Of a stretch of DNA of 61,689 nucleotides, positions 1-61,689 are shown one piece after another. This stretch comes from Cellulophaga sp. F20128 (lineage in GTDB: Bacteria > Bacteroidota > Bacteroidia > Flavobacteriales > Flavobacteriaceae). The stretch covers positions 1 through 61,689 of the forward strand of contig NZ_JALKBA010000022.1 of assembly GCF_023015805.1 (NCBI RefSeq), read 5' to 3'. Each line of letters begins with the position of its first letter. Within the stretch, counting starts at the first letter, position 1. The translations under genes and the position numbers were made by a program. Below the pieces are notes generated by a model. The model was not told where the DNA came from. It worked only from the letters and a program-made list of their open reading frames with translations, and did no database searches.

Positions 1-519
1 ATTGAATTCTTTGGAGGAACTGTAACAGGTAATTACTTAGTTTCAATTAATAGTGGTGACGATTCTATCGATTTTGCTGATGGATGGGTTGGTAGTGGTT
101 CTAATTGGTACATAAAAGGAGGTGCCAAAGCTGGGATAGAAGGTTCTAACAACGGAGATAACGGCAATGCTACTCCTGTAACAACTACGACACTTTCTAA
201 TATAACTGTTGTTGGTCCTGTAGGTGAAGGCGCACTTTTCTTTAAAGAAGGTGGTGGAAACTTTACTATTGACAACTTCTACACTTCTGGAATTAATTTA
301 GGTGTTTTGTGGACCGCTAGTGATGCAGAAGCTGCAGCTAGGATTGAAGCAAACAATTTAACAATAACCAACATACAGTTTGACAATAAAGCTACAGGTT
401 TTGATGAAACAAACTATTCTGGTTTAAACCAAGCTTTCTTTACTGAAGCCACAGCAACAGGTGCCGGGAATGGGGCTAACGCTCCTGATTGGGCTGCTGG
501 CTGGACAGTTGGTTTATAA
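1..519 (+). CDS. Secreted beta-helix-like protein, C-terminal part (5' end outside window)
   Basis: The frame is open from the first base and ends at TAA 517-519, so only the last 172 residues are seen. They are rich in Gly, Asn, Asp and Thr with alternating short hydrophobic strands (for example FFGGTVTGN, DDSIDFADGWVG, FKEGGGNFTIDNF), as in the repetitive parallel beta-helix-like extracellular proteins common in Flavobacteriaceae and often misnamed multidrug transporter. The C-terminus ends in WTVGL and carries no T9SS sorting domain. Two mini-proteins made only of such a domain follow. Function unknown; lipoprotein or secreted nature cannot be judged without the N-terminus. Confidence 0.75.
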   Translation: MEFFGGTVTGNYLVSINSGDDSIDFADGWVGSGSNWYIKGGAKAGIEGSNNGDNGNATPVTTTTLSNITVVGPVGEGALFFKEGGGNFTIDNFYTSGINLGVLWTASDAEAAARIEANNLTITNIQFDNKATGFDETNYSGLNQAFFTEATATGAGNGANAPDWAAGWTVGL

Positions 520-542
520 CAACTAAGCATATCAACATTATT

Positions 543-570
543 AAAAGTCCGGCAAATAGCCGGACTTTTT
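543..570 (+). terminator. Intrinsic terminator
   Basis: Perfect 11-bp stem AAAAGTCCGGC / GCCGGACTTTT with a 5-nt loop, followed by T residues, 24 bases after the stop codon of the upstream gene. Confidence 0.9.
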
Positions 571-620
571 ACTTTAATCGAAAAAAAATAAAGTTTACAA
601 CGTCAAAGCAGCATATTTAT

Positions 621-628
621 TATATTTG
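621..628 (+). promoter_or_regulatory. -7 promoter box
   Basis: TATATTTG matches the Bacteroidetes primary sigma -7 consensus TAnnTTTG. It lies 27 bases before the ATG at 656. No convincing -33 TTG at the usual 19-base spacing. Confidence 0.5.
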
Positions 629-655
629 TGGTATATTTATTGCTAGCTGCTATAT

Positions 656-967
656 ATGAAACACGTATACCTTGTATTCTTTTTCTTAATTTCTACTGCC
701 GTTGCCCTTGGGCAAGAGGTGAAAAACAATTCTGAAATAGAAGGTCTTAAGTTATACCCTAATCCTGCAACAAACGGTAAAGTTTATATTAGCACCAAAC
801 ATAATGCACCTAAAAAGATATTAATTTTTGACGTTCTTGGAACCAAAGCTTTGGAAACAAAACTAATTGGCAAAGAACTTAATGTAACTGACTTGGATGC
901 TGGTGTTTATGTGATACGCATCTATGAAAAAGATAAAGTTGCCACTCGCAAATTAATTATCAAATAG
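656..967 (+). CDS. T9SS type A sorting domain mini-protein (103 aa)
   Basis: The protein is a signal peptide (residues 1-19, ending LGQ) followed almost directly by a type IX secretion sorting domain (about residues 30-103). Typical features are LKLYPNPATNGKVYI at the start, an IFDVLGTKALET strand, LDAGVYVIRI and the final RKLIIK. There is no room for a cargo domain; cargo proteins of this family normally carry hundreds of residues before the domain. A second protein of the same design follows. Either these are independent small exported proteins or remnants of larger cargo genes. The upstream secreted gene ends in a terminator, so this is probably its own transcript. Confidence 0.85.
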   Translation: MKHVYLVFFFLISTAVALGQEVKNNSEIEGLKLYPNPATNGKVYISTKHNAPKKILIFDVLGTKALETKLIGKELNVTDLDAGVYVIRIYEKDKVATRKLIIK

Positions 968-1124
968 GCAAACGCTTTTCTCGGCAACGCATTTTTCCAA
1001 AAATTATTTCCTAAAAATAGGAAAAAGTTACTTTTACCTACAAAATAGCCCGTTTTCACAACAATAACTATTTTTAAACACTTCCTTCCCATACATTTAC
1101 AATGCTAATCCCAAATCAGCAAAA

Positions 1125-1460
1125 ATGAAAAAACGCTACTTTCTTTTCTTTTTTATGACATTCGCTATATTTCTTTCGGCCCAACAAGCGCTCGTAAAAG
1201 ACATAACACAGAATGCTGAACCTTCTGAAATTGTAGATTTTAAACTATATCCAAATCCCGTTTCAGAGAATAGAGTATATATTACCACTAAAAATAATGC
1301 AACCAAAGATATTGTTGTCTATAACATATTTGGAGAAGTTGTTTTAAAACAAAGAATCACTACAAAAGAATTAAACATTTCCAAATTAGTTTCCGGAATG
1401 TACCTTATTCAAGTAACAGAAAATAAAAAATCCATTACTAGAAAATTAGTTGTAAAATAA
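1125..1460 (+). CDS. T9SS type A sorting domain mini-protein (111 aa), paralogue of the preceding gene
   Basis: Signal peptide (residues 1-19, ending LSA) plus a short linker and one T9SS type A sorting domain: FKLYPNPVSENRVYITTKN, a YNIFGEVVLKQ strand, LVSGMYLIQVTENKK and a final RKLVVK. It has the same architecture as the gene at 656-967 and is clearly related in sequence, so the pair looks like a tandem duplication. The genes are 157 bases apart with no terminator between them. As before there is no cargo domain. The signal peptide and an uninterrupted frame argue for a real gene; its role is unknown. Confidence 0.85.
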   Translation: MKKRYFLFFFMTFAIFLSAQQALVKDITQNAEPSEIVDFKLYPNPVSENRVYITTKNNATKDIVVYNIFGEVVLKQRITTKELNISKLVSGMYLIQVTENKKSITRKLVVK

Positions 1461-1477
1461 ACCACAAACCAACAAAA

Positions 1478-1508
1478 TAAAAAGCTCCACTAAGTTGGGA
1501 CTTTTTTT
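1478..1508 (+). terminator. Probable intrinsic terminator
   Basis: An A-rich arm AAAAAG-C-TCC pairs with GGGA-CTTTTT (one bulge, about 9-nt loop) and is followed by a run of T. It ends the mini-protein transcript before the LuxE-like gene. Confidence 0.65.
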
Positions 1509-1532
1509 ATTTTTTTCATCTAACTAGTTACT

Positions 1533-1540
1533 TACTTTTG
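1533..1540 (+). promoter_or_regulatory. -7 promoter box for the LuxE-like gene
   Basis: TACTTTTG fits TAnnTTTG and lies 18 bases before the ATG at 1559. The -33 region is a T-rich tract overlapping the upstream terminator tail. Confidence 0.6.
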
Positions 1541-1558
1541 CAAGCAGTAAACTAACAA

Positions 1559-2536
1559 ATGAACACAGAGCCCCTATTTAAAATACAAACAGAAGAAGAA
1601 TTTAATTCTGCTGCGTTGCAAGTGTTCAAATTTCAGTACACTAAGACTAAAGTTTATCAGGAGTTTTGTAATCACTTCCATAAAAATGACAGCAACGTAA
1701 AACATTATACGGAAATTCCATTTTTACCAATTCAGTTTTTTAAATCTAAAAAGGTCCTGATAGAAAATGCTATCCCAGAAATCACCTTCAGTAGCAGCGG
1801 TACAACGGCAGCAATAACGAGCAAGCACTACGTTACTAAGGCGCAAGTATATAAGGACAGCTACCTAGCCGGATTTCATTATTTTTATGGTGACATAACC
1901 CAATACTGTGTTTTGGCCTTATTACCTTCTTATTTAGAACGAGAAGGCTCTTCTTTAATTTATATGGCGGATGATCTGATAAAAAAAAGCAAGCATCCAA
2001 ACAGCGGGTTTTACCTCAATGAAATTGAAGCATTGGTTGACACCTTAAAAGGCTTAGAGGCACAGAAAACCAAAGTCATTCTTATTGGTGTTTCGTTTGC
2101 ATTATTAGATGTTGCAGAACAGTATCACCTCAACTTACAGCATACAATTATCATGGAAACAGGTGGTATGAAAGGACGCAGAAAAGAAATGATTCGTGAA
2201 GAACTACACCAAGAATTACAGAAAGGGTTTGGTGTATCTGAAATTCATTCTGAATACGGAATGACCGAACTACTTTCTCAAGCTTATTCTAAGGGAAACG
2301 GAATTTTTAATACGCCTCCTTGGATGAAAATAATGGTACGAGACACAGAAGACCCATTAACGCTACTTCCTATAGGAAAAACGGGGGGCATTAATGTAAT
2401 TGACCTTGCCAATGTAAATTCTTGTTCTTTTATTGCGACCCAAGATCTAGGAAAAATACATCCAAACCAGAGTTTCGAAATTATGGGACGATTTGATAAC
2501 TCTGATATTCGAGGGTGTAATTTAATGGTGCTGTAA
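1559..2536 (+). CDS. LuxE-like acyl-protein synthetase / acyltransferase
   Basis: At 325 aa this matches the LuxE/acyl-protein synthetase family (adenylate-forming, PF04443-like), which activates or transfers acyl groups. Visible motifs are the Ser/Gly/Thr loop SSSGTT (residues 78-83) and the YGMTE motif (233-237) of the ANL-type adenylate-binding core. There is no signal peptide, so it is cytoplasmic. Many Flavobacteriaceae carry a single such gene, unlinked to luciferase genes; substrate unknown. The start is supported by the -7 box 18 bases upstream. A decayed copy of its last codons lies at about 3802-3843, beyond the convergent DUF1080 gene. Confidence 0.85.
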   Translation: MNTEPLFKIQTEEEFNSAALQVFKFQYTKTKVYQEFCNHFHKNDSNVKHYTEIPFLPIQFFKSKKVLIENAIPEITFSSSGTTAAITSKHYVTKAQVYKDSYLAGFHYFYGDITQYCVLALLPSYLEREGSSLIYMADDLIKKSKHPNSGFYLNEIEALVDTLKGLEAQKTKVILIGVSFALLDVAEQYHLNLQHTIIMETGGMKGRRKEMIREELHQELQKGFGVSEIHSEYGMTELLSQAYSKGNGIFNTPPWMKIMVRDTEDPLTLLPIGKTGGINVIDLANVNSCSFIATQDLGKIHPNQSFEIMGRFDNSDIRGCNLMVL

Positions 2537-2588
2537 GTTTAAATAAAACCTCTTACACCCATAAAACCTGGCACAACTTTAGCACCAT
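2513..2588. other. Two interleaved 8-bp inverted repeats at the LuxE/DUF1080 convergent junction
   Basis: GGGTGTAA (2513-2520) is complementary to TTACACCC (2553-2560), and ATGGTGCT (2525-2532) to AGCACCAT (2581-2588). The pairings are interleaved, not nested, which is the topology of an H-type pseudoknot. They span the 3' end of the LuxE-like gene and the 91-base gap before the stop of the convergent DUF1080 gene. No ordinary U-tailed terminator is visible there. Folding is inferred only. Confidence 0.4.
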
Positions 2589-2627
2589 TAACTTCAATTT
2601 ACAATAACTATTGGTTTAAGAGCTGTA

Positions 2628-3551
2628 CTATTTTTTGCTGTTCAAAATAGGAGTAACAATAATATTTCTGTACTCTATTGGACCATGATCTCCTTGAATT
2701 AAAAACGGTCCTGCCTCGCCTTCATTACTATCCAAAGCACCTCCAGTGATTCCAGGTATAATTTGATCGGTAATAACAGATTTTCCATTGGCTACAATTG
2801 TAACGCGATTCCCAATCAGAGTAATATCAAATTGTTGCCATACATCCGGACCTTTAGAGACTATTTCATTAGGTGTTAAAAACCCATAAACCCCACCAAA
2901 AAGTATACTTGAAGGCTCTCCTTGACTATCCATTATTTGTACCTCATAGCGACCTCTTAGATAAATTCCACTGTTACTCTGCGCCGGAAATTTAAATTCT
3001 ATGTGCAGTTTAAAATCGGTAAATTTAGTATCACTTACCAAGTTAGCGCCAGATTTTGGACTTTTTAAAACACCATCTTCCACTACCCATTGATTTTCTC
3101 CCATAGGAGTCCATCCTGTTAAATCTCTTCCATTAAACAACGTAATGGGCGCTCCCCATATTGGATTATTGTTATACTCAAATATAGGAGCCCTAACTCC
3201 TTTCCAGTTATAGGTTTTTCCATCCGTATACGTAAAGGTTCCTTTTAATTCATTATTAACAAGTGTCCCTTTAAACTCTAGATCATCGCCGCTTTCCCAT
3301 TGTGGTGGAATACGAAACGAAAAATTATTCTCATCTATCTTTACCTCACTAATTGGCCTTGCGCTCCCGTTTAAAAACACATATCTCCCTACTAGGGTAT
3401 TCATTCCAGAATGAGTAACTTCTAACCAAGATGGGTGTTCTTTACCATCCATTTGTAATACCAAGTCCCACCTACCTTCTATTGGTTTTTGAGCGTAAAT
3501 TGAAATTAACGAAAATGCAAATGCGCATATAAAGCTAAAAAGTGCTTTCAT
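2628..3551 (-). CDS. Secreted DUF1080 (3-keto-disaccharide hydrolase) protein
   Basis: At 307 aa it has a signal peptide (residues 1-20, ending IYA). An N-terminal beta-rich region is followed from about residue 135 by a DUF1080 domain: ITLFNGRDLTGWTP, VVEDGVLKSP, FKLHIEFKFP, SGIYLRGRYEVQIMDS and a C-terminal GPIEYRNIIVTPI. DUF1080 is a concanavalin-like beta-sandwich found in 3-keto-glycoside hydrolases of Bacteroidetes and Planctomycetes. Periplasmic or surface sugar hydrolysis is the family role; the substrate is unknown. It stands alone, convergent with the LuxE-like gene, with its own -7 box. DNA resembling the LuxE 3' end lies on both sides of it. Confidence 0.85.
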   Translation of the reverse strand: MKALFSFICAFAFSLISIYAQKPIEGRWDLVLQMDGKEHPSWLEVTHSGMNTLVGRYVFLNGSARPISEVKIDENNFSFRIPPQWESGDDLEFKGTLVNNELKGTFTYTDGKTYNWKGVRAPIFEYNNNPIWGAPITLFNGRDLTGWTPMGENQWVVEDGVLKSPKSGANLVSDTKFTDFKLHIEFKFPAQSNSGIYLRGRYEVQIMDSQGEPSSILFGGVYGFLTPNEIVSKGPDVWQQFDITLIGNRVTIVANGKSVITDQIIPGITGGALDSNEGEAGPFLIQGDHGPIEYRNIIVTPILNSKK

Positions 3552-3576
3552 AAAGTATAGTTTTTTAGTAGTTGAC

Positions 3577-3584
3577 CAAATATA
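3577..3584 (-). promoter_or_regulatory. -7 promoter box for the DUF1080 gene
   Basis: On the minus strand the box reads TATATTTG, matching TAnnTTTG, 25 bases before the ATG at 3551. Confidence 0.6.
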
Positions 3585-3801
3585 CTACTCTTTTAAAAAT
3601 TATATTGCGTTATCTATTATTTATATGAATGAGATATAATCACCAATCATTTAAACCTAAGATTATAACCATAAAAACTGTTCTCATAGGGCCCTATATA
3701 CATAATTGGAACAATCAAAAACAAATCTCTTACCCACTAATAGTATAACGACAGTCATAAATAGGGGAAACCAAATTGTACCTTATAATTAAATAAAGTT
3801 A

Positions 3802-3843
3802 GATAATTCTGGTATTTGAGGGTGTAATCTATTGGTTTTAGCA
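3802..3843 (+). pseudogene. Relic of a LuxE-like gene 3' end
   Basis: This segment aligns without gaps to the last 42 bases of the LuxE-like gene (2495-2536). Of the first 35 positions 30 are identical, including an 11-base run (GAGGGTGTAAT). In the same frame it reads DNSGI-stop-GCNLLVL, against DNSDIRGCNLMVL in the intact gene, so the Arg codon has become TGA. Similarity fades upstream but may reach about 3784. The rest of 3552-3801 holds no other gene I can recognise apart from the DUF1080 promoter. Confidence 0.7.
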
Positions 3844-3844
3844 C

Positions 3845-4429
3845 CTAATACAACACTCTATCGTGATTGGCAGGCAACATATCTCTTGACGAAACAAATT
3901 TACCTTCGGCAGTAAACCAAAACTCCTGATGCACTTTTTGGGCATCTTGTTTTCCTTTAACAACTAATTTATAAAGAATACTGGGAAGCATTAAATTCTG
4001 AAAAGCATTGCTAAAAGTTTCCGTTTCTAAATCTTTAGAAGCTACGGGGTACAGCTGATCCAGTTCAACCAACTTCCAGCTATCAAAAGTTCCGTTAAAA
4101 TACGTTTCAAAAAGTGCATATACAGTATCTGGAACATCTATTTGCTTGATTGCAAAGGCTACACTTTTTAGGGTTCCTTCCTCAGTGTAAAACATTTGAT
4201 AATGCAATCTATCTTTTTTAAATTTAGTACTGTATACCACCTGCTCGGTAGCAACTTCCTTATAATACCTCATCTTTTTCACATGATCCCCCAAGGCTGC
4301 TTTATGATAAACAATTGGCGGAAACTGAGACTTTAATATTCTGTGTTCTCTTTCTACCTTTTCTTGAGCTATTCCTAAAACAGAAAACATCAAAAAAACA
4401 AAAACAAAAATTCTATCTAATTTATTCAT
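3845..4429 (-). CDS. Exported hypothetical protein
   Basis: At 194 aa from the ATG at 4429 it has an N-terminal signal sequence (about residues 1-21, FVFVFLMFSVLGIAQ) followed by a soluble mixed alpha/beta region rich in charged and aromatic residues. I do not recognise a family. A start three codons upstream (4438, giving MCC before MNKLDR) is possible; I prefer 4429 because it places the charged residues directly before the hydrophobic core. It follows tag on the same strand with only about 10 bases between them, so the two are probably co-transcribed, although nothing suggests a role in DNA repair. Periplasmic location is inferred. Confidence 0.75.
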   Translation of the reverse strand: MNKLDRIFVFVFLMFSVLGIAQEKVEREHRILKSQFPPIVYHKAALGDHVKKMRYYKEVATEQVVYSTKFKKDRLHYQMFYTEEGTLKSVAFAIKQIDVPDTVYALFETYFNGTFDSWKLVELDQLYPVASKDLETETFSNAFQNLMLPSILYKLVVKGKQDAQKVHQEFWFTAEGKFVSSRDMLPANHDRVLY

Positions 4430-4439
4430 ACAGCACATC

Positions 4440-5003
4440 TTAAACTTTAGTATACCTAAAACAATTTATTTCGTGATCATTTACCATTCCTGTAGCTTGC
4501 ATGTACGCATAAACAACGGTGCTCCCTACAAACTTAAATCCTCTTTTTTTTAAGTCTTTGCTAATGGTGTCTGACAAGGGTGTATTTGCTGGTGCTTCTT
4601 TATAATGCTTTACTTTATTTGTAATGGGTGTATTGTTTACAAAACCCCAGATATACGCATTAAAACTACCAAACTCTTCTTGTATTTTCATAAAAGAAAT
4701 GGCATTGGAAACTGTTGCATGTACTTTTAATTTGTTCCGAATAATACCCGCATCCTCTAATAATTCATCAATTTTAGTTTGCTTGTAGGTGGCAATTTTT
4801 TTATAATTAAAATGATCAAAGGCCATTCTGAAGTTTTCCCGTTTTCGCAATATGGTAATCCAGCTTAAACCCGCCTGAAAAGTCTCCAAGACCAAAAACT
4901 CGAACAAGGCAGCATCATTTCGTACAGGAACCCCCCATTCTTTATCGTGGTATGCTTCATACAATTCATCCCCAACACACCAACCACACCTATGTTTTTC
5001 CAT
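4440..5003 (-). CDS. tag: DNA-3-methyladenine glycosylase I
   Basis: At 187 aa this is a full-length Tag. It excises N3-methyladenine from alkylated DNA in base excision repair. The Tag zinc site is present: Cys6 (RCGWC), His19 (EAYHDKEWG), His177 and Cys181 (NDHEINCF), each two residues later than Cys4/His17/His175/Cys179 of E. coli Tag. The sequences FQAGLSWITILRKRENF and GFKFVGSTVVYAYMQA are also family signatures. It is the first gene of a probable two-gene unit with the exported hypothetical protein, and diverges from the lipoprotein/LytS operon. Confidence 0.95.
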   Translation of the reverse strand: MEKHRCGWCVGDELYEAYHDKEWGVPVRNDAALFEFLVLETFQAGLSWITILRKRENFRMAFDHFNYKKIATYKQTKIDELLEDAGIIRNKLKVHATVSNAISFMKIQEEFGSFNAYIWGFVNNTPITNKVKHYKEAPANTPLSDTISKDLKKRGFKFVGSTVVYAYMQATGMVNDHEINCFRYTKV

Positions 5004-5175
5004 TTTAAAAGTTTACAAGATTAAAGATAAATAAGTTTCTAAAACAAGCCTTATTTTTACAATAAAAGAACATACTTATCCATTGTTTGGCATTAGTTAG
5101 CCCTTGTTTGCCGAAACAACTTGGTATGCGTTGTAAATTGTTATTGTTTTGAATGAACATTATAAAACAAATCCT

Positions 5176-5826
5176 ATGAAAATTAAAAATATCATTATCG
5201 CCCTTTGTATATTACTTTTTAATTCATGTGTTTTAAAATCCTTACATCCGTTTTACATTGCGAGTGCCGTTTTTTATGAGGCATCTTTTATTGGTAATTG
5301 GGAAGATGCTAAACAAGGAAAATGGGAGGTAACATCCCTAAAAGAAGAATTTAAAAAAGACAAGGAACCAAAGTTTGAATACGATAAAAAAATATACGAA
5401 CAATACAAAGATGGTTACTTTATAAAATATACCGAAAACGAAAAAGAAGCTAGTTTTATTGGTGTCCCCTTTAAAATAAATAATGAATTATTCATCAACT
5501 TTAATATGGTTGATTACAATTCTGAAGATTTAAATAGCCTTGCTAAGTCCAATATCATAGAAACCCATACCGTTGCAAAATTAGATATTTTAGAAAATGG
5601 TAATATGAGCTTAAAGTGGCTCGATGAAGATCGATTAACTGAACTTTTTGAAAAAAAACAGATCCAACTAAAACATGAAAAGGTTGGTATTAACGAAACA
5701 CTTGTATTAACAGCCTCTTCCAAAGAGCTTTTTAAATTCTTAAAAAAATATCTAGAATCTGACAACAAAGACAAGTGGAAAACAGATAAAAAATTTACCT
5801 TAACCCGAGCTAATGAAACGCACTAA
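5176..5826 (+). CDS. Lipoprotein of the LytS/LytTR operon
   Basis: At 216 aa from the ATG at 5176, the protein begins MKIKNIIIALCILLFNSC, a signal sequence ending in a lipobox Cys, so it is probably lipid-anchored. An upstream TTG in frame (5149) would add nine residues before the charged N-region and is unlikely. The rest is charged and beta-rich with no family I recognise. It overlaps the sensor kinase gene by 14 bases, and that gene overlaps the response regulator gene by 11, so the three are almost certainly one operon. I infer an accessory sensing or target role; nothing in the sequence proves it. Confidence 0.8.
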   Translation: MKIKNIIIALCILLFNSCVLKSLHPFYIASAVFYEASFIGNWEDAKQGKWEVTSLKEEFKKDKEPKFEYDKKIYEQYKDGYFIKYTENEKEASFIGVPFKINNELFINFNMVDYNSEDLNSLAKSNIIETHTVAKLDILENGNMSLKWLDEDRLTELFEKKQIQLKHEKVGINETLVLTASSKELFKFLKKYLESDNKDKWKTDKKFTLTRANETH

Positions 5827-6883
5827 TAAAGAAGCAATACCTAAAAAAATACACAGACCACTACTCTTTAATGTAGTGGTTTGGCTTTTTTCTTATGTCA
5901 TTTTACTTTTTGCTTTTAGCAAAGGAAATATTCCAATCAAAATTGATTTCGCATACACTATTGGCTTTCTTATTACCGTTGCCATACCCGTACTTATTAA
6001 CCTATACCTGCTAATTCCAAAACTCTTAAAAAGGGAAAAGTATGTATATTACGCATTAGGGTTTATTGTAAACTTAATCCTTTTCACCAAACTTAATCAG
6101 TGGTTTTTAGAGCCTATTTTAGATTGGCTCTATCCCAACTATTTCTTTATTTCCTATACCAGCCCTATAGGTGTTAATACTATCTTTATCATATTCTTAA
6201 TAGCAACTACACTATTAAAATTAGCTGAAGATTGGTTTTATTTTAATAGAGAAGAAAACAGACGATTAAAATTGGACAACCAACACATTCAAATGCAACT
6301 TACCTCCTTGCGTTCACAAATTAACCCTCATTTCTTATTTAATTCGCTCAATGTTATCTACGCACTTGCACTGGAGAAAAAGGAAGAAACCAAAGATGCC
6401 ATAGTGCAATTATCCGATATTTTAAGGTATGTTATTTATGATTCCAACACACAAACCATTCCGCTTAAAGATGAAATCACATTATTGAAAAATTATATCG
6501 ATTTTCATAAATTTAGATCTCATAACTTCAAAAACATCCAGTTTAACACTACAGTAGAAAATGAAAATTATTTAGTGTACCCAATGTTGTTATTGCCCCT
6601 AGTAGAAAATAGTTTTAAACACAGTACCATTGATGACTCTGGAAATGCTTTTATTACTATTCAAATCCTACAAAAAGAACATACCTTTGTTTTTTCCATT
6701 GAAAACAATAGTTTTAAAACCGAAAATCCAGTTTCTGAAGAATATTCTGGTATTGGGTTAGAGAACATAAAAAACAACTTAGAATTGGTCTACCCAAACG
6801 CACATACGTTTCATGTTGTAGAAACCAAAGATACCTTTGCGGTAACCATAACGCTAACAAAATCAATTTCTAATGCGTATTAA
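5813..6883 (+). CDS. LytS/YehU-family sensor histidine kinase
   Basis: At 356 aa it has four predicted membrane helices (about residues 18-36, 48-68, 77-95 and 120-138) and a short coiled segment. A His_kinase (PF06580) domain follows, with the phospho-acceptor His173 in INPHFLFNSLN. The ATP-binding region has Asn266 in PLVENSFKH and GIGLENIKNNLELVYP. There is no large sensor domain, so sensing would be by the membrane part or by the lipoprotein encoded upstream. The cognate regulator is the LytTR gene directly downstream (11-base overlap). Signal unknown. Confidence 0.9.
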   Translation: MKRTNKEAIPKKIHRPLLFNVVVWLFSYVILLFAFSKGNIPIKIDFAYTIGFLITVAIPVLINLYLLIPKLLKREKYVYYALGFIVNLILFTKLNQWFLEPILDWLYPNYFFISYTSPIGVNTIFIIFLIATTLLKLAEDWFYFNREENRRLKLDNQHIQMQLTSLRSQINPHFLFNSLNVIYALALEKKEETKDAIVQLSDILRYVIYDSNTQTIPLKDEITLLKNYIDFHKFRSHNFKNIQFNTTVENENYLVYPMLLLPLVENSFKHSTIDDSGNAFITIQILQKEHTFVFSIENNSFKTENPVSEEYSGIGLENIKNNLELVYPNAHTFHVVETKDTFAVTITLTKSISNAY

Positions 6884-7583
6884 ATGCTTGGTTATAGACG
6901 ATGAACCTTCATCTCAACAAATTTTAAAAAAATTTATATCCGATGTCGATTTTTTAGAACTTGTCGGTGTTTGTAATTCAGCCAATGATGCCCTATTGCA
7001 ATTAAAAAAACACCCCACTATTGCGGTGCTATTCTTAGATATTAATATGTCAAAAATATCAGGGTTATCATTTTACAAGTCCTTGCAAAATCCACCAGAA
7101 GTCATTTTTACTACGGCCTATTCACAGTATGCAATAGACGGGTTTGAGGTAAACGCCTTAGACTATTTGCTAAAACCTTTTTCTTTTGATCGCTTTTTAA
7201 CGGCTGTAAATAAGTTAGAAATTAAAAAAACGGATGTCGGCCCAGAAACTCCAACCTACGATTTCTTATTAATTAAAGCCAATAAGGTGTTGCATAAGGT
7301 ACTTCCCAATGCCATCCTATTTATAGAGGCCTCTGGAGACTATGTTAAAGTATATGTAGAAGACCAATGCATAATTACCAATACTACTTTTAGCACTATG
7401 CTAGCATCGTTGCCAAATAAGTTATTCATTAGAACTCATAAATCTTTTGCTGTAAACTTAGAAAAAATAAAAAGTGTAGCTGGCAACCAAGTTTTAACCA
7501 CAAACCACAAAATTCCTATCGGTCAAAAATTTAGAAGTAGTTTTTTAGACTTTCTAGAGGGCAACCAAACCAGTACAAACTAA
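6873..7583 (+). CDS. LytTR-family response regulator
   Basis: At 236 aa it has a receiver domain (residues 1-115) with acidic pair Asp9-Asp10, phospho-acceptor Asp56 in LFLDINM, Thr81 and Lys101 in DYLLKPFSF. A LytTR DNA-binding domain follows (about 128-230: FLLIKANKVLHKVL, ILFIEASGDYVKVY, FIRTHKSFAVNL). It is encoded with its kinase by overlapping genes and probably controls transcription in response to an envelope signal; targets cannot be read from the sequence. No clear terminator follows; the 113 bases to the next gene are AT-rich. Confidence 0.92.
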   Translation: MRIKCLVIDDEPSSQQILKKFISDVDFLELVGVCNSANDALLQLKKHPTIAVLFLDINMSKISGLSFYKSLQNPPEVIFTTAYSQYAIDGFEVNALDYLLKPFSFDRFLTAVNKLEIKKTDVGPETPTYDFLLIKANKVLHKVLPNAILFIEASGDYVKVYVEDQCIITNTTFSTMLASLPNKLFIRTHKSFAVNLEKIKSVAGNQVLTTNHKIPIGQKFRSSFLDFLEGNQTSTN

Positions 7584-7696
7584 CGTCATGGATCTATATT
7601 GTAAGTTTTCTTGAAAATTTACTACCAATGTGACTAATATCAGCTTTTGTTAAAAGCTCATATTCTATTTTTGATATTAAATAAAGGCAAATACGT

Positions 7697-8320
7697 ATGC
7701 AAGCAACCCTAGACACACAAGTAAAAACACTTCTAAGGAAATCATTAAAAACGGCAATGACCTATGAGACCTATCGAGATTTAATGAGAGTTTTGGTTGC
7801 CGATAAAAAATCTACAGGAACAGAACAGTCTGAAGATTTAGCACACTACACATTTCTCAACGAGAAACGAATGAAACGCCTGAGTAAAACCACAAAAATT
7901 GACAGCCTTACCATCGATAAAATTAAACAAATTGACACTCCTATAACATGGCTGGTTTTAACTGAAAGTTGGTGTGGAGATGCGGCGCAAACTATGCCCA
8001 TTATGCAAAAATTTGCAGAGCAAAATTCCAATATTGATGTAAAAGTTATTCTTAGAGATGAAAACTTAGAACTTATGAATCACTTTCTTTACAACAATAC
8101 CTTATCTATCCCTAGACTTATAGCCATAAATAACAATACAGAAGAAATTATTGGAGATTGGGGGCCAAGACCTAGTAATTTAACAAAAATTGTTTCTGAT
8201 TATAAAACCAAACACGGGTCTTTAACTGCAGAATTTAAAGAAGAATTACAACTTTGGTATACCAAAGACAAAGGGCAGAATACTATTGCAGATCTTGTAC
8301 AATTACTTCCCTTGAAATAA
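7697..8320 (+). CDS. Thioredoxin-fold protein with single active-site Cys
   Basis: At 207 aa it has a helical N-terminal part and a thioredoxin-like domain from about residue 78. The active-site position reads SWCGDA (Cys93), so the second Cys of CxxC is Asp-Ala. The cis-Pro loop is present (LSIPRLIAI). There is no signal peptide, so it is cytoplasmic. This WCGDA form recurs in Bacteroidetes proteins annotated as thioredoxin family. A monothiol site argues against a standard disulfide reductase; peroxidase-like or thiol-transfer activity is possible but unproven. Its last 18 bases overlap the end of the convergent TonB-like gene. Confidence 0.8.
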   Translation: MQATLDTQVKTLLRKSLKTAMTYETYRDLMRVLVADKKSTGTEQSEDLAHYTFLNEKRMKRLSKTTKIDSLTIDKIKQIDTPITWLVLTESWCGDAAQTMPIMQKFAEQNSNIDVKVILRDENLELMNHFLYNNTLSIPRLIAINNNTEEIIGDWGPRPSNLTKIVSDYKTKHGSLTAEFKEELQLWYTKDKGQNTIADLVQLLPLK

Positions 8321-9025
8321 ATAGGTTATAGTGCCTTTCTGTCTTTCTTTGTCAGCGTCATTAAATCTAGATTTTAAAGCGTATTCAATAGCATTATCAA
8401 CCAGGCACCCATTGCTAGTGTTAGAGCTTTTCTTGTTGTATTCAGCCTCTATAACATTACCGTCATTATTTACTATGATATTCACTACTACCTTACCACC
8501 TTCAATACAGGTATATGTAGGTGGTGGTAAATTGTATGCATTTCTTTTTACTAAGGAAAACGAGATAGAAGTTCTTCTTTTAGCTAAATTATGAGAAACC
8601 GGATCCTTTTTTGCATCTTTCTCTCCTAATTTTTCTAATAATTCTTGTCTTTTTTTTGCGAGTTCCTTTAAGCTAGCTGCATACCCATTATCAGCACTTA
8701 AAACCTCAGCGTTTGGATCACTTTCTTCATTGGATTTTGCCTCCTGCATTAATTCATCCAACGTTTTTAAAGGCTCCGGGTTACCATAGGATGGTTTGGC
8801 CGTTTCATTATACGCTAAATGACTTTTTATTTTTTCTTGGTTTAAAGCTTCTTGCTCTTCCTTCTGTATTTCTTCTTCTTCAACTTCATCAATCATTGCC
8901 ATTTCTACAACATACTCATCTTCCACTTCTTTTGCCCCTAAATGAATATTGTACAAGGACAATACCATGATAGACATGGAAAAAAATGTTATGATAAAGG
9001 ATAATGATCTGCTGTCTTTAAACAT
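8303..9025 (-). CDS. TonB-like energy transducer protein
   Basis: At 240 aa it has an N-terminal membrane anchor (about residues 8-27) and a long, very acidic coiled segment (VEEEEIQKEEQEAL). A basic linker and a TonB C-terminal-like domain follow (about 160-240: CIEGGKVVVNIIVNNDGNVIEAEYN, here split by family: GKVVVNIIVNNDG then VIEAEYNKKSSNT). Such proteins couple inner-membrane proton force to outer-membrane receptors, but this one has a short spacer and no Pro-rich stretch and stands away from exbB/exbD, so a structural variant is possible. Its 3' end overlaps the thioredoxin-fold gene by 18 bases. Confidence 0.75.
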   Translation of the reverse strand: MFKDSRSLSFIITFFSMSIMVLSLYNIHLGAKEVEDEYVVEMAMIDEVEEEEIQKEEQEALNQEKIKSHLAYNETAKPSYGNPEPLKTLDELMQEAKSNEESDPNAEVLSADNGYAASLKELAKKRQELLEKLGEKDAKKDPVSHNLAKRRTSISFSLVKRNAYNLPPPTYTCIEGGKVVVNIIVNNDGNVIEAEYNKKSSNTSNGCLVDNAIEYALKSRFNDADKERQKGTITYLFQGK

Positions 9026-9083
9026 ATATGCTATAACCGTATTTTTTCAAAAATATTTTAAATATTCGCTAAAAACCCAAATT

Positions 9084-9797
9084 TTACACATCTTTAGGTT
9101 TCTCCATACCGAGAACATTTGTGTGAAAATCGGCAGGAGTAACTGCATTATCTACGTTGAAATCACCTATTTTGGTTCTTCGCAAGGCAGATAAGTGTGC
9201 TCCACTCTGCAAGGCGTTCCCAAAATCGTGTGCCAAAGAGCGTATATAGGTTCCTTTACTACAGATTACCCGAAACTCAATTTCTGGTAAATTTATTTTT
9301 GTTATTTCAAATTCAGATATTTCAACCTCTCTGGACTTTATTTCAACGGCTTGTCCTTCTCTTGCATATTCATACAAACGCTTTCCATCTTTTTTTAAGG
9401 CAGAAAAAACAGGAGGTATTTGGGAAATCTTTCCTATAAATTTAGAGGTAGTTGCCTCAATTTGTTCAGCCGTAATATGATCTACAGCAAAGGTCTCATT
9501 TACCGCCGTTTCAAGATCATAAGATGGTGTTGTGCCCCCCACAGTAATTGTTCCGGTATACTCCTTGACCTGCCCTTGTAGTATTGGAATTCTTTTTGTG
9601 AATTTTCCTGTGCAGATAATTAACAGTCCTGTAGCCAAAGGATCTAAGGTTCCCGCATGCCCAATTTTTATTTTCTTTAAATCAAACTTTCTACGTATTC
9701 CCCATTTTAAGGCATTAACTGCCTGAAAGGATGACCAGGTTAGTGGTTTGTCTATCAGTAGTATTTGTCCTTCTAAAAATTCTTCTTTTGTAATCAA
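9084..9797 (-). CDS. truB: tRNA pseudouridine(55) synthase TruB
   Basis: At 237 aa it is shorter than E. coli TruB (about 314) but usual for Bacteroidetes. It makes pseudouridine 55 in the T-loop of tRNAs. The catalytic Asp52 lies in KIGHAGTLDPLATG; LLIDKPLTWSSFQAVN and CSKGTYIRSLAHDFG are family signatures. The only plausible start is TTG at 9797, because an in-frame stop (the stop of the 50-residue membrane protein gene) lies just two codons upstream. Translation probably follows termination-reinitiation from that small gene. Last gene of the ftsX-DUF3098-uppP-small protein-truB unit. Confidence 0.93.
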   Translation of the reverse strand: MITKEEFLEGQILLIDKPLTWSSFQAVNALKWGIRRKFDLKKIKIGHAGTLDPLATGLLIICTGKFTKRIPILQGQVKEYTGTITVGGTTPSYDLETAVNETFAVDHITAEQIEATTSKFIGKISQIPPVFSALKKDGKRLYEYAREGQAVEIKSREVEISEFEITKINLPEIEFRVICSKGTYIRSLAHDFGNALQSGAHLSALRRTKIGDFNVDNAVTPADFHTNVLGMEKPKDV

Positions 9798-9800
9798 TAA

Positions 9801-9953
9801 TTAAAGTTTTTCATCATTTATGGTCATTGCCTCTACTTTTTCCTTGTAGCCTGCCTTTTTTCCCAATTTATACACATAAAACCCGATAACAACGGGAATA
9901 AAGGTTAACACCACAACTAACAATACTATTTCAAGAGGCCCTATAAACAACAT
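9801..9953 (-). CDS. Small single-pass membrane protein (50 aa)
   Basis: Reading the minus strand from ATG 9953 gives MLFIGPLEIVLLVVVLTF, then IPVVIGFYVYKLGKKAGYKE and a charged tail ending INDEKL, with stop TAA at 9801-9803. It has one hydrophobic helix (about residues 3-27) followed by a basic, soluble tail, a layout like a small membrane anchor. The ORF fills the gap between uppP (43 bases upstream) and truB, is on the same strand, and is in frame with truB, which starts with TTG two codons after its stop. I do not know its function. The tight placement and membrane-protein composition argue against chance. Confidence 0.75.
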   Translation of the reverse strand: MLFIGPLEIVLLVVVLTFIPVVIGFYVYKLGKKAGYKEKVEAMTINDEKL

Positions 9954-9996
9954 ATTGAAAAGAATTTAATAGAATTAAATGTAGTCAAATTATAAC

Positions 9997-10791
9997 TTAG
10001 CTCCAAATGCTATACCCTATAGCAACCAAGCCCACGAGCAAACAGTAGATTGCAAAATAAGACAGTTTACTTTTCTTCACTAGTTGTATCATCCAAGTAC
10101 ACGCTACAAGACCCGCTAAAAAGGCAGCTACAAAACCGGCACCCATAGCTACAGATTGACTGCTTTCAAAATTAAGATCGCCACTAAGCATGTCTTTTCC
10201 TATTTTTCCAAAAATTAACGGTACCACCATTAAAAAAGAAAAACGGGCCGCCTTGGTTTTGTCTACACCTAAAAGTACCGAAGTAGAAATGGTAGCCCCA
10301 CTTCTAGAAATCCCTGGTAGCATCGCTATTGCTTGTGATACTCCAATAATAAAGGCATTGTTAAAAGTAACTTTCTTAGTAGTGTCTTTCGCTTTGTCTG
10401 CAAAATATAGCAATACTGCAGTCACTAAAAGCATGAGGCCAACAAAGCGAATGTTACCATCGAAAAAAGCTTCCAGCTCCCTTTCAAAGAATAGTCCGAT
10501 TAAGACTGCTGGAATCATAGAAATAAGGATTTTTAATGAGAATTGTGATTCTTCATTCCATTTAAACTGAAACAAACCACGGATAATTTCTAGCACATCC
10601 TTTCTAAACACTACTATGGTACTTAATGCGGTAGCAAAATGCAGTATTACGGTAAACAATAAACTTTCTTCAGGTACGGAATGGTCTCCTAGAATTGCTT
10701 TTCCCAATTCCAAATGGCCACTAGAAGATACCGGTAGGAATTCGGTTAATCCCTGTATGATTCCAAGGACAACGGCGTCAAAAATCTCCAA
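9997..10791 (-). CDS. uppP: Undecaprenyl-diphosphatase
   Basis: At 264 aa this is the BacA/UppP family, which dephosphorylates undecaprenyl diphosphate to recycle the lipid carrier of cell wall synthesis. It is a polytopic inner membrane protein. Both catalytic signatures are present: IIQGLTEFLPVSSSGHL near residues 11-27 and the second motif LPGISRSGATIS. It starts one base after the DUF3098 stop codon, so it is co-translated with that gene. Placement downstream of ftsX is usual in Bacteroidetes and ties it to envelope growth. Confidence 0.95.
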   Translation of the reverse strand: MEIFDAVVLGIIQGLTEFLPVSSSGHLELGKAILGDHSVPEESLLFTVILHFATALSTIVVFRKDVLEIIRGLFQFKWNEESQFSLKILISMIPAVLIGLFFERELEAFFDGNIRFVGLMLLVTAVLLYFADKAKDTTKKVTFNNAFIIGVSQAIAMLPGISRSGATISTSVLLGVDKTKAARFSFLMVVPLIFGKIGKDMLSGDLNFESSQSVAMGAGFVAAFLAGLVACTWMIQLVKKSKLSYFAIYCLLVGLVAIGYSIWS

Positions 10792-10792
10792 A

Positions 10793-11056
10793 TTAGTTCT
10801 TCTTGTGTGGATTCAACAAAATAGCGTAAACTTCTATGCCTAAACCTATCAACACCAAAGTTGGCGCCAGGCGTATTCTTCTAAAATTGTATATTTCTTC
10901 ATTAAAAACGTTAGGATCATTACTACCACCACCGCTCATTAAAATAAAACCTAAGGCAATACAGGCAATACCAATAAACATAAACATGTAATTCTTTTTC
11001 TGAAAAATAAATTCTGTGTTAGAATTTTGTGCTGTTCTATTTTGATTTTTTTTCAT
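10793..11056 (-). CDS. DUF3098 membrane protein
   Basis: At 87 aa it has two membrane helices (about residues 25-42 and 63-82) separated by a short polar loop that includes GGGSNDPNVFNEEIYNFRR. This is the DUF3098 family, restricted to Bacteroidetes and nearly always found between ftsX and uppP. Function is unknown; the conserved location suggests a role in the same division and cell-wall process. It is 42 bases downstream of ftsX and directly adjoins uppP. Confidence 0.9.
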   Translation of the reverse strand: MKKNQNRTAQNSNTEFIFQKKNYMFMFIGIACIALGFILMSGGGSNDPNVFNEEIYNFRRIRLAPTLVLIGLGIEVYAILLNPHKKN

Positions 11057-11098
11057 CTGAAATAAATTTTGATCCCTTTCGGTTTTTCTGCTGCAAAT

Positions 11099-11977
11099 TT
11101 AATAATATAAATCGTCTGTTCTAAGGTTTAAAAAACGTTGTGTAGCCAAATAGGTACTTATAAACGAAATTAAGACTCCCAAAACAAAAACTCCTGTAAA
11201 TAAAAACCCTAAAATTAGAGGTTCTTTAAAAAGCGCTAATTCTGGGAAATTAGTGTTTATATAATAAATGGCACCTGCCAACCCAATCATTGCCAACAAG
11301 GCACCCAACATACCTAATTTAATATTGGTCCATATAAAAGGTTTGCGTATAAATTGTTTGGTAGCCCCCACCATCTGCATGGTCTTAATAATAAATCGTT
11401 TTGAATAGACCGATAAACGTATAGAGCTATTGATTAACAAAAAGGCAATAAACGTAAAAATTGCACTAGCCACTAAGATCCATAAACTAATTTTCTTGAC
11501 GTTATCATTTAACAAAGAAATAAGAGGTTTGTCGTAACTAACCTCCTCTACATACCCTTTGGTTGCAATTGCATTAGCTATTTCTTCTATTTTTTCTGGG
11601 GAGACAAAATCTGCCTTTAGTTGTACATCAATAGAATTCTTTAACGGGTTATACCCCAAAAAATCCATAAAATTCTCTCCTATGGCTTCGCTGTGTTTTT
11701 CGGCAGCTTCTTCCTTAGACACAAAAGTTGCTAATTTAGTATAGTCTGCCATTGCCAAACTTTTTTGCAATTGGTCTATTTCTACTTGCTTGGCTTCGTC
11801 CTTTAGAAAAACAGAAACAGTAATCTGCTCTTTAAAATGATCCGCCATTTTCTTAGTATTCAAGACCAATAAGCCCAATATCCCTAACAAAAATAATACT
11901 AGGGCTATACTAAGTACAACCGAAAAATAAGAGGAAATTAATTTCCTTTTTTGATAACGTTCAAAAGATTTGCTCAT
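11099..11977 (-). CDS. ftsX: Cell division permease-like protein FtsX
   Basis: At 292 aa it has a cytoplasmic N-terminus and a first membrane helix (about residues 20-42). A periplasmic domain follows with the family motif ITVSVFLKDEA, then three C-terminal helices (about 165-187, 215-240 and 258-280). FtsX pairs with the ATPase FtsE and controls peptidoglycan hydrolases at division. In Bacteroidetes ftsE is commonly encoded elsewhere, as appears to be the case here. It is the first gene of the minus-strand unit ending in truB. Confidence 0.92.
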   Translation of the reverse strand: MSKSFERYQKRKLISSYFSVVLSIALVLFLLGILGLLVLNTKKMADHFKEQITVSVFLKDEAKQVEIDQLQKSLAMADYTKLATFVSKEEAAEKHSEAIGENFMDFLGYNPLKNSIDVQLKADFVSPEKIEEIANAIATKGYVEEVSYDKPLISLLNDNVKKISLWILVASAIFTFIAFLLINSSIRLSVYSKRFIIKTMQMVGATKQFIRKPFIWTNIKLGMLGALLAMIGLAGAIYYINTNFPELALFKEPLILGFLFTGVFVLGVLISFISTYLATQRFLNLRTDDLYY

Positions 11978-12127
11978 AACTTATAAGAATGCGTAAAAAT
12001 AGTAAAGTAATTGGAATAATGCATTTTTGAGTTCTATGATTAAAATCTAAATTTTTAGCTTTATTTTTACCCTACTTCCAAATCTGTTTCCTTAAAAACT
12101 TGTATCTATAAAACTAAGATAGAAATT

Positions 12128-13891
12128 ATGATTAAAAAATACACCCTCCTTTTACTCCTATTTACAATTTTAGTTTCATTTGCTCAAGAAAAAACAGCAC
12201 TAAAATGGTGGAATCCTGCCAACAACACAACTTCCGTTATTGCCGGTAACGGATGGCCCAAAGCAGGTGCTTCTATTTACCATCGGCTTCCTTCTAAAGC
12301 AGAAGAAAAGGTAAGGAATGCTGTTTGGAATTTATCAAAACATGCAGCAGGGCTCTCTATTCGATTTTGGAGCAATGCGCCTACTATTCATGTAAAATAC
12401 AAACTTAAAAGACCAACGGCTATGCCTCATATGCCGGCAACAGGTGTTAGTGGTTTAGATTTATACGGTAAAACCTCAAATGGGGAATGGATAAGAAATT
12501 GGGGGACTTACTCCATTAACGAGACTAGTACCTATAGCTTTGTAATGGATGGTGAATCCAATTTTCATAAAAAACACGGTAGAGAATATCAACTGTTTTT
12601 ACCTTTGTACAATGAGGTTGAATCTTTAGAAATTGGAATTGACTCAGATTCCTTTTTAGACCCTTTACCAATTCGGCAAGAAAAACCCATTGTAGCCTAT
12701 GGCACCTCTATCTGTCAAGGAGCATGTGCCTCTAGACCTGGAATGGCTTGGACAAATATTTTAGAAAGAAAAATAGAACGACCAGTAATTAACCTAGGGT
12801 TTTCTGGCAATGGCAGATTAGAGCCCGAACTTATCGATTTAATGTCTGAGATTGATGCCAAAATCTACATCTTGGATTGTTTGCCCAATTTATCTCCAAA
12901 AAAACATGACACTCAGTTATTACTTGTAAATGCCGTAAAAAAATTACGAGAAAAGAGACCCAATACCCCAATAATTTTAACCGCACATATTGGCTATGCA
13001 AATTCTTTTAGCAACAAAGAAAGAAGGGACATTCCTATTGCATTGAACACTGCTATGCAACTTGCTTATCACCAATTAAAAGCAGAAGGTTACACTTCTA
13101 TTTTTATGTTACAAAAGGAAGATATGAATCTTAATTTTGATTCTTTTGTAGATTATATTCACCCTAACGACCTGGGAATGATGCAATATGCAGACGCTTA
13201 TGAGAAAATAATCAGAGAAATTTTAGACGAGCCCATTGGGAATTTAGCTACGACCGTACCCAAAACACAAAGCAGGGATATTGCTGTATACAAATGGGAA
13301 GATCGACATCAAAATATTCTTAACACCAACAAAACGAATCCTCCAAAAATCTGTTTTTTTGGAAATTCTATTGTTCATTTTTGGGGAGGCCAAGTTAATG
13401 ATCCCCTATTTAATGGACAAGACAGCTGGACCAACATTTTGCAACCCTTAGGAATACGCAATTTTGGTTTTGGTTGGGACAAAATAGAAAATATGCTTTG
13501 GCGCATACAGCATGACGAATTGGATGGTTTTGAAGCTGCACAAATTATAGTTATGGCAGGTACCAATAACCTAGATTCAGATACTGAAAATGATATTATT
13601 CTAGGAATAAAAAATCTAATACAAGCCATCAAAAGAAGACAACCAAACAGTAGCCTTATCCTTATTGGAATTTTACCCCGAGCAGGAAAAGAACAACAAA
13701 TTAAGACGATTAACCAAAAAACAGCAAAGATAGCAGCTATAGAAGGTGTGTTATTTAAGGATATTGGAACCTCTTTATTGTTAGAAAACGGAGAAATAAA
13801 TAAGGACTTGTTTTTAGATGGTTTACACCCCAATGGCAAAGGATATACACGAATAGCCAAAAATATAGCGGAAATTGTAATGATTAACTAA
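12128..13891 (+). CDS. Secreted protein with two SGNH/GDSL hydrolase domains
   Basis: At 587 aa it has a signal peptide (residues 1-20, ending SFAQ) and a GxDLY-type N-terminal beta domain (about 25-180, with the family tag SGLDLYGK at 108-115). First SGNH domain (about 186-368): nucleophile Ser194 in YGTSICQG, Gly/Asn in GFSGNGR, and Asp342/His345 in DYIHPND. Second SGNH domain (about 405-587): Ser414 in FFGNSIVHFWG, MAGTNN, and Asp564/His567 in DGLHPNGKG. Both catalytic sets look complete. Such enzymes deacetylate carbohydrates or hydrolyse esters outside the cell. The tandem fusion is the notable point; substrate unknown. Confidence 0.9.
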   Translation: MIKKYTLLLLLFTILVSFAQEKTALKWWNPANNTTSVIAGNGWPKAGASIYHRLPSKAEEKVRNAVWNLSKHAAGLSIRFWSNAPTIHVKYKLKRPTAMPHMPATGVSGLDLYGKTSNGEWIRNWGTYSINETSTYSFVMDGESNFHKKHGREYQLFLPLYNEVESLEIGIDSDSFLDPLPIRQEKPIVAYGTSICQGACASRPGMAWTNILERKIERPVINLGFSGNGRLEPELIDLMSEIDAKIYILDCLPNLSPKKHDTQLLLVNAVKKLREKRPNTPIILTAHIGYANSFSNKERRDIPIALNTAMQLAYHQLKAEGYTSIFMLQKEDMNLNFDSFVDYIHPNDLGMMQYADAYEKIIREILDEPIGNLATTVPKTQSRDIAVYKWEDRHQNILNTNKTNPPKICFFGNSIVHFWGGQVNDPLFNGQDSWTNILQPLGIRNFGFGWDKIENMLWRIQHDELDGFEAAQIIVMAGTNNLDSDTENDIILGIKNLIQAIKRRQPNSSLILIGILPRAGKEQQIKTINQKTAKIAAIEGVLFKDIGTSLLLENGEINKDLFLDGLHPNGKGYTRIAKNIAEIVMIN

Positions 13892-14025
13892 CATTTTCAC
13901 AGCTATAGCATAGGTCTCTTACTTTTTATACCATTCAATTGAATGATTAAACTTATTTTTGCGCAAAATATTGACGCAAAGAATGCTCTAGGTTATAAAC
14001 TTACAGCTGTATTGAAACAACAAAT

Positions 14026-17000
14026 ATGAATTACGATTTTAAAAAGATTGAAGCCAAGTGGCAAAAATATTGGGCAGAAAACCAAACGTTTAAAGCAGAA
14101 AATAATTCTGATAAAGAAAAATTTTATGTCTTAGATATGTTTCCTTATCCTTCTGGGGCTGGGCTTCATGTTGGTCACCCACTTGGGTATATTGCCAGTG
14201 ATATTTATGCACGTTACAAAAGGCATCAAGGTTTTAATGTGTTGCACCCAATGGGGTACGATTCTTTTGGATTGCCAGCAGAACAATATGCTATTCAGAC
14301 TGGATTACATCCAGCGGTAACTACTTCTATTAATATTGACGGTTGTTTAGATGCAGCGGGTAATATTCTACCAAAATATTTGAATGTCGATGATAGTATT
14401 AAAAATGAAGCATTAATAGATAAAACGATAGCAACTTCAAAAAAAGACGAAAACTATCAAGAGAATATTATAAAAGGGTACAGAAAACAACTAGACAAAA
14501 TAGGTTTTTCTTTCGATTGGAGTCGCGAGGTACGGACTTCTAATCCTGATTATTACAAATGGACACAGTGGATATTTATTCAATTATTTAATTCGTGGTA
14601 CAATAAAGACTCGGATAAGGCTGAGGATATTGCTACTTTAATTGCTCTTTTTGAAAAAGACGGAAATGCAACCGTAAACGCAGTTTCTGATGAAGACATC
14701 CCAGTTTTTACAGCTGATGAATGGAACACATTTGACCCTAAAAAACAACAGGAATTATTATTGCAATACAGACTTACTTATTTGGCCGAAACCGAAGTAA
14801 ATTGGTGTCCGGCTTTGGGAACTGTATTGGCGAATGATGAAATCATAAATGGCGTATCAGAACGTGGTGGGCATCCGGTTGTCCGTAAAAAAATGACGCA
14901 ATGGAGCATGCGCATTTCTGCTTATGCACAACGCCTTCTAGACGATTTAAATACAATAGACTGGCCCCAACCCTTAAAAGACTCACAAACCAATTGGATT
15001 GGAAGAAGTCAAGGTGCTTCGGTCACATTTAAAGTTCTCCCCCTAACCCCCTCCGAAGGAGGGGGGACAGACTCCTCCTCACCAAGATATTACACAGGTA
15101 ATTCAGAAATTTACGGGATACTTTTAGAGCGTGCCAAAGAAATGCGAAAAAATCCAACCGCAGCTGAGGCTAAGCTTTGGGATGAACTTCGCAATAGAAA
15201 TTTAAATGATAAGTTTAGGAGACAACATCCAATTTCTAATTATATCGTCGATTTTGTTTGTATTGAAAAGAATTTAATTATTGAAGTTGATGGGGAGATT
15301 CATCAATACCAATTAGAAAAAGATGACGAACGCGAGTTATTGTTGGAACAGAAAAAAGGATTTACAGTTTTAAGATTTTCCAATGATGATGTTCTTAATA
15401 ATATAGAGGCCGTAATTGCTAAAATTGAAAAAAAACTAAGCTCCCTCTCCTCTGGAGAGGGCTGGGGTGAGGTCGACTTGGACAGGGGGATCGAAGTATT
15501 TACAACAAGACCAGACACTATTTTTGGGGTAAGCTTTATGGTATTAGCTCCAGAGCACGAGCTTGTAGCCACTATTACAACACCAGAACAAAAAGCAGAA
15601 GTTGAAGCCTACATCCAAGCCACCGCAAAACGTAGTGAGCGCGAGCGTATGGCCGATGTAAAAACAATTTCGGGCGCATTTACAGGCGCCTATGCAGAAC
15701 ATCCCTTTTCTAAAGAACCCATTCCTGTTTGGATTGGCGACTATGTTTTAGCTGGCTATGGTACAGGTGCAGTTATGTCTGTTCCTTGTGGTGACCAAAG
15801 GGATTACGACTTTGCAAAACATTTTAATATTCCAATTCCCAATATTTTTGAGGGTGTCGATATTTCTGAAGAAGCTCATGCCGATAAAGACAAAACAGTA
15901 ATAGCGAATTCAGATTTTTTAAACGGATTACCGTATAAGAAAGCGATGAAATTAGCGATATACGAATTGGAAAAATTAGGACAAGGCAAAGGAAAAATCA
16001 ACTACCGTTTGCGCGACGCTGTTTTTAGTAGACAACGGTATTGGGGAGAACCATTTCCTGTGTATTACGTAGACGGAATGCCCCAAATGATAGCTACAGA
16101 GCACTTGCCGATAGCCTTACCCGTAGTTGAAAAATATTTACCCACCGAAACTGGCGAACCACCCTTAGGTAACGCTACCGTTTGGGCTTGGAATACCGTT
16201 ACAAATAAAGTTGTAGACAACAGCGAGATAGATAATGCAACAGTGTGGCCACTAGAATTAAATACTATGCCAGGCTGGGCAGGAAGTAGCTTTTACTTTA
16301 ACCGCTATATGGACCCTACCAATACAGAGGCCATATTTTCTGAGGATGCTATGAACTACTGGCAAGATGTGGATTTATATATTGGTGGTAGTGAGCACGC
16401 AACAGGTCACTTACTATATGCCCGTTTTTGGCAGAAATTCTTGTTCGACAAAGGGGTAGTTCCTAAAAAGGAGTTTGCTAAAAAACTGATCAACCAAGGA
16501 ATGATTACGGGGACGAGTGCTTTTGTTTATAGAGAAGAGGAATCAGGCCAAATAATTTCTAAGGGATTAATTGATGGCAAAATAGTTTCTCCTATTCACG
16601 CAGATGTATCCTTTGTAAATGCTTCTGATGAATTGGATATTGAAGCCTTTAAAAACTGGCGTGAAGAATATAAAGATGCAGCCTTTGTTTTAGAAGATGG
16701 CAAATATATTGTAGGTCGTGAAGTCGAAAAAATGTCCAAATCCAAGTACAATGTGGTAAGTCCAGATAGTATTTGTGAGGACTACGGCGCAGACAGTTTG
16801 CGTTTGTACGAGATGTTCTTAGGGCCATTAGAGCAATCTAAACCTTGGAATACGGCTGGCATTACAGGAACTCATGGATTCTTGAAAAAATTATGGCGAT
16901 TATATCTAGAGGATAATGGCGCCAAGTTCACGGATGCAGCTCCAACAAAAGACAACTTAAAAACATTACACAAAACCATTAAAAAGGTGGCGGAAGATAT

Positions 17001-17409
17001 TGAGAACTTTTCTTTTAATACCTCGGTTTCTACCTTTATGATTTGTGTTAATGAGTTATCGGCACAAAAATGTACTAGTAAAGAAATTCTAGAATCCTTA
17101 GCGATACTTGTTTCTCCATATGCCCCGCATATTGCTGAAGAATTGTGGGAGCAATTGGGAAACACTACTTCTATTGCAACAGCACCCTTTCCTAAATTTG
17201 ATGCCTCACATTTGGTAGAAAGCAGTAAGGAATACCCTATTTCTTTTAATGGCAAAATGCGTTTTAAATTGGAGTTACCTTTAGACCTATCTAAAGAAGA
17301 AATAGAAGCAACTGTAATGGCACACGAAAAAACCATTGAGCAATTACAGGGTAGGGAACCCAAAAAAGTAATTGTAGTACCAGGAAAAATTATAAATATA
17401 GTTGGGTAA
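14026..17409 (+). CDS. leuS: Leucyl-tRNA synthetase with in-frame DUF559 element
   Basis: This 1127-aa LeuS charges tRNA-Leu. HVGH (residues 48-51) and EKMSKSKYN are the class I signatures, and WCPALGTVLANDE, TRPDTIFGVSF, GTGAVMSVPCGDQRDYDF and the C-terminal anticodon-binding domain are intact. Editing-site residues in TTRPDT and the Asp-Arg-Asp motif are kept, so the enzyme is probably active. It is about 150-190 residues longer than usual because of two segments: residues 101-145 near the N-terminus, and residues 338-484 (a DUF559 domain with hairpin DNA ends) between GASVTFKV and IEVFTTRP in the CP1 editing domain. The frame is preserved throughout. No promoter or leader signal is clear. 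Confidence 0.93.
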   Translation: MNYDFKKIEAKWQKYWAENQTFKAENNSDKEKFYVLDMFPYPSGAGLHVGHPLGYIASDIYARYKRHQGFNVLHPMGYDSFGLPAEQYAIQTGLHPAVTTSINIDGCLDAAGNILPKYLNVDDSIKNEALIDKTIATSKKDENYQENIIKGYRKQLDKIGFSFDWSREVRTSNPDYYKWTQWIFIQLFNSWYNKDSDKAEDIATLIALFEKDGNATVNAVSDEDIPVFTADEWNTFDPKKQQELLLQYRLTYLAETEVNWCPALGTVLANDEIINGVSERGGHPVVRKKMTQWSMRISAYAQRLLDDLNTIDWPQPLKDSQTNWIGRSQGASVTFKVLPLTPSEGGGTDSSSPRYYTGNSEIYGILLERAKEMRKNPTAAEAKLWDELRNRNLNDKFRRQHPISNYIVDFVCIEKNLIIEVDGEIHQYQLEKDDERELLLEQKKGFTVLRFSNDDVLNNIEAVIAKIEKKLSSLSSGEGWGEVDLDRGIEVFTTRPDTIFGVSFMVLAPEHELVATITTPEQKAEVEAYIQATAKRSERERMADVKTISGAFTGAYAEHPFSKEPIPVWIGDYVLAGYGTGAVMSVPCGDQRDYDFAKHFNIPIPNIFEGVDISEEAHADKDKTVIANSDFLNGLPYKKAMKLAIYELEKLGQGKGKINYRLRDAVFSRQRYWGEPFPVYYVDGMPQMIATEHLPIALPVVEKYLPTETGEPPLGNATVWAWNTVTNKVVDNSEIDNATVWPLELNTMPGWAGSSFYFNRYMDPTNTEAIFSEDAMNYWQDVDLYIGGSEHATGHLLYARFWQKFLFDKGVVPKKEFAKKLINQGMITGTSAFVYREEESGQIISKGLIDGKIVSPIHADVSFVNASDELDIEAFKNWREEYKDAAFVLEDGKYIVGREVEKMSKSKYNVVSPDSICEDYGADSLRLYEMFLGPLEQSKPWNTAGITGTHGFLKKLWRLYLEDNGAKFTDAAPTKDNLKTLHKTIKKVAEDIENFSFNTSVSTFMICVNELSAQKCTSKEILESLAILVSPYAPHIAEELWEQLGNTTSIATAPFPKFDASHLVESSKEYPISFNGKMRFKLELPLDLSKEEIEATVMAHEKTIEQLQGREPKKVIVVPGKIINIVG
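14326..14460 (+). other. Probable second in-frame insertion in leuS (45 codons)
   Basis: From memory of the family, other LeuS proteins run directly from the HPAVTT region to ENIxxYRKQLDKIGF. Here 45 extra residues (101-145, starting SINIDGCLDAAG and ending KKDENYQ) lie between them. The DNA shows no hairpins or flanking repeats, unlike the DUF559 element downstream. A lineage-specific expansion or a small insertion are both possible; an alignment would settle it. Confidence 0.55.
15037..15477 (+). mobile_element. DUF559 nuclease element with terminal GC-rich hairpins, inside leuS
   Basis: The left end holds the hairpin CCCCCTCC-GAA-GGAGGGGG (15047-15065) preceded by CTCCCCCTAAC. The right end holds CCCTCTCC-TCT-GGAGAGGG (15443-15461) followed by CTGGGGTGAGG. 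The two ends are approximate inverted repeats of each other. Between them is a complete DUF559 domain (LeuS residues about 363-470) with AEAKLWDELRNRNL, FRRQHPI, YIVDFVC, LIIEVDGEIHQ and GFTVLRFSNDDVL, a Vsr-like PD-(D/E)xK nuclease fold. The element length is a multiple of three and both ends read through, so leuS stays open. Exact ends and any target duplication cannot be fixed without an empty-site comparison. Confidence 0.85.
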
Positions 17410-17520
17410 GTTCATATTGAGGACAAAGTATTGAGGTTTGGGCTGCAGCAAAAATCACAATACTTTGCACCTTGAACATTAACCTTTTGACATCAATTAA
17501 TTCAACATTGAAGTAGAATT

Positions 17521-17775
17521 ATGGAAAACATAGAAATTTTAGGTTTTATAGCTGCCGTTTTAACAACTGGTGCCTATGTGCCCCAAGTATATAAAACGTG
17601 GAAATTAAAATCTACCAAAGATATTTCTTTGAGTATGTATGCCGCCATGTTTACGGGCGTTCTATTATGGTTAATTTATGGCATACATTATAAAAGTATT
17701 CCCATTATTCTCGCAAACGGCATTACTGCAATATTAATTATGTTTGTCTTGGTTCTAAAATACAAATTCAAGTAA
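17521..17775 (+). CDS. SemiSWEET sugar transporter
   Basis: At 84 aa it is a three-helix PQ-loop protein. Helix 1 (about 6-24) contains the AAVLTTGAYVPQVYKTWK signature with the Pro-Gln pair, then the KSTKDISLSMY loop, helix 2 (about 40-58) and helix 3 (about 62-80). SemiSWEETs dimerise in the inner membrane and move sugars down their gradient. Length and motif spacing are exactly those of the bacterial family. It is on the same strand as leuS, about 110 bases downstream, with no sign of functional linkage. Confidence 0.93.
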   Translation: MENIEILGFIAAVLTTGAYVPQVYKTWKLKSTKDISLSMYAAMFTGVLLWLIYGIHYKSIPIILANGITAILIMFVLVLKYKFK

Positions 17776-17867
17776 CCATTAGACATTTTGTCAGAAATAA
17801 AAATGATGCCTAATATGGCGAGGTTTTTGCTTATATATTTCTATATTTAACTTTAAAAATAAAGATT

Positions 17868-18566
17868 ATGTTTACATATTATATTATCATTGGTGCAGTT
17901 GCTTTAGTAAGCTGGATCGTAAGTAACAAGCTAAAAAGCAAATTTAAAAAATATTCTCAAGTACACTTGCGCAATGGCATGAGTGGCGCTGAAATAGCGG
18001 AAAAAATGCTAGCTGATAACGGCATTACAGACGTAAAGGTAATTTCTACCCCTGGTATGTTAACAGACCATTACAATCCAAAAAATAAGACAGTGAACCT
18101 AAGTGAAGGTGTATACAGTCAACGCAATGCATCTGCGGCTGCAGTAGCTGCCCATGAATGTGGACATGCAGTACAACATGCTCAGGCATACGAATGGTTA
18201 ACCATGCGCTCTAAATTAGTTCCGGTTGTAAGTGTCACCTCTAGCATGTCTCAATGGGTTGTATATGGTGGTGTTATTTTAATGGCGGTATCCGGAATAG
18301 CAGGAGGCATTGGATTTTATGTAGCCGTAGCCGGATTGGTAATGATGGGCTTTGCAACATTATTTAGTTTTGTAACCTTACCCGTTGAATACGATGCTAG
18401 TAACCGTGCACTCGCGTGGTTAAAAAATAAGAATATGCTTAGTCAAGAAGAATATGCAGGGGCAGAAGACGCTTTGAAGTGGGCCGCTAGAACCTATTTG
18501 GTTGCCGCTTTAGGTGCATTAGCTTCCTTAGTATATTGGGCTTTTCAAGTTTTTGGAAGGGATTAA
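17868..18566 (+). CDS. YugP-type membrane zinc metallopeptidase
   Basis: At 232 aa this is the neutral zinc metallopeptidase family (PF04298, Bacillus YugP). It has an N-terminal membrane helix (about 3-20) and the zinc motif HECGH at residues 96-100 (AAVAAHECGHAVQHA). Three further hydrophobic segments (about 120-145, 147-170 and 207-225) and a second acidic region PVEYDASNRAL follow. Physiological substrate unknown. The gene ends in a strong terminator shared with the convergent regulator gene. Confidence 0.92.
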   Translation: MFTYYIIIGAVALVSWIVSNKLKSKFKKYSQVHLRNGMSGAEIAEKMLADNGITDVKVISTPGMLTDHYNPKNKTVNLSEGVYSQRNASAAAVAAHECGHAVQHAQAYEWLTMRSKLVPVVSVTSSMSQWVVYGGVILMAVSGIAGGIGFYVAVAGLVMMGFATLFSFVTLPVEYDASNRALAWLKNKNMLSQEEYAGAEDALKWAARTYLVAALGALASLVYWAFQVFGRD

Positions 18567-18587
18567 TGAGTTGCTTAATAACAAAAT

Positions 18588-18621
18588 AAAAAAGAGGCTG
18601 TTTTAAAACAGCCTCTTTTTT
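18588..18621. terminator. Bidirectional intrinsic terminator
   Basis: A-rich and T-rich flanks enclose the perfect stem AGAGGCTG / CAGCCTCT around TTTTAAAA, between the converging metallopeptidase gene and the AsnC-type regulator gene. Confidence 0.92.
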
Positions 18622-18623
18622 AT

Positions 18624-19094
18624 TTAAATACTGATCTGCCGATCAATTTGTTGATTTAAAGAAATAAAAGTTTCCGTTCTAGAGATGCCCTTTATTTGTT
18701 GAATATCCTTATTGAGTACATGCATTAAGTGTTCATTATCTTTGCACAATACTTTAATGAGTATAGACCAATTACCCGTTGTATAATGACATTCTAAAAC
18801 TTCTGGTATTTTTTCCAATTCTTTTACAGCGCTAGGATTACTCATTGCCTTGTCTAAAAAAATACCAATATAGGCCATTGTTGTATAACCCAGAACCTTG
18901 GGGTTAATTACAAATTTAGAACCCGTCATTAAACCCGAAGCTTCTAGTTTGCGCAACCGTTGGTGAATGGCAGCTCCTGAAATACCAATGCTACGTGCAA
19001 TCTCCAAAATGGGCTTACGAGCATCTTCCATTAAATACCTTATGATTTTTTTGTCAATTCCGTCTATTTTTATCCTTTCGTTATCAAATTTCAT
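18624..19094 (-). CDS. Lrp/AsnC-family transcriptional regulator
   Basis: At 156 aa it has an N-terminal winged helix-turn-helix (about 8-60: IIRYLMEDARKPILEIARS, ISGAAIHQRLRKLEASG) and a C-terminal RAM effector domain (about 75-145: YIGIFLDKAM, VLECHYTTGNWSILIKVLCKD). Lrp/AsnC proteins sense amino acids. The gene lies 48 bases downstream of a saccharopine dehydrogenase-like gene on the same strand, so control of lysine or related amino acid metabolism is a reasonable inference. Confidence 0.92.
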   Translation of the reverse strand: MKFDNERIKIDGIDKKIIRYLMEDARKPILEIARSIGISGAAIHQRLRKLEASGLMTGSKFVINPKVLGYTTMAYIGIFLDKAMSNPSAVKELEKIPEVLECHYTTGNWSILIKVLCKDNEHLMHVLNKDIQQIKGISRTETFISLNQQIDRQISI

Positions 19095-19142
19095 CAGTAT
19101 GGTTTCAAATTGACTATAAATATATCAAAACAGTTTTAAATA

Positions 19143-20516
19143 CTAACTATATTCTAATTCCGAATTATAGCCCATATAAGGCATATCATATTCTTTAAAA
19201 ATGATTCCATTTTCTTTTAATTCAGATAAGATGGGGTTATAGACTTCTTTGGTAATGGGAATTTGCACTCCGTAGGTGGTAACCTTATTGTTTAAAATTA
19301 ATAAGGTAGCCATAGCCACAGGCAACCCAACTGTTTTTGCCATTGCGGTATGTTTTTGGTTTTCACCAATGACTACCATATTGGCATCTATTTGATATTT
19401 TTTATCATGTAATGCGTATCCAAATTTATGATACATAACAATCATATCTTTATCCGCTGTATCTAATGTCCAGCATTGTTCTAAAACCTCTTGTAATATT
19501 TGTGCCGGTGTTCCCTGGTTTACCCTTATCTTTTTATTGGCGTCAAAAAGATGTAACTCTACTAGTTTCCCCCACATTACATCATCTTGATCTATTTTAA
19601 GGTAATGCCGTAGTTTTAGTTCTACTGTATCTGTTGGGGAATACGGTAAAAATAGATTTGTAAACGCTCTATATGTCATCCCTTTAGAGTCCTCTATGGC
19701 ATAGCCATCATCTGTCATTCCCAATTGCACAAACATATTCCAAGCTTTGGAGAATCCAACACGGCGCATGGTACCTCTATATAGGGTTAATACGTCTTGC
19801 AATCCATAAGCTTCCCTATACTTTAAAGAATCTCTATTGGCATAGCCTTCAAACCTTCCGAAGCCTTCAACATTAAAAAACTCAGTTCTTCTAAAAAGTT
19901 TATGATAAGGGATGTACTTATAGGTACCTTCCTGTATAAATTTTGCAGCACCACCCTGACCCGCTAAAACCACATTCCTAGGGTTCCATGTAAACTTATA
20001 ATTCCATAGGTTTGTATCACTCTCCGGGGCAATTAATCCGCCTGTAAAAGACTCAAACAACAACATTTTTCCGCCTTTTTCTCGAATACCATCAATGATC
20101 TGCATCGCACTCATATGATCTATTCCAGGATCAAGACCAACCTCATTCATAAAAACAAGTTTCTTTCCTTTCACCACATCATTTAAAGCCATTAACTCAT
20201 CGCTAACATAAGAGGCCGTTACTAAGTGTTTGCCGTGTAAAAGGCAGTCTTTCGCGACGAGCAAATGCAAACTAGCCGGTAACATAGAAACTACAATATT
20301 TGCCATACGGATCTGTCGCTGGCGCTCTTTTTCATTAAAAATATCTAGCCCAATAACAGTACATGCTTTATGCGTTGCAATCTCTTTAGCTATATTCTCT
20401 GGTTTAATATCTGCAATGGTTATCTGTAATTTTTCTTCTTGTGCTTTACTCAGCAAATAATCCAATAAATAGGCTGTAGATTTTCCGGCGCCTAGTACAA
20501 GTATTTCTCTTATCAT
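19143..20516 (-). CDS. Saccharopine dehydrogenase-family protein
   Basis: At 457 aa it has an N-terminal Rossmann NAD(P) domain (VLGAGKSTAYLLDYLL, residues 6-21; ITIADIKPENI) and a large C-terminal Sacchrp_dh_C-type domain (NEVGLDPGIDHMSAMQ, FTGGLIAPESDTN, WNPRNVVLAGQGGAAKF). Full-length relatives cleave saccharopine to lysine or glutamate semialdehyde, and the same fold serves other carbon-nitrogen dehydrogenases. Bacteroidetes often carry this gene with an AsnC-type regulator next to it, as here. Likely cytoplasmic amino acid metabolism; the direction of the reaction is not decided by the sequence. Confidence 0.88.
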   Translation of the reverse strand: MIREILVLGAGKSTAYLLDYLLSKAQEEKLQITIADIKPENIAKEIATHKACTVIGLDIFNEKERQRQIRMANIVVSMLPASLHLLVAKDCLLHGKHLVTASYVSDELMALNDVVKGKKLVFMNEVGLDPGIDHMSAMQIIDGIREKGGKMLLFESFTGGLIAPESDTNLWNYKFTWNPRNVVLAGQGGAAKFIQEGTYKYIPYHKLFRRTEFFNVEGFGRFEGYANRDSLKYREAYGLQDVLTLYRGTMRRVGFSKAWNMFVQLGMTDDGYAIEDSKGMTYRAFTNLFLPYSPTDTVELKLRHYLKIDQDDVMWGKLVELHLFDANKKIRVNQGTPAQILQEVLEQCWTLDTADKDMIVMYHKFGYALHDKKYQIDANMVVIGENQKHTAMAKTVGLPVAMATLLILNNKVTTYGVQIPITKEVYNPILSELKENGIIFKEYDMPYMGYNSELEYS

Positions 20517-20597
20517 CTGTTTTATTACTTTTGATATGTGATACTGATATTATAATTTCAGTTTGTTATATTTATAAATATATAAACACTTTTTGTT

Positions 20598-20984
20598 ATG
20601 AACAAAACAATTTTACTGACTGGAGTTTTTTTTGGTCTTACATCTGTATTATTTGGTGCTTTTGGAGCACATGGCTTAGAAAAATTAATTGATGCCAACG
20701 CCATTGCATCCTACAAAACAGCTGCGCAATACCAGATGTACCATGCACTACTTTTACTTGTTTTGGGTATTTTACCTAAAATTGAAAAAAAACATAAAAA
20801 ACAAATATTTTATATTTTTATAACTGGCATATTTCTGTTTTGTTTTTCAATTTACCTATTAAGTATTGATACAATTTTAGGTTTTAATGCTAAATCTATT
20901 GCCTTTGCAACTCCAATAGGTGGCATATTCTTAATTTTGGGGTGGTTTTTATTAGGTTATCGTATTTTTAAACGTTTTAACTAA
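20598..20984 (+). CDS. DUF423 membrane protein
   Basis: At 128 aa it has four hydrophobic helices (about 4-22, 46-60, 70-90 and 97-118). It carries the DUF423 (YgdD) signature SVLFGAFGAHGLEK followed by YKTAAQYQMYHALLLL. Inner membrane protein of unknown function, widespread in bacteria. It diverges from the saccharopine dehydrogenase-like gene across an 81-base AT-rich promoter region. Confidence 0.92.
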   Translation: MNKTILLTGVFFGLTSVLFGAFGAHGLEKLIDANAIASYKTAAQYQMYHALLLLVLGILPKIEKKHKKQIFYIFITGIFLFCFSIYLLSIDTILGFNAKSIAFATPIGGIFLILGWFLLGYRIFKRFN

Positions 20985-21022
20985 ACATTGAACAATTAAA
21001 TTAGATAACCATAATTTTTTTT

Positions 21023-21030
21023 TAGCTTTG
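21023..21030 (+). promoter_or_regulatory. -7 promoter box for pckA
   Basis: TAGCTTTG fits TAnnTTTG, with 22 bases to the ATG at 21053. A T-tract precedes it. Confidence 0.6.
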
Positions 21031-21052
21031 CATTAACAAAAAACTAAAAATT

Positions 21053-22669
21053 ATGAGCATTTATACTCCAACTACGAAAACGATTTCGTTAGAGGACTAT
21101 GGTATCAATAGCACTGATATTAAGTATCAATTATCTCCATCAGAATTGCACAAAATTACCTTAGAAAATGACATGGGGAAAGAAGCTTCCTCTGGGGCTT
21201 TAGCAATTAATACAGGTGAATTTACAGGCCGGTCACCAAAAGATCGATTTATTGTAAAAGATGATATCACCAAAGATAAAGTTTGGTGGGGCGATATAAA
21301 TCTTCCTTTTGCTCCAGAAAAATTTGACGCTCTATACAATAAGGTCATTGCTTATTTAAATACAAAAGAGCTTTACGTTAGAGATGCCTATGCTTGTGCT
21401 GATCCAGACTATAAACTAAACATACGCGTCATAAACGAGTATCCATGGTCTAATATGTTTGCATACAATATGTTTTTACGTCCTACAGAAAAAGAACTGA
21501 AGGAATTTGACCCTGAATGGACCGTTATTAATGCCCCTGGTTTTATGGCCGATGCTAGCATAGATGGTACCCGTCAGCATAATTTTGCTATTTTAAATTT
21601 TACACGGAAAATTGCATTAATTGGTGGTACTGGTTATACAGGAGAAATTAAAAAAGGTATTTTTTCGGCCTTAAATTTTATACTACCAGTCTTTAAAAAT
21701 ACATTGCCAATGCACTGTTCTTCTAACATTGGAGAAAATGGTGATACTGCTATTTTCTTTGGTTTGTCTGGAACAGGAAAAACAACATTATCAGCAGATC
21801 CTAAAAGAAAACTAATCGGTGATGACGAGCATGGATGGACCAATGAAAATTCTGTTTTTAATTTTGAAGGAGGTTGTTACGCCAAAGTAATAAACCTTTC
21901 TCAAGAAAATGAACCAGAAATATATGGTGCTATTAAAAAGGGGGCCATTCTTGAAAATATAGTTATGAATGACAAAGGTGTAGTCGATTTTTCAGATACC
22001 TCCATTACACAAAACACGAGAGTAAGTTATCCTATTTATAATATTGACAATATTCAAGTTCCCTCAATAGGGACCAATCCTAAAAATATATTTTTTTTAA
22101 CTGCAGATGCTTTTGGGGTAATACCCCCCATTTCTAAATTAACCCCTAGTCAGGCAGCTTATCACTTTATATCTGGATACACTGCTAAGGTTGCGGGTAC
22201 AGAAGCTGGTGTAGTAGAACCTGTACCATCTTTCTCAGCTTGCTTTGGAGCCCCTTTTATGCCTTTACATCCTACAAAATATGCAGAAATGTTAAGTGCT
22301 AAAATGCTAGAGGCTGGCGTAAATGTTTGGCTGGTAAATACAGGGTGGACAGGTGGTCCCTACGGTATAGGAACCCGTATGAAATTAAAATATACCCGTG
22401 CAATGATTAATGCTGCCTTAAATGGTGATTTAGGATTATACTCCTACGACAAATACCATATTCACTCCGTTTTTGGCGTTGCACAACCTAGGGAATGTCC
22501 TGGCGTACCAACCTCAGTGCTAAGCCCTAGAGCGACTTGGAATGACGATGAGGCCTATTACAAAACAGCCTTCAAACTTACCAATGCCTTTCGCGAAAAC
22601 TTTAAAAAATACGAGTCGTTCGCAAACGAGGAAATCAGAAGAGGTGGACCTCAACGATACGCCTTTTAA
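21053..22669 (+). CDS. pckA: Phosphoenolpyruvate carboxykinase (ATP)
   Basis: At 538 aa this is a full-length ATP-dependent PEPCK, converting oxaloacetate and ATP to PEP in gluconeogenesis. The kinase P-loop GLSGTGKTTLSADPKR is near residue 240. GDDEHGW follows it, and NTGEFTGRSPKDRFIV is the N-terminal signature; the substrate loop Arg and the metal-binding Lys/His/Asp context are present. Monocistronic, with its own -7 box and a strong terminator 40-70 bases after the stop. Confidence 0.96.
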   Translation: MSIYTPTTKTISLEDYGINSTDIKYQLSPSELHKITLENDMGKEASSGALAINTGEFTGRSPKDRFIVKDDITKDKVWWGDINLPFAPEKFDALYNKVIAYLNTKELYVRDAYACADPDYKLNIRVINEYPWSNMFAYNMFLRPTEKELKEFDPEWTVINAPGFMADASIDGTRQHNFAILNFTRKIALIGGTGYTGEIKKGIFSALNFILPVFKNTLPMHCSSNIGENGDTAIFFGLSGTGKTTLSADPKRKLIGDDEHGWTNENSVFNFEGGCYAKVINLSQENEPEIYGAIKKGAILENIVMNDKGVVDFSDTSITQNTRVSYPIYNIDNIQVPSIGTNPKNIFFLTADAFGVIPPISKLTPSQAAYHFISGYTAKVAGTEAGVVEPVPSFSACFGAPFMPLHPTKYAEMLSAKMLEAGVNVWLVNTGWTGGPYGIGTRMKLKYTRAMINAALNGDLGLYSYDKYHIHSVFGVAQPRECPGVPTSVLSPRATWNDDEAYYKTAFKLTNAFRENFKKYESFANEEIRRGGPQRYAF

Positions 22670-22707
22670 GCACCACATTTCTTGGCTGTTTAAAACCATT
22701 TAAATAG

Positions 22708-22739
22708 AAAATCCAGCAAGTTAGCCTTGCTGGTTTTTT
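22708..22739 (+). terminator. Intrinsic terminator of pckA
   Basis: Perfect 8-bp stem CCAGCAAG / CTTGCTGG with a 5-nt loop and six T residues. The last bases overlap the stop codon of convergent recX. Confidence 0.9.
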
Positions 22740-23211
22740 ATTTGATCAGATTTGAAATCGTTTCATAAACCAAATGACTCTCCCAACCTCTATACAACAG
22801 GTAATCTGCTAATTTTTTTCTCCGCTTTTGAACCGAAGTTTCCTTGATACTCTCCAGCCTTTTTTTTGCCAGAACATCTAGTGTATTGCGGTAATCATCT
22901 TCACTAATTTCTTTCAGTGCCAATGTTATATTATAAACTGAAATGTGACGTTGCTTCAATTCACTTACAATCCGTCTTTTCCCCCATTTTTTTATGGAGA
23001 ATTTACCGCGGGCAAAACTCTGAGCAAACCGACTTTCATTTAAAAAATTTGCGGTTATTAAATGGGTAATTACAAGATCTATAGCGTCGGGAATCATTCC
23101 CATATCTTTCAGCTTTTGCGTCACTTCTTTATGGCAACGCTCTTGATAAGCACAGTAATACTCCAATTTTTTTGTCGCCTCTGTAATTGTATATGAAGGT
23201 TGTAAATTCAT
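22738..23211 (-). CDS. recX: RecX regulatory protein
   Basis: At 157 aa from the ATG at 23211 it has the RecX family layout of three-helix repeats: ATKKLEYYCAYQERCHKEV, LITANFLNESRFAQSFARGK, KWGKRRIVSELKQRHIS and the C-terminal YLLYRGWESHLVYETI. RecX binds RecA filaments and limits recombinase activity. A start seven codons upstream (23232) would run into the rng terminator, and a TACCTTTG box lies four bases before the ATG at 23211, so the later start is better. recA is not in the window. Confidence 0.9.
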   Translation of the reverse strand: MNLQPSYTITEATKKLEYYCAYQERCHKEVTQKLKDMGMIPDAIDLVITHLITANFLNESRFAQSFARGKFSIKKWGKRRIVSELKQRHISVYNITLALKEISEDDYRNTLDVLAKKRLESIKETSVQKRRKKLADYLLYRGWESHLVYETISNLIK

Positions 23212-23215
23212 AACG

Positions 23216-23223
23216 CAAAGGTA
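23216..23223 (-). promoter_or_regulatory. -7 promoter box abutting recX start
   Basis: On the minus strand TACCTTTG is followed by CGTT and the recX ATG. By the known geometry (+1 about four bases after the box) the transcript would start at or one base before the ATG, so it would be leaderless. Confidence 0.55.
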
Positions 23224-23230
23224 CACAAAC

Positions 23231-23264
23231 AAAAAAAGCGACCTTATAGCTAAGGTCGCTTTTT
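23231..23264 (-). terminator. Intrinsic terminator of rng
   Basis: Perfect stem GCGACCTTA / TAAGGTCGC with loop TAGC, A-rich before and T-rich after on the minus strand, about 30 bases past the rng stop. Its tail runs into the recX promoter. Confidence 0.92.
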
Positions 23265-23292
23265 AATTAATTTGTATACTTCAAAGGCATTT

Positions 23293-24852
23293 CTAATAAA
23301 TGGTTTTGCCTTGTTTATTTTTAAAGCGGTATTCTAGATACGTATAAGCATCTCTAGATTGCACTTTTACCCATTTCTTATATTCCATAAACCAATGGAA
23401 ACGAATGGATGGGACACCTTTAGTTAGATAAGCTGCAATAAAGGGATGAATATGTAGTATAACATCGTTGCTTTTTGCTGGTCCGTTTAATAGTTTTTCT
23501 AAATCGGATTTAATCTTATCAATTAAAACTATGGGAGCTTCTACCTCTGCACCGTTGTTGGCGTTAGGGTTTTTCTCCATTGTTTTAATGTTTCTTTCAG
23601 GTCTTACCCTTTGTCTAGTAATTTGAATAAGGCCAAATTTGCTCGGTGGCAAAATTTTGTGTTTGGCTCTATCATCTTTCATTTCATCGCGAAGATGTTC
23701 AAAAAGTTTACTTCTGTGATTTGGCTTGGCCATATCTATAAAATCGACTACAATAATACCGCCCATATCACGTAAACGCAATTGTCTGGCAATCTCTGTA
23801 GCAGAAATCATATTTACTTCTAATGCTGTATCTTCTTGGTTTTTAGCCTTGTTAGACCTGTTACCGCTGTTTACATCAATAACATGTAAGGCTTCTGTAT
23901 GCTCAATAATTAAATAAGCACCTTTACTCATAGAAGCTGTTCTACCAAATGAAGTTTTAATTTGTCTTTCTATCCCAAATTTTTCAAAAATTGGCACTGC
24001 AGACTCATGTAATTTTACAATAGATTCTTTTTCCGGTGCAATCTCTTGCACATAATCTTTTATTTCATTGTAAAGCGTTGGATCATCAACGTGGATTCCA
24101 GTAAAAGAATCACTAAATACATCTCTTAGTATTGAAGAAGCTCTATTTAGCTCTACTAATACTTTGGATGGATGCGGTGCTTTATACAATTTTTTACACA
24201 TTACTGTCCATTTGTTCAGTAAGTTTTCTAGATCTTTGTCTAGCTCTGCCACTTTTTTACCTTCGGCAACTGTTCTTATAATTACACCAAAACCTTTCGG
24301 TTTTATGCTTCTTACAAGTCTTTTTAACCTTTCTTTTTCTTCTTTACTTTCTATTTTTTGAGAAACAGAAACTCTGTCAGAAAAAGGTACCATAACCACA
24401 TAACGTCCGGCTAATGAAAGCTCAGAACTTATCCTTGGTCCTTTGGTAGATATTGGTTCTTTAACAATTTGTACTAACAAGGACTGATTAGATTTAATAG
24501 CATCATTGATGCTACCATCTTTATCAATATCCTTTTCAAAAGGGAAGTCTTTTAAAGAAAAATCTTTTAATTTTCCTGTACTTGCATTTTTAACGAATTT
24601 CAACATTGAAGAAAGCTGAGGTCCTAGATCATGATAATGCAAAAATGCATCTTTTTCATATCCAACATCAACAAAAGCTGCGTTTAGACCAGTAACGGGT
24701 TTTCTTATTTTGGCGATGAAAATATCGCCAACAGAAAAATTATTATTGTCTTCTTCTTTGTGAAGTTCTATTAGTTTTCCTTCCTTAGTTAAGGCAAAAT
24801 CGACGGCGCCAGAACCAGATCTTACGATTAATTCTTTATTCACCTGAATCAA
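23293..24852 (-). CDS. rng: Ribonuclease G/E family endoribonuclease
   Basis: At 519 aa it has an N-terminal S1 RNA-binding domain (about 38-115: FSVGDIFIAKIRKPVTGLNAAF split as VGDIFIAKIRKPVTGLN and AAFVDVGYEKDAFLHY). The RNase E/G catalytic core follows (about 120-470: GPRISSELSLAGRYVVMVP, VIDVNSGNRSN, DMGGIIVVDFIDM). The catalytic Asp residues of VIDVNSG and VVDFIDM are present. RNase G/E processes rRNA and starts mRNA decay. It lacks the long RNase E scaffold tail. A perfect inverted repeat lies in its 5' leader. Confidence 0.93.
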   Translation of the reverse strand: MIQVNKELIVRSGSGAVDFALTKEGKLIELHKEEDNNNFSVGDIFIAKIRKPVTGLNAAFVDVGYEKDAFLHYHDLGPQLSSMLKFVKNASTGKLKDFSLKDFPFEKDIDKDGSINDAIKSNQSLLVQIVKEPISTKGPRISSELSLAGRYVVMVPFSDRVSVSQKIESKEEKERLKRLVRSIKPKGFGVIIRTVAEGKKVAELDKDLENLLNKWTVMCKKLYKAPHPSKVLVELNRASSILRDVFSDSFTGIHVDDPTLYNEIKDYVQEIAPEKESIVKLHESAVPIFEKFGIERQIKTSFGRTASMSKGAYLIIEHTEALHVIDVNSGNRSNKAKNQEDTALEVNMISATEIARQLRLRDMGGIIVVDFIDMAKPNHRSKLFEHLRDEMKDDRAKHKILPPSKFGLIQITRQRVRPERNIKTMEKNPNANNGAEVEAPIVLIDKIKSDLEKLLNGPAKSNDVILHIHPFIAAYLTKGVPSIRFHWFMEYKKWVKVQSRDAYTYLEYRFKNKQGKTIY

Positions 24853-24907
24853 TTTTTATCTATCCCTACTTTAAATAATAGCGATAAATGGATTAAACAA
24901 TAGTTGT

Positions 24908-24928
24908 AACGGGTATTAAAATACCCGT
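24908..24928 (-). other. Inverted repeat in the rng leader
   Basis: AACGGGTAT and ATACCCGTT form a perfect 9-bp stem with a short A/T loop, about 55 bases before the rng ATG on the minus strand. No T-run follows in either direction, so it is probably not a terminator. Confidence 0.5.
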
Positions 24929-24974
24929 TGAAATTCTTTTAAGAATTTCTATGTCAATGAACTTTTTTAAAACG

Positions 24975-25002
24975 AAAAAGTAGTTGTTAACAACTACTTT
25001 TT
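24975..25002 (-). terminator. Intrinsic terminator overlapping the 29-residue gene stop
   Basis: Perfect stem AAAAAGTAGTTG / CAACTACTTTTT with loop TTAA. The stop codon of the small basic protein gene lies within the stem. Confidence 0.85.
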
Positions 25003-25083
25003 CTTGTGTCGGTTAGCTCTTCTACGCTTCTTGCGCTTGTGTGTAGCTACCTTATGTCTTTTTCTCTTTTTACCACTCGGCAT
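24994..25083 (-). CDS. Small basic AURKAIP1/COX24-domain protein (29 aa)
   Basis: From ATG 25083 the minus strand encodes MPSGKKRKRHKVATHK followed by RKKRRRANRHKKK and TAG, so 18 of 29 residues are Lys, Arg or His. This matches the tiny proteins annotated in Bacteroidetes as AURKAIP1/COX24 domain-containing, relatives of mitochondrial mS38 and mycobacterial bS22, small-subunit ribosomal proteins. Ribosome association is inferred from those relatives. It lies 24 bases downstream of the HU gene on the same strand, and its stop codon sits inside a terminator stem. Confidence 0.85.
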   Translation of the reverse strand: MPSGKKRKRHKVATHKRKKRRRANRHKKK

Positions 25084-25107
25084 AAAATCTGCTTTTTAAT
25101 TAATATA

Positions 25108-25398
25108 TTATTTTACTTGTACGTTGCTCTTTACTCCCTCCACAAAAACCTTTGCAGGTTTAAAGGCAGGAATATTGTGCGCTGGTATTTTTATGGTAGT
25201 ATTTTTAGAAATATTTCTACCAGTTTTTTCTGCTCTTGTTTTGATAATAAAGCTACCAAAACCTCTAAGGTAAACATTATCTCCATTCTCTAATGAAGTT
25301 TTCACCTCTTCCATAAAAGTTTCAACAGTCGCCTGTACATCTCCTTTTTCAATTCCCAGTTTGTCTGAGATTTTCGATACGATATCCGCTTTCGTCAT
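25108..25398 (-). CDS. HU-family DNA-binding protein
   Basis: At 96 aa it is a standard HU/IHF subunit: MTKADIVSKISDKLGI, VYLRGFGSFIIKTRAEKTGRN, and the DNA-binding arm with IKIPAHNIPAFKPAK. The conserved arm-tip Pro lies in IPAFKP. HU bends and compacts DNA as a dimer. First gene of a short unit with the 29-residue basic protein; a -7 box lies about 40 bases upstream. Confidence 0.95.
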   Translation of the reverse strand: MTKADIVSKISDKLGIEKGDVQATVETFMEEVKTSLENGDNVYLRGFGSFIIKTRAEKTGRNISKNTTIKIPAHNIPAFKPAKVFVEGVKSNVQVK

Positions 25399-25435
25399 TG
25401 TCTCTATTATATTAAGTCTATGTTTTTTCGGGATG

Positions 25436-25443
25436 CAAATATA
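25436..25443 (-). promoter_or_regulatory. -7 promoter box for HU gene
   Basis: Minus-strand TATATTTG fits TAnnTTTG and gives an expected leader of about 35 bases. Confidence 0.6.
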
Positions 25444-25498
25444 TAAATTTAATTTATTCTTTTATGCTAATAGACTTAATTTTAAGTGCATAAACCTG

Positions 25499-25506
25499 TA
25501 CTTTTG
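25499..25506 (+). promoter_or_regulatory. -7 promoter box for mutY-ssb-gldE-gldD
   Basis: TACTTTTG fits TAnnTTTG, 18 bases before the mutY ATG; the four following genes are closely packed on the same strand. Confidence 0.55.
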
Positions 25507-25524
25507 TTTTTTATTATTTAATTA

Positions 25525-26565
25525 ATGTCTTTTTCCCAAAAAATTCTTCACTGGTATTCCCTTAACAAACGCTCCTTACCGTGGAGAAACACTACAGATC
25601 CTTACAAAATATGGTTGTCTGAAATTATGCTTCAACAAACTCGTGTTGCACAAGGAACTTCTTATTATTTAACTTTTGAAAAACATTTTCCAACCATTTT
25701 TGACCTAGCAAATGCCTCAGAAGAAAAAATTTTAAAATTATGGCAGGGTTTAGGATATTATTCACGCGCCAGAAATCTGCATTATACAGCTAAAGATATT
25801 GTAAAAAATTACAATGGAACTTTTCCCAGTACTTATAAAGAATTATTAAAACTTAAAGGAGTCGGAGATTATACGGCTAGCGCCATAGCATCCATCAGTT
25901 TTAATGAGCAACAGGCTGTTGTAGATGGTAATGTTTATCGGGTTTTATCTCGTTATTTTGGCGTAGACCTCCCTATTAATAGCACAAAAGGCATTAAATA
26001 CTTTAAAGAGTTGGCTTCGCATGTAATGCATAACTCCAATATTAGAGACTATAACCAAGGCATTATGGAGTTTGGCGCATTACAATGTGCTCCTAAGAAT
26101 CCAGACTGCACTAGCTGCCCTTTAAGCGATAGTTGTGTTGCACTACAGCAACAATTAGTAACTACATTACCCATCAAAACAAATAAAACAAAAGTTAAAA
26201 ACAGATATTTTAACTACTTAGTTTTTATAGACAGTGCTAATAAAACACTTTTAAATAAGCGAACAGGCAAGGGTATTTGGCAAAATCTATATGAATTTCC
26301 AGTACTAGAAACAAAAGAACAAAAGGCCGATGTAGCAAATGAATATAAAAAAGTAGCACCCAATATTAGCGCAAAGAACATCCTATTGTTTAACGATAAG
26401 CCTATAGTCCACAAACTGTCGCACCAGCATTTACATACTAATTTCTGGATTATTGCAGTTGATTCTACCCTTGAAAATGGGATTGCAATGTCCGACTTAG
26501 AAAAATATCCTGTACCTGTTTTAATTGCAGACTTCATAAAGACATTTAAAATTTCGTATTTTTGA
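25525..26565 (+). CDS. mutY: A/G-specific adenine glycosylase MutY
   Basis: At 346 aa this is full-length MutY, which removes adenine mispaired with 8-oxoguanine. The catalytic Glu33 is in LSEIMLQQTRV; the helix-hairpin-helix is LKGVGDYTASAIAS (110-123) with Asp134 in VVDGNVYRV. The iron-sulfur cluster is Cys188, Cys195, Cys198 and Cys204 (spacing 6-2-5). A C-terminal NUDIX-like recognition domain begins near residue 230 (GKGIWQNLYEFP). It is the first gene of the mutY-ssb-gldE-gldD unit, an arrangement seen across Flavobacteriaceae. Confidence 0.96.
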   Translation: MSFSQKILHWYSLNKRSLPWRNTTDPYKIWLSEIMLQQTRVAQGTSYYLTFEKHFPTIFDLANASEEKILKLWQGLGYYSRARNLHYTAKDIVKNYNGTFPSTYKELLKLKGVGDYTASAIASISFNEQQAVVDGNVYRVLSRYFGVDLPINSTKGIKYFKELASHVMHNSNIRDYNQGIMEFGALQCAPKNPDCTSCPLSDSCVALQQQLVTTLPIKTNKTKVKNRYFNYLVFIDSANKTLLNKRTGKGIWQNLYEFPVLETKEQKADVANEYKKVAPNISAKNILLFNDKPIVHKLSHQHLHTNFWIIAVDSTLENGIAMSDLEKYPVPVLIADFIKTFKISYF

Positions 26566-26581
26566 TATAAGAAACATAATT

Positions 26582-27079
<498 letters not shown>

Positions 27080-27098
27080 TACAACTAAATTTTAATTA

Positions 27099-28430
27099 TT
27101 GGACCCTGATCCCTTTATTTTACTGCTAAATGCAGTTGTTTTTGATGGCACATTAATTTCTAAAGTTATAGTGCTTATTTTTTCATTATTCTTGTCAGCA
27201 CTAATTTCTGGTGCAGAAGTAGCCTTTTTTGGCTTATCTCCTACAGACCTCAATAATATAGAAGAAAACAAATCACCCAAAGGTGGCTCTGTTATAAAAC
27301 TCCTACAAAAGCCAAAAAAACTACTAGCTACCATTCTTATTGCCAACAATGCCATAAACATTGGAATAGTACTTTTGTTTAGCTCCATTGGCGATGTAAT
27401 TTTTTCCAACATTACTTATTTACTTTTTGATGTTATTTCGGTGCGATTTTTATTAGAAGTGGTCGTTGCTACTTTTCTTATTTTAATGTTCGGAGAAATT
27501 ATGCCAAAGATATACGCCAATAGAAATAGAATCCAATTTTCTTACCTTATGGCGTATCCATTGCGCTTTTTAGATGTGATTTTTACGCCATTAAGTGGTC
27601 CAATGCGCTCCGCAACAATATATTTACACAATAAATTGGGAAAGCAAAAGTCTAGTTTAAGTGTAGATCATTTATCACAAGCATTAGAAATGACCTCTGA
27701 AGACGACACCACCAAGGAGGAACAAAAAATTCTAGAGGGTATCGTTTCTTTTGGCAATACAGACACCAAACAGGTAATGCGTCCGCGTATTGATATTTTT
27801 GCATTAGATGCGGCTTTAAAATTTTTAGAGGTTTTAACCGAAATAAAAGACAAGGGATATTCTAGGATACCCGTTTATGAAGAAAACATGGACACTGTCA
27901 AAGGCGTTCTATACGTCAAAGATTTGCTTCCTTATATAGACCGTAAAACTTTTAACTGGGTTTCTTTACTAAGACCTCCTTATTTTGTTCCAGAGAACAA
28001 AAAATTAGATGATCTTTTAAAAGAATTTCAAGACAAGAAAAATCATCTAGCAATTGTGGTAGATGAATACGGAGGCACGTCAGGAATTGTAACTTTAGAA
28101 GACATTATAGAGGAAATTGTCGGGGACATCAGTGATGAATTTGATGATGAAGATTTAGTTTTTTCTAAAATAGATGATTTAACCTATGTCTTTGAAGGCA
28201 AAACCACTTTGAAAGATTTTTATCGCGTTGCTAGAATAACAGATGATGAAGATTTTTTTGAAGGCAAAAAGGGAGAGTCCGAAACCATAGCGGGATTTGT
28301 GTTAGAAATAGCAGGAAGCTTTCCAAAGCGCGGGGAAAAAATAATTTTTAATAACTATCAATTTGTTGTTGAAAGTCTTGATAAAAAAAGGCTAAAACAA
28401 ATAAAAATAATAATACCTAATGAAGCGTAA
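27099..28430 (+). CDS. gldE: Gliding motility-associated membrane protein GldE
   Basis: At 443 aa it has an N-terminal CNNM/DUF21 transmembrane domain (helices in about 8-30, 75-100, 105-130 and 140-160). Two CBS domains follow (about 205-330: VMRPRIDIFALD, YSRIPVYEENMD, LAIVVDEYGGTSGIVTLEDI), then a C-terminal CorC_HlyC domain. GldE is needed for, or supports, gliding and T9SS function with GldD. The start is TTG at 27099 (MDPDPF); no ATG fits the conserved N-terminus. It overlaps gldD by 11 bases. Confidence 0.93.
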   Translation: MDPDPFILLLNAVVFDGTLISKVIVLIFSLFLSALISGAEVAFFGLSPTDLNNIEENKSPKGGSVIKLLQKPKKLLATILIANNAINIGIVLLFSSIGDVIFSNITYLLFDVISVRFLLEVVVATFLILMFGEIMPKIYANRNRIQFSYLMAYPLRFLDVIFTPLSGPMRSATIYLHNKLGKQKSSLSVDHLSQALEMTSEDDTTKEEQKILEGIVSFGNTDTKQVMRPRIDIFALDAALKFLEVLTEIKDKGYSRIPVYEENMDTVKGVLYVKDLLPYIDRKTFNWVSLLRPPYFVPENKKLDDLLKEFQDKKNHLAIVVDEYGGTSGIVTLEDIIEEIVGDISDEFDDEDLVFSKIDDLTYVFEGKTTLKDFYRVARITDDEDFFEGKKGESETIAGFVLEIAGSFPKRGEKIIFNNYQFVVESLDKKRLKQIKIIIPNEA

Positions 28431-28983
28431 AGTAATTGTTCTTATTTTAATTTACAGTATCGTAACCGTTGGATGCAAACAAGAAGTTTTACCCAAACCA
28501 AAAGCCATGCTAAGGCTAGAGTACCCAGAAAACAAAACAGAAACTTTTGAAACGGACAACTTTCAATTTAAACACAATTCATCCTCTAAAATAAAAACGG
28601 GGAATAACAATAGTATAACATTGAGTTATCCGCAAATGAATGGAACCGTTTTTCTAAGCTACAAACCCATTACAGGAAATTTAAATCAGTTACTTTCTGA
28701 TGCCCAAAAACTTTCATACGAACATGCAGCAAAGGCTGACAACATTCTAGAACAACCATTCATTAATGAGGAATACAATGTATACGGAATGTTGTATGAC
28801 GTTAAAGGAGATGCAGCTTCTCAGGCACAATTTTACGTAACAGACAGCACAAAACATTTTTTAACAGGCTCCTTATATTTTAACACCAAACCAAATTATG
28901 ATTCCATATATCCGGCTGCCATATATTTACAAGATGATATTCGTAAATTAATGGAAAGTTTTCGCTGGAAAGCCCAGAACTAG
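28420..28983 (+). CDS. gldD: Gliding motility lipoprotein GldD
   Basis: At 187 aa it has a lipoprotein signal (residues 1-19, IYSIVTVGC with lipobox Cys19) followed by the GldD core: PKPKAMLRLEYPENK, LSYPQMNGTVFLSYKPI, YEHAAKADNI and a C-terminal IRKLMESFRWK. GldD is a membrane-anchored protein required for gliding motility and T9SS-dependent secretion in flavobacteria. It lies downstream of gldE with overlapping ends, as in related genomes, and supports the T9SS cargo seen at the window start. Confidence 0.94.
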   Translation: MKRKVIVLILIYSIVTVGCKQEVLPKPKAMLRLEYPENKTETFETDNFQFKHNSSSKIKTGNNNSITLSYPQMNGTVFLSYKPITGNLNQLLSDAQKLSYEHAAKADNILEQPFINEEYNVYGMLYDVKGDAASQAQFYVTDSTKHFLTGSLYFNTKPNYDSIYPAAIYLQDDIRKLMESFRWKAQN

Positions 28984-29238
28984 CATTACAATTAAAGACC
29001 GTACACAGTTTTTAATTCGCTGCTGGTGACATTTAGTTGCAGCCAACCTTATTACCGTTTACACTAAGCCCTTACGATTTAAGGAAAAATTACAAACACT
29101 TTATACCCACTCCAAATAAGATTTTTATCGCCTTGCCCATATTAGCATGGTGTAGAACTAGACCTCAGTTATTAAACTAAAAAAGCCGGCACCTTTTACA
29201 GTGACCAGCCTTGGGTATCCCTCTAACAAAAATGTCTT
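28984..29238. other. Intergenic gap between gldD and HMA lipoprotein gene
   Basis: This 255-base stretch lies between convergent genes. I find no gene, tRNA or repeat in it; the only signal is an imperfect terminator near its right end. Confidence 0.6.
29179..29212 (-). terminator. Imperfect intrinsic terminator
   Basis: On the minus strand AAGGCTGGTCAC pairs with GTGCCGGC plus T residues, with two single-base bulges and one G-U pair, ending in a run of six T. It would end the HMA lipoprotein transcript. Confidence 0.5.
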
Positions 29239-29622
29239 TTACTCAGTAGCAATTTTCATTCCTTCAACAGTATAAACATCGCCAGATGCAGCAGTTGTAA
29301 CTGTTTTCGTTAAATCGTCCGTATTTAAGGTATTGGTATCATACTCTACCACAGCCAATTCTTTTTCAAAACTAACTGTAACAGATTTTACACCCTCCAT
29401 TTTCGCTAATTTTTTTTCTAAGCTAGCTGCACAACCAATTTGACAAGTCATTCCTTTAATAGTAAACTCCGCCTTATTGTAGATGGCATTAGCCAATTCT
29501 TTTGTTTGTATAGGTGCTACAGTATTGTCTATGCTGATCACTTCTGGCTCTTTTTTGTTTTCCTTGCAAGAAATTGAAAGTATGGTTAGTGTTATGGCCA
29601 ACAGTAAGCTAATATTTTTCAT
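29239..29622 (-). CDS. Heavy-metal-associated (HMA) domain lipoprotein
   Basis: At 127 aa it has a lipoprotein signal (residues 1-19, LTILSISC, Cys19) and a linker. An HMA domain follows (about 52-115) with the motif GMTCQIGCAASLEKKL, so the two Cys are three residues apart instead of the usual two. The fold resembles copper chaperones and P-ATPase metal-binding domains. A periplasm-facing, membrane-anchored metal binder or sensor is inferred. The same GMTCxxGC variant recurs in flavobacterial relatives. It stands alone with its own -7 box. Confidence 0.88.
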   Translation of the reverse strand: MKNISLLLAITLTILSISCKENKKEPEVISIDNTVAPIQTKELANAIYNKAEFTIKGMTCQIGCAASLEKKLAKMEGVKSVTVSFEKELAVVEYDTNTLNTDDLTKTVTTAASGDVYTVEGMKIATE

Positions 29623-29654
29623 AGTGATGCGTTTTTTACTTTAGTTTAAGAACA

Positions 29655-29662
29655 CAAAAATA
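29655..29662 (-). promoter_or_regulatory. -7 promoter box for the HMA lipoprotein gene
   Basis: Minus-strand TATTTTTG fits TAnnTTTG, 32 bases before the ATG at 29622. Confidence 0.5.
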
Positions 29663-29799
29663 CAAAATAATTCAATTCAATAATTCATAAGTAAATATCA
29701 AATTCTACCTAAAAACCATAAAAAGAAGCCTATTTTACATTTACAAACTAAAATCCTTTTAAATTTTACAACCACAAATTACTTTTTTTATAAAATGAC

Positions 29800-29829
29800 T
29801 TGTAGGTTAAGGAATTAGCAGTATATTTG
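29800..29829 (+). promoter_or_regulatory. Full -33/-7 promoter of rplU-rpmA
   Basis: TTG at 29800-29802, a 19-base spacer and TATATTTG at 29822-29829 match the Bacteroidetes consensus TTG-N19-TAnnTTTG exactly. Predicted start is about 29833. Confidence 0.8.
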
Positions 29830-29834
29830 CAGCC

Positions 29835-29850
29835 GCCTATTTAGATAGGC
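29835..29850 (+). promoter_or_regulatory. Hairpin at the 5' end of the rplU leader
   Basis: GCCTAT-TTAG-ATAGGC forms a perfect 6-bp hairpin at the very start of the predicted transcript, with 33 AT-rich bases between it and the ATG. Possible ribosomal-protein autoregulatory or stabilising element. Confidence 0.5.
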
Positions 29851-29883
29851 TAGTTCATTAATTTAATTAATAATATACAAGCT

Positions 29884-30546
29884 ATGTATGCAATTGTAGA
29901 GATAGCAGGGCAGCAATTTAAAGTTGCGAAAGACCAAAAAGTATATGTTCACCGCTTACAAACCGAAGAAGGTAAAAAGGTAACTTTTGACAATGTTCTT
30001 TTGTTAGAAAACGGTAAAGACATTACTATTGGCGCCCCAGCTATAGACGGAGCCACTGTTGAGGCAAAAGTCATTAAGCACCTAAAAGGTGATAAAGTTA
30101 TTGTCTTTAAAAAGAAAAGACGTAAAGGTTACAAAGTGAAAAATGGTCACCGTCAGTATTTAACGGAGATTGTTATTGAAGACATTTTAACCTCAGGTGC
30201 AAAGAAAGCTGCACCGAAAAAAACTGCTGAACCAAAAGCAGCTCCTGTAAAAGAAGCCGCTCCTAAAAAAGCTGCACCAAAAAAGGCTGCAACTAAAGGG
30301 AAAGCAGATGATTTAAAAAAAGTTGAAGGTATTGGACCTAAAATTGCAGAAACGTTAATCGCGGCTGGAATTTCAACTTTCGCTGAGTTGGCTAAGGCTG
30401 ACGCAGCTAAGATTTCTGAAATCATTGCAGACGTTCGTGGTAACCACGTAACTGACACATGGCCAGCACAAGCTAAATTAGCTGCTGAAGGCAAATGGGA
30501 TGAATTAAAGAAATGGCAAGACGAATTAGACGGTGGTAAAGCGTAA
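29884..30546 (+). CDS. rplU: 50S ribosomal protein L21 with C-terminal HhH extension
   Basis: At 220 aa it is twice the usual bL21 length (about 103). Residues 1-100 are standard L21 (MYAIVEIAGQQFKVAKDQ, VIVFKKKRRKGYKVKNGHRQ). Then comes an Ala/Lys/Pro-rich linker of repeated APKK units (about 103-141) and a C-terminal domain (about 142-220) with a helix-hairpin-helix motif KKVEGIGPKIAETLIAAG, then AELAKADAAKISEIIADV. Such extensions are common in Flavobacteriia. The extra domain could bind RNA or another ribosome factor. Co-transcribed with rpmA. Confidence 0.94.
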   Translation: MYAIVEIAGQQFKVAKDQKVYVHRLQTEEGKKVTFDNVLLLENGKDITIGAPAIDGATVEAKVIKHLKGDKVIVFKKKRRKGYKVKNGHRQYLTEIVIEDILTSGAKKAAPKKTAEPKAAPVKEAAPKKAAPKKAATKGKADDLKKVEGIGPKIAETLIAAGISTFAELAKADAAKISEIIADVRGNHVTDTWPAQAKLAAEGKWDELKKWQDELDGGKA

Positions 30547-30588
30547 TTGCAACATCACTTAAGTATAACAATATAAAACCTTAAAATT

Positions 30589-30849
30589 ATGGCACATAAG
30601 AAAGGTGTAGGTAGTTCTAAAAACGGTAGAGAATCAGAATCAAAACGTTTAGGAGTTAAAATTTTTGGTGGACAAGCTGCTATTGCTGGAAACATTTTAG
30701 TTAGACAGCGTGGTACTAGACATAATCCAGGTGATAATGTATATGCTGGTAAAGACCATACATTACACGCAAGAGTTGACGGTGTTGTAAAGTTTGCAAA
30801 AAAAGCAGGAGGTAAATCTTTTGTTTCTATTGAGCCATTTGAAGCTTAA
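30589..30849 (+). CDS. rpmA: 50S ribosomal protein L27
   Basis: At 86 aa this is bL27 with the usual [20 protein letters not shown]-terminus, which begins at the mature Ala after Met and so needs no Prp-type cleavage as in Firmicutes. It also has [16 protein letters not shown] and [16 protein letters not shown]. It sits near the peptidyl-transferase centre of the large subunit. It is 42 bases downstream of rplU and ends in a strong terminator. Confidence 0.97.
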
Positions 30850-30871
30850 TTAGCATACTTTTATAAAACTT

Positions 30872-30907
30872 AAAAGCCCATTATAACGATGTTATAATGG
30901 GCTTTTT
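30872..30907 (+). terminator. Intrinsic terminator of rplU-rpmA
   Basis: Long perfect stem AAAAGCCCATTATAAC / GTTATAATGGGCTTTT with loop GAT and a run of T. Confidence 0.95.
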
Positions 30908-30926
30908 TTAGTACGCTAATATAAAA

Positions 30927-32057
30927 TCACCACTTTTGATTTCTAAAATTTTTTAGTTTGGCAAATTTCACTGTATTTTCTAAGTACTGCTCTAGGTCGT
31001 ACTTCGGAATTGGCAAAATACTCTCTAAGAGCGAAGTATCCCATTCATAGGGCTTAGAAGTTAAATATGGATTTAAATGCACCCCTATAGTTTCATAATA
31101 ATATTGTTCTAATTTACTTTCAAAACCAATGGTTTTACTAACAATATCCTGAGTAATATTGTATTTATTAAAACCAACAGTATCTAATATTTTGGAAATA
31201 CCGCTTGTAACATCTGTGGCCTTAGAATGCACAATATTCAATTGTTTAACATCAGTATTAAAAACAGACACGATTACCTTTGCAGCATAATCTGTTGGTA
31301 TAATATTTAACCCACTATCTTTGTTTGCCGTAATTCTTATATGATCATTGGAAGCGTTATTATGGAAAAATTTTGCAAAAAGATAAAACACCATATACTT
31401 CGAGATAAAAAAGCTAGGACTGTCCATAGCATTACCTCCCAACACACTTGGCCTTAGAATCTGAATGGGAATGTTCTTTTCTTTACCTGCTTCAGTTAAA
31501 AATTTTTCTGATGCGTGTTTTGACGCTTCGTAAAAATTACGATAGGCCCCTCCTTCAATTTCAATATAATCATCTCCTATTAATCCGCCTAAATCACCAA
31601 TTGAAAATGCTGTACTTATGTAAATAAATTTCTTTAAAAATTTCTCGTAAGTATTAAAAATAGATTTTGTGAAATGATAATTTTCTTTAAAAATTTCTTC
31701 TTTGTTGACTTCATCCACAGAAAGATTTACATAACCCGCAGAATGAATAAAGTAACACAACTCCCCTTTAGTAAGATATAATTCTGGATTTAAAATAGCT
31801 GTTGCATCAATAACTTTTATTTTAGCGAGAACATCTTTTCGTTTTTTTTGAATAAATTCAGGCGCAAACTCGCTTTCCAACATATTGATCACCCGCTCAT
31901 TTGGCGACATTTGCCCTTTTTTACGTACTAAAAGGTAAACCGTATTGATTTCATTGAATTTTGTTTCAAAAAGAGTATGCAAAACTTTAGAACCCAAGGT
32001 TCCAGTAGCTCCTGTTAAGATAATATTCATAGGTTTGTTTTGCATATTGTTTTGCAT
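30927..32057 (-). CDS. SDR-family NAD(P)-dependent reductase (fatty acyl/thioester reductase-like)
   Basis: At 376 aa it is an extended short-chain dehydrogenase. The nucleotide-binding GATGTLGSKVL (about 16-26) follows an N-terminal Met-Gln-Asn repeat (alternative starts at 32045 and 32030). The catalytic Tyr-x3-Lys is in YEASKHASEKF, and ILRPSVLGG and IIPTDYAAKVIV follow. The fold resembles NAD_binding_4 proteins (thioester or fatty acyl-CoA reductases). Substrate unknown. It lies convergent with rpmA and just downstream of ahcY, but the ahcY terminator separates them. Confidence 0.82.
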   Translation of the reverse strand: MQNNMQNKPMNIILTGATGTLGSKVLHTLFETKFNEINTVYLLVRKKGQMSPNERVINMLESEFAPEFIQKKRKDVLAKIKVIDATAILNPELYLTKGELCYFIHSAGYVNLSVDEVNKEEIFKENYHFTKSIFNTYEKFLKKFIYISTAFSIGDLGGLIGDDYIEIEGGAYRNFYEASKHASEKFLTEAGKEKNIPIQILRPSVLGGNAMDSPSFFISKYMVFYLFAKFFHNNASNDHIRITANKDSGLNIIPTDYAAKVIVSVFNTDVKQLNIVHSKATDVTSGISKILDTVGFNKYNITQDIVSKTIGFESKLEQYYYETIGVHLNPYLTSKPYEWDTSLLESILPIPKYDLEQYLENTVKFAKLKNFRNQKW

Positions 32058-32072
32058 CCGTAAGATTTTGAA

Positions 32073-32116
32073 TAAAAAAAGCTCTTTTTCTAGATTTATT
32101 TCATAGAAAAAGAGCT
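32073..32116 (-). terminator. Intrinsic terminator of ahcY
   Basis: 13-bp stem AGCTCTTTTTCTA / TAGAAAAAGAGCT with an 11-nt loop and a run of T on the minus strand, 20 bases past the ahcY stop. Confidence 0.92.
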
Positions 32117-32135
32117 GTATTTTGTTAACCGCTTT

Positions 32136-33452
32136 TTAGTACCTGTAGTGCTCCGGCTTGTATGGGCCATCAACAGTTACTCCTATATAACTTGCTTGCT
32201 CTTCACGCAATTCAGTAAGCTCTACACCTATTTTAGCCAAGTGTAATTTTGCTACCTTTTCGTCTAATGATTTTGGCAACATATAAACATCATTTTTGTA
32301 AGCATCCTTATTTGTCCACAATTCTATTTGTGCTAATGTTTGGTTGGTAAATGAGTTACTCATTACAAAACTAGGATGCCCAGTTGCACAACCTAAATTC
32401 ACCAAACGCCCTTCTGCCAAAATAATGATATCATTGCCGTTTACGGTATATTTATCAACTTGAGGCTTAATGGTATCCTTTGTATTTCCAAAGTTACCGT
32501 TTAACCAAGCCATATCAATTTCATTGTCAAAATGACCAATATTACAAACGATAGTCTTGTCCTTCATCGCTTCAAAATGACGCCCTTGAACAATATCTTT
32601 ATTTCCTGTAGTGGTGATAATGATATCAGAATTTCCAACAACAGTTTCTAATTTCTTCACTTCAAAACCATCCATAGCAGCTTGTAAGGCGCAAATGGGG
32701 TCTATTTCAGTTACCGTAACAATACTACCTGCACCCTTAAAAGAGGCAGCAGTCCCTTTACCAACATCTCCATAACCACAAACGGTTACACGCTTACCAG
32801 CCAACATTAAATCTGTTGCACGACGAATAGCATCTACTGCAGACTCTTTACATCCGTATTTATTATCAAATTTTGACTTAGTTACGGAATCGTTTACATT
32901 AATCGCAGGCATTGGCAATGTTCCGTTTTTAACACGCTCGTACAATCTGTGAACTCCAGTAGTCGTTTCTTCAGACAATCCATTAATACCCTCTGCTAAT
33001 TCTGGGTAACGATCCAATACCATATTGGTTAAATCTCCTCCATCATCAAGAATCATATTCAACGGCTTACGATCTTCACCAAAGAATAAGGTTTGTTCAA
33101 TACACCAATCGAATTCTTCCTCCGTCATGTCTTTCCATGCGTATACAGCAGTTCCTGTTGCAGCAATGGCAGCAGCAGCCTGATCTTGCGTAGAAAAAAT
33201 ATTACAAGAACTCCAAGTTACTTCCGCACCAAGAGCCTGAAGTGTTTCAATTAAAACAGCCGTCTGAATAGTCATGTGCAAACAGCCTGCAATACGCGCG
33301 CCCTTTAGAGGTTGAGAATTTTTATATTCTTCACGTAAGGACATAAGCCCTGGCATTTCTGCTTCTGCTAATTCAATTTCTTTTCTACCCCATGCGGCTA
33401 GAGAAATATCTTTTACTTTATTTGGTACGTAAGCAATTGTCTTTGTGCTCAT
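32136..33452 (-). CDS. ahcY: Adenosylhomocysteinase
   Basis: At 438 aa this is full-length SAH hydrolase, splitting S-adenosylhomocysteine to adenosine and homocysteine with bound NAD. Signatures: [15 protein letters not shown] near the N-terminus, [17 protein letters not shown], the NAD site [17 protein letters not shown], and the C-terminal KPEHYRY. The leader of about 100 bases shows no SAH-riboswitch consensus that I can recognise. Confidence 0.97.
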
Positions 33453-33556
33453 TTTTTCTTTTTATTTCTATAGTTATTATAACTTGACAACTTTGATAAT
33501 AGAACTTAAAATAGTTAAATTCGCTTATCTAAATTATTTATCTGCCTTTAGCAGTG

Positions 33557-33564
33557 CAAAGATA
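33557..33564 (-). promoter_or_regulatory. -7 promoter box for ahcY
   Basis: Minus-strand TATCTTTG fits TAnnTTTG; predicted leader about 100 bases. Confidence 0.55.
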
Positions 33565-33584
33565 CAAATATCTTAAATATAGCT

Positions 33585-34217
33585 ATGCCCCTTTACAAAA
33601 CTATAACAGTTAATAGTAATACCAGAATCTTTATCTATAAGATTGAAGAGTCTGAGGCTGAATTAGCTAAAAATATAAAACTTACGGGGCACTGCCAAAC
33701 GAGGCTTGATAGTATGAAGTCTGAAATGCACCGAAAAGGATTTTTAAGCATTCGACATTTGCTGGCCGAGGCCGGTTATTCCGATTTTGATTTATACTAT
33801 GATGATTCTGGAAAACCCCACCTTAAAGACGGTACTTTTATCTCCATTACACACTCCCATATTTTCTCGGGAATTATACTTAGTAAAACGGATAAAGTAG
33901 GCATAGATATTGAAATGCAGCGTGATAAAATTTTAAAAATAGCTCATAAATTTACTCCTATTGAAGAATATAAAACCATAGCAAATTCTGACGCCTTAAC
34001 TCAAAAACTAACAATAGTTTGGGGTGCTAAGGAGTCTCTTTATAAAATTTATGCTCAGGCAGGCTTAAGTTTTCTTCACCATATTGATGTGAAAGATTTT
34101 TCATTTGAAGATGAGCAAACAACAGCTGAAATATTATACCAAGGCGATTCTTCAAGCTATACAATTCACTTTATAGAATTTGAATCGTTTACCTGTGTGT
34201 ATGCCATAAAAAAATAA
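33585..34217 (+). CDS. 4'-phosphopantetheinyl transferase superfamily protein
   Basis: At 210 aa it is a Sfp/AcpT-type PPTase, transferring phosphopantetheine from CoA to acyl or peptidyl carrier proteins. The two metal/CoA motifs are VGIDIEMQRD (about 105-114) and the WGAKESLYKIY segment (about 146-156). FISITHSH is the upstream conserved Thr/His region. It is 130 bases from divergent ahcY and precedes the thiamine uptake genes on the same strand, though there is no clear functional link. Confidence 0.92.
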   Translation: MPLYKTITVNSNTRIFIYKIEESEAELAKNIKLTGHCQTRLDSMKSEMHRKGFLSIRHLLAEAGYSDFDLYYDDSGKPHLKDGTFISITHSHIFSGIILSKTDKVGIDIEMQRDKILKIAHKFTPIEEYKTIANSDALTQKLTIVWGAKESLYKIYAQAGLSFLHHIDVKDFSFEDEQTTAEILYQGDSSSYTIHFIEFESFTCVYAIKK

Positions 34218-34281
34218 AAGGAAAATCCATATCTATGAAGGTTTCACCTACATATCATCTACCAATAAAAACAATTAAATA

Positions 34282-34542
34282 ATGAACATTTCTGTAGAAT
34301 TAACTTTTTCTCCCCTGCAAGATTCTTTTGAAGAACACATCATCACTTTTATAAAAAAACTTAGAGCATCTGGCTTAACCATATTAGAAAACCCTTTAAG
34401 TACGCAGGTTTATGGTGAATATGACCAGGTAATGAACGTGCTGAATTCAGAAATAAAAGAGGCTTTTGAGTTAATGGATAGCGGTTTGTTATTTATGAAG
34501 ATTGTTAAATCTGACAGAAGCAGTTATGAGCCACATTTTTGA
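34282..34542 (+). CDS. Thiamine-binding protein (MTH1187/YkoF type)
   Basis: At 86 aa it is a small ferredoxin-like protein of the Thiamine_BP family: MNISVELTFSPLQDSF, GLTILENPLSTQVYGEYDQVM and ELMDSGLLFMKIVKSDRSSYE. YkoF-like proteins bind thiamine or its pyrimidine part. It overlaps the PnuC gene by 17 bases, so it belongs to the same operon. Together with the TPP riboswitch on the receptor gene, this marks the region as a thiamine salvage locus. Confidence 0.85.
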   Translation: MNISVELTFSPLQDSFEEHIITFIKKLRASGLTILENPLSTQVYGEYDQVMNVLNSEIKEAFELMDSGLLFMKIVKSDRSSYEPHF

Positions 34543-35164
34543 TTGGATTTTTGCACAGTACCAAGATACGCCGATCTATCTAATTGTATTAGAACTGCTT
34601 GGTGTTTTCTTTGGGCTTCTTAGTGTACTATATTCTAAAAGAGAGAATATATTGGTTTTCCCGACTGGAATTATTAGCACTGCAATTTTTGTTTACATAC
34701 TCTTAGTTTTTGGACTGTTGGGTGATATGTTAATTAATGCTTATTACTTTACCATGAGTATTTATGGTTGGTATATTTGGACCCGAAAGGTTGATGCCAC
34801 TCATTTTATCCCCATAACAAAAACAACAGCAGCCGAAAAAAAATGGTCCGTCATTTTATTTATTAGCACTCTAATTTTTGTCTGGTTAATTTACCTTGTT
34901 TTTGACAAATTTGAAAATTGGACCGCATATGTAGACACTTTCACTACCGCAATTTTCTTTGTTGGGATGTGGCTAATGGCAAAGAAAAAAATAGAAAATT
35001 GGATCTATTGGATTATTGGAGATCTAATTTCCATTCCTTTGTATTTATACAAAGGACTTGTATTTAGCGCTTTACAATATTTTATATTTACAGGAATAGC
35101 AATATTAGGTTATCTAGCATGGAAAAAAAGTATAGGCAAGAGCCCACAGACCTTATTAAAATAG
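34526..35164 (+). CDS. pnuC: PnuC/PnuT-family vitamin transporter
   Basis: At 212 aa from the ATG at 34526 it has seven hydrophobic segments and PnuC-family signatures: LVLELLGVFFGLLSVLYSKR, NILVFPTGIIST, YYFTMSIYGWYIWTRK and NWIYWIIGDLISIPLYLYKG (split by helix). PnuC carries nicotinamide riboside by facilitated diffusion, and the PnuT variant carries thiamine. Neighbouring thiamine genes point to thiamine here (inference). A TTG eight codons upstream is a worse start. It overlaps the kinase gene by 46 bases. Confidence 0.9.
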   Translation: MSHIFDWIFAQYQDTPIYLIVLELLGVFFGLLSVLYSKRENILVFPTGIISTAIFVYILLVFGLLGDMLINAYYFTMSIYGWYIWTRKVDATHFIPITKTTAAEKKWSVILFISTLIFVWLIYLVFDKFENWTAYVDTFTTAIFFVGMWLMAKKKIENWIYWIIGDLISIPLYLYKGLVFSALQYFIFTGIAILGYLAWKKSIGKSPQTLLK

Positions 35165-35685
35165 TTTTGTTCGGACCAGAATCTACTGGCAAAACAACCT
35201 TGTCTGAGCAATTGGCCAGACATTACAATTCAGTTTGGGTACCCGAATACGCTCGTGAATATCTGCAAAACAAATGGAATAACGAGCGTAAAACATGCGA
35301 ACCCAACGATCTTTTGCCTATTGCTGAAGGTCAAATGAAGTTAGAAAATACATTAAGTAAAAAAGCTTCCAATGTTCTTATTTGCGATACCGATCTATTG
35401 GAAACCAAAGTATATTCTGAAGCCTATTATGTGGGGGATTGCGACCCTATTTTAGAAAAACATGCCTTAGAAAACACCTATGATTTATATTTACTAACCT
35501 ATATTGATATTCCTTGGGAAGCAGATGATTTAAGGGATAAACCAGAAGAGCGAGAAGAAATGTTCAACTATTTTAAAAATACTTTACTAAAATACGATCG
35601 TAATTTTATAATTTTAAAAGGAAATAAACCAACCAGACTCGCTACAGCGATTAACCATATTGATAAATTATTACACGAAAAATGA
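35119..35685 (+). CDS. NadR-like P-loop kinase
   Basis: At 188 aa it is a single-domain P-loop protein related to the ribosylnicotinamide kinase domain of NadR. The Walker A is GPESTGKTTLSEQLA (about 19-33); VPEYAREYLQNK is the conserved Arg loop, LICDTDLLETK the Walker B-like strand and RDKPEEREEMF the lid. In PnuC/PnuT operons this kinase traps the imported vitamin by phosphorylation; thiamine is the likely substrate in this setting, nicotinamide riboside the alternative. Confidence 0.87.
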   Translation: MEKKYRQEPTDLIKIVLFGPESTGKTTLSEQLARHYNSVWVPEYAREYLQNKWNNERKTCEPNDLLPIAEGQMKLENTLSKKASNVLICDTDLLETKVYSEAYYVGDCDPILEKHALENTYDLYLLTYIDIPWEADDLRDKPEEREEMFNYFKNTLLKYDRNFIILKGNKPTRLATAINHIDKLLHEK

Positions 35686-37226
35686 ATTTTTCCGAACAAG
35701 ACATCGAACAATTATCTAAAAAAGGAATCTCTAAGGAAAAAGTACTAGCCCAGTTAGAAACTTTTAAAGAAGGAATCCAATATGTAGATTTATCCAAGGC
35801 AGCCGTAATATCAGATGGTATTTTAAAATTTTCTCCTCCTGAAGAAAAAGAGCTAGTTGCCTATTTTGAGGAGCAATCTAAACAAATAGAGCTTCTGAAA
35901 TTTGTACCAGCTTCTGGCGCGGCTTCTAGAATGTTTAAGGCCTTATTTCTTTTTTTAGAAAGATACAACCCTAAAAAACAAAGCATTGACGCCTACTTAG
36001 AGTCCACAAAAGACAAGGCTATTGAAACTTTCATTAACGGCTTAGAACATTTTCCGTTCTATGAAAATATCCGAGAAAAAATAGGGTATAATTTTAAATC
36101 TGTTGGAGAAGAAATCCATGCTTTTGTAACCGAACTTTTGTCTACCGACAAGTTGAACTACGGATTTTTTCCCAAAGGATTATTGCCATTCCACCACTAT
36201 AAAGACGCTACACTAACCCCCTTTGCTGAACATCTAAATGAAGCAGCACTTTATGCAAAAACCAAAGGGGTTGCAAAATTACATTTTACCATTTCTGAAC
36301 AACACCAAGAGCTGTTTACTAAAGCGTATGAAACCGTTGCTGAAAAAATATCAGAAAAAACCAATACTAGATTTCAGGTAGATTATTCTTTTCAAAAATC
36401 TTCCACTGACACCATTGCTGTCGATTTAAATAACAATCCGTTTCGTTTACCAGATGGTAGTTTCTTATTTAGACCAAGTGGCCACGGGGCTTTAATTGAA
36501 AATTTAAATGACCAAGATGCCGCTATAATTTTTATTAAAAACATAGACAATGTAGTTGTATCTAATCAGCTAGATACTGTGGCAACTAGTAAAAAAATAA
36601 TAGCTGGGCATTTGCTAAAAGTCCAATCCAAAGCTTTTAAGTATTCTGAATTATTAGAAAACGAAGCTGTTTCTAATGAAACTATTCGTGAAATAAAATC
36701 CTTTTTAATGGACGACCTTAATGCTCGTTTTCAAAATGGATTTATTCATTTAGGCAATGAGGAGCAAATAGCCATTTTAAAAGACAAACTAAACAGACCT
36801 ATTCGCGTTTGTGGTATGGTAAAAAATGAAGGAGAACCCGGTGGAGGTCCATTTTGGATAAGAGATTATCAAGAGAATGTTTCCTTACAAATTATAGAAA
36901 CAGCCCAAATAAATACATCAAATAAAAACCAGTCTAAAATTTTGCAAAATGCTACCCATTTTAATCCGGTAGACTTGGTTTGTGGAATAAAAAATTACAA
37001 AGGTGAAAAATATAATTTACTAGATTATATAAATCACAAGCAAGGCTTTATCACAGAAAAAACACAAGACGGCAAGCCTTTAAAAGCACTAGAATCTCCA
37101 GGTTTATGGAATGGCGCAATGGCCTTTTGGAATACTGTTTTTGTAGAGGTACCGCTTGCAACTTTTAATCCTGTTAAAACGGTGAACGATTTATTAAAAG
37201 ACAGCCATCAACCTAAAAATAAGTAA
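35682..37226 (+). CDS. DUF4301 protein
   Basis: At 514 aa it matches the Bacteroidetes DUF4301 family: KFVPASGAASRMFKALF near residue 80, a nucleotide-sugar-transferase-like glycine loop, then VDLNNNPFRLPDGSFLFRPS and CGMVKNEGEPGGGPFWI. Function unknown. Its start codon overlaps the stop of the NadR-like kinase gene by four bases, so it is translationally coupled to the thiamine genes. This makes a role in using or modifying the imported vitamin worth testing, but there is no direct evidence. Soluble, no signal peptide. Confidence 0.88.
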   Translation: MNFSEQDIEQLSKKGISKEKVLAQLETFKEGIQYVDLSKAAVISDGILKFSPPEEKELVAYFEEQSKQIELLKFVPASGAASRMFKALFLFLERYNPKKQSIDAYLESTKDKAIETFINGLEHFPFYENIREKIGYNFKSVGEEIHAFVTELLSTDKLNYGFFPKGLLPFHHYKDATLTPFAEHLNEAALYAKTKGVAKLHFTISEQHQELFTKAYETVAEKISEKTNTRFQVDYSFQKSSTDTIAVDLNNNPFRLPDGSFLFRPSGHGALIENLNDQDAAIIFIKNIDNVVVSNQLDTVATSKKIIAGHLLKVQSKAFKYSELLENEAVSNETIREIKSFLMDDLNARFQNGFIHLGNEEQIAILKDKLNRPIRVCGMVKNEGEPGGGPFWIRDYQENVSLQIIETAQINTSNKNQSKILQNATHFNPVDLVCGIKNYKGEKYNLLDYINHKQGFITEKTQDGKPLKALESPGLWNGAMAFWNTVFVEVPLATFNPVKTVNDLLKDSHQPKNK

Positions 37227-37321
37227 ATCAAATAGTAAAATTTGCCGTTTACAGCATACCCATGAGCTGTGCATTACAAAAATAGCTTAGGTATAAGATA
37301 CGGAAAATGCAACATAAGCCG

Positions 37322-37693
37322 TTACACATGCTGATCAATAAGCACCGGGTTTCCATCTGGGTCAATTAATACAATACTTGCGGGACCCGTGCTTTTTTCA
37401 TCTACCTCTGTACTCAGAACAACACCGGCACCTTTAAGCTGCTTTTGTATATCTCTGATATCGTCAAAAGCACCTAAGGTGCTTGCATTTTCATCCCAGC
37501 CGGGATTAAAGGTCAATATGTTTTTCTCAAACATACCTTGAAATAAACCAATTAAGGTAGTTCCATTTTTTAGGATTAAATAATTCTTTTCAATATTTCC
37601 CGCAAAAACAGAAAACCCTAAGTTTTCATAAAACTGTTTTGACACCGTTAAATCTTTTACTGCAAGACTAATAGAAAATGCTCCTAACTTCAT
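37322..37693 (-). CDS. VOC-family (glyoxalase-like) protein
   Basis: At 123 aa from the ATG at 37693 it is one VOC domain with two beta-alpha-beta-beta-beta units: MKLGAFSISLAVKDLTVSKQ, NLGFSVFAGNIEKNY, and the C-terminal IVLIDPDGNPVLIDQH. Family members are dioxygenases, resistance proteins and glyoxalases; the metal ligands here are only partly clear, so no activity is assigned. An upstream start would begin inside the thiamine riboswitch promoter region and is rejected. It is read opposite to the thiamine genes around it. Confidence 0.85.
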   Translation of the reverse strand: MKLGAFSISLAVKDLTVSKQFYENLGFSVFAGNIEKNYLILKNGTTLIGLFQGMFEKNILTFNPGWDENASTLGAFDDIRDIQKQLKGAGVVLSTEVDEKSTGPASIVLIDPDGNPVLIDQHV

Positions 37694-37760
37694 AACACAC
37701 TTTTTAAATGATGAATTTAATAAAGTTACTTTTTTTCTATGAATAATAAAAAGGGCGTCA

Positions 37761-37768
37761 TACATTTG
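37761..37768 (+). promoter_or_regulatory. -7 promoter box for the TPP riboswitch transcript
   Basis: TACATTTG fits TAnnTTTG and lies directly upstream of the riboswitch, so the RNA would start about ten bases before the aptamer. Confidence 0.6.
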
Positions 37769-37779
37769 CGGCCATCTCA

Positions 37780-37848
37780 AAGGGGTGCCTATTAAATTAG
37801 GCTGAGATTATACCCAACGAACCTGGGCAGGTAATGCTGCCAAGGGAA
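37780..37848 (+). promoter_or_regulatory. TPP (THI-box) riboswitch
   Basis: The conserved TPP aptamer segments occur in order: AGGGGTGCC, GGCTGAGATTATACCC, GAACCTGGGCAGG and TAATGCTGCCAAGGGA. It lies 163 bases upstream of a TonB-dependent receptor gene, which is therefore a thiamine-controlled (thiamine or TPP) receptor by established knowledge of THI-box targets. The expression platform is not obvious: a start-codon hairpin at 37993-38011 is a candidate. Confidence 0.93.
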
Positions 37849-37992
37849 TTTTCATAAAAGAACTTTGTTCTAATATGAATCGCAGGTAAAGAAACTAGGA
37901 GCATTATCGCTTTAGGATCTAAATAAGGCACAAATGAACGGAGCTTGCCACTCTATAAATCTAATTTTTAACAAGAATAACGGCCCCTTTTA

Positions 37993-38011
37993 TTCGTAAC
38001 ACTTTTACGAA
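37993..38011 (+). promoter_or_regulatory. Hairpin including the receptor start codon
   Basis: TTCGTAA-CACTT-TTACGAA is a perfect 7-bp stem whose last base is the A of the ATG at 38011. It could mask translation initiation of the thiamine receptor, possibly under riboswitch control. Confidence 0.5.
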
Positions 38012-40164
38012 TGAAAACATTATTCACAACAATTGCCACATTTGGACTGGCAGTTTCGGGCTTTGCCCAACAACAACCTACAGATTCCTTAGAAGGAAAA
38101 AAAATTGTCTTAGACGAGGTATTAGTTTCTGCAGTACGGGTTACCAAGCAATCTCCCGTGACATTTTCTAACCTAACAAAGGAACAATTTAAAACTCGTA
38201 ATTTAGGCCAAGACATTCCAATTTTAATGAATTTTTTACCATCCGTGGTCACAACTTCAGATGCAGGTGCTGGTGTAGGATATACTGGCATACGAGTTCG
38301 TGGTACCGACGCAACCCGTGTAAATGTCACCATTAATGGTATTCCGTACAACGATTCAGAATCTCACGGCACATTTTGGGTAAATATGCCCGATTTTGCA
38401 TCTTCTACTGAAAATTTGCAATTGCAAAGGGGTGTAGGTACATCTACCAATGGTTCTGGTGCCTTTGGGGCCAGTTTAAACATCCTTACGGATGCGGTAT
38501 CCCATAAAGGGTACGGCCAAATAGCTACGTCTATAGGGAGCTTCAACACGATGAAAAACAACATCAAATTTAGTACAGGATTGCTCAATGAACATGTCGA
38601 AATTTCCGGAAGGTTGTCTAGAATTATATCCGATGGTTATGTAGATAGGGCTTCTTCTGAGCTAGAGTCTTACTTTTTACAAAGCGCTTATGTAGATGAC
38701 AATACCTTGATAAAAGCATTGCTTTTTGGCGGACATCAGGTTACTTATCAATCCTGGGATGGTATAGATGCTACAACTTTAAAAGAAGATCGAACTTTTA
38801 ATCCCGTAGGTGCGTATATCGATGAAAATGGAGTAGATAAATTTTACGAAAATGAAAATGACAACTACAAACAAGATCATTTTCAATTGTTGTGGAATGA
38901 AAAACTTTCAAGTAATTGGGCTACTAATCTTGCCATACATTACACCAATGGAAGAGGATTTTTTGAGCAGTACAAAGAGGAGGACGATTTTGAGGATTAT
39001 GGTTATGAGCCTATTACGGTAAATGGAGAAGTCGTTAATACCATGGACCTAATTAGAAGAAGATGGTTGGTTAATGATTTTTATGGCACAACCTTTTCTG
39101 CAAATTATAGCAACAAGGGTGTAGACTTTATCTTTGGAGGAGGATGGAACAAATACGAAGGAGATCATTATGGCGAGGTTATTTGGTCCCAATATGCAAA
39201 AAATCACAATCAAACCTATTACGCTGATAATTCTACAAAAACAGATTTTAATGTGTACACCAAATTAAACTATCAATGGACTGATAAATGGTCGCTTTTT
39301 GGTGATTTACAATACAGAACCGTTGGCTATATCGCTAATGGTGATGAAACCGGGTTGGTAGACGACACCTTTAATTTTTTTAATCCTAAGGCCGGTGTAA
39401 CTTTCAATTTAAATCGGAATAATAATTTCTATCTATCCTATGCTAGAGCTAACAGAGAGCCCAATAGAAACGATTATGAAAGTGGAAATCCTAAACCAGA
39501 AAAGCTGAATGACTATGAATTGGGATGGCGCTATGTTTCTCCTTTAGTACAAGTAAACACCAACGTTTATTTTATGGGGTATAAAGACCAATTAGTGCTA
39601 ACCGGAGAATTGAATGACGTTGGAGCTCCCTTGAGAAAAAACATTGGTGACAGCCATCGTTTAGGATTAGAGATAGATGCCGCTATTGTATTGGATGATC
39701 AATTTTCTCTGAGACCTAACATTGCACTTAGCAGCAATAAAAATAAAGATTACTTTACCAATAGAGATGATGCTTTACAAGATTTAGGCAATACTAATAT
39801 TGCATTTTCACCTAGCCTGGTATTGGGCAACATATTTACCTACAAGCCTATTCAAACTCTTAAAGTGTCTTTGATGACTAAATTTGTAAGCGAACAATAC
39901 TTAAGCAATACAGATACAGAGGCCTCAAAACTGGATAGTTATTTTGTAAACGATATAAATTTTGCCTACGAAATAAATTGTAATACCATTTTTAAATCGA
40001 TCGTATTATCTGGTTTGGTAAACAATATTTTTAACGAAAAATATGTTTCTAATGGCTATACCTATTTAGATTCTTGGTCTACACCAGGAAATACTTTTGA
40101 GGTACAAGGGTATTATCCACAAGCAGGAACGAACTTCTTGTTAGGAGCTACTTTTAACTTTTAA
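38011..40164 (+). CDS. Thiamine-regulated TonB-dependent outer membrane receptor
   Basis: At 717 aa it has a signal peptide (1-19, ending SGFA). The TonB box region and plug domain follow (about 30-155: LDEVLVSAVRVTKQSPVTFS, IRVRGTDATRVNVTINGIPY). A 22-stranded beta-barrel ends in an aromatic residue (NFLLGATFNF), as outer membrane proteins do. The TPP riboswitch upstream marks it as a thiamine (or TPP) receptor. With the thiamine-binding protein, PnuT and kinase encoded just before it, a complete uptake route from outer membrane to cytoplasm is suggested. Confidence 0.92.
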   Translation: MKTLFTTIATFGLAVSGFAQQQPTDSLEGKKIVLDEVLVSAVRVTKQSPVTFSNLTKEQFKTRNLGQDIPILMNFLPSVVTTSDAGAGVGYTGIRVRGTDATRVNVTINGIPYNDSESHGTFWVNMPDFASSTENLQLQRGVGTSTNGSGAFGASLNILTDAVSHKGYGQIATSIGSFNTMKNNIKFSTGLLNEHVEISGRLSRIISDGYVDRASSELESYFLQSAYVDDNTLIKALLFGGHQVTYQSWDGIDATTLKEDRTFNPVGAYIDENGVDKFYENENDNYKQDHFQLLWNEKLSSNWATNLAIHYTNGRGFFEQYKEEDDFEDYGYEPITVNGEVVNTMDLIRRRWLVNDFYGTTFSANYSNKGVDFIFGGGWNKYEGDHYGEVIWSQYAKNHNQTYYADNSTKTDFNVYTKLNYQWTDKWSLFGDLQYRTVGYIANGDETGLVDDTFNFFNPKAGVTFNLNRNNNFYLSYARANREPNRNDYESGNPKPEKLNDYELGWRYVSPLVQVNTNVYFMGYKDQLVLTGELNDVGAPLRKNIGDSHRLGLEIDAAIVLDDQFSLRPNIALSSNKNKDYFTNRDDALQDLGNTNIAFSPSLVLGNIFTYKPIQTLKVSLMTKFVSEQYLSNTDTEASKLDSYFVNDINFAYEINCNTIFKSIVLSGLVNNIFNEKYVSNGYTYLDSWSTPGNTFEVQGYYPQAGTNFLLGATFNF

Positions 40165-40186
40165 AAGTTAGCCTAACAACATTTAT

Positions 40187-40220
40187 AAAGGGTGGGCTTA
40201 AATAATGGCCCTCCCTTTTT
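40187..40220. terminator. Intrinsic terminator between thiamine receptor and Rieske-like genes
   Basis: AAAGGGTGGGC pairs with GCCCTCCCTTT (one T-T mismatch, 10-nt loop) followed by T residues on the plus strand. Converging genes share it. Confidence 0.8.
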
Positions 40221-40662
40221 AATTTCTTACAGTCACTACATTACCATTAAACGTGGCACTGTAAAACAACATGTCGTGGTATTTAACATCACCCTCAGGC
40301 CTGTTTAAAAATTGCCCCGTAAAAAGATTGTACTTATAATCTTCACAAGAACAAGTAACATTTTGTTTATCGCTATCTAATGTCATTGTTGAACAAGCAT
40401 TTGGTTCGTGATTAGGGCAACTAGCTTCAAAAGCCATAAAACTATTAAACCCCGTGTTTATTACAAAAACTCCTCGAGTGCCCACACCTTGGCTCCCAAC
40501 ATATACACCGTTTCCAGTATTTTTTAAAGCACTATAGGAGGGAAGACTTAAATTAAGGTCTATTCTAAAACCTATATCCTGTAAATAAGGGTTTCTATTG
40601 GTGCGATCTGTACTGCATGAAAACAGCAGCAAAACAATTAAAACGTAAAAAAGTGATTTCAT
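40219..40662 (-). CDS. Degenerate Rieske-like lipoprotein
   Basis: At 147 aa it has a lipoprotein signal (residues 1-16, LIVLLLFSC) and a beta-rich domain resembling the Rieske fold: FEASCPNHEPNAC then VTCSCEDYKYNLFTGQFLNRP. Cys-x-x-His stands where Rieske proteins have Cys-x-His, and Cys-x-Cys-Glu where they have Cys-x-x-His, so a normal 2Fe-2S cluster with two His ligands is unlikely. Similar lipoproteins occur next to greA in flavobacteria. Periplasmic or outer-membrane-facing; function unknown. Confidence 0.72.
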   Translation of the reverse strand: MKSLFYVLIVLLLFSCSTDRTNRNPYLQDIGFRIDLNLSLPSYSALKNTGNGVYVGSQGVGTRGVFVINTGFNSFMAFEASCPNHEPNACSTMTLDSDKQNVTCSCEDYKYNLFTGQFLNRPEGDVKYHDMLFYSATFNGNVVTVRN

Positions 40663-40713
40663 ATTTAAGGTCTCTTACTACATATACAAACGCAAATGTG
40701 TATAAAAATTATG

Positions 40714-40721
40714 TATATTTG
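40714..40721 (+). promoter_or_regulatory. -7 promoter box for greA-HIT
   Basis: TATATTTG fits TAnnTTTG and would start RNA about four bases before a leader hairpin. Confidence 0.6.
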
Positions 40722-40724
40722 TAT

Positions 40725-40751
40725 AAAATCCTCTTATTTCTAGAGGATTTT
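40725..40751 (+). promoter_or_regulatory. Hairpin at the start of the greA leader
   Basis: AAAATCCTC / GAGGATTTT form a perfect 9-bp stem with a 9-nt loop, directly after the -7 box, inside the predicted 5' leader of greA. The following TTTTCC is too short for a strong terminator; partial attenuation is possible. Confidence 0.55.
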
Positions 40752-40774
40752 CCTATTTATAAAACGATAATGTT

Positions 40775-41251
40775 ATGAGTAACGTATCTTATTACACCAT
40801 TGAAGGTTTAAAAAAGTTAAAAGAAGAGCTAAATAAGCTTAAAAACATAGAGCGTCCTAAGGCCTCACAAGATATTGCGGAAGCACGAGATAAAGGAGAT
40901 TTATCTGAAAATGCGGAGTATGATGCAGCCAAAGAAGCCCAGGGACTTTTAGAATTAAAAATATCCAAACTGGAAGAAATTGTTTCTAATGCCAGGATCA
41001 TTGATGAATCGCAATTAGACAATTCCAAAGTTTTGGTATTATCTACCGTTAAATTGAAAAACCAATCTAATGGCACGGAAATGAAATACACCTTAGTAGC
41101 AGAAAGCGAAGCCGATTTAAAAACCGGGAAAATCTCTGTAAATTCTCCTATCGGTAAAGGGTTATTAGGCAAAAAAGTAGGTGATGAAGCAGAAATTGCT
41201 GTGCCTAACGGCAAAATAAAACTTACAATTTTAGAAATTACCAGAGCATAA
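40775..41251 (+). CDS. greA: Transcription elongation factor GreA
   Basis: At 158 aa it has an N-terminal coiled-coil (about 8-75: GLKKLKEELNKLKNIERPKA, ARDKGDLSENAEYDAAKEAQ) with the acidic tip Asp/Glu pair of GDLSENAEYD, and a C-terminal FKBP-like domain. GreA rescues backtracked RNA polymerase. Its stop overlaps the start of the HIT-family gene by one base, so the pair is co-translated. Confidence 0.96.
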   Translation: MSNVSYYTIEGLKKLKEELNKLKNIERPKASQDIAEARDKGDLSENAEYDAAKEAQGLLELKISKLEEIVSNARIIDESQLDNSKVLVLSTVKLKNQSNGTEMKYTLVAESEADLKTGKISVNSPIGKGLLGKKVGDEAEIAVPNGKIKLTILEITRA

Positions 41252-41643
41252 TGGCGACTATTTTTACCCAAATAATTAATGGCGACATTCCTTGTTATAA
41301 GGTGGCAGAAGATGCGCATTTTTTTGCATTTTTAGATATCAGTCCAAATGCTAAAGGTCATACGCTTTGTGTTCCTAAAAAGGAAGTAGATAAAATTCTA
41401 GATTTAGATGAGCAAACCTATCTAGGGCTTATGGCATTTTCTAGAAAAGTAGGAAAAGCTATTGAAGCAGTGATTGATTGTAACCGGGTAGGAATATCGG
41501 TAATTGGATTAGAAGTACCTCATGTACATGTACATCTTATCCCTTTAAACAGTATGGAAGATGCTTCTTTTAAGAAAAAAGAAAAACTTACCCCTGAAGA
41601 ATTTCAAGAAATTGCAGCAGCAATCCACGCTAAAATTGAATAA
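41251..41643 (+). CDS. HIT-family hydrolase (Hint-like)
   Basis: At 130 aa it is a histidine triad protein: FAFLDISPNAKGHTLCVPKK and the catalytic triad VPHVHVHLIPL near residue 91. HIT proteins hydrolyse nucleotide phosphoramidates or related nucleotidyl conjugates. It is co-translated with greA. Its last 14 bases overlap the convergent membrane protein gene. Confidence 0.94.
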   Translation: MATIFTQIINGDIPCYKVAEDAHFFAFLDISPNAKGHTLCVPKKEVDKILDLDEQTYLGLMAFSRKVGKAIEAVIDCNRVGISVIGLEVPHVHVHLIPLNSMEDASFKKKEKLTPEEFQEIAAAIHAKIE

Positions 41644-41986
41644 TATTTTGCATAAAAATATAAACTACTGCGGCAACCACAGCTATCCCAACCAAGAGTA
41701 AAATATAAAACAAACTCGTGAATTTTACACTGGTTTTTCTAGGCACTGCTAATTTTTGATAATACGTATAAGAGCGTTCAATATCATCTGTCCATTTTAT
41801 AGGGTAGATGATAGAATGACACCTTTGACACTTCATTTCACTACTAATTTCACCAGTAGTTTTGTGAACAAATTTACCGAAATTCTGTTTTTGATAAAAA
41901 GTTACAGACAGTTCATTATGAAAACATTCTGGGCAATTATTCTTTATGTCTGCTTCTTTAAGCACTAATAATTTTTCCTTAGCCAT
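41630..41986 (-). CDS. Zinc-ribbon membrane protein, hypothetical
   Basis: At 118 aa it has two Cys pairs, CPEC (residues 18-21) and CQRC (53-56), spaced like a zinc ribbon, and one C-terminal membrane helix (about 92-114). Cytosolic zinc ribbon with a membrane anchor is the likely topology. I do not recognise a named family. Its stop overlaps the HIT gene end by 14 bases, and it lies two bases downstream of the orphan histidine kinase gene, so these two are probably co-expressed. Confidence 0.8.
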   Translation of the reverse strand: MAKEKLLVLKEADIKNNCPECFHNELSVTFYQKQNFGKFVHKTTGEISSEMKCQRCHSIIYPIKWTDDIERSYTYYQKLAVPRKTSVKFTSLFYILLLVGIAVVAAVVYIFMQNIIQF

Positions 41987-41988
41987 AG

Positions 41989-43137
41989 TTAAACTTTCGT
42001 TTTTAGCGAAATTTGCATCACAGTTCCTTCCTTGCTCGAAGATAATACTTTTACTTTTCCATTATGATATTCCTCCACAATTCTTTTAACAAGAGACAAG
42101 CCTAAGCCCCAACCTCTTTTCTTAGAAGTATGTCCGGGGTTAAAAATAGATTGTTGGTTTCCTTTTGGAATACCATGCCCGGTATCAGATACCAAAATAT
42201 TAACAACAGCACCTATATGGGTAATTTCAATAGCAATATGCCCTTTGCCCCGCATAGCATCAATCCCATTTTTTACTAAATTTTCTATGGTCCAATTAAA
42301 CAAAGGTTTATTTAAAAGCACCGGTAAAGATTCTACCTGACTGTCAAACGAAAATTGAATCAATTTTGAACTTCTCCTTTTTATATACTCGAAAGCACTC
42401 CTTGTCTCTGCTACTATATCCATTGCTTCCAATTTAGGCAACGATCCAATATTAGAGAAACGATCCGTAATGGTTTGCAGCCTAAAAATATCCTTTTCAA
42501 TTTCGGCTGATATTTCTGGATTTATATTTTCGTCTTTCAATAGCTCGTTCCAACCTAAAAGAGAAGTTAGAGGCGTACCAATCTGGTGAGCTGTTTCCTT
42601 TGCCATTCCCGCCCAAAGCTTACTTTGCTCAGAAGCTTTGTTTGTTTTAAAGAAAAAGAAAATTACGGCTCCAAATAAGAAAATTATAAGCATCAATGCC
42701 AACGGATAATACTTTAGCTTATTTAACACCTCAGAATTGCCATAATACAAGGTAGCTATATGATCTCCCCGATGGTTCATAATAACGGGAGTATTCTCTT
42801 TTTTAAATTGTTCAATTTTTTCTTGAATAAAAACAGAGTCTTTAATCTTAGTGCTCATCATATTTTTAGCACTGAAAGATCCACTTTTATTTACCAAAAT
42901 CATTGGCGTAGAGGTGTTGTTCTGAAAGATCATTAAATGCAAATCACCTAAGTCTTGCGTTTGTGAAGACTGAAGAAATTCAGCTTGCGCTGTTGCCCAA
43001 ATCTCCATTTTGTGACGCTCTTCCTTTTTGAATTTTTCAAAAAAACTATTGGTATTCCAAAGGATAAGGCTTACAATAAGAAAAGCCCCCACCATTAAGG
43101 ATATATTTATAGTTTTATTTTTAGGATTAAAATTCAT
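41989..43137 (-). CDS. Orphan sensor histidine kinase
   Basis: At 382 aa it has two membrane helices (about 12-30 and 142-162) bounding a periplasmic domain of about 110 residues. A HisKA-type dimerisation segment follows with phospho-acceptor His in MAKETAHQIGTPLTSLLG, then a HATPase domain: Asn box NLVKNGIDAM, G boxes DTGHGIPKG and KRGWGLGLSLVKRIVEEYH. No response regulator lies nearby. Function unknown; the zinc-ribbon membrane protein encoded next to it may be connected. Confidence 0.9.
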   Translation of the reverse strand: MNFNPKNKTINISLMVGAFLIVSLILWNTNSFFEKFKKEERHKMEIWATAQAEFLQSSQTQDLGDLHLMIFQNNTSTPMILVNKSGSFSAKNMMSTKIKDSVFIQEKIEQFKKENTPVIMNHRGDHIATLYYGNSEVLNKLKYYPLALMLIIFLFGAVIFFFFKTNKASEQSKLWAGMAKETAHQIGTPLTSLLGWNELLKDENINPEISAEIEKDIFRLQTITDRFSNIGSLPKLEAMDIVAETRSAFEYIKRRSSKLIQFSFDSQVESLPVLLNKPLFNWTIENLVKNGIDAMRGKGHIAIEITHIGAVVNILVSDTGHGIPKGNQQSIFNPGHTSKKRGWGLGLSLVKRIVEEYHNGKVKVLSSSKEGTVMQISLKTKV

Positions 43138-43230
43138 TCTAGCAATTAATTCTGTTTAAAGATAACGTAAAATCATATGTATTTGGTATTTCTATAGTGG
43201 CTTGTTGTTTTAAATAGCCCACAAATTATG

Positions 43231-43238
43231 TACCTTTG
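43231..43238 (+). promoter_or_regulatory. -7 promoter box abutting the flavin reductase start
   Basis: TACCTTTG is followed by CATCGT and ATG 43245. Expected +1 is about three bases before the start codon. Confidence 0.55.
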
Positions 43239-43244
43239 CATCGT

Positions 43245-44141
43245 ATGAGCAAAACAATTTCTATACTACCAAACGAGGTAAGCACGCCAAAATTGCACGG
43301 CTACCTTTTAGGTGCCGTAGGACCAAGACCCATAGCTTTTGCAAGTACCCTAAATGCGAAGGGTAAACCGAATTTATCCCCCTTTAGTTTTTTTAATGTA
43401 TTTAGTGCTAACCCTCCCATTTTAATCTTTTCACCGGCTAGAAGAGTAAGGGACAACACCACTAAACACACATTGGCCAACGTATTAGAAACTAAAGAAG
43501 TTGTCATCAATATCGTAAATTACGCAATTGTTCAACAAATGTCGCTGTCTAGTACAGAATATGCAGAAGGAGAAAACGAGTTTAAAAAAGCAGGTCTTAC
43601 TATGGTGAAATCTGATCTTGTAAAACCTTTTAGGGTTGGCGAAGCTCCTGTACAATTTGAGTGTAAAGTGACAAAGGTGGAAGCTTTAGGCGATCAAGGA
43701 GGAGCAGGAAACCTCATTTTTTCTGAAGTTGTAAAAATTCATCTGCACACCGATATTTTAGATGCAAATGGAAGCATAGATCAGCATAAAATAGATCTGG
43801 TTGCCCGTATGGGAGGCAATTGGTACAGTAGGGCAAACCAAGGTTTATTTGAAGTGGAAAAACCATTAGCAACACTTGGTATAGGCATAGATAAAATACC
43901 GCTACCTATAAGAAGTAGTTGTATATTATCTGGGAACGACTTAGGAATGCTAGGCAATATCGAGAAATTACCAACTGCTGGAGAAGTAGATGCTTTTGTA
44001 TCCTCAGATATGTCAGTTCGCACCACCTTAAGTACAAATGATGGTGCGCAAATACAATTAAAAGCAAAAGAATACCTAGCCAATCATAATGTGTTAGCAG
44101 CATGGAAATTATTATTGGCCAGAATAGATTTAATAGAATAA
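43245..44141 (+). CDS. Flavin reductase-family protein (FMN-binding split barrel)
   Basis: At 298 aa from the ATG at 43245 it has a flavin_reduct domain in the first 200 residues: VGPRPIAFASTLNAKGKPNL, SPFSFFNVFSANPPILIFSP and NIVNYAIVQQMSL. A C-terminal extension follows of about 90 residues. Such proteins bind FMN and reduce flavin or aromatic substrates. Codons upstream of 43245 (a TTG at 43236) are inside the -7 box and are rejected as start. The gene lies in a run with DUF3127 and aat on the same strand. Confidence 0.9.
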   Translation: MSKTISILPNEVSTPKLHGYLLGAVGPRPIAFASTLNAKGKPNLSPFSFFNVFSANPPILIFSPARRVRDNTTKHTLANVLETKEVVINIVNYAIVQQMSLSSTEYAEGENEFKKAGLTMVKSDLVKPFRVGEAPVQFECKVTKVEALGDQGGAGNLIFSEVVKIHLHTDILDANGSIDQHKIDLVARMGGNWYSRANQGLFEVEKPLATLGIGIDKIPLPIRSSCILSGNDLGMLGNIEKLPTAGEVDAFVSSDMSVRTTLSTNDGAQIQLKAKEYLANHNVLAAWKLLLARIDLIE

Positions 44142-44180
44142 GAATAGATTACATAAACACCCACAAAGAAGACAATTACG

Positions 44181-44561
44181 ATGGAAGTACAAGGAAAAAT
44201 TAAAATGGTTGGGGAAACTCAAACTTTTGGAAGTAACGGATTTAGAAAAAGAGAAGTTGTTGTAACCACTGAAGAGCAGTATCCTCAACACATAATGGTA
44301 GAATTTGTTCAAGATAAATGTGATTTATTGAACGGATATAACGTTGGGCAAACTGTAAAAATAAGCATCAACCTTAGAGGTAGAGAATGGGTTAATCCAC
44401 AAGGAGAAACTAAATATTTTAACTCTATCCAAGGATGGCGCATGGAAAACTTACAAGCAACAGCTTCTACAGATGCAGGGATGCCTCCTGTGGCTCCAGC
44501 AGAAGCTTTTGAACCAGCGGACAACCTGAATGAAGAAGATCACGACGATTTGCCTTTCTAG
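44181..44561 (+). CDS. DUF3127 OB-fold-like protein with SSB-type acidic tip
   Basis: At 126 aa its main domain (about 1-95: MEVQGKIKMVGETQTFG, FRKREVVVTTEEQYPQHIMV, VKISINLRGREWVNPQG) is DUF3127, a Bacteroidetes family with a predicted OB fold. A disordered linker is followed by the tip HDDLPF, the same DDLPF end as SSB in this window. SSB tips bind many repair and replication proteins, so this protein may compete for or share those partners. No characterised function known to me. It lies 39 bases after the flavin reductase gene and six before aat. Confidence 0.9.
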   Translation: MEVQGKIKMVGETQTFGSNGFRKREVVVTTEEQYPQHIMVEFVQDKCDLLNGYNVGQTVKISINLRGREWVNPQGETKYFNSIQGWRMENLQATASTDAGMPPVAPAEAFEPADNLNEEDHDDLPF

Positions 44562-44567
44562 ACCGCT

Positions 44568-45227
44568 ATGGTCAATCCCCTACAGTATTTAACAGATACC
44601 ATAGAATTTCCCCCAGTTGACACCGCCAATGAGGATGGCTTGTTAGCCGCTGGGGGCGATTTATCGGTTGCACGATTAGTTCACGCCTATAAAAGCGGAA
44701 TTTTTCCTTGGTTTGAAGATGACCGCCTGCCTTTATGGTGGAGTCCGGATCCAAGAATGGTATTGTTCCCTAGCGAACTAAAAGTTTCTAAAAGTATGCG
44801 TAAACTTTTGCGAGATAAGGCTTTTACCATAACCAAGAACACATGTTTTTCTAAAATTATACATGAATGTGCTACCGCTCCTAGAGACGGACAAGCCGGC
44901 ACATGGATTACCAAAAAAATGCAAAACGCTTATCAAGAATTGCACGATATAGGTATGGCTCATTCGTACGAAGTTTGGTTAGATAATGTTTTAGTAGGCG
45001 GCTTATATGGCATTGATTTAGGAACTGTATTTTGTGGCGAAAGTATGTTTAGTAAGGTTAGCAATGCTTCCAAATACGGTTTTATAACGATGGTACAAGA
45101 ACTCGCTGCCCAGAACTACAAACTCATAGATTGCCAAGTTTATAACCCCCACCTAGAAAGTTTAGGGGCTCGGGAAATTGGTAGGGATTCTTTTATCAGC
45201 AATTTAGAAGGACATAATAATCCATAA
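44568..45227 (+). CDS. aat: Leucyl/phenylalanyl-tRNA--protein transferase
   Basis: At 219 aa it is full-length for Aat, which adds Leu or Phe to N-terminal Lys/Arg proteins to mark them for ClpS/ClpAP degradation. Signatures: FPPVDTANEDGLLAAGGDLS, GIFPWFEDDRLPLWWSPDPR, VGGLYGIDLGTVFCGESMF and LIDCQVYNPHLESLGA. Its stop codon directly adjoins the stop codon of the convergent metallopeptidase gene, with no terminator between. Confidence 0.96.
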   Translation: MVNPLQYLTDTIEFPPVDTANEDGLLAAGGDLSVARLVHAYKSGIFPWFEDDRLPLWWSPDPRMVLFPSELKVSKSMRKLLRDKAFTITKNTCFSKIIHECATAPRDGQAGTWITKKMQNAYQELHDIGMAHSYEVWLDNVLVGGLYGIDLGTVFCGESMFSKVSNASKYGFITMVQELAAQNYKLIDCQVYNPHLESLGAREIGRDSFISNLEGHNNP

Positions 45228-46520
45228 TTATTTTAAACTACTTGCCGTATGTGGGTTGCTTAACAATTCTTTAAAAATAGCCCATCGTTTTTCTGGTTCA
45301 TCTACTGTTCCTCCTTTAGCCTTCACATAATCCGCAACCAAGTCTTTTCCTAAATTGTAATTAATCACATAGCTGCGATATTGATCTATAAAACGCGTGC
45401 GTTGTAAGGCCCTTTCTGGGGCGTAGAACAAATATTTTTGGAGCCATTTGGCAGTTTCTCCTCTCGTAAACTCTCCATCTAGGTACCTTCTCGCGGCCTC
45501 ATTACCCGCATAATTTAATTGCGCTAATAAATCCAGTATTCTGTAGTATTTATCTGCCTGGGCTGCATTTAAACCCGCAATAGGAAAGAGCACCTCTTTT
45601 TCAAATGCCACTCTTTCATCTCCAGGAAAGGCAACCTCAATACCGTAATTGGCACTGCCTTCTGCAATTAACGATTGAGGAGAAAACAACGGATAAACCG
45701 AAAATTCTTTCCACCCTTTGGCTTCTACCAAGTTTTGTTCTAATAAAGTATTAAACACATGGTGTCCCGGATAGCCTTCATGACATGCTAAATCTATAGC
45801 GCGCTGAATAAAAATTGGAAAATCAGTATTTATCTGTATCAAACTTTTACTTTTTCCTTGGTAATAATTATAACCAGACCAACTTTTATCATTGACATAT
45901 TCCAATACAAAATCTTCATTTTCGGGTAATTTAAAATGGTGATTTGTACGTCTTCTAGCTTCTATAATTGCCACTCTAAAAACAGTGTCTAACTTATCTT
46001 TTGGAATTATAAATTGATTGGCAAAATTATTATAGCGGATTGATAATTCACCTTCCCCAGGCAATTCTTCTTCAAGAGTTTCTAGCAATTTATTAAAATG
46101 AGCTACTGTAAAATGGGGTGGTTCTGCATCATACAAAAGTTTTGCCTCCTCATCAAAACTATAGCTTATACCAGACATCATTTTCAATTTCGTTTTAACC
46201 GCTACAAGTTGCTTGTTAAACATTCTATGCCTTGCTTTTTCCAAGTCAGAAAAAGCAGTTACAGCAACGGAATCAGACTTTTCCAATAAGCGAATTGCCC
46301 GAGCCAAAAAATCTGCAGCTGGTATGGTATCTAATTTTACGGCCGTTGGCTGCCATTCTTCAGGACCGTAATACGCATCAACAAAATCACTATCGTATTG
46401 CCCTATTTCTAAAACTAATTTTACATAAGCCTCAGCTAAATCATCCATCTTATGTTCTATTGGAGCACTACAAGAACCTAACATTAGTATTAAAATTGAA
46501 CTAAATAGCGTTTTATGCAT
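45228..46520 (-). CDS. Lipoprotein metallopeptidase with HEGYPGHH motif (DUF885-like)
   Basis: At 430 aa it has a lipoprotein signal (residues 1-17, ILILMLGSC) and a long helical N-terminal region. The zinc metallopeptidase motif HEGYPGHHVFN follows near residue 247 with a downstream Glu, as in DUF885/M-type proteins. It lies five bases downstream of a secreted S9 dipeptidyl peptidase gene on the same strand, so the two are one transcript. Surface or periplasmic peptide degradation is the likely joint role. There are no spare bases between its stop and that of aat. Confidence 0.85.
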   Translation of the reverse strand: MHKTLFSSILILMLGSCSAPIEHKMDDLAEAYVKLVLEIGQYDSDFVDAYYGPEEWQPTAVKLDTIPAADFLARAIRLLEKSDSVAVTAFSDLEKARHRMFNKQLVAVKTKLKMMSGISYSFDEEAKLLYDAEPPHFTVAHFNKLLETLEEELPGEGELSIRYNNFANQFIIPKDKLDTVFRVAIIEARRRTNHHFKLPENEDFVLEYVNDKSWSGYNYYQGKSKSLIQINTDFPIFIQRAIDLACHEGYPGHHVFNTLLEQNLVEAKGWKEFSVYPLFSPQSLIAEGSANYGIEVAFPGDERVAFEKEVLFPIAGLNAAQADKYYRILDLLAQLNYAGNEAARRYLDGEFTRGETAKWLQKYLFYAPERALQRTRFIDQYRSYVINYNLGKDLVADYVKAKGGTVDEPEKRWAIFKELLSNPHTASSLK

Positions 46521-46525
46521 TGGTC

Positions 46526-48901
46526 TTATTTTTTTAAAGTAATATCTAAGAGACTTTCATTGAACAAATTAAAAATACGGGTGTATTCGTCTGTCCAGCT
46601 ACTAGGCTCTACAAAACCATGCCGTTCTACTGGATACAATGCCATTTCCCAATTCTTTTTTTCCAATTCAATCAGACGCTGAGACAAGCGTACCATATCT
46701 TGAAAATGCACATTATCATCTATCATCCCATGTAGAATCAGTAAATCACCTTGCAAACCATCTGCAAAATAAATAGGAGAGCTTCTTCTATAGGCAAGAC
46801 TATCGGTTACCGGTGTATTTAAAATACGAGCCGTATACCCGTGGTTATAGGCTGCCCAATCACCTACAGATCGTATGGCAGCACCAGCCGTAAAGGTTTT
46901 GGGTTCATTAAACATTCCCATAAGTGTAATAAAACCTCCATAAGAACCTCCGTAAATACCGACCTTATCTTGATCTATGCCATATTTATCCATTAATAAT
47001 TTGGCACCATCTACTTGGTCTGATAAATCTTTACCCCCCATATGCCTGTAAATTCCGGTTCGCCAATCGCTACCGTAGCCCGCACTACCTCTATAATCTA
47101 TATCTAAAACAGTATAGCCATTATCTACCAATATGTTGTGAAACATGTATTCTCTAAAATAAGAACTCCACCATTTGTGCGCATTCTGCAAATACCCAGC
47201 ACCATGCACAAAAATAACGGCTGCTTTGTTCTTTACAGTTGCTTTTGGTTGATATAAGCGCGCGTAAACTTCGGCACCATCTGCTGCCTTAAATGTGATG
47301 ATTTCAGGATCTCTCCAATTGTATTTTTTAAAATCGTCTGTCAAGGAATTCGTAATCTGTTTTGCAACAGGTTTGGCTTTTGACTTGATAGGATTGATTT
47401 GAACATACAATTCCGTTGGCTTATTAGCATAAGAATGTAAAATTGCAAGCTGACGTTCATCTGGTGACAAGCTAACCTCATTATTACCAGTCATAGACGT
47501 TAAGGCTGTTAATTTACCCCCTTGTACCGGCATGGTATAAAACTGTCTGTCTCCTGGGTGATTCTTATTTGCCGTAAAATACCAACGTGTTTTGTCTTTA
47601 GATAAGTACGGACTATAAATCTCATACTCCCCAGATGTAAGTGCTTTTGTGTTTTTAGTGGTGACATCTACCGTATACAAATGAGAATAACCTGTGCTTT
47701 CTGATTGAAACCAGATGCTTTTATTATTTGGCATCCACCCTAAATTACCTCTGCCGATACCTGGGCCAGCAATCCAGGCTTCGTCATGTTGATGGTCTAA
47801 GTTTGTAACCGTGCCATCTTCTGCATTTAGTAAAACAATCCAACGATCCTTATAATCATTAGCACTAATATCTAGGATTGCATATTTTCCGTCAGCACTC
47901 CAAATAGGGCCTGAGATGTATCCAATTCTATTGTCGTTTTTATAGGCTTTATCCGGATAGTCTTTGGTGTATTCGGGAATATAATCTAAGCCTTCTAAGT
48001 TATCTAAAATAACAGGGTATGTTTTTTCTGTTGTTAAATCACAAACAAATAACTCGTATTTGGTTTGTTCATCTCCTACTTTAGATCGCGTATTTTCATT
48101 TTCTACATAACCAGATTCCGTTACAAAATGTGGCATTGTAGTGCCTTTATTACTAGCGCGTTTACTGGTTATAAAGGTAACATATTTTCCGTTTGGACTT
48201 ATTTTTTGATTGCCTATAGATTGGCCGTCCGTATCTATGGCAAACAATTCTTTTTCTTTATATCGCTTTTGCATTTCGGTACGTGCGTCTGCTTTAGCCT
48301 TACGCTCACGCAACACATCGAAAAGGGCAAGTTGGTCATTGTACAACCAATCATCTTTTTCGCTTTTATGTTCTTTTTTTTCTTTTACATCCGTAAAATT
48401 AGTAAGCTGAACCGTTGCACCAGTAGCTATATTCCAGCTAAAGATATTCTGCCCTTTTTGAAAGGCAATTTTAGTATCGTTTTCTATAAACTGTGCATTT
48501 CTTTCGTAATCTTCTGTTTGGGTTATTTGAATGGTTTTGTTTGTAGCAACATCTACCATATAGATATCGCCACGCTTTTCATAGATTTTCTTGGTTCTTT
48601 TGGTATTGAAAGTGTTATAGAATGACGGTAAAGCGTATTCTGTTTCAAACCCAACCTTAGTCGACTTTTCATTTTTAAGATTATACACATAAAGCGAGTC
48701 GCTAAAAGCGGCTTCAGGATTCCAATTAAAATAAATGTCTTTACTATCTGCAGACCAACGCGGACTAGAAGGTAAGTGCCCTACAAAGGCATCGGCTTGC
48801 ATAATTTGTTTTATAGTTAAAACGGAGTTGTTGTTTTCTTGAGAAAAACCATGTGTTGTACACAGTAAAAAACTAAAACTAAGAACTAAAATTTTCTTCA
48901 T
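46526..48901 (-). CDS. S9-family prolyl peptidase (DPP IV-like), secreted
   Basis: At 791 aa it has a signal peptide (1-20, ending HGFS) and an N-terminal beta-propeller (DPPIV_N, about 30-520). A C-terminal alpha/beta hydrolase domain follows with the catalytic Ser in GIYGGSYGGFITLM, Asp in LHGMIDDNVH and His in VERHGFVEPS. DPP IV-type enzymes remove X-Pro dipeptides or cut after Pro. Periplasmic or exported peptidase; first gene of a two-gene peptidase operon with the HEGYPGHH lipoprotein. Confidence 0.93.
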   Translation of the reverse strand: MKKILVLSFSFLLCTTHGFSQENNNSVLTIKQIMQADAFVGHLPSSPRWSADSKDIYFNWNPEAAFSDSLYVYNLKNEKSTKVGFETEYALPSFYNTFNTKRTKKIYEKRGDIYMVDVATNKTIQITQTEDYERNAQFIENDTKIAFQKGQNIFSWNIATGATVQLTNFTDVKEKKEHKSEKDDWLYNDQLALFDVLRERKAKADARTEMQKRYKEKELFAIDTDGQSIGNQKISPNGKYVTFITSKRASNKGTTMPHFVTESGYVENENTRSKVGDEQTKYELFVCDLTTEKTYPVILDNLEGLDYIPEYTKDYPDKAYKNDNRIGYISGPIWSADGKYAILDISANDYKDRWIVLLNAEDGTVTNLDHQHDEAWIAGPGIGRGNLGWMPNNKSIWFQSESTGYSHLYTVDVTTKNTKALTSGEYEIYSPYLSKDKTRWYFTANKNHPGDRQFYTMPVQGGKLTALTSMTGNNEVSLSPDERQLAILHSYANKPTELYVQINPIKSKAKPVAKQITNSLTDDFKKYNWRDPEIITFKAADGAEVYARLYQPKATVKNKAAVIFVHGAGYLQNAHKWWSSYFREYMFHNILVDNGYTVLDIDYRGSAGYGSDWRTGIYRHMGGKDLSDQVDGAKLLMDKYGIDQDKVGIYGGSYGGFITLMGMFNEPKTFTAGAAIRSVGDWAAYNHGYTARILNTPVTDSLAYRRSSPIYFADGLQGDLLILHGMIDDNVHFQDMVRLSQRLIELEKKNWEMALYPVERHGFVEPSSWTDEYTRIFNLFNESLLDITLKK

Positions 48902-49002
48902 TGCTTCTTATTTGATGATGCTTATATTTACGAAAAGCAGTATTATTTTTAATGAAGCACTAAAGTTACTATTATTTCTACTATTTGCTAAAAGAGACGG
49001 TT

Positions 49003-49353
49003 TTAATTATACCAAACTGCATAGCGCTGTCTTCGCAATTCCAAAGCTAGTTGTTCTTCCATTTTTAGCGCTTCTGCTCTACTTGTTAGTGGATCTATAT
49101 GATTGTACAAACTAGGCCTAAGGTAGGACCCGTATTTCTGAACAATATTGGAAGATAACTTATACCCCTTTTTGTTTCTATAACCTGTTTTATGCTGTAC
49201 AAAGCGTTCTTTTGGGGTTTTGCTCGTCATGCCCACATACAGACACTCTAACACCCCATTGAACTGCGGATTAGCCGTCCTAAACTTGGCATTTTCTGTA
49301 AATACCTTTTTTGTCAATTCAATAACGTAGATGCGGTAGGTGGTTTTGGACAT
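49003..49353 (-). CDS. GIY-YIG-fold nuclease family protein
   Basis: At 116 aa it has IYV (residues 8-10), YVG (39-41), Arg50 and His54, then Glu near 94 (LKMEEQLALELRR), the GIY-YIG nuclease core with a 28-residue loop between the first two motifs. No repeats or palindromes flank this gene, unlike the GIY-YIG gene at 61308-61586, and the two proteins are not close relatives. Function unknown; small GIY-YIG proteins may serve in DNA repair or be mobile-element relics. Confidence 0.8.
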   Translation of the reverse strand: MSKTTYRIYVIELTKKVFTENAKFRTANPQFNGVLECLYVGMTSKTPKERFVQHKTGYRNKKGYKLSSNIVQKYGSYLRPSLYNHIDPLTSRAEALKMEEQLALELRRQRYAVWYN

Positions 49354-49517
49354 TATTTATGCTGTCTTTATTTTCTCTAAGTTATCGTTTTTGAAGTCAA
49401 TATTACCCATAATTTCCTAATTAAGACAATATACCTGATCATTATTGTATACCAAAACACATCCTTAGAATAAGGATAACTATTCAACATTGCACCAAAA
49501 TCAACAACCAAACTAGC

Positions 49518-50813
49518 CTAACTTACCACCAACACAAAATAGTTCTTCTTACCGCGTTGCAACAGCACAAACTTATTGTTGATTAAATCTTTGCTAGTTA
49601 TTAGATAATCTTCCTTTACTTTTTCCTTGTTTACAGAAATTGCATTTTGTTTTAACTCTCTACGTGCAGCCCCATTAGAATCTAAAAACTGAGTTTTTGC
49701 AGCTAGCGCTCCTATCATATCCAAGCCCTCTTCAATGTCTGCCCTAGTAACTTCTGCTTGAGGAACACCTTCAAAAACATCTAAGAATGTTTTTTCATTC
49801 AGGGTTTTTAAATCTTCCGAAGTAGATTTCCCAAAGAGAATATCACTCGCTTTTATGGCATTGTCTAAATCCTCTTTAGCGTGTACACTAATGGTAATTT
49901 CTTCAGCTAATTTTTTCTGTAAAGCACGCATATGTGGTGCTTCTTTATGTTCTGCAATTAAAGTGTCAATCTCTTCTTTAGTTAAAAAAGTAAATATTTT
50001 TATAAACTTTTCTGCATCCTCATCAGAGGTGTTTAGCCAGTATTGGTAAAACTTATAAGGAGACGTGCGTTCTGAGTCTAACCAAATGTTACCGCCTTCA
50101 GTTTTCCCAAACTTAGTGCCATCGGCCTTTGTAATTAACGGACATGTAAGCGCATAGCCTTTACCACCGCCAATTCTACGAATCATTTCTGTTCCTGTAG
50201 TAATATTCCCCCATTGGTCACTACCGCCCATTTGCAGGGTGCAGCTGTGTTCTTTAAACAAATGTAAAAAATCGTAGCCTTGCACAAGTTGGTAGGTAAA
50301 CTCTGTAAAAGACATGCCTTCTTTTGCTTCAGAAGTCAAGCGTTTTTTTACAGAATCTTTGGCCATCATATAATTTACGGTAATATGTTTTCCAACATCA
50401 CGAATAAATTCTAGAAAGGAAAAATCCTTCATCCAATCGTAATTGTTAACTAAAATAGCTGCATTTTCTGCATCACTATTAAAGTCTAAAAAACGAGATA
50501 ATTGATTTTTTATAGCGTTTTGGTTGTGCCTAAGTGTTTTTTCATCCAACAAATTACGCTCAGCAGATTTCCCAGAAGGATCTCCAATCATTCCGGTTGC
50601 ACCACCAATAAGCGCATACGGTTTATGACCCGCCAACTGAAAATGACGCAACATCATTACACTTACCAAATGCCCTATATGCAAGGAATCTGCCGTAGGA
50701 TCTATACCTACATATGCAGCGCGCATTTGAGCTAATAAGTGTTCTTCGGTTTCGGGCATCACATCATGGATCATTCCCCGCCATTTTAATTCTGCAACAA
50801 AATTAGAAATCAT
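49518..50813 (-). CDS. tyrS: Tyrosyl-tRNA synthetase
   Basis: At 431 aa it is full-length TyrRS. The HIGH motif is [10 protein letters not shown], the KMSKS-like loop is [16 protein letters not shown], and [16 protein letters not shown] and [11 protein letters not shown] bind tyrosine and tRNA. A C-terminal S4-like domain ends the protein ([16 protein letters not shown]). The -7 box of its promoter lies about 27 bases before the ATG. It diverges from the SDR gene. Confidence 0.96.
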
Positions 50814-50839
50814 TATATCTGTTTTTTTAATAGGAGCTA

Positions 50840-50847
50840 CAAATATA
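50840..50847 (-). promoter_or_regulatory. -7 promoter box for tyrS
   Basis: Minus-strand TATATTTG fits TAnnTTTG, 26 bases before the ATG. Confidence 0.55.
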
Positions 50848-50893
50848 AAAGAAATAGAAAGCTTTGACGGTAGTCCATAGCAAATTAAATTCT

Positions 50894-50901
50894 TAAATTT
50901 G
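50894..50901 (+). promoter_or_regulatory. -7 promoter box abutting the SDR gene start
   Basis: TAAATTTG is followed by AACT and ATG 50906, so the transcript should begin at or next to the start codon. Confidence 0.5.
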
Positions 50902-50905
50902 AACT

Positions 50906-51913
50906 ATGATATTGGTAACTGGAGGCACAGGATTGGTAGGTGCACATCTTTTAGTACATCTTCTAAAAAAAAGAGAAACTGTTAGGGCTATTCACAGGAA
51001 AGATAGCAACCTACAACAGGTTAAAAAAGTATTTTCGTATTACGAAGAAAACTTTGAAGCCTTATTTGCTAAGATTGAATGGGTAGAAGCCGATATTACA
51101 GATATCCCATCCTTAGAAATAGCCTTTAAGGATATAACATATGTTTACCATTGTGCTGCTCTTATCTCTTTTGATCCCAACACCTATTTTACCCTAAAAA
51201 ACACAAACACCAAGGGAACAGCTAATATTGTAAATTTATGTTTAGCCCATAATATAAAAAAACTAGGCTACCTTAGTTCCATTGCCACTATTGGTAAAAA
51301 TGAAGCGTCTCCGATTGTCACGGAAGAAAACGACTGGAACGACACCAATGTAAATGTATATGCGCTCACCAAATATACAGCAGAAATGGAAGTCTGGCGT
51401 GGCACTCAAGAAGGATTAGATGCCGTAATTATTAATCCTGGAGTTATTCTGGGACCCGGGTTTTGGCATTCTGGTAGCGGTCAGTTTTTTAGCAAAACTG
51501 CAAAGGGACTATCTTATTACCCACCCAATGGTAGTGGTTTTATTGCCGTAGACGATGTTGTGAGGATGATTGTTACTTTAATGGAATCTCCAATAAAAAA
51601 CGAAAATTATATCGCCGTTGCTGAAAACTTAAAACACAAGGTGATACTAACTAAAATTGCAGCTGCCTTAGGGAAACCTGCGCCTAGGAAACCTTTAAAA
51701 ATATGGCAACTAACTGTTTTGTATAAATTAGATTGGCTGGTGCATTTACTAACTAGAAGAGGCCGAAAGTTATCTAAAATGCAGGTACATGGGCTAAAAC
51801 GACAAGAAATATATAGCAACACTAAAATAAAGGAGGCAATTAAATTTGAATTTACAGATTTAGATCCTGTTATACGCTTTACTTCGGGCCGCTTCTTAGA
51901 AGAGTATCCTTAA
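50906..51913 (+). CDS. NAD-dependent epimerase/dehydratase-family SDR
   Basis: At 335 aa it is an extended SDR: MILVTGGTGLVGAHLLVHLL nucleotide-binding start, VYHCAALISFD, catalytic Tyr-x3-Lys in YALTKYTAEMEVW and INPGVILGPGFW. Relatives act on sugar nucleotides or sterol-like alcohols; the substrate is not decided by the sequence. No signal peptide. Its 3' end overlaps the convergent DUF4296 lipoprotein gene by 35 bases. Confidence 0.9.
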   Translation: MILVTGGTGLVGAHLLVHLLKKRETVRAIHRKDSNLQQVKKVFSYYEENFEALFAKIEWVEADITDIPSLEIAFKDITYVYHCAALISFDPNTYFTLKNTNTKGTANIVNLCLAHNIKKLGYLSSIATIGKNEASPIVTEENDWNDTNVNVYALTKYTAEMEVWRGTQEGLDAVIINPGVILGPGFWHSGSGQFFSKTAKGLSYYPPNGSGFIAVDDVVRMIVTLMESPIKNENYIAVAENLKHKVILTKIAAALGKPAPRKPLKIWQLTVLYKLDWLVHLLTRRGRKLSKMQVHGLKRQEIYSNTKIKEAIKFEFTDLDPVIRFTSGRFLEEYP

Positions 51914-52307
51914 CTTTTTTACTTTTTGCTTTGGCATCATTCGCCTTCGAAATACTATCATTCTTTACCTTTCTAGCATCTGTTAAAACCGATTTTTCTT
52001 TGTCTAGCCTCGTTTGAACTTGAATAAAAAGATCTTCATAATTGGTTGGATCAGCTGCATAATACAAATCGCTTTCTGCAAATTGAATGCTATCAATATT
52101 GTACTTTGCGTAGATATAAGGCATTGTTTCAATGTTATTCTCTATTAACTCAGCAGAATTAGAGTTTTTAGCCGCAGTGATTATAGCCAGATCATAAAGC
52201 ACATTTATCATCTTCTTTTTAGGAATCAGATTTTGTGGCTTCTCAATCAGTTTTTCTGCACAGGAAACGAAAGCAAGTAGGAGTATAATTACACTAAATT
52301 TTTTCAT
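51879..52307 (-). CDS. DUF4296 lipoprotein
   Basis: At 142 aa it has a lipoprotein signal (1-16, LLLAFVSC), then the DUF4296 region (about 25-105: LIPKKKMINVLYDLAIITAA, YIYAKYNIDSIQFAESDLYY) and a very basic Lys/Asp-rich tail. Bacteroidetes-specific, function unknown. It is the last gene of the glycosyltransferase-dihydroorotase-DUF4296 unit and overlaps dihydroorotase by four bases. The tail region overlaps the convergent SDR gene. Confidence 0.88.
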   Translation of the reverse strand: MKKFSVIILLLAFVSCAEKLIEKPQNLIPKKKMINVLYDLAIITAAKNSNSAELIENNIETMPYIYAKYNIDSIQFAESDLYYAADPTNYEDLFIQVQTRLDKEKSVLTDARKVKNDSISKANDAKAKSKKVKDTLLRSGPK

Positions 52308-53638
52308 CTATTAAAAGTTAATCTTTGCGCATTGCGTTCTTCTGAAACAACACCATTTTCATAAGCCAAATGGCCATTTACAAATGTATGTGAAATTTTA
52401 GATTTAAATGTCTGGCCTTCAAAAGGTGACCATCCACATTTGTATAATATATTAGACTTACTAACCTGCCAAGCATCTGCAGTGTTAACGATAACTAAGT
52501 CTGCAAAATAACCTTCCCGAACATAACCTCTCTTCTCTATTTGAAATAAGATCGCTGGGTTATGGCACATTTTTTCTACCATTTTTTCAATGCTTATAGT
52601 GCCGTCTATAACTTTTTCTAACATGGCGGGCAAAACATGTTGTACCAATGGTCCTCCTGATGGCGCTTTAGTATACACATTGTCTTTTTCTTCCAAGGTA
52701 TGCGGTGCGTGGTCTGTTGCAATAACATCAATACGATCATCTAAAAGTGCATCCCACAATTGGGCTCTATCCGCTGTTGTTTTTACCGCCGGATTCCATT
52801 TAATAAGCGTTCCTTTTTCTTTGTAGTCTTCCCCAGAAAACCACAGGTGATGCACACAAACTTCTGCTGTTATTTTTTTATCTTTTAAAGGAATATCATT
52901 CCTAAAAAGACCGGTTTCTTTACCCGTAGACAGGTGAAAAACATGTAATCGTGCTCCAGTCTTCTCTGCTAAGGCAATAGCTCTGGAAGAGGACAAATAA
53001 CAAGCCTCTGTGCTTCTAATACTGGGGTGATAAGCTACAGGAATGGCATCTCCAAACTCCGCTGTATACCTAGCCATATTGTTGCGAATGGTAGTTTCAT
53101 CCTCACAATGTGCAGAGATAACCAATTCTGTATTTCTAAATATTTTTTCAATGACTTCTTCATCATCAACCAACATATTACCCGTAGAAGATCCTAGAAA
53201 CAACTTTACTCCAGAACAGGCGTTTTTATCCAATTTTTTTAATTCTTCTAAATTGTCATTGGTTCCACCAAACAAGAAAGAGTAGTTTGCATAAGCCGTG
53301 GCTTTGGCGATCGCAAATTTCTCCTCTAATTTTTCAATGGTAGTGGTTTGCGGATTGGTGTTTGGTTGTTCCATAAATGTGGTAACACCACCAGCTACCG
53401 CCGCCCTACTCTCTGTTGCAATAGATCCTTTATGGGTAAGGCCAGGCTCTCTAAAATGCACCTGATCATCAATAATACCCGGAAGAACATAATTTCCTTT
53501 GGCGTCAATAATTTTGGCATTGACGGCGCTAATTGAACTGTCTATTTTGGCAATATAATTTCCATCTAATAAAATGTCGCATGCCATAACAGCACCTTCA
53601 TTTACTACTTTGGCATTTTTTATTAGTGTCTTTCCCAT
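52304..53638 (-). CDS. pyrC: Dihydroorotase
   Basis: At 444 aa it is a class I dihydroorotase (amidohydrolase fold), closing carbamoyl-aspartate to dihydroorotate in pyrimidine synthesis. Metal ligands lie in IDDQVHFREPG, the central His/Asp sites in SAHCEDE and VFHLSTG, and the catalytic Asp in ATDHAPHTLEEK. It is encoded between a glycosyltransferase and DUF4296, a flavobacterial arrangement. The symbol refers to function; class I forms are sometimes called pyrC2. Confidence 0.92.
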   Translation of the reverse strand: MGKTLIKNAKVVNEGAVMACDILLDGNYIAKIDSSISAVNAKIIDAKGNYVLPGIIDDQVHFREPGLTHKGSIATESRAAVAGGVTTFMEQPNTNPQTTTIEKLEEKFAIAKATAYANYSFLFGGTNDNLEELKKLDKNACSGVKLFLGSSTGNMLVDDEEVIEKIFRNTELVISAHCEDETTIRNNMARYTAEFGDAIPVAYHPSIRSTEACYLSSSRAIALAEKTGARLHVFHLSTGKETGLFRNDIPLKDKKITAEVCVHHLWFSGEDYKEKGTLIKWNPAVKTTADRAQLWDALLDDRIDVIATDHAPHTLEEKDNVYTKAPSGGPLVQHVLPAMLEKVIDGTISIEKMVEKMCHNPAILFQIEKRGYVREGYFADLVIVNTADAWQVSKSNILYKCGWSPFEGQTFKSKISHTFVNGHLAYENGVVSEERNAQRLTFNR

Positions 53639-53639
53639 A

Positions 53640-54368
53640 CTAAAATTTACTTTTTTGAAAGAGGCTGATATATTTCATTTTTATAACCCCAAAAACGGCT
53701 TCCCCAATTATTGAAGAACTCATTTTAGACTTACCACGTACCCTGTCCGTAAAAACAATGGGCACTTCTACTATCTTAAAACCTTTAAGGTGAGCTCTAA
53801 ATTTCATTTCTATTTGAAAAGCATACCCAATAAAGCGCACTGTATCTAAACTGAGGTTTTCTAATACCTTTCTTTTATAACATACAAAACCAGCTGTTGG
53901 ATCATCTACCTTCATTCCGGTAATTCCTTTTACGTAGAACGAGGCACCATAAGAAAGTAAGATTCTGTACAAGGACCAATTTACTACATTAATTCCCTTT
54001 ACATACCTTGAACCTATGGCTAAATCTGCGCCGGCAACACAAGTATTGTACAAATTGATTAAATCTGCAGGAGGATGGGAGAAATCAGCATCCATTTCAA
54101 AAATATAATCATATTTTTTAGCTATTGCCCATTTAAACCCGTGGATATAGGCAGTACCGAGCCCTAATTTCTCTTTGCGAACCTCTAAGAACAGCCGTCC
54201 TGGGTATGTTCCAATTAGCTCTTCAACCTTCTGCGCTGTTGCATCGGGAGAGTTGTCATCAACAATTAGGACATGAAAATCCTTTTTAAGTCCAAATACA
54301 GCTTTAATAATGGCCTCGATATTTTCTATCTCATTAAAAGTAGGAATAATAACTAAGCTATCTGTCAT
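53640..54368 (-). CDS. Polyprenol-phosphate mannose synthase-like glycosyltransferase (GT2)
   Basis: At 242 aa it is a GT-A fold GT2 enzyme: LVIIPTFNEIENIEAIIKAV, VLIVDDNSPDATAQKVEEL and the acidic motif FEMDADFSHPP. The final third has RVRGKSKMSSSIIGEA, typical of dolichol/polyprenol monophosphomannose synthases. It transfers mannose (or another sugar) to a lipid carrier on the cytoplasmic side; there is no membrane domain of its own. It is the first gene of the unit, one base from dihydroorotase. Confidence 0.92.
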   Translation of the reverse strand: MTDSLVIIPTFNEIENIEAIIKAVFGLKKDFHVLIVDDNSPDATAQKVEELIGTYPGRLFLEVRKEKLGLGTAYIHGFKWAIAKKYDYIFEMDADFSHPPADLINLYNTCVAGADLAIGSRYVKGINVVNWSLYRILLSYGASFYVKGITGMKVDDPTAGFVCYKRKVLENLSLDTVRFIGYAFQIEMKFRAHLKGFKIVEVPIVFTDRVRGKSKMSSSIIGEAVFGVIKMKYISLFQKSKF

Positions 54369-54559
54369 TCTTTTCTAATCTTGAACAGACAAAAATACTA
54401 TTTAAATTGCTGTGATAAAATCTAAGTTCATTTTTATGATTTTTTTACGATTTTAATAGTGAACCATTAATTTACAATAGGATAATGAATTAGAATGAAT
54501 TGTATGCTAATAATTTGTAATTTTGATGCATCACCAAGTAGGTGAAAAATACAACGCAA

Positions 54560-55216
54560 ATGGAATCTATACTTAGAGGATTTAATAACGTAGATTGGAT
54601 CACTAGCATCTTTGTTATGAGTCTTTTTATATTGGTATTAAGCAAGACCTTCTTTTATAATAAATTCATCAATTTTGTAGTACTTCCTTTTAACAATAAG
54701 TACATTTTTCTCCACAGCAAAAAACACATATTATTCAATTGGTTTAACATTCTTTGGAGTGCATTTACAGCACTTAACATTTCTCTATTTGTGTATTACA
54801 TACTGCAAATAATAGTCAAAGAAACAACCTACCAAAGTACATTTGCCTATTTTACAATACTGTGCTTAGTTGTATTGTTTTTTATGGTTAAAATCCTTTT
54901 ACAGTTTGGAAACGCCTTTGTTTTCAATTCTACAACAACCGTAACCGAATTTATTTTCAAAAAACTATCGTATCTTAACCACAGTGCTATCATTATTTTT
55001 ATAGCGAATATATTTCTTACTTATATTACGCCAAACTCCGCTATAATTATCTATATCGGTTTTGTTTTGGTTCTCGCCATAAACGTAATTGGCTGGGTTA
55101 ACCTACTTAAAAATCATCGAAAGTTCCTAACCCTCAATTTTCTCTATTTTATTTTGTACCTTTGCGCTCTTGAAATCTCACCTTTAATAATAATAGGTAA
55201 TTACCTAAAAGATTGA
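54560..55216 (+). CDS. DUF4271 membrane protein
   Basis: At 218 aa from the ATG at 54560 it has about five membrane helices and the DUF4271 pattern: VLSKTFFYNKFINFVVLPFN and TAYQS-like loop KETTYQSTFAYF. I prefer this start because family members begin shortly before the NNDW-type motif; a GTG six codons upstream is possible. In flavobacteria the gene regularly precedes hemD, as here with overlapping stop and start. Function unknown; inner membrane. Confidence 0.9.
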   Translation: MESILRGFNNVDWITSIFVMSLFILVLSKTFFYNKFINFVVLPFNNKYIFLHSKKHILFNWFNILWSAFTALNISLFVYYILQIIVKETTYQSTFAYFTILCLVVLFFMVKILLQFGNAFVFNSTTTVTEFIFKKLSYLNHSAIIIFIANIFLTYITPNSAIIIYIGFVLVLAINVIGWVNLLKNHRKFLTLNFLYFILYLCALEISPLIIIGNYLKD

Positions 55217-55968
55217 TGTCTATGAAGATAAAAACGATCTTGGTATCACAGCCAGAACCTAAGATGGAGAACTCTCCCTATTCACGACTTATAGAAAAGG
55301 AGAAGTTGAAAGTAGATTTTAGGCCGTTTATACATGTTGAAGGTGTAGACGCTAAAAATGTACGCCAACAAAAAATAGATTTAAACAACTATACTGCCAT
55401 TGTACTTACAAGTCGAAATTCTGTAGATCACTTTTTCAGAATAGCGGAAGAAATGCGCTTTAAAGTGCCAGATTCTATGAAGTATTTTTGCCAGTCAGAA
55501 GCTGTTGCTTACTACCTTCAAAAATATGTAGTTTACCGCAAGCGTAAAATATATGTTGGAAAGAGAACATTTACAGATATAGTACCGCTATTGAAAAAAT
55601 ACAAGACCGAGAAATTCCTTTTACCTTCTTCAGATTCTCTAAAACTAGAAGTTTCTGAAACAATGGATGGCTTGGGACTTGATTGGAAAAGAGGGATATT
55701 TTACAAAACGGTTATTAGTGATTTATCGGACTTAAGAGATGTGTATTACGATATATTGGTCTTTTTTAGTCCATCTGGAATAGAATCTTTATTAAAGAAT
55801 TTTCCAGATTTTGAGCAAAATGAAACGAGAATAGCTGTTTTTGGTAATACCACTGTAAATGCCGCAACAGGCGCAGGGTTGCGCATAGACATAAAAGCAC
55901 CTACACCAGACACGCCATCAATGACAATGGCGCTGCAAAAATACATTTCAAGTATCAATAAGAAATAA
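55216..55968 (+). CDS. hemD: Uroporphyrinogen-III synthase
   Basis: At 250 aa it has the HemD two-domain fold: ILVSQPEPKMENSPYSRLIE, AIVLTSRNSVDHFF, FLLPSSDSLKLEVSETM and DILVFFSPSGIESLLKNF. HemD folds sequences weakly, so the call rests on these strand-loop patterns and on its place after DUF4271. It makes the uroporphyrinogen-III ring in heme synthesis. ATG 55216 overlaps the DUF4271 stop; a second ATG two codons later is equally possible. A strong terminator follows. Confidence 0.88.
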   Translation: MSMKIKTILVSQPEPKMENSPYSRLIEKEKLKVDFRPFIHVEGVDAKNVRQQKIDLNNYTAIVLTSRNSVDHFFRIAEEMRFKVPDSMKYFCQSEAVAYYLQKYVVYRKRKIYVGKRTFTDIVPLLKKYKTEKFLLPSSDSLKLEVSETMDGLGLDWKRGIFYKTVISDLSDLRDVYYDILVFFSPSGIESLLKNFPDFEQNETRIAVFGNTTVNAATGAGLRIDIKAPTPDTPSMTMALQKYISSINKK

Positions 55969-56000
55969 AAAAAGCCTCATCTTAGATGAGGCTTTTTTTT
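55967..56000. terminator. Bidirectional intrinsic terminator
   Basis: Perfect stem GCCTCATC / GATGAGGC around a 3-nt loop with A- and T-runs on both sides, between converging hemD and the DUF6646 gene. Confidence 0.93.
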
Positions 56001-56025
56001 ATATTTACTTTTCTCTTGCTATGAA

Positions 56026-56520
56026 TTAAAGATTAAAAACAGCTCCAAAGCTGAACACAAATTGGTTGTGCAATTTTTCAGCAGGTGTTAAAACACCGCT
56101 TTTATATTTTGCAAATGGAGCAGTTGCTTCTGCAAATAATCCAAAACCATCTGTGAAAAAATAACGAGTTCCTAAATGACCTCCAAAATTTTTCAGACCT
56201 AAATTTAATCCAGGATAAATATCTACATTGTCTCCCAATTGAAAAACGCTACCCAAGTTCGCATTAAAACGAGCTTTTAAGTCTATACGGTCGCCAAAAT
56301 CTGCACCTATAGTTTCTTCAACCCCTAATATATAAGAAGAAGCCAAACCAATAGAGAAATTTTCACCCATACCATAGTCATAGGCTACAACGATACCTGT
56401 ACCATTTTCTTGAAAGTTAGCACCTATTTGAAACTTCGCATCATCTTTTCCTTCGTATGCTTGAGCATTTGCAAATGAAACTCCCAGAATCATTGTTAAA
56501 GCAATTAAACCTTTTTTCAT
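56026..56520 (-). CDS. DUF6646 outer membrane beta-barrel protein
   Basis: At 164 aa it has a signal peptide (1-19, ending ANA) and alternating amphipathic strands ending in Phe-Asn-Leu (FSFGAVFNL), as in small outer-membrane barrels. It fits the DUF6646 family: GANFQENGTGIVVAYDYGMG, GLNLGLKNFGGHLGTRYFF. A clear -7 box precedes it. Role unknown; such barrels are abundant small outer membrane proteins in flavobacteria. Confidence 0.85.
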   Translation of the reverse strand: MKKGLIALTMILGVSFANAQAYEGKDDAKFQIGANFQENGTGIVVAYDYGMGENFSIGLASSYILGVEETIGADFGDRIDLKARFNANLGSVFQLGDNVDIYPGLNLGLKNFGGHLGTRYFFTDGFGLFAEATAPFAKYKSGVLTPAEKLHNQFVFSFGAVFNL

Positions 56521-56561
56521 AAATGAATTATTAAATGTTAGTGTTATTTAATTTAAGGGTG

Positions 56562-56569
56562 CAAATATA
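56562..56569 (-). promoter_or_regulatory. -7 promoter box for the DUF6646 gene
   Basis: Minus-strand TATATTTG fits TAnnTTTG, about 40 bases before the ATG. Confidence 0.6.
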
Positions 56570-56589
56570 TCTATTCTTATTTGATTGCA

Positions 56590-57453
56590 CTATTTGGTAT
56601 TTACATTTGTTCGCTTAATGGCATTCTCATTCTTAGTATCAATCCATTTTTGCCCATAGATCTTACGCATTACATTGTCATAATTCCGCATCACTAAAAC
56701 ATTATAAAAAGCTTTTCCTAAGTTTTTAGGGCTTCGGGCAATGGCCCGTAAACTCATAGAAAAACCCGGCGTAATATATTTCATATAATGCCAATACCCT
56801 TCTGGCATGTAGAGCATTTCTCCGTGTTGCAGCCTAGTTTTGTAACCCGATGCATTTTTTAAAGCGGGCCATTTGCTATAATCCGGATTGGAAAAATCTA
56901 TGCTTTCATGGGTTATTAAGGAATGTGGCACCTTATAAAGGTGTTTGTTTTGCGATTGATCAAATAGAATGATTTGTTTTTCACCTTCAAAATGAAAATG
57001 AAAAATATTTGCTAAATCAATATCATAATGCATAAAAGTATGCGAATCTTTACCGCCAAAAAAAAGCATAGGTAAACTTTTCATCAGTTTTAAGCCAAAA
57101 TCTGGATATGTAAAATCTTTCTGAAGCTCTGGAACTTCTTTCAATACGTTCCACAAAAATATTCTAAACTTGGTAGGTTCATTTTGCAACAAATCTATAT
57201 AATCTGCCATTTTCATAGTGGCATGTGGCTCATTAAATCCTTCTTTATGATCTACTGGCCTATCGTCATACAAAGGCACTGTTTTATCTCCAGCAATCGT
57301 TTTTATATATTCTAAATTCCATTTTGTATAGGCTGGCCAATCTTCAATAAATCGTTCTATCACCACAGGTTTTTGTGGTTTAAAATAATTCGCTAAAAAT
57401 TCCTGTTTCGTAATGGTTTTCACCCTAGGAATGTCTTGAAGATTTAATTTCAA
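56590..57453 (-). CDS. Cupin-like (JmjC-type) domain protein
   Basis: At 287 aa it is a Cupin_8/JmjC-type protein: VVIERFIEDWPAYTKW, the iron-binding His-x-Asp in MHYDIDLANIFHFHFEGEKQ (given in two parts: HYDID and HFHFEGEKQ) and the distal His in YMPEGYWHYMKYI. Such proteins are usually Fe(II)/2-oxoglutarate oxygenases that hydroxylate proteins or small molecules. It lies 71 bases downstream of a TonB receptor gene on the same strand and may be co-expressed with it. Substrate unknown. Confidence 0.87.
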   Translation of the reverse strand: MKLNLQDIPRVKTITKQEFLANYFKPQKPVVIERFIEDWPAYTKWNLEYIKTIAGDKTVPLYDDRPVDHKEGFNEPHATMKMADYIDLLQNEPTKFRIFLWNVLKEVPELQKDFTYPDFGLKLMKSLPMLFFGGKDSHTFMHYDIDLANIFHFHFEGEKQIILFDQSQNKHLYKVPHSLITHESIDFSNPDYSKWPALKNASGYKTRLQHGEMLYMPEGYWHYMKYITPGFSMSLRAIARSPKNLGKAFYNVLVMRNYDNVMRKIYGQKWIDTKNENAIKRTNVNTK

Positions 57454-57524
57454 AAGAATAGATTTAAGGTGTTAAAGTTACTAAAACCTAAGTAAATTGA
57501 AACAGTAAATGTCTGTTGGTTGTT

Positions 57525-59342
57525 TTATTTTAAATTGTACTTTATACCAAATAACAAATTCCCTTTAGGCATTGGCACCAAATTAGTTTCTGTATAGGCT
57601 GCATTAAAAATATTATTTGCCAGTATTGAAAACTCCATTGCTTTAACGGTATAACGAACACTTGCATCTACTACAGCATAACTTTCACCAATAGTTCTTT
57701 CGGCATATTTATAAATACCGTTTATATATAAATTATTTGTGACTTGCGTATGCAACCCCACTGTAGCATGGTGTTTTAAGGAGTTTATAGAGTATCTAGA
57801 AAAGTTACTAGACACGGCCTTTAAGTCATCTTCTAAAAAGGTATACCCTGTAGTAATGCTTTGCTTTAAATTTCCGGCGAAAATCGCATAACCAGCATTT
57901 ATTTCAACCCCTTTCGTGTTTAAATCCCTAATATTTGTTGCTTGCCATAAATCATCTTCATTTTCTTTTACATAATCTATTAGTTTTCTAGAATCTCTAT
58001 TAAACCCAACAAGTGAAAGGTTAAAGTTGCCACTGTTGAATTTAAATCCTATCTCTTCAGCAATTGCTTCTTCCGGAACTAAATTTTCGTTCCCCAATTC
58101 GCTTGGACTGCTATAAAATAAATCTGTATAGGTTGGTATTCTGTAGGTATACCCAATGTTTCCGTAGATTTTCAAGTCTTCCGTTACTTTATATCCCACA
58201 TCTAAACCAGGGAAGGCATGAAATTTAAAATCAGAAAAATAATTTACGGCAACTCCCGGAGTAATATCTAATTTATTATTCGCCAATGTAAATCGATGTT
58301 CTAAAAACAAGGTTGTCATAAACCTATTTCTAGAACCTAAATTATTACTAGACAAATATACGTTTGCTACATCTACACCAAAACCAGTTACACCAATCTT
58401 AGAGTAGTACGATGCATCAATGGCAGCGCCTATTTTATTGCTTTGGTGCAAGTTTCTGTAAATAGAAGGATCTTGTCTTACAAAAACATACATATCTTGG
58501 TTCCGTTTCCAGTATAATTTTGGCTTAAGAGTTAGCTTTTCTTTCATTATTTTAGAAGAGATACCAATTAAACTAGCTTGTGTTTCTTCGTATTGATTTA
58601 TGGCTGTAGGACTCGCATAAAAACCGTTGGCACCAAATTTCCGTTCCTGAAATGAAGCAATTAGGTCAATAGGTGCTTTGTTAGTATGGAAACTACTTTT
58701 TATAAAATAATTTTGATTGTCGTAATCCGTATTATATCTGTAGCCATCAGAAATATTTCTAGAAACTTGAACAATATGGGAGGAATTTTCTAATTGACTG
58801 CCTACTACAACAGAACCGTTAAATTGACCAAAAGATCCAGCTTGAGCATTTAAAGAAACACCATTTCCTGTATTTTTTTTGGTCACTATATTAATTGCTC
58901 CAGTAAAGGCATTTTGCCCAAAAATCCGAGCAGCAGGGCCTTTAATGATTTCTATACGCTCTATAACTTCAATAGGCAAAGCCATATTCATGGTGTGGTG
59001 TCCCGTTTGCGAATCTTCTACCTTTATACCATCTATGAGCAATAAAGTTTGGTCAAAACCTCCCCCACGAATGTATAAATCTGCCTGCATACCAGCAGTA
59101 CCGCGCCGTCTTATGTCTACTCCTGCAAATTGTTGTAATAAATCTGCTACATTCGTTGTTGCGCTTTTTTTTATGTCATCTTGAGAGATTATTGTAATGG
59201 TTCTAGAATTTTCCTTAAAAGGCAAATCTATTCGAGTAGAGGTAACAACGACAGAATCTAATTGTTGTTCTTTTCCAATATCTTGAGCTTGTGACGATAT
59301 CGAAAACAAAGCTAGTAAAATACTTAAATAAATTAATTTCAT
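57525..59342 (-). CDS. TonB-dependent receptor (BtuB-like), near a MocR regulator
   Basis: At 605 aa it has a signal peptide (1-19, ending SQA), a TonB box region (DSVVVTSTRIDLPFKENSR) and a plug domain (about 45-160: LLQQFAGVDIRRRGTAGMQA, LYIRGGGFDQTLLLIDGIKV). A barrel follows with terminal aromatic strand (LLFGIKYNLK). Its size and pattern are like vitamin receptors of the BtuB group. It is divergent from a MocR-type regulator with a putative operator between, so regulation by that protein is likely. Ligand unknown; no cobalamin riboswitch is visible upstream. Confidence 0.9.
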   Translation of the reverse strand: MKLIYLSILLALFSISSQAQDIGKEQQLDSVVVTSTRIDLPFKENSRTITIISQDDIKKSATTNVADLLQQFAGVDIRRRGTAGMQADLYIRGGGFDQTLLLIDGIKVEDSQTGHHTMNMALPIEVIERIEIIKGPAARIFGQNAFTGAINIVTKKNTGNGVSLNAQAGSFGQFNGSVVVGSQLENSSHIVQVSRNISDGYRYNTDYDNQNYFIKSSFHTNKAPIDLIASFQERKFGANGFYASPTAINQYEETQASLIGISSKIMKEKLTLKPKLYWKRNQDMYVFVRQDPSIYRNLHQSNKIGAAIDASYYSKIGVTGFGVDVANVYLSSNNLGSRNRFMTTLFLEHRFTLANNKLDITPGVAVNYFSDFKFHAFPGLDVGYKVTEDLKIYGNIGYTYRIPTYTDLFYSSPSELGNENLVPEEAIAEEIGFKFNSGNFNLSLVGFNRDSRKLIDYVKENEDDLWQATNIRDLNTKGVEINAGYAIFAGNLKQSITTGYTFLEDDLKAVSSNFSRYSINSLKHHATVGLHTQVTNNLYINGIYKYAERTIGESYAVVDASVRYTVKAMEFSILANNIFNAAYTETNLVPMPKGNLLFGIKYNLK

Positions 59343-59388
59343 AATAAAAGGTGTTCGTGTTTTTTAAGGGTACAAAATTCGTAACTTT

Positions 59389-59410
59389 CCGGATCATTAA
59401 AGTGGTCCAG
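59389..59410. promoter_or_regulatory. Candidate MocR operator (imperfect inverted repeat)
   Basis: CCGGATCA-TTAAAG-TGGTCCAG is a 22-bp inverted repeat with six of eight arm positions complementary, 10 bases before the MocR ATG and inside the 78-base divergent region with the TonB receptor gene. Confidence 0.5.
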
Positions 59411-59420
59411 TTTTAAAACA

Positions 59421-60914
59421 ATGAATAGTCCGGTTGACGACATATTAAAATCCTTACTATATTTTGAAAAGTCGCCCAACACCTCAATTTATATCCAAAT
59501 AGCACAACAAATTATTAATGCTATACAACGCGGTTATTTAGCGGAAGGAACTGCATTACCTGGAACAAGAAAGTTTAGCGCCTTACTTTCCATAAACCGA
59601 AATACTGCGGTAGCGGTGTATGATGAATTGGCATCACAAGGTTGGGTAGAAGTTTTAGCCAATAAAGGCACCTTTGTAATAATGCCAGAAAAAAAAACTG
59701 CTGCTATAAAAGGTGCTTCGCAAGGATTAGAAGCACTAAAATCGTATCCAAAAATTTCAGGATTTCCTTTTCAACCCTCTTTTCATTTAGCTTCTACTGA
59801 AGAGTTTTCTGTGTGTAAATATGTGATTAATGATGGGCAACCCGATTTAAGGTTACATCCTACCCACCAGTTTTCACGTTGGTATAGTGCCTCAATGAAA
59901 CGTGCCTCTTTAATTTCTAAATGGAATCAAACCCAAGAAAAATCACATACAACTTTTAGTAGGCAGTTGTGTAATTATCTAAACGCCACAAGAGGATTTC
60001 ATATAAAACCGCAGAATATAGTTAGTACACGAAGCACAGAGATGAGTTTGTACATTATCTCTCAGCTATTAATCCAAAAAAATGATATTGTGCTTGTTGG
60101 CGATTTAAGTCATTATAAATCCAATATGATTTTCCAACAGGCCGGTGCCACTATAAAAACTATTCCTGTAGATGCCCACGGCATTGATGTAGATTATATA
60201 GAAAAAAACTATACAAGACACAGCATTCGTTCTGTCTATGTCTGCGCACATAGGCAATACCCTACAACCGTAACCCTTAGTGCGGAAAGACGTTTAAAAT
60301 TATTACAACTAGCAAGAGCGTATGAATTTGCAATTATAGAAGATGATTTTGATTATGATTTTCAGTTTGATGGCTCTGCAATGGTACCTATGGCAAGTGC
60401 GGATGGCCAAGGTGTTGTTATCTATTTGGGAAGATTGGGACAATCTTTCTTTCCGAGTTTTCAAATAGGGTTTGTAGTGGCTCCAGAAAATATTATTAAT
60501 GAAGCCAAAAATTATTTGCTACTATTAGATAGACAAGGAGATTTAATTCAAAAACAAATACTTGCAGAGCTTATAGATGAAGGAGAAATACACCGATTAA
60601 TTAAAAAAAATAGCACGGTTTATAAGCAAAGGCGAGCGTATTTGTTTGACTGTTTACATACCCATTTTCAGGAATATGCCACATGGAAAGTACCCGCAGG
60701 AGGATTGGCTGTGTGGCTGTGCTTTGAGCCGAAAATATCGCTTATTAAACTTGCTGAAAAGGCTAAAACGCTCGACTTGTTTTTACCCAAAACAATACTT
60801 TATCAAAACAAAAATATTTGCGCCATAAGGTTAGGGTATGGGCATTTAAACGAAAAAGAAATAGAAACCGTTATTAACATTTTAAAGCAATCTTACGAAG
60901 CCTTACTCCCGTAA
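59421..60914 (+). CDS. MocR/PdxR-like regulator lacking the PLP-binding lysine
   Basis: At 497 aa it has an N-terminal GntR winged helix (about 20-88: LYFEKSPNTSIYIQIAQQII, ALPGTRKFSALLSINRNTAV) and a fold-type I aminotransferase-like domain (about 130-495). The Asp that contacts the pyridine ring is kept (IIEDDFDYDF). The Schiff-base Lys position in the usual YxGTxxKxxxP motif reads YLGRLGQSFFP, so Gln341 (codon CAA) replaces Lys. It can therefore hardly form the normal internal aldimine, though it may bind PLP or another ligand non-covalently. It probably regulates its own gene and the divergent TonB receptor. Confidence 0.9.
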   Translation: MNSPVDDILKSLLYFEKSPNTSIYIQIAQQIINAIQRGYLAEGTALPGTRKFSALLSINRNTAVAVYDELASQGWVEVLANKGTFVIMPEKKTAAIKGASQGLEALKSYPKISGFPFQPSFHLASTEEFSVCKYVINDGQPDLRLHPTHQFSRWYSASMKRASLISKWNQTQEKSHTTFSRQLCNYLNATRGFHIKPQNIVSTRSTEMSLYIISQLLIQKNDIVLVGDLSHYKSNMIFQQAGATIKTIPVDAHGIDVDYIEKNYTRHSIRSVYVCAHRQYPTTVTLSAERRLKLLQLARAYEFAIIEDDFDYDFQFDGSAMVPMASADGQGVVIYLGRLGQSFFPSFQIGFVVAPENIINEAKNYLLLLDRQGDLIQKQILAELIDEGEIHRLIKKNSTVYKQRRAYLFDCLHTHFQEYATWKVPAGGLAVWLCFEPKISLIKLAEKAKTLDLFLPKTILYQNKNICAIRLGYGHLNEKEIETVINILKQSYEALLP

Positions 60915-60948
60915 AATTAAATAAACCTATAGAATAATGTGACCCTTA

Positions 60949-61061
60949 TTTTAAGTTCCTGATTTTTGTTTTAAGAGAAATTCTAGCTGCAATCACATCT
61001 TCCACGCTAGTATTGATTCGTCATACGGCCCCTAGTTTTCGGTAGTTTCAGTATCCTATTA
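60949..61061 (-). repeat. 113-bp repeated noncoding segment, copy 1
   Basis: Aligns without gaps to 61177-61289 with 15 mismatches in 113 positions. It contains the block CTAGTTTTCGG (61032-61042) and ATTGATTCGTCATAC (61012-61026) found identically in copy 2. No long ORF on either strand. Confidence 0.9.
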
Positions 61062-61062
61062 A

Positions 61063-61120
61063 GCCTTATCAATATAACTCCATATCTAATTCTTAAAATG
61101 AAAACAATACTTGTTTACAT
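61063..61120 (-). pseudogene. Relic of a GIY-YIG nuclease gene (first ~20 codons)
   Basis: The minus strand from 61120 aligns ungapped with the first ~55 bases of the intact GIY-YIG gene (from 61586), with about 70% identity. It reads M-stop-TSIVFILRIRYG against MQTSFVYILTNKYR. The second codon is TAA and the remainder of the gene is missing, so the copy has an internal deletion that joins it to the 113-bp segment. Confidence 0.8.
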
Positions 61121-61131
61121 AAAAAAATTAT

Positions 61132-61159
61132 GTGACCCTGAAATAAATTTAGGGTGACG
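61132..61159. repeat. 28-bp palindrome, copy with one mismatch
   Basis: GTGA-CCCTGAA-ATAAA-TTTAGGG-TGACG: stem CCCTGAA/TTTAGGG has one G-T pair or mismatch. It lies 12 bases from the relic ATG, the same layout as the intact element at its palindrome. Confidence 0.92.
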
Positions 61160-61176
61160 CTTATTTAAAGATCATA

Positions 61177-61289
61177 TTTTAAGTTCTTAATATTTATTTT
61201 AAATGAAATTCTAGCTACAAGCATATCTTCCAAGCTAATATTGATTCGTCATACAGTCCCTAGTTTTCGGGAGTTTCAGTATCCCATTA
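61177..61289 (-). repeat. 113-bp repeated noncoding segment, copy 2
   Basis: Copy of 60949-61061, directly downstream of the GIY-YIG stop codon on the minus strand. The piece at 61262-61289 can fold on the minus strand into a nested stem (ATAC/GTAT outside, TCCC/GGGA inside). The fold is only partly kept in copy 1. Confidence 0.9.
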
Positions 61290-61307
61290 TATTTACAAAA
61301 AGATGGC

Positions 61308-61586
61308 TTAATAATTTATGGTTTCCATATTAGGATTCACTTCTCTTATCAAATTGATTTTCCACTGCTTTTTCCAATTTTTTAGCTGTTTTTCTCTAGC
61401 TACTGCTTGCTTTATGTCTAAATACTCTTCAAAATAAACCAAATCTTTAATATTGTATTTTTTTGTAAAAACAGATCCAATTTCATTTAAATGTTCTTGA
61501 AGCCGAGTGGATAAATTTGCCGTAACCCCTATATAAAATGTAGTTCTGTATTTATTTGTTAAGATGTAGACAAAACTAGTTTGCAT
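61308..61586 (-). CDS. GIY-YIG nuclease (92 aa) of a palindrome-associated element
   Basis: The 92-aa protein is a minimal GIY-YIG domain: VYI at residues 6-8, YIG at 18-20, Arg28 in NLSTRLQEH and catalytic Glu65 in AVAREKQLKNWKK, all intact. The ATG is 13 bases from a 28-bp palindrome, and the stop is 18 bases from the 113-bp segment. A defective copy lies immediately downstream. Single-domain GIY-YIG proteins are often found with such CCCTGAA palindromes in Bacteroidetes genomes (from general recollection). DNA cleavage is inferred; no second domain is present. Confidence 0.9.
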   Translation of the reverse strand: MQTSFVYILTNKYRTTFYIGVTANLSTRLQEHLNEIGSVFTKKYNIKDLVYFEEYLDIKQAVAREKQLKNWKKQWKINLIREVNPNMETINY

Positions 61587-61599
61587 AAAAAAAGATTAT

Positions 61600-61627
61600 G
61601 TGACCCTGAAATAAATTCAGGGTGACG
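61600..61627. repeat. 28-bp palindrome upstream of the GIY-YIG gene
   Basis: GTGA-CCCTGAA-ATAAA-TTCAGGG-TGACG has a perfect 7-bp stem. Same orientation as the copy at 61132-61159, from which it differs at one position. Confidence 0.95.
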
Positions 61628-61689
61628 TTATTCAAGAATTATACTATAATAACCCACTTTATCCTTTAATTGAAATTTTTGCTGCAATT
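61628..61689 (-). repeat. Start of a third element copy, cut by the window end
   Basis: After the palindrome the sequence again runs TTATTCAAG and ends TTTAATTGAAATTTTTGCTGCAATT (in two parts: TTTAATTGAAATTT and TTGCTGCAATT), resembling copies 1 and 2 at the same place (TTTAAxxGAAATTCTAGCTxCAA). It is more diverged and continues outside the window. Confidence 0.65.

Follow-up and report, generated by a model that had tools for sequence, protein, structure and literature searches.

Results

An insert coding for a predicted nuclease in the reading frame of leuS

The window analyzed here, a stretch of 61,689 nucleotides from Cellulophaga sp. F20128, carries a leuS (leucyl-tRNA synthetase) gene at positions 14026-17409 of the forward strand. 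The gene is one open frame of 1127 amino acids, including an insert across which the frame remains open. Comparison with alleles lacking the element places the whole insert at 15037-15489 (forward strand; residues 338-488), with limits read by eye against relatives that have a plain linker. Its 453 nt encode 151 amino acids, about 105 of which form a nuclease, and they take the place of the roughly 6-residue linker that joins ...VTFKV to IEVFTTRPDT. The insert is ordered as a GC hairpin, an intact DUF559/EDxHD-like nuclease domain, and a second GC hairpin; in the protein, the non-LeuS residues comprise the hairpin-coding LPLTPSEGGG, a linker, the nuclease, and the second hairpin-coding stretch SSLSSGEGWGEV. 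A preliminary description of this DNA had proposed a hairpin-ended DUF559 nuclease unit inserted in frame in leuS at 15037-15477. The single open frame, the Pfam matches, and the alleles of relatives confirm this arrangement and its start, but its end runs slightly further, to 15489.

Pfam identifies class I synthetase, LeuS editing, and anticodon domains in the window LeuS, with DUF559 directly before the stretch matched by the editing-domain model, and the NCBIfam model TIGR00396 (leuS_bact) scores 873 bits on this protein. A second LeuS was not found in the assembly, which is 99.98% complete; the other three matches in this genome had E values of 2e-6 or weaker. The HVGH (residues 48-51) and KMSKS (residues 902-906) motifs are intact and invariant in 17 insert-bearing LeuS proteins (the window and 16 chosen relatives), so the insert-bearing enzyme looks functional. 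The predicted fold of the full-length window LeuS is poor (pLDDT 48). Adjoining the right palindromic end, GGACAGGGGGATC (15480-15492, forward strand) resembles GGTTAGGGGGATT at the right end of the G001 and G002 elements and is possibly a remnant or scar of an earlier occupant of the site. Elsewhere in the protein, a stretch of about 44 residues (residues ~105-149; 14338-14472) is common to the window, G007, and G013 and seems to be absent in the other 15 genomes of the genus.

The DUF559 domain is conserved

The DUF559 (PF04480) Vsr/EDxHD-like nuclease domain lies at 15127-15438 on the forward strand (residues 368-471; Pfam E 1.1e-34), in agreement with the full domain between hairpins described previously, and its profile match of 119 bits compares with a curated cut-off of 20.6. 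In an alignment of the window domain with those of 27 chosen relatives, PF04480 is matched by 28 of 28 sequences, and the E, D, E-x-D-G, H, D, and R columns are invariant; the invariant E21, D49, E60, D62, H66, and D73 are putative counterparts of the EDxHD catalytic set. The domain structure predicted from the 28 sequences (pLDDT 83) matches 3hrl and the catalytic domain of I-Bth0305I (3r3p) in Foldseek, with Vsr lower, and a sequence profile search returned the same first two matches. The match to 3r3p has an E value of 6.2e-5 in Foldseek and 7.8e-7 in hmmsearch, and the PADLOC homing-endonuclease model matches the window nuclease with an E value of 6e-5. Values of dN/dS were 0.03-0.11 in the six of nine DUF559 pairs that had a dS estimate (three pairs gave none, and the metH pair, with a dS of 2.3, is near saturation); therefore, the nuclease is kept under selection in the fused state. 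It is the only domain that Pfam finds within the insert. Because an extended DNA-binding region is absent from the 151 residues, the insert is not a classical member of the EDxHD homing endonucleases. The window genome contains a single DUF559 copy.

Palindromic ends of the insert and of related copies

The left palindromic end, CTCCCCCTAACCCCCTCCGAAGGAGGGGGG (15037-15066, forward strand), contains the hairpin CCCCCTCC-GAA-GGAGGGGG at 15047-15065, with the stem at 15047-15054 and 15058-15065. The right end, CCCTCTCCTCTGGAGAGGGCTGGGGTGAGG (15443-15472, forward strand), contains the hairpin CCCTCTCC-TCT-GGAGAGGG at 15443-15461 (stem 15443-15450 and 15454-15461). As first described, the two ends are approximate inverted repeats of each other, over 29 ungapped columns with a score of 23, but this similarity is just moderately beyond chance for their composition, because dinucleotide shuffling reaches the score in 60 of 2000 trials and random pairing of windows in 8 of 5000. 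The folding energy of the end segments was not above that of shuffles (z of -0.03 and +0.70). Exact matches to CCNCTCCNNNGGAGNGG in the 4.17-Mb assembly are confined to these two hairpins, with four further places at one mismatch; one further CCCCTAGCCCC occurs in the window's own genome, as does one match to the reversed control. An Rfam match to whalefall-1 RNA on the left hairpin (15034-15067, minus strand; 16.1 bits against a gathering threshold of 37, E 0.32) is probably due to chance.

Hairpins flanking the copies in relatives are stronger evidence for the ends than the window's own repeat statistics. Among 47 copies inside genes (G001, G013, and the 45 listed from the family), hairpins of at least 5 G-C pairs within 110 nt were present on the left of 28, on the right of 30, and on both sides of 19, compared to 11 of 654 control windows taken from these ORFs. 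In the wider phylum, the corresponding counts were 30, 29, and 22 of 41 copies, with matches under 70 amino acids and N-containing stretches dropped, versus 20 of 577 control windows. The element ends are often degenerate, since just 12 of the 47 copies have an inverted end similarity that no more than 3 of 300 shuffles attain. Whole elements sought by pattern were matched in 0 of 10 genomes, but the spacing limit was too short for this search to be informative. In G231, which belongs to another genus, one MetH ORF of 1159 amino acids contains two DUF559 copies at two sites, whose coding parts are 81% identical. The DNA of these copies aligns from AGCCCCCC..CCCCCAAAGGGGGAGC to GCTCCCCCTTTGGGGGCGGGGGGGGCT, a stretch bounded by AGCCCCCC and GGGGGGCT, with no homology outside. 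Because homology of the two copies starts and stops at the palindromes, the palindromes are the ends of the element.

Filled and empty alleles in one genus

Among 18 genomes of the genus, the LeuS loop is occupied by DUF559 in three (the window, G001, and G002), by a plain linker in nine, by a 29-bp palindrome reading ASEAKQSH in four (G006, G009, G012, and G014), and by another filler in one (G007); in G013, LeuS is represented by its first 185 residues at a contig end, with the loop unassembled. A MetH match was obtained in 17 of the 18 genomes. DUF559 precedes the B12 domain in G013, and the other 16 MetH proteins have a plain linker of constant length save for one residue in G015. The existence of empty sites, with a plain linker in 9 of 18 LeuS loops, upholds the earlier view of a mobile rather than an old, fixed segment. 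The target duplication that relatives might have revealed was not seen by eye in the leuS or metH comparisons. By eye, filled alleles in these comparisons lack about 18-27 nt of the loop, and this loss is not predicted by simple homing. We had expected ATTGCGAGCG, the palindrome in the LeuS loop of the genus, to be a repeat of high copy number. This candidate was rejected: the pattern occurs once each in just 2 of 18 genomes, both times at leuS, and reveals no repeat family there; the versions in G006 and G012 differ in one base.

Inserts do not simply follow the host gene

Over the parts compared, the LeuS bodies of the window and G001 are 90% identical and their inserts 50%, and in two Arenibacter LeuS proteins these values are 85% and 79% (43 rows, G002 missing). 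A single clade of the three genus inserts was rejected (AU p 0.00029, 44 rows; the clade was named after a first tree had been seen). Inheritance also plays a part, because body and insert distances correlate weakly (Spearman 0.37 over 903 pairs). In the LeuS-body tree, element-free G011 nests among the filled G001 and G002, and loss or local exchange is therefore needed. Comparison of these alleles shows that, in a single genus, the same LeuS loop holds inserts of more than one lineage.

A tree of 66 DUF559 domains (107 columns, many forks unresolved) places the leuS, metH, recG, ileS, and hisD copies in one group (97/94) and the hemD-fused copies in a separate group (100/99). Target-gene labels change 9 times on this tree versus a mean of 38.7 after shuffling, consistent with DUF559 lineages that mostly track target genes. 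The copies at metH sites 1 and 2 are near relatives, as are those of ileS and recG, and two leuS inserts (L078 and L084) fall outside the main leuS group.

Host genes across Bacteroidota

A PF04480 match is present in 143 of 299 family genomes, weak matches included. Among the matches listed, 45 lie in ORFs of at least 300 amino acids: 18 in leuS, 9 in hemD (N-terminal), 8 each in metH and recG, and 1 each in ileS and hisD (C-terminal), where hosts were assigned by flanking motifs and Pfam confirmed one each of hemD, recG, ileS, hisD, and metH. Named genomes yielded 54 loci, 30 of which have DUF559 in the LeuS loop; the others include one MetH (L163), one Prevotella glf (L169), and four short frames, and 18 loci gave no frame and fall outside the host classification. 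In the phylum, 222 of 395 genomes have a DUF559 match. Reading 42 further long-frame loci assigned 31 hosts by their flanks and left 11 unassigned. The 31 comprise metH (7), hsdR (5), hemF (4), leuS at a different site (3), Eco57I-type (3), recG (2), hsdM (2), methylmalonyl-CoA mutase (2), hisF (1), a UvrD-like protein (1), and an M23 peptidase (1). Pfam found DUF559 in ten of ten wider loci scanned and a named host domain in nine, and it confirmed 15 host families in total. No likely vector emerged from searches of phage sequences (2 records) or plasmid sequences (38 records, none reaching 60% identity).

Lone palindromes accompany DUF559

The motif CCCCTARCCCC was counted in 149 family genomes, and the high counts, such as 144 in G050 and 58 in G067, are clear. 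Of 51 genomes with a strong DUF559 match (E below 1e-20), 18 have at least 5 copies, versus 0 of 98 without (Fisher 4e-10); the elements themselves can contribute copies to these counts. The reversed-motif control showed no association with DUF559; G028 has about as many reversed motifs (7 versus 6), and in G095 a single tandem run makes up four of the five matches. We considered the RAYT transposase (PF01797, E under 1e-10) as a confounding mover of the repeats, but it does not explain them: 10 of 31 genomes with DUF559 and no RAYT are motif-rich, compared to 0 of 11 with RAYT and no DUF559. Of the 18 repeat-rich genomes, 10 have no strong PF01797. RAYT alone does, nevertheless, show a weaker association with the repeats (Fisher p 0.014).

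All 14 sites were read in G142, and 8 lie in ORFs longer than 150 amino acids. Three of these are N-terminal extensions, and the others are in leuS (at the end of the element itself and at a second site), ileS, aspS, and mnmE; the ileS-, aspS-, and mnmE-type domains were confirmed by Pfam. The ileS gene of this genome contains a palindrome pair without DUF559 near the editing loop, as judged by translation, and inverted palindrome pairs about 120-130 bp apart occur in G142. In G193, from another genus, the second MetH site has a lone palindrome reading SPLGGDLEAA. For G040, 11 of 14 sites were fetched; seven are in no ORF longer than 150 amino acids and one is inside a hybrid histidine kinase (Pfam). 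Of the first 22 of 144 sites read in G050, 21 are in no such ORF and one is upstream of a start, so that 0 of these 22 lone palindromes are inside a conserved protein. Terminal hairpins thus recur in related genomes with and without DUF559, as expected of a mobile unit, but the window's own genome has no further exact hairpin.

Discussion

Comparison of the genomes shows that conserved genes carry the element in frame, that the nuclease is under purifying selection, and that lone palindromes occur in DUF559-carrying genomes. We think it probable that the insert is a homing-like, unspliced, in-frame nuclease element with REP/RPE-like palindromic ends, whose activity and movement we infer from sequence comparisons. 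The selfish mobile element of the preliminary description is supported by element-free relatives and by palindromes that recur elsewhere in related genomes. Its suggestion that the nuclease may drive spread in the manner of homing endonucleases gains support from the I-Bth0305I fold and from the finding that the genus inserts are not one lineage. Between the two outcomes it had offered for the protein, a tolerated insert is more likely, because neither an intein model nor an Rfam intron was matched; post-translational removal is without support.

This small mobile element would consist of a DUF559 (EDxHD/Vsr-fold) nuclease frame between two inverted REP-like GC palindromes, and it would occupy protein-coding genes permanently, as an in-frame domain that is apparently unspliced and sits on a loop beside conserved motifs. 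The nuclease would cut element-free alleles near the conserved loop flanks, and repair would then copy the element into the cut allele. The palindromes may mark or process the ends and permit occasional jumps to new loops, and short palindromes would be left behind by the element. Only in-frame, stop-free loop insertions would survive, with the palindromes then encoding flexible P/G-rich linkers and the host protein continuing to work. Related elements in other Bacteroidota housekeeping proteins suggest a selfish gene that spreads while residing within functional proteins. More tentatively, we propose a phylum-wide class of palindrome-bounded nuclease genes that may home into loops of essential proteins and stay unspliced, where LeuS, MetH, RecG, IleS, and other hosts would serve as vehicles for nuclease expression and short palindromic derivatives would generally supply Bacteroidota proteins with new loop sequence.

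The chief alternative, which we consider possible but distinctly less likely, is a two-party system in which the palindromes are REP/RPE-like mobile units moved by another activity or by DUF559 in trans, the DUF559 gene is one cargo between two of them, and the same loops are occupied repeatedly because they tolerate insertion, not because of homing. This alternative shares with the homing-like element the expectation of mobile, in-frame, apparently unspliced DNA. It would account for DUF559-free palindromes at similar loops (the second leuS site, ileS, aspS, and mnmE in G142 and metH site 2 in G193), for the unrelated 29-bp palindrome in the same LeuS loop of four genus genomes, and for the intergenic REP-like copies in G050. 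However, the motif is enriched only in DUF559 genomes, irrespective of RAYT, and the largely target-specific DUF559 lineages are unexpected for random cargo.

The remaining alternatives are far less probable than a two-party system. An old domain gain, in which DUF559 is a functional part of LeuS, MetH, and RecG retained for host benefit, fits purifying selection on the nuclease and the invariant HVGH and KMSKS motifs of 17 apparently functional enzymes, but is improbable given patchy presence within a genus, inserts that do not follow the host gene, 15 different Pfam-confirmed host families, and palindromic ends. Removal of the insert from protein or RNA as a cryptic intein or intron is suggested by the pattern of a nuclease inside a conserved gene, which is that of inteins and group I introns, and by the annotation of a relative of the window nuclease as a mobile intron protein (3r3p). 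We judge it very improbable: no intein or splicing (Hint) model was matched in Pfam or NCBIfam, no Rfam intron was found in 14900-15700, where the sub-threshold whalefall-1 match stands alone, and the frame is open throughout an insert of 151 residues that holds a nuclease of about 105. The candidate intein and intron are accordingly unsupported. An assembly or annotation artefact is scarcely credible, as the same arrangement occurs in dozens of independent genomes, including the single-contig G142 and G231, and in the named complete chromosome of Maribacter halichondriae (L164).

Inteins with a homing domain place an in-frame nuclease in conserved housekeeping genes. The element resembles them in this respect and differs in that no splicing domain was detected. 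It also differs from classical transposons, since inspection of the leuS and metH comparisons by eye revealed no target-site duplication. Rickettsia palindromic elements (RPEs; Ogata 2000, 2002, as reviewed in PMC10969869) are about 150 bp, contain a short ORF, and lie in frame in unrelated genes, apparently tolerated as an extra peptide. Palindromes in frame inside conserved protein genes were likewise found here, both as lone palindromes and as hairpin-flanked copies. In contrast, the description of RPEs in that review does not mention a nuclease, the longer form here encloses a conserved nuclease, and the phylum differs; it is by these descriptions that the two are set apart. REP/RAYT REPtrons have GC palindromes with an endonuclease gene between them and some copies inside ORFs (PMC3733652), to which the elements here, with inverted pairs about 120-130 bp apart in G142, are similar; however, RAYT is an HUH tyrosine transposase (Y1_Tnp; PMC3733652), the nuclease here is DUF559, and the presence of RAYT fails to account for the repeats.

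I-Bth0305I is an intron-encoded EDxHD homing endonuclease with extended DNA-binding regions (PMC3943268), and a DUF559 gene has already been placed in this family in a paper on Thermosynechococcus (PMC9403480). The likeness lies in the nuclease fold, in recurrence at one site of conserved genes, and in alleles with and without the element; filled and empty alleles, and spread that does not follow the host gene, were both found. Here, however, the nuclease appears to remain in the host protein without splicing, and it has palindromic ends. Selfish nucleases in highly conserved genes are generally tied to introns or inteins that spare the host gene from harm, according to the account in PMC3943268; the present element appears to dispense with splicing by using loops and linker-coding ends. 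Palindromes in frame (RPEs; PMC10969869) and REPs inside genes (PMC3733652) are already known from these accounts, and titles and abstract openings in the open-licence literature yielded no description of a palindrome-enclosed nuclease inside essential proteins. If correct, this interpretation would add to the ways in which mobile DNA gives rise to protein insertions and would provide REP-like repeats with a nuclease partner outside the RAYT system, and it would explain DUF559 domains within many Bacteroidota enzymes.

Several single loci have additional features. The leuS genes at L115, L146, L149, and L151 have extra palindrome-like coding segments or longer loops (172-219 amino acids) beside DUF559, which suggests repeated insertion at one site. 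At L125 (G090), two DUF559 ORFs 1.4 kb apart have equal length, score, and printed flanking residues, and one is beside an N run, consistent with either a recent duplication or an assembly effect. The DUF559-containing HsdR at L291 also has a GIY-YIG domain (residues 251-316), another nuclease type known from homing enzymes. Finally, the UvrD-like helicase at L296 contains a leuS-type DUF559 with the GYMTGGN motif, perhaps as the result of a jump from leuS.
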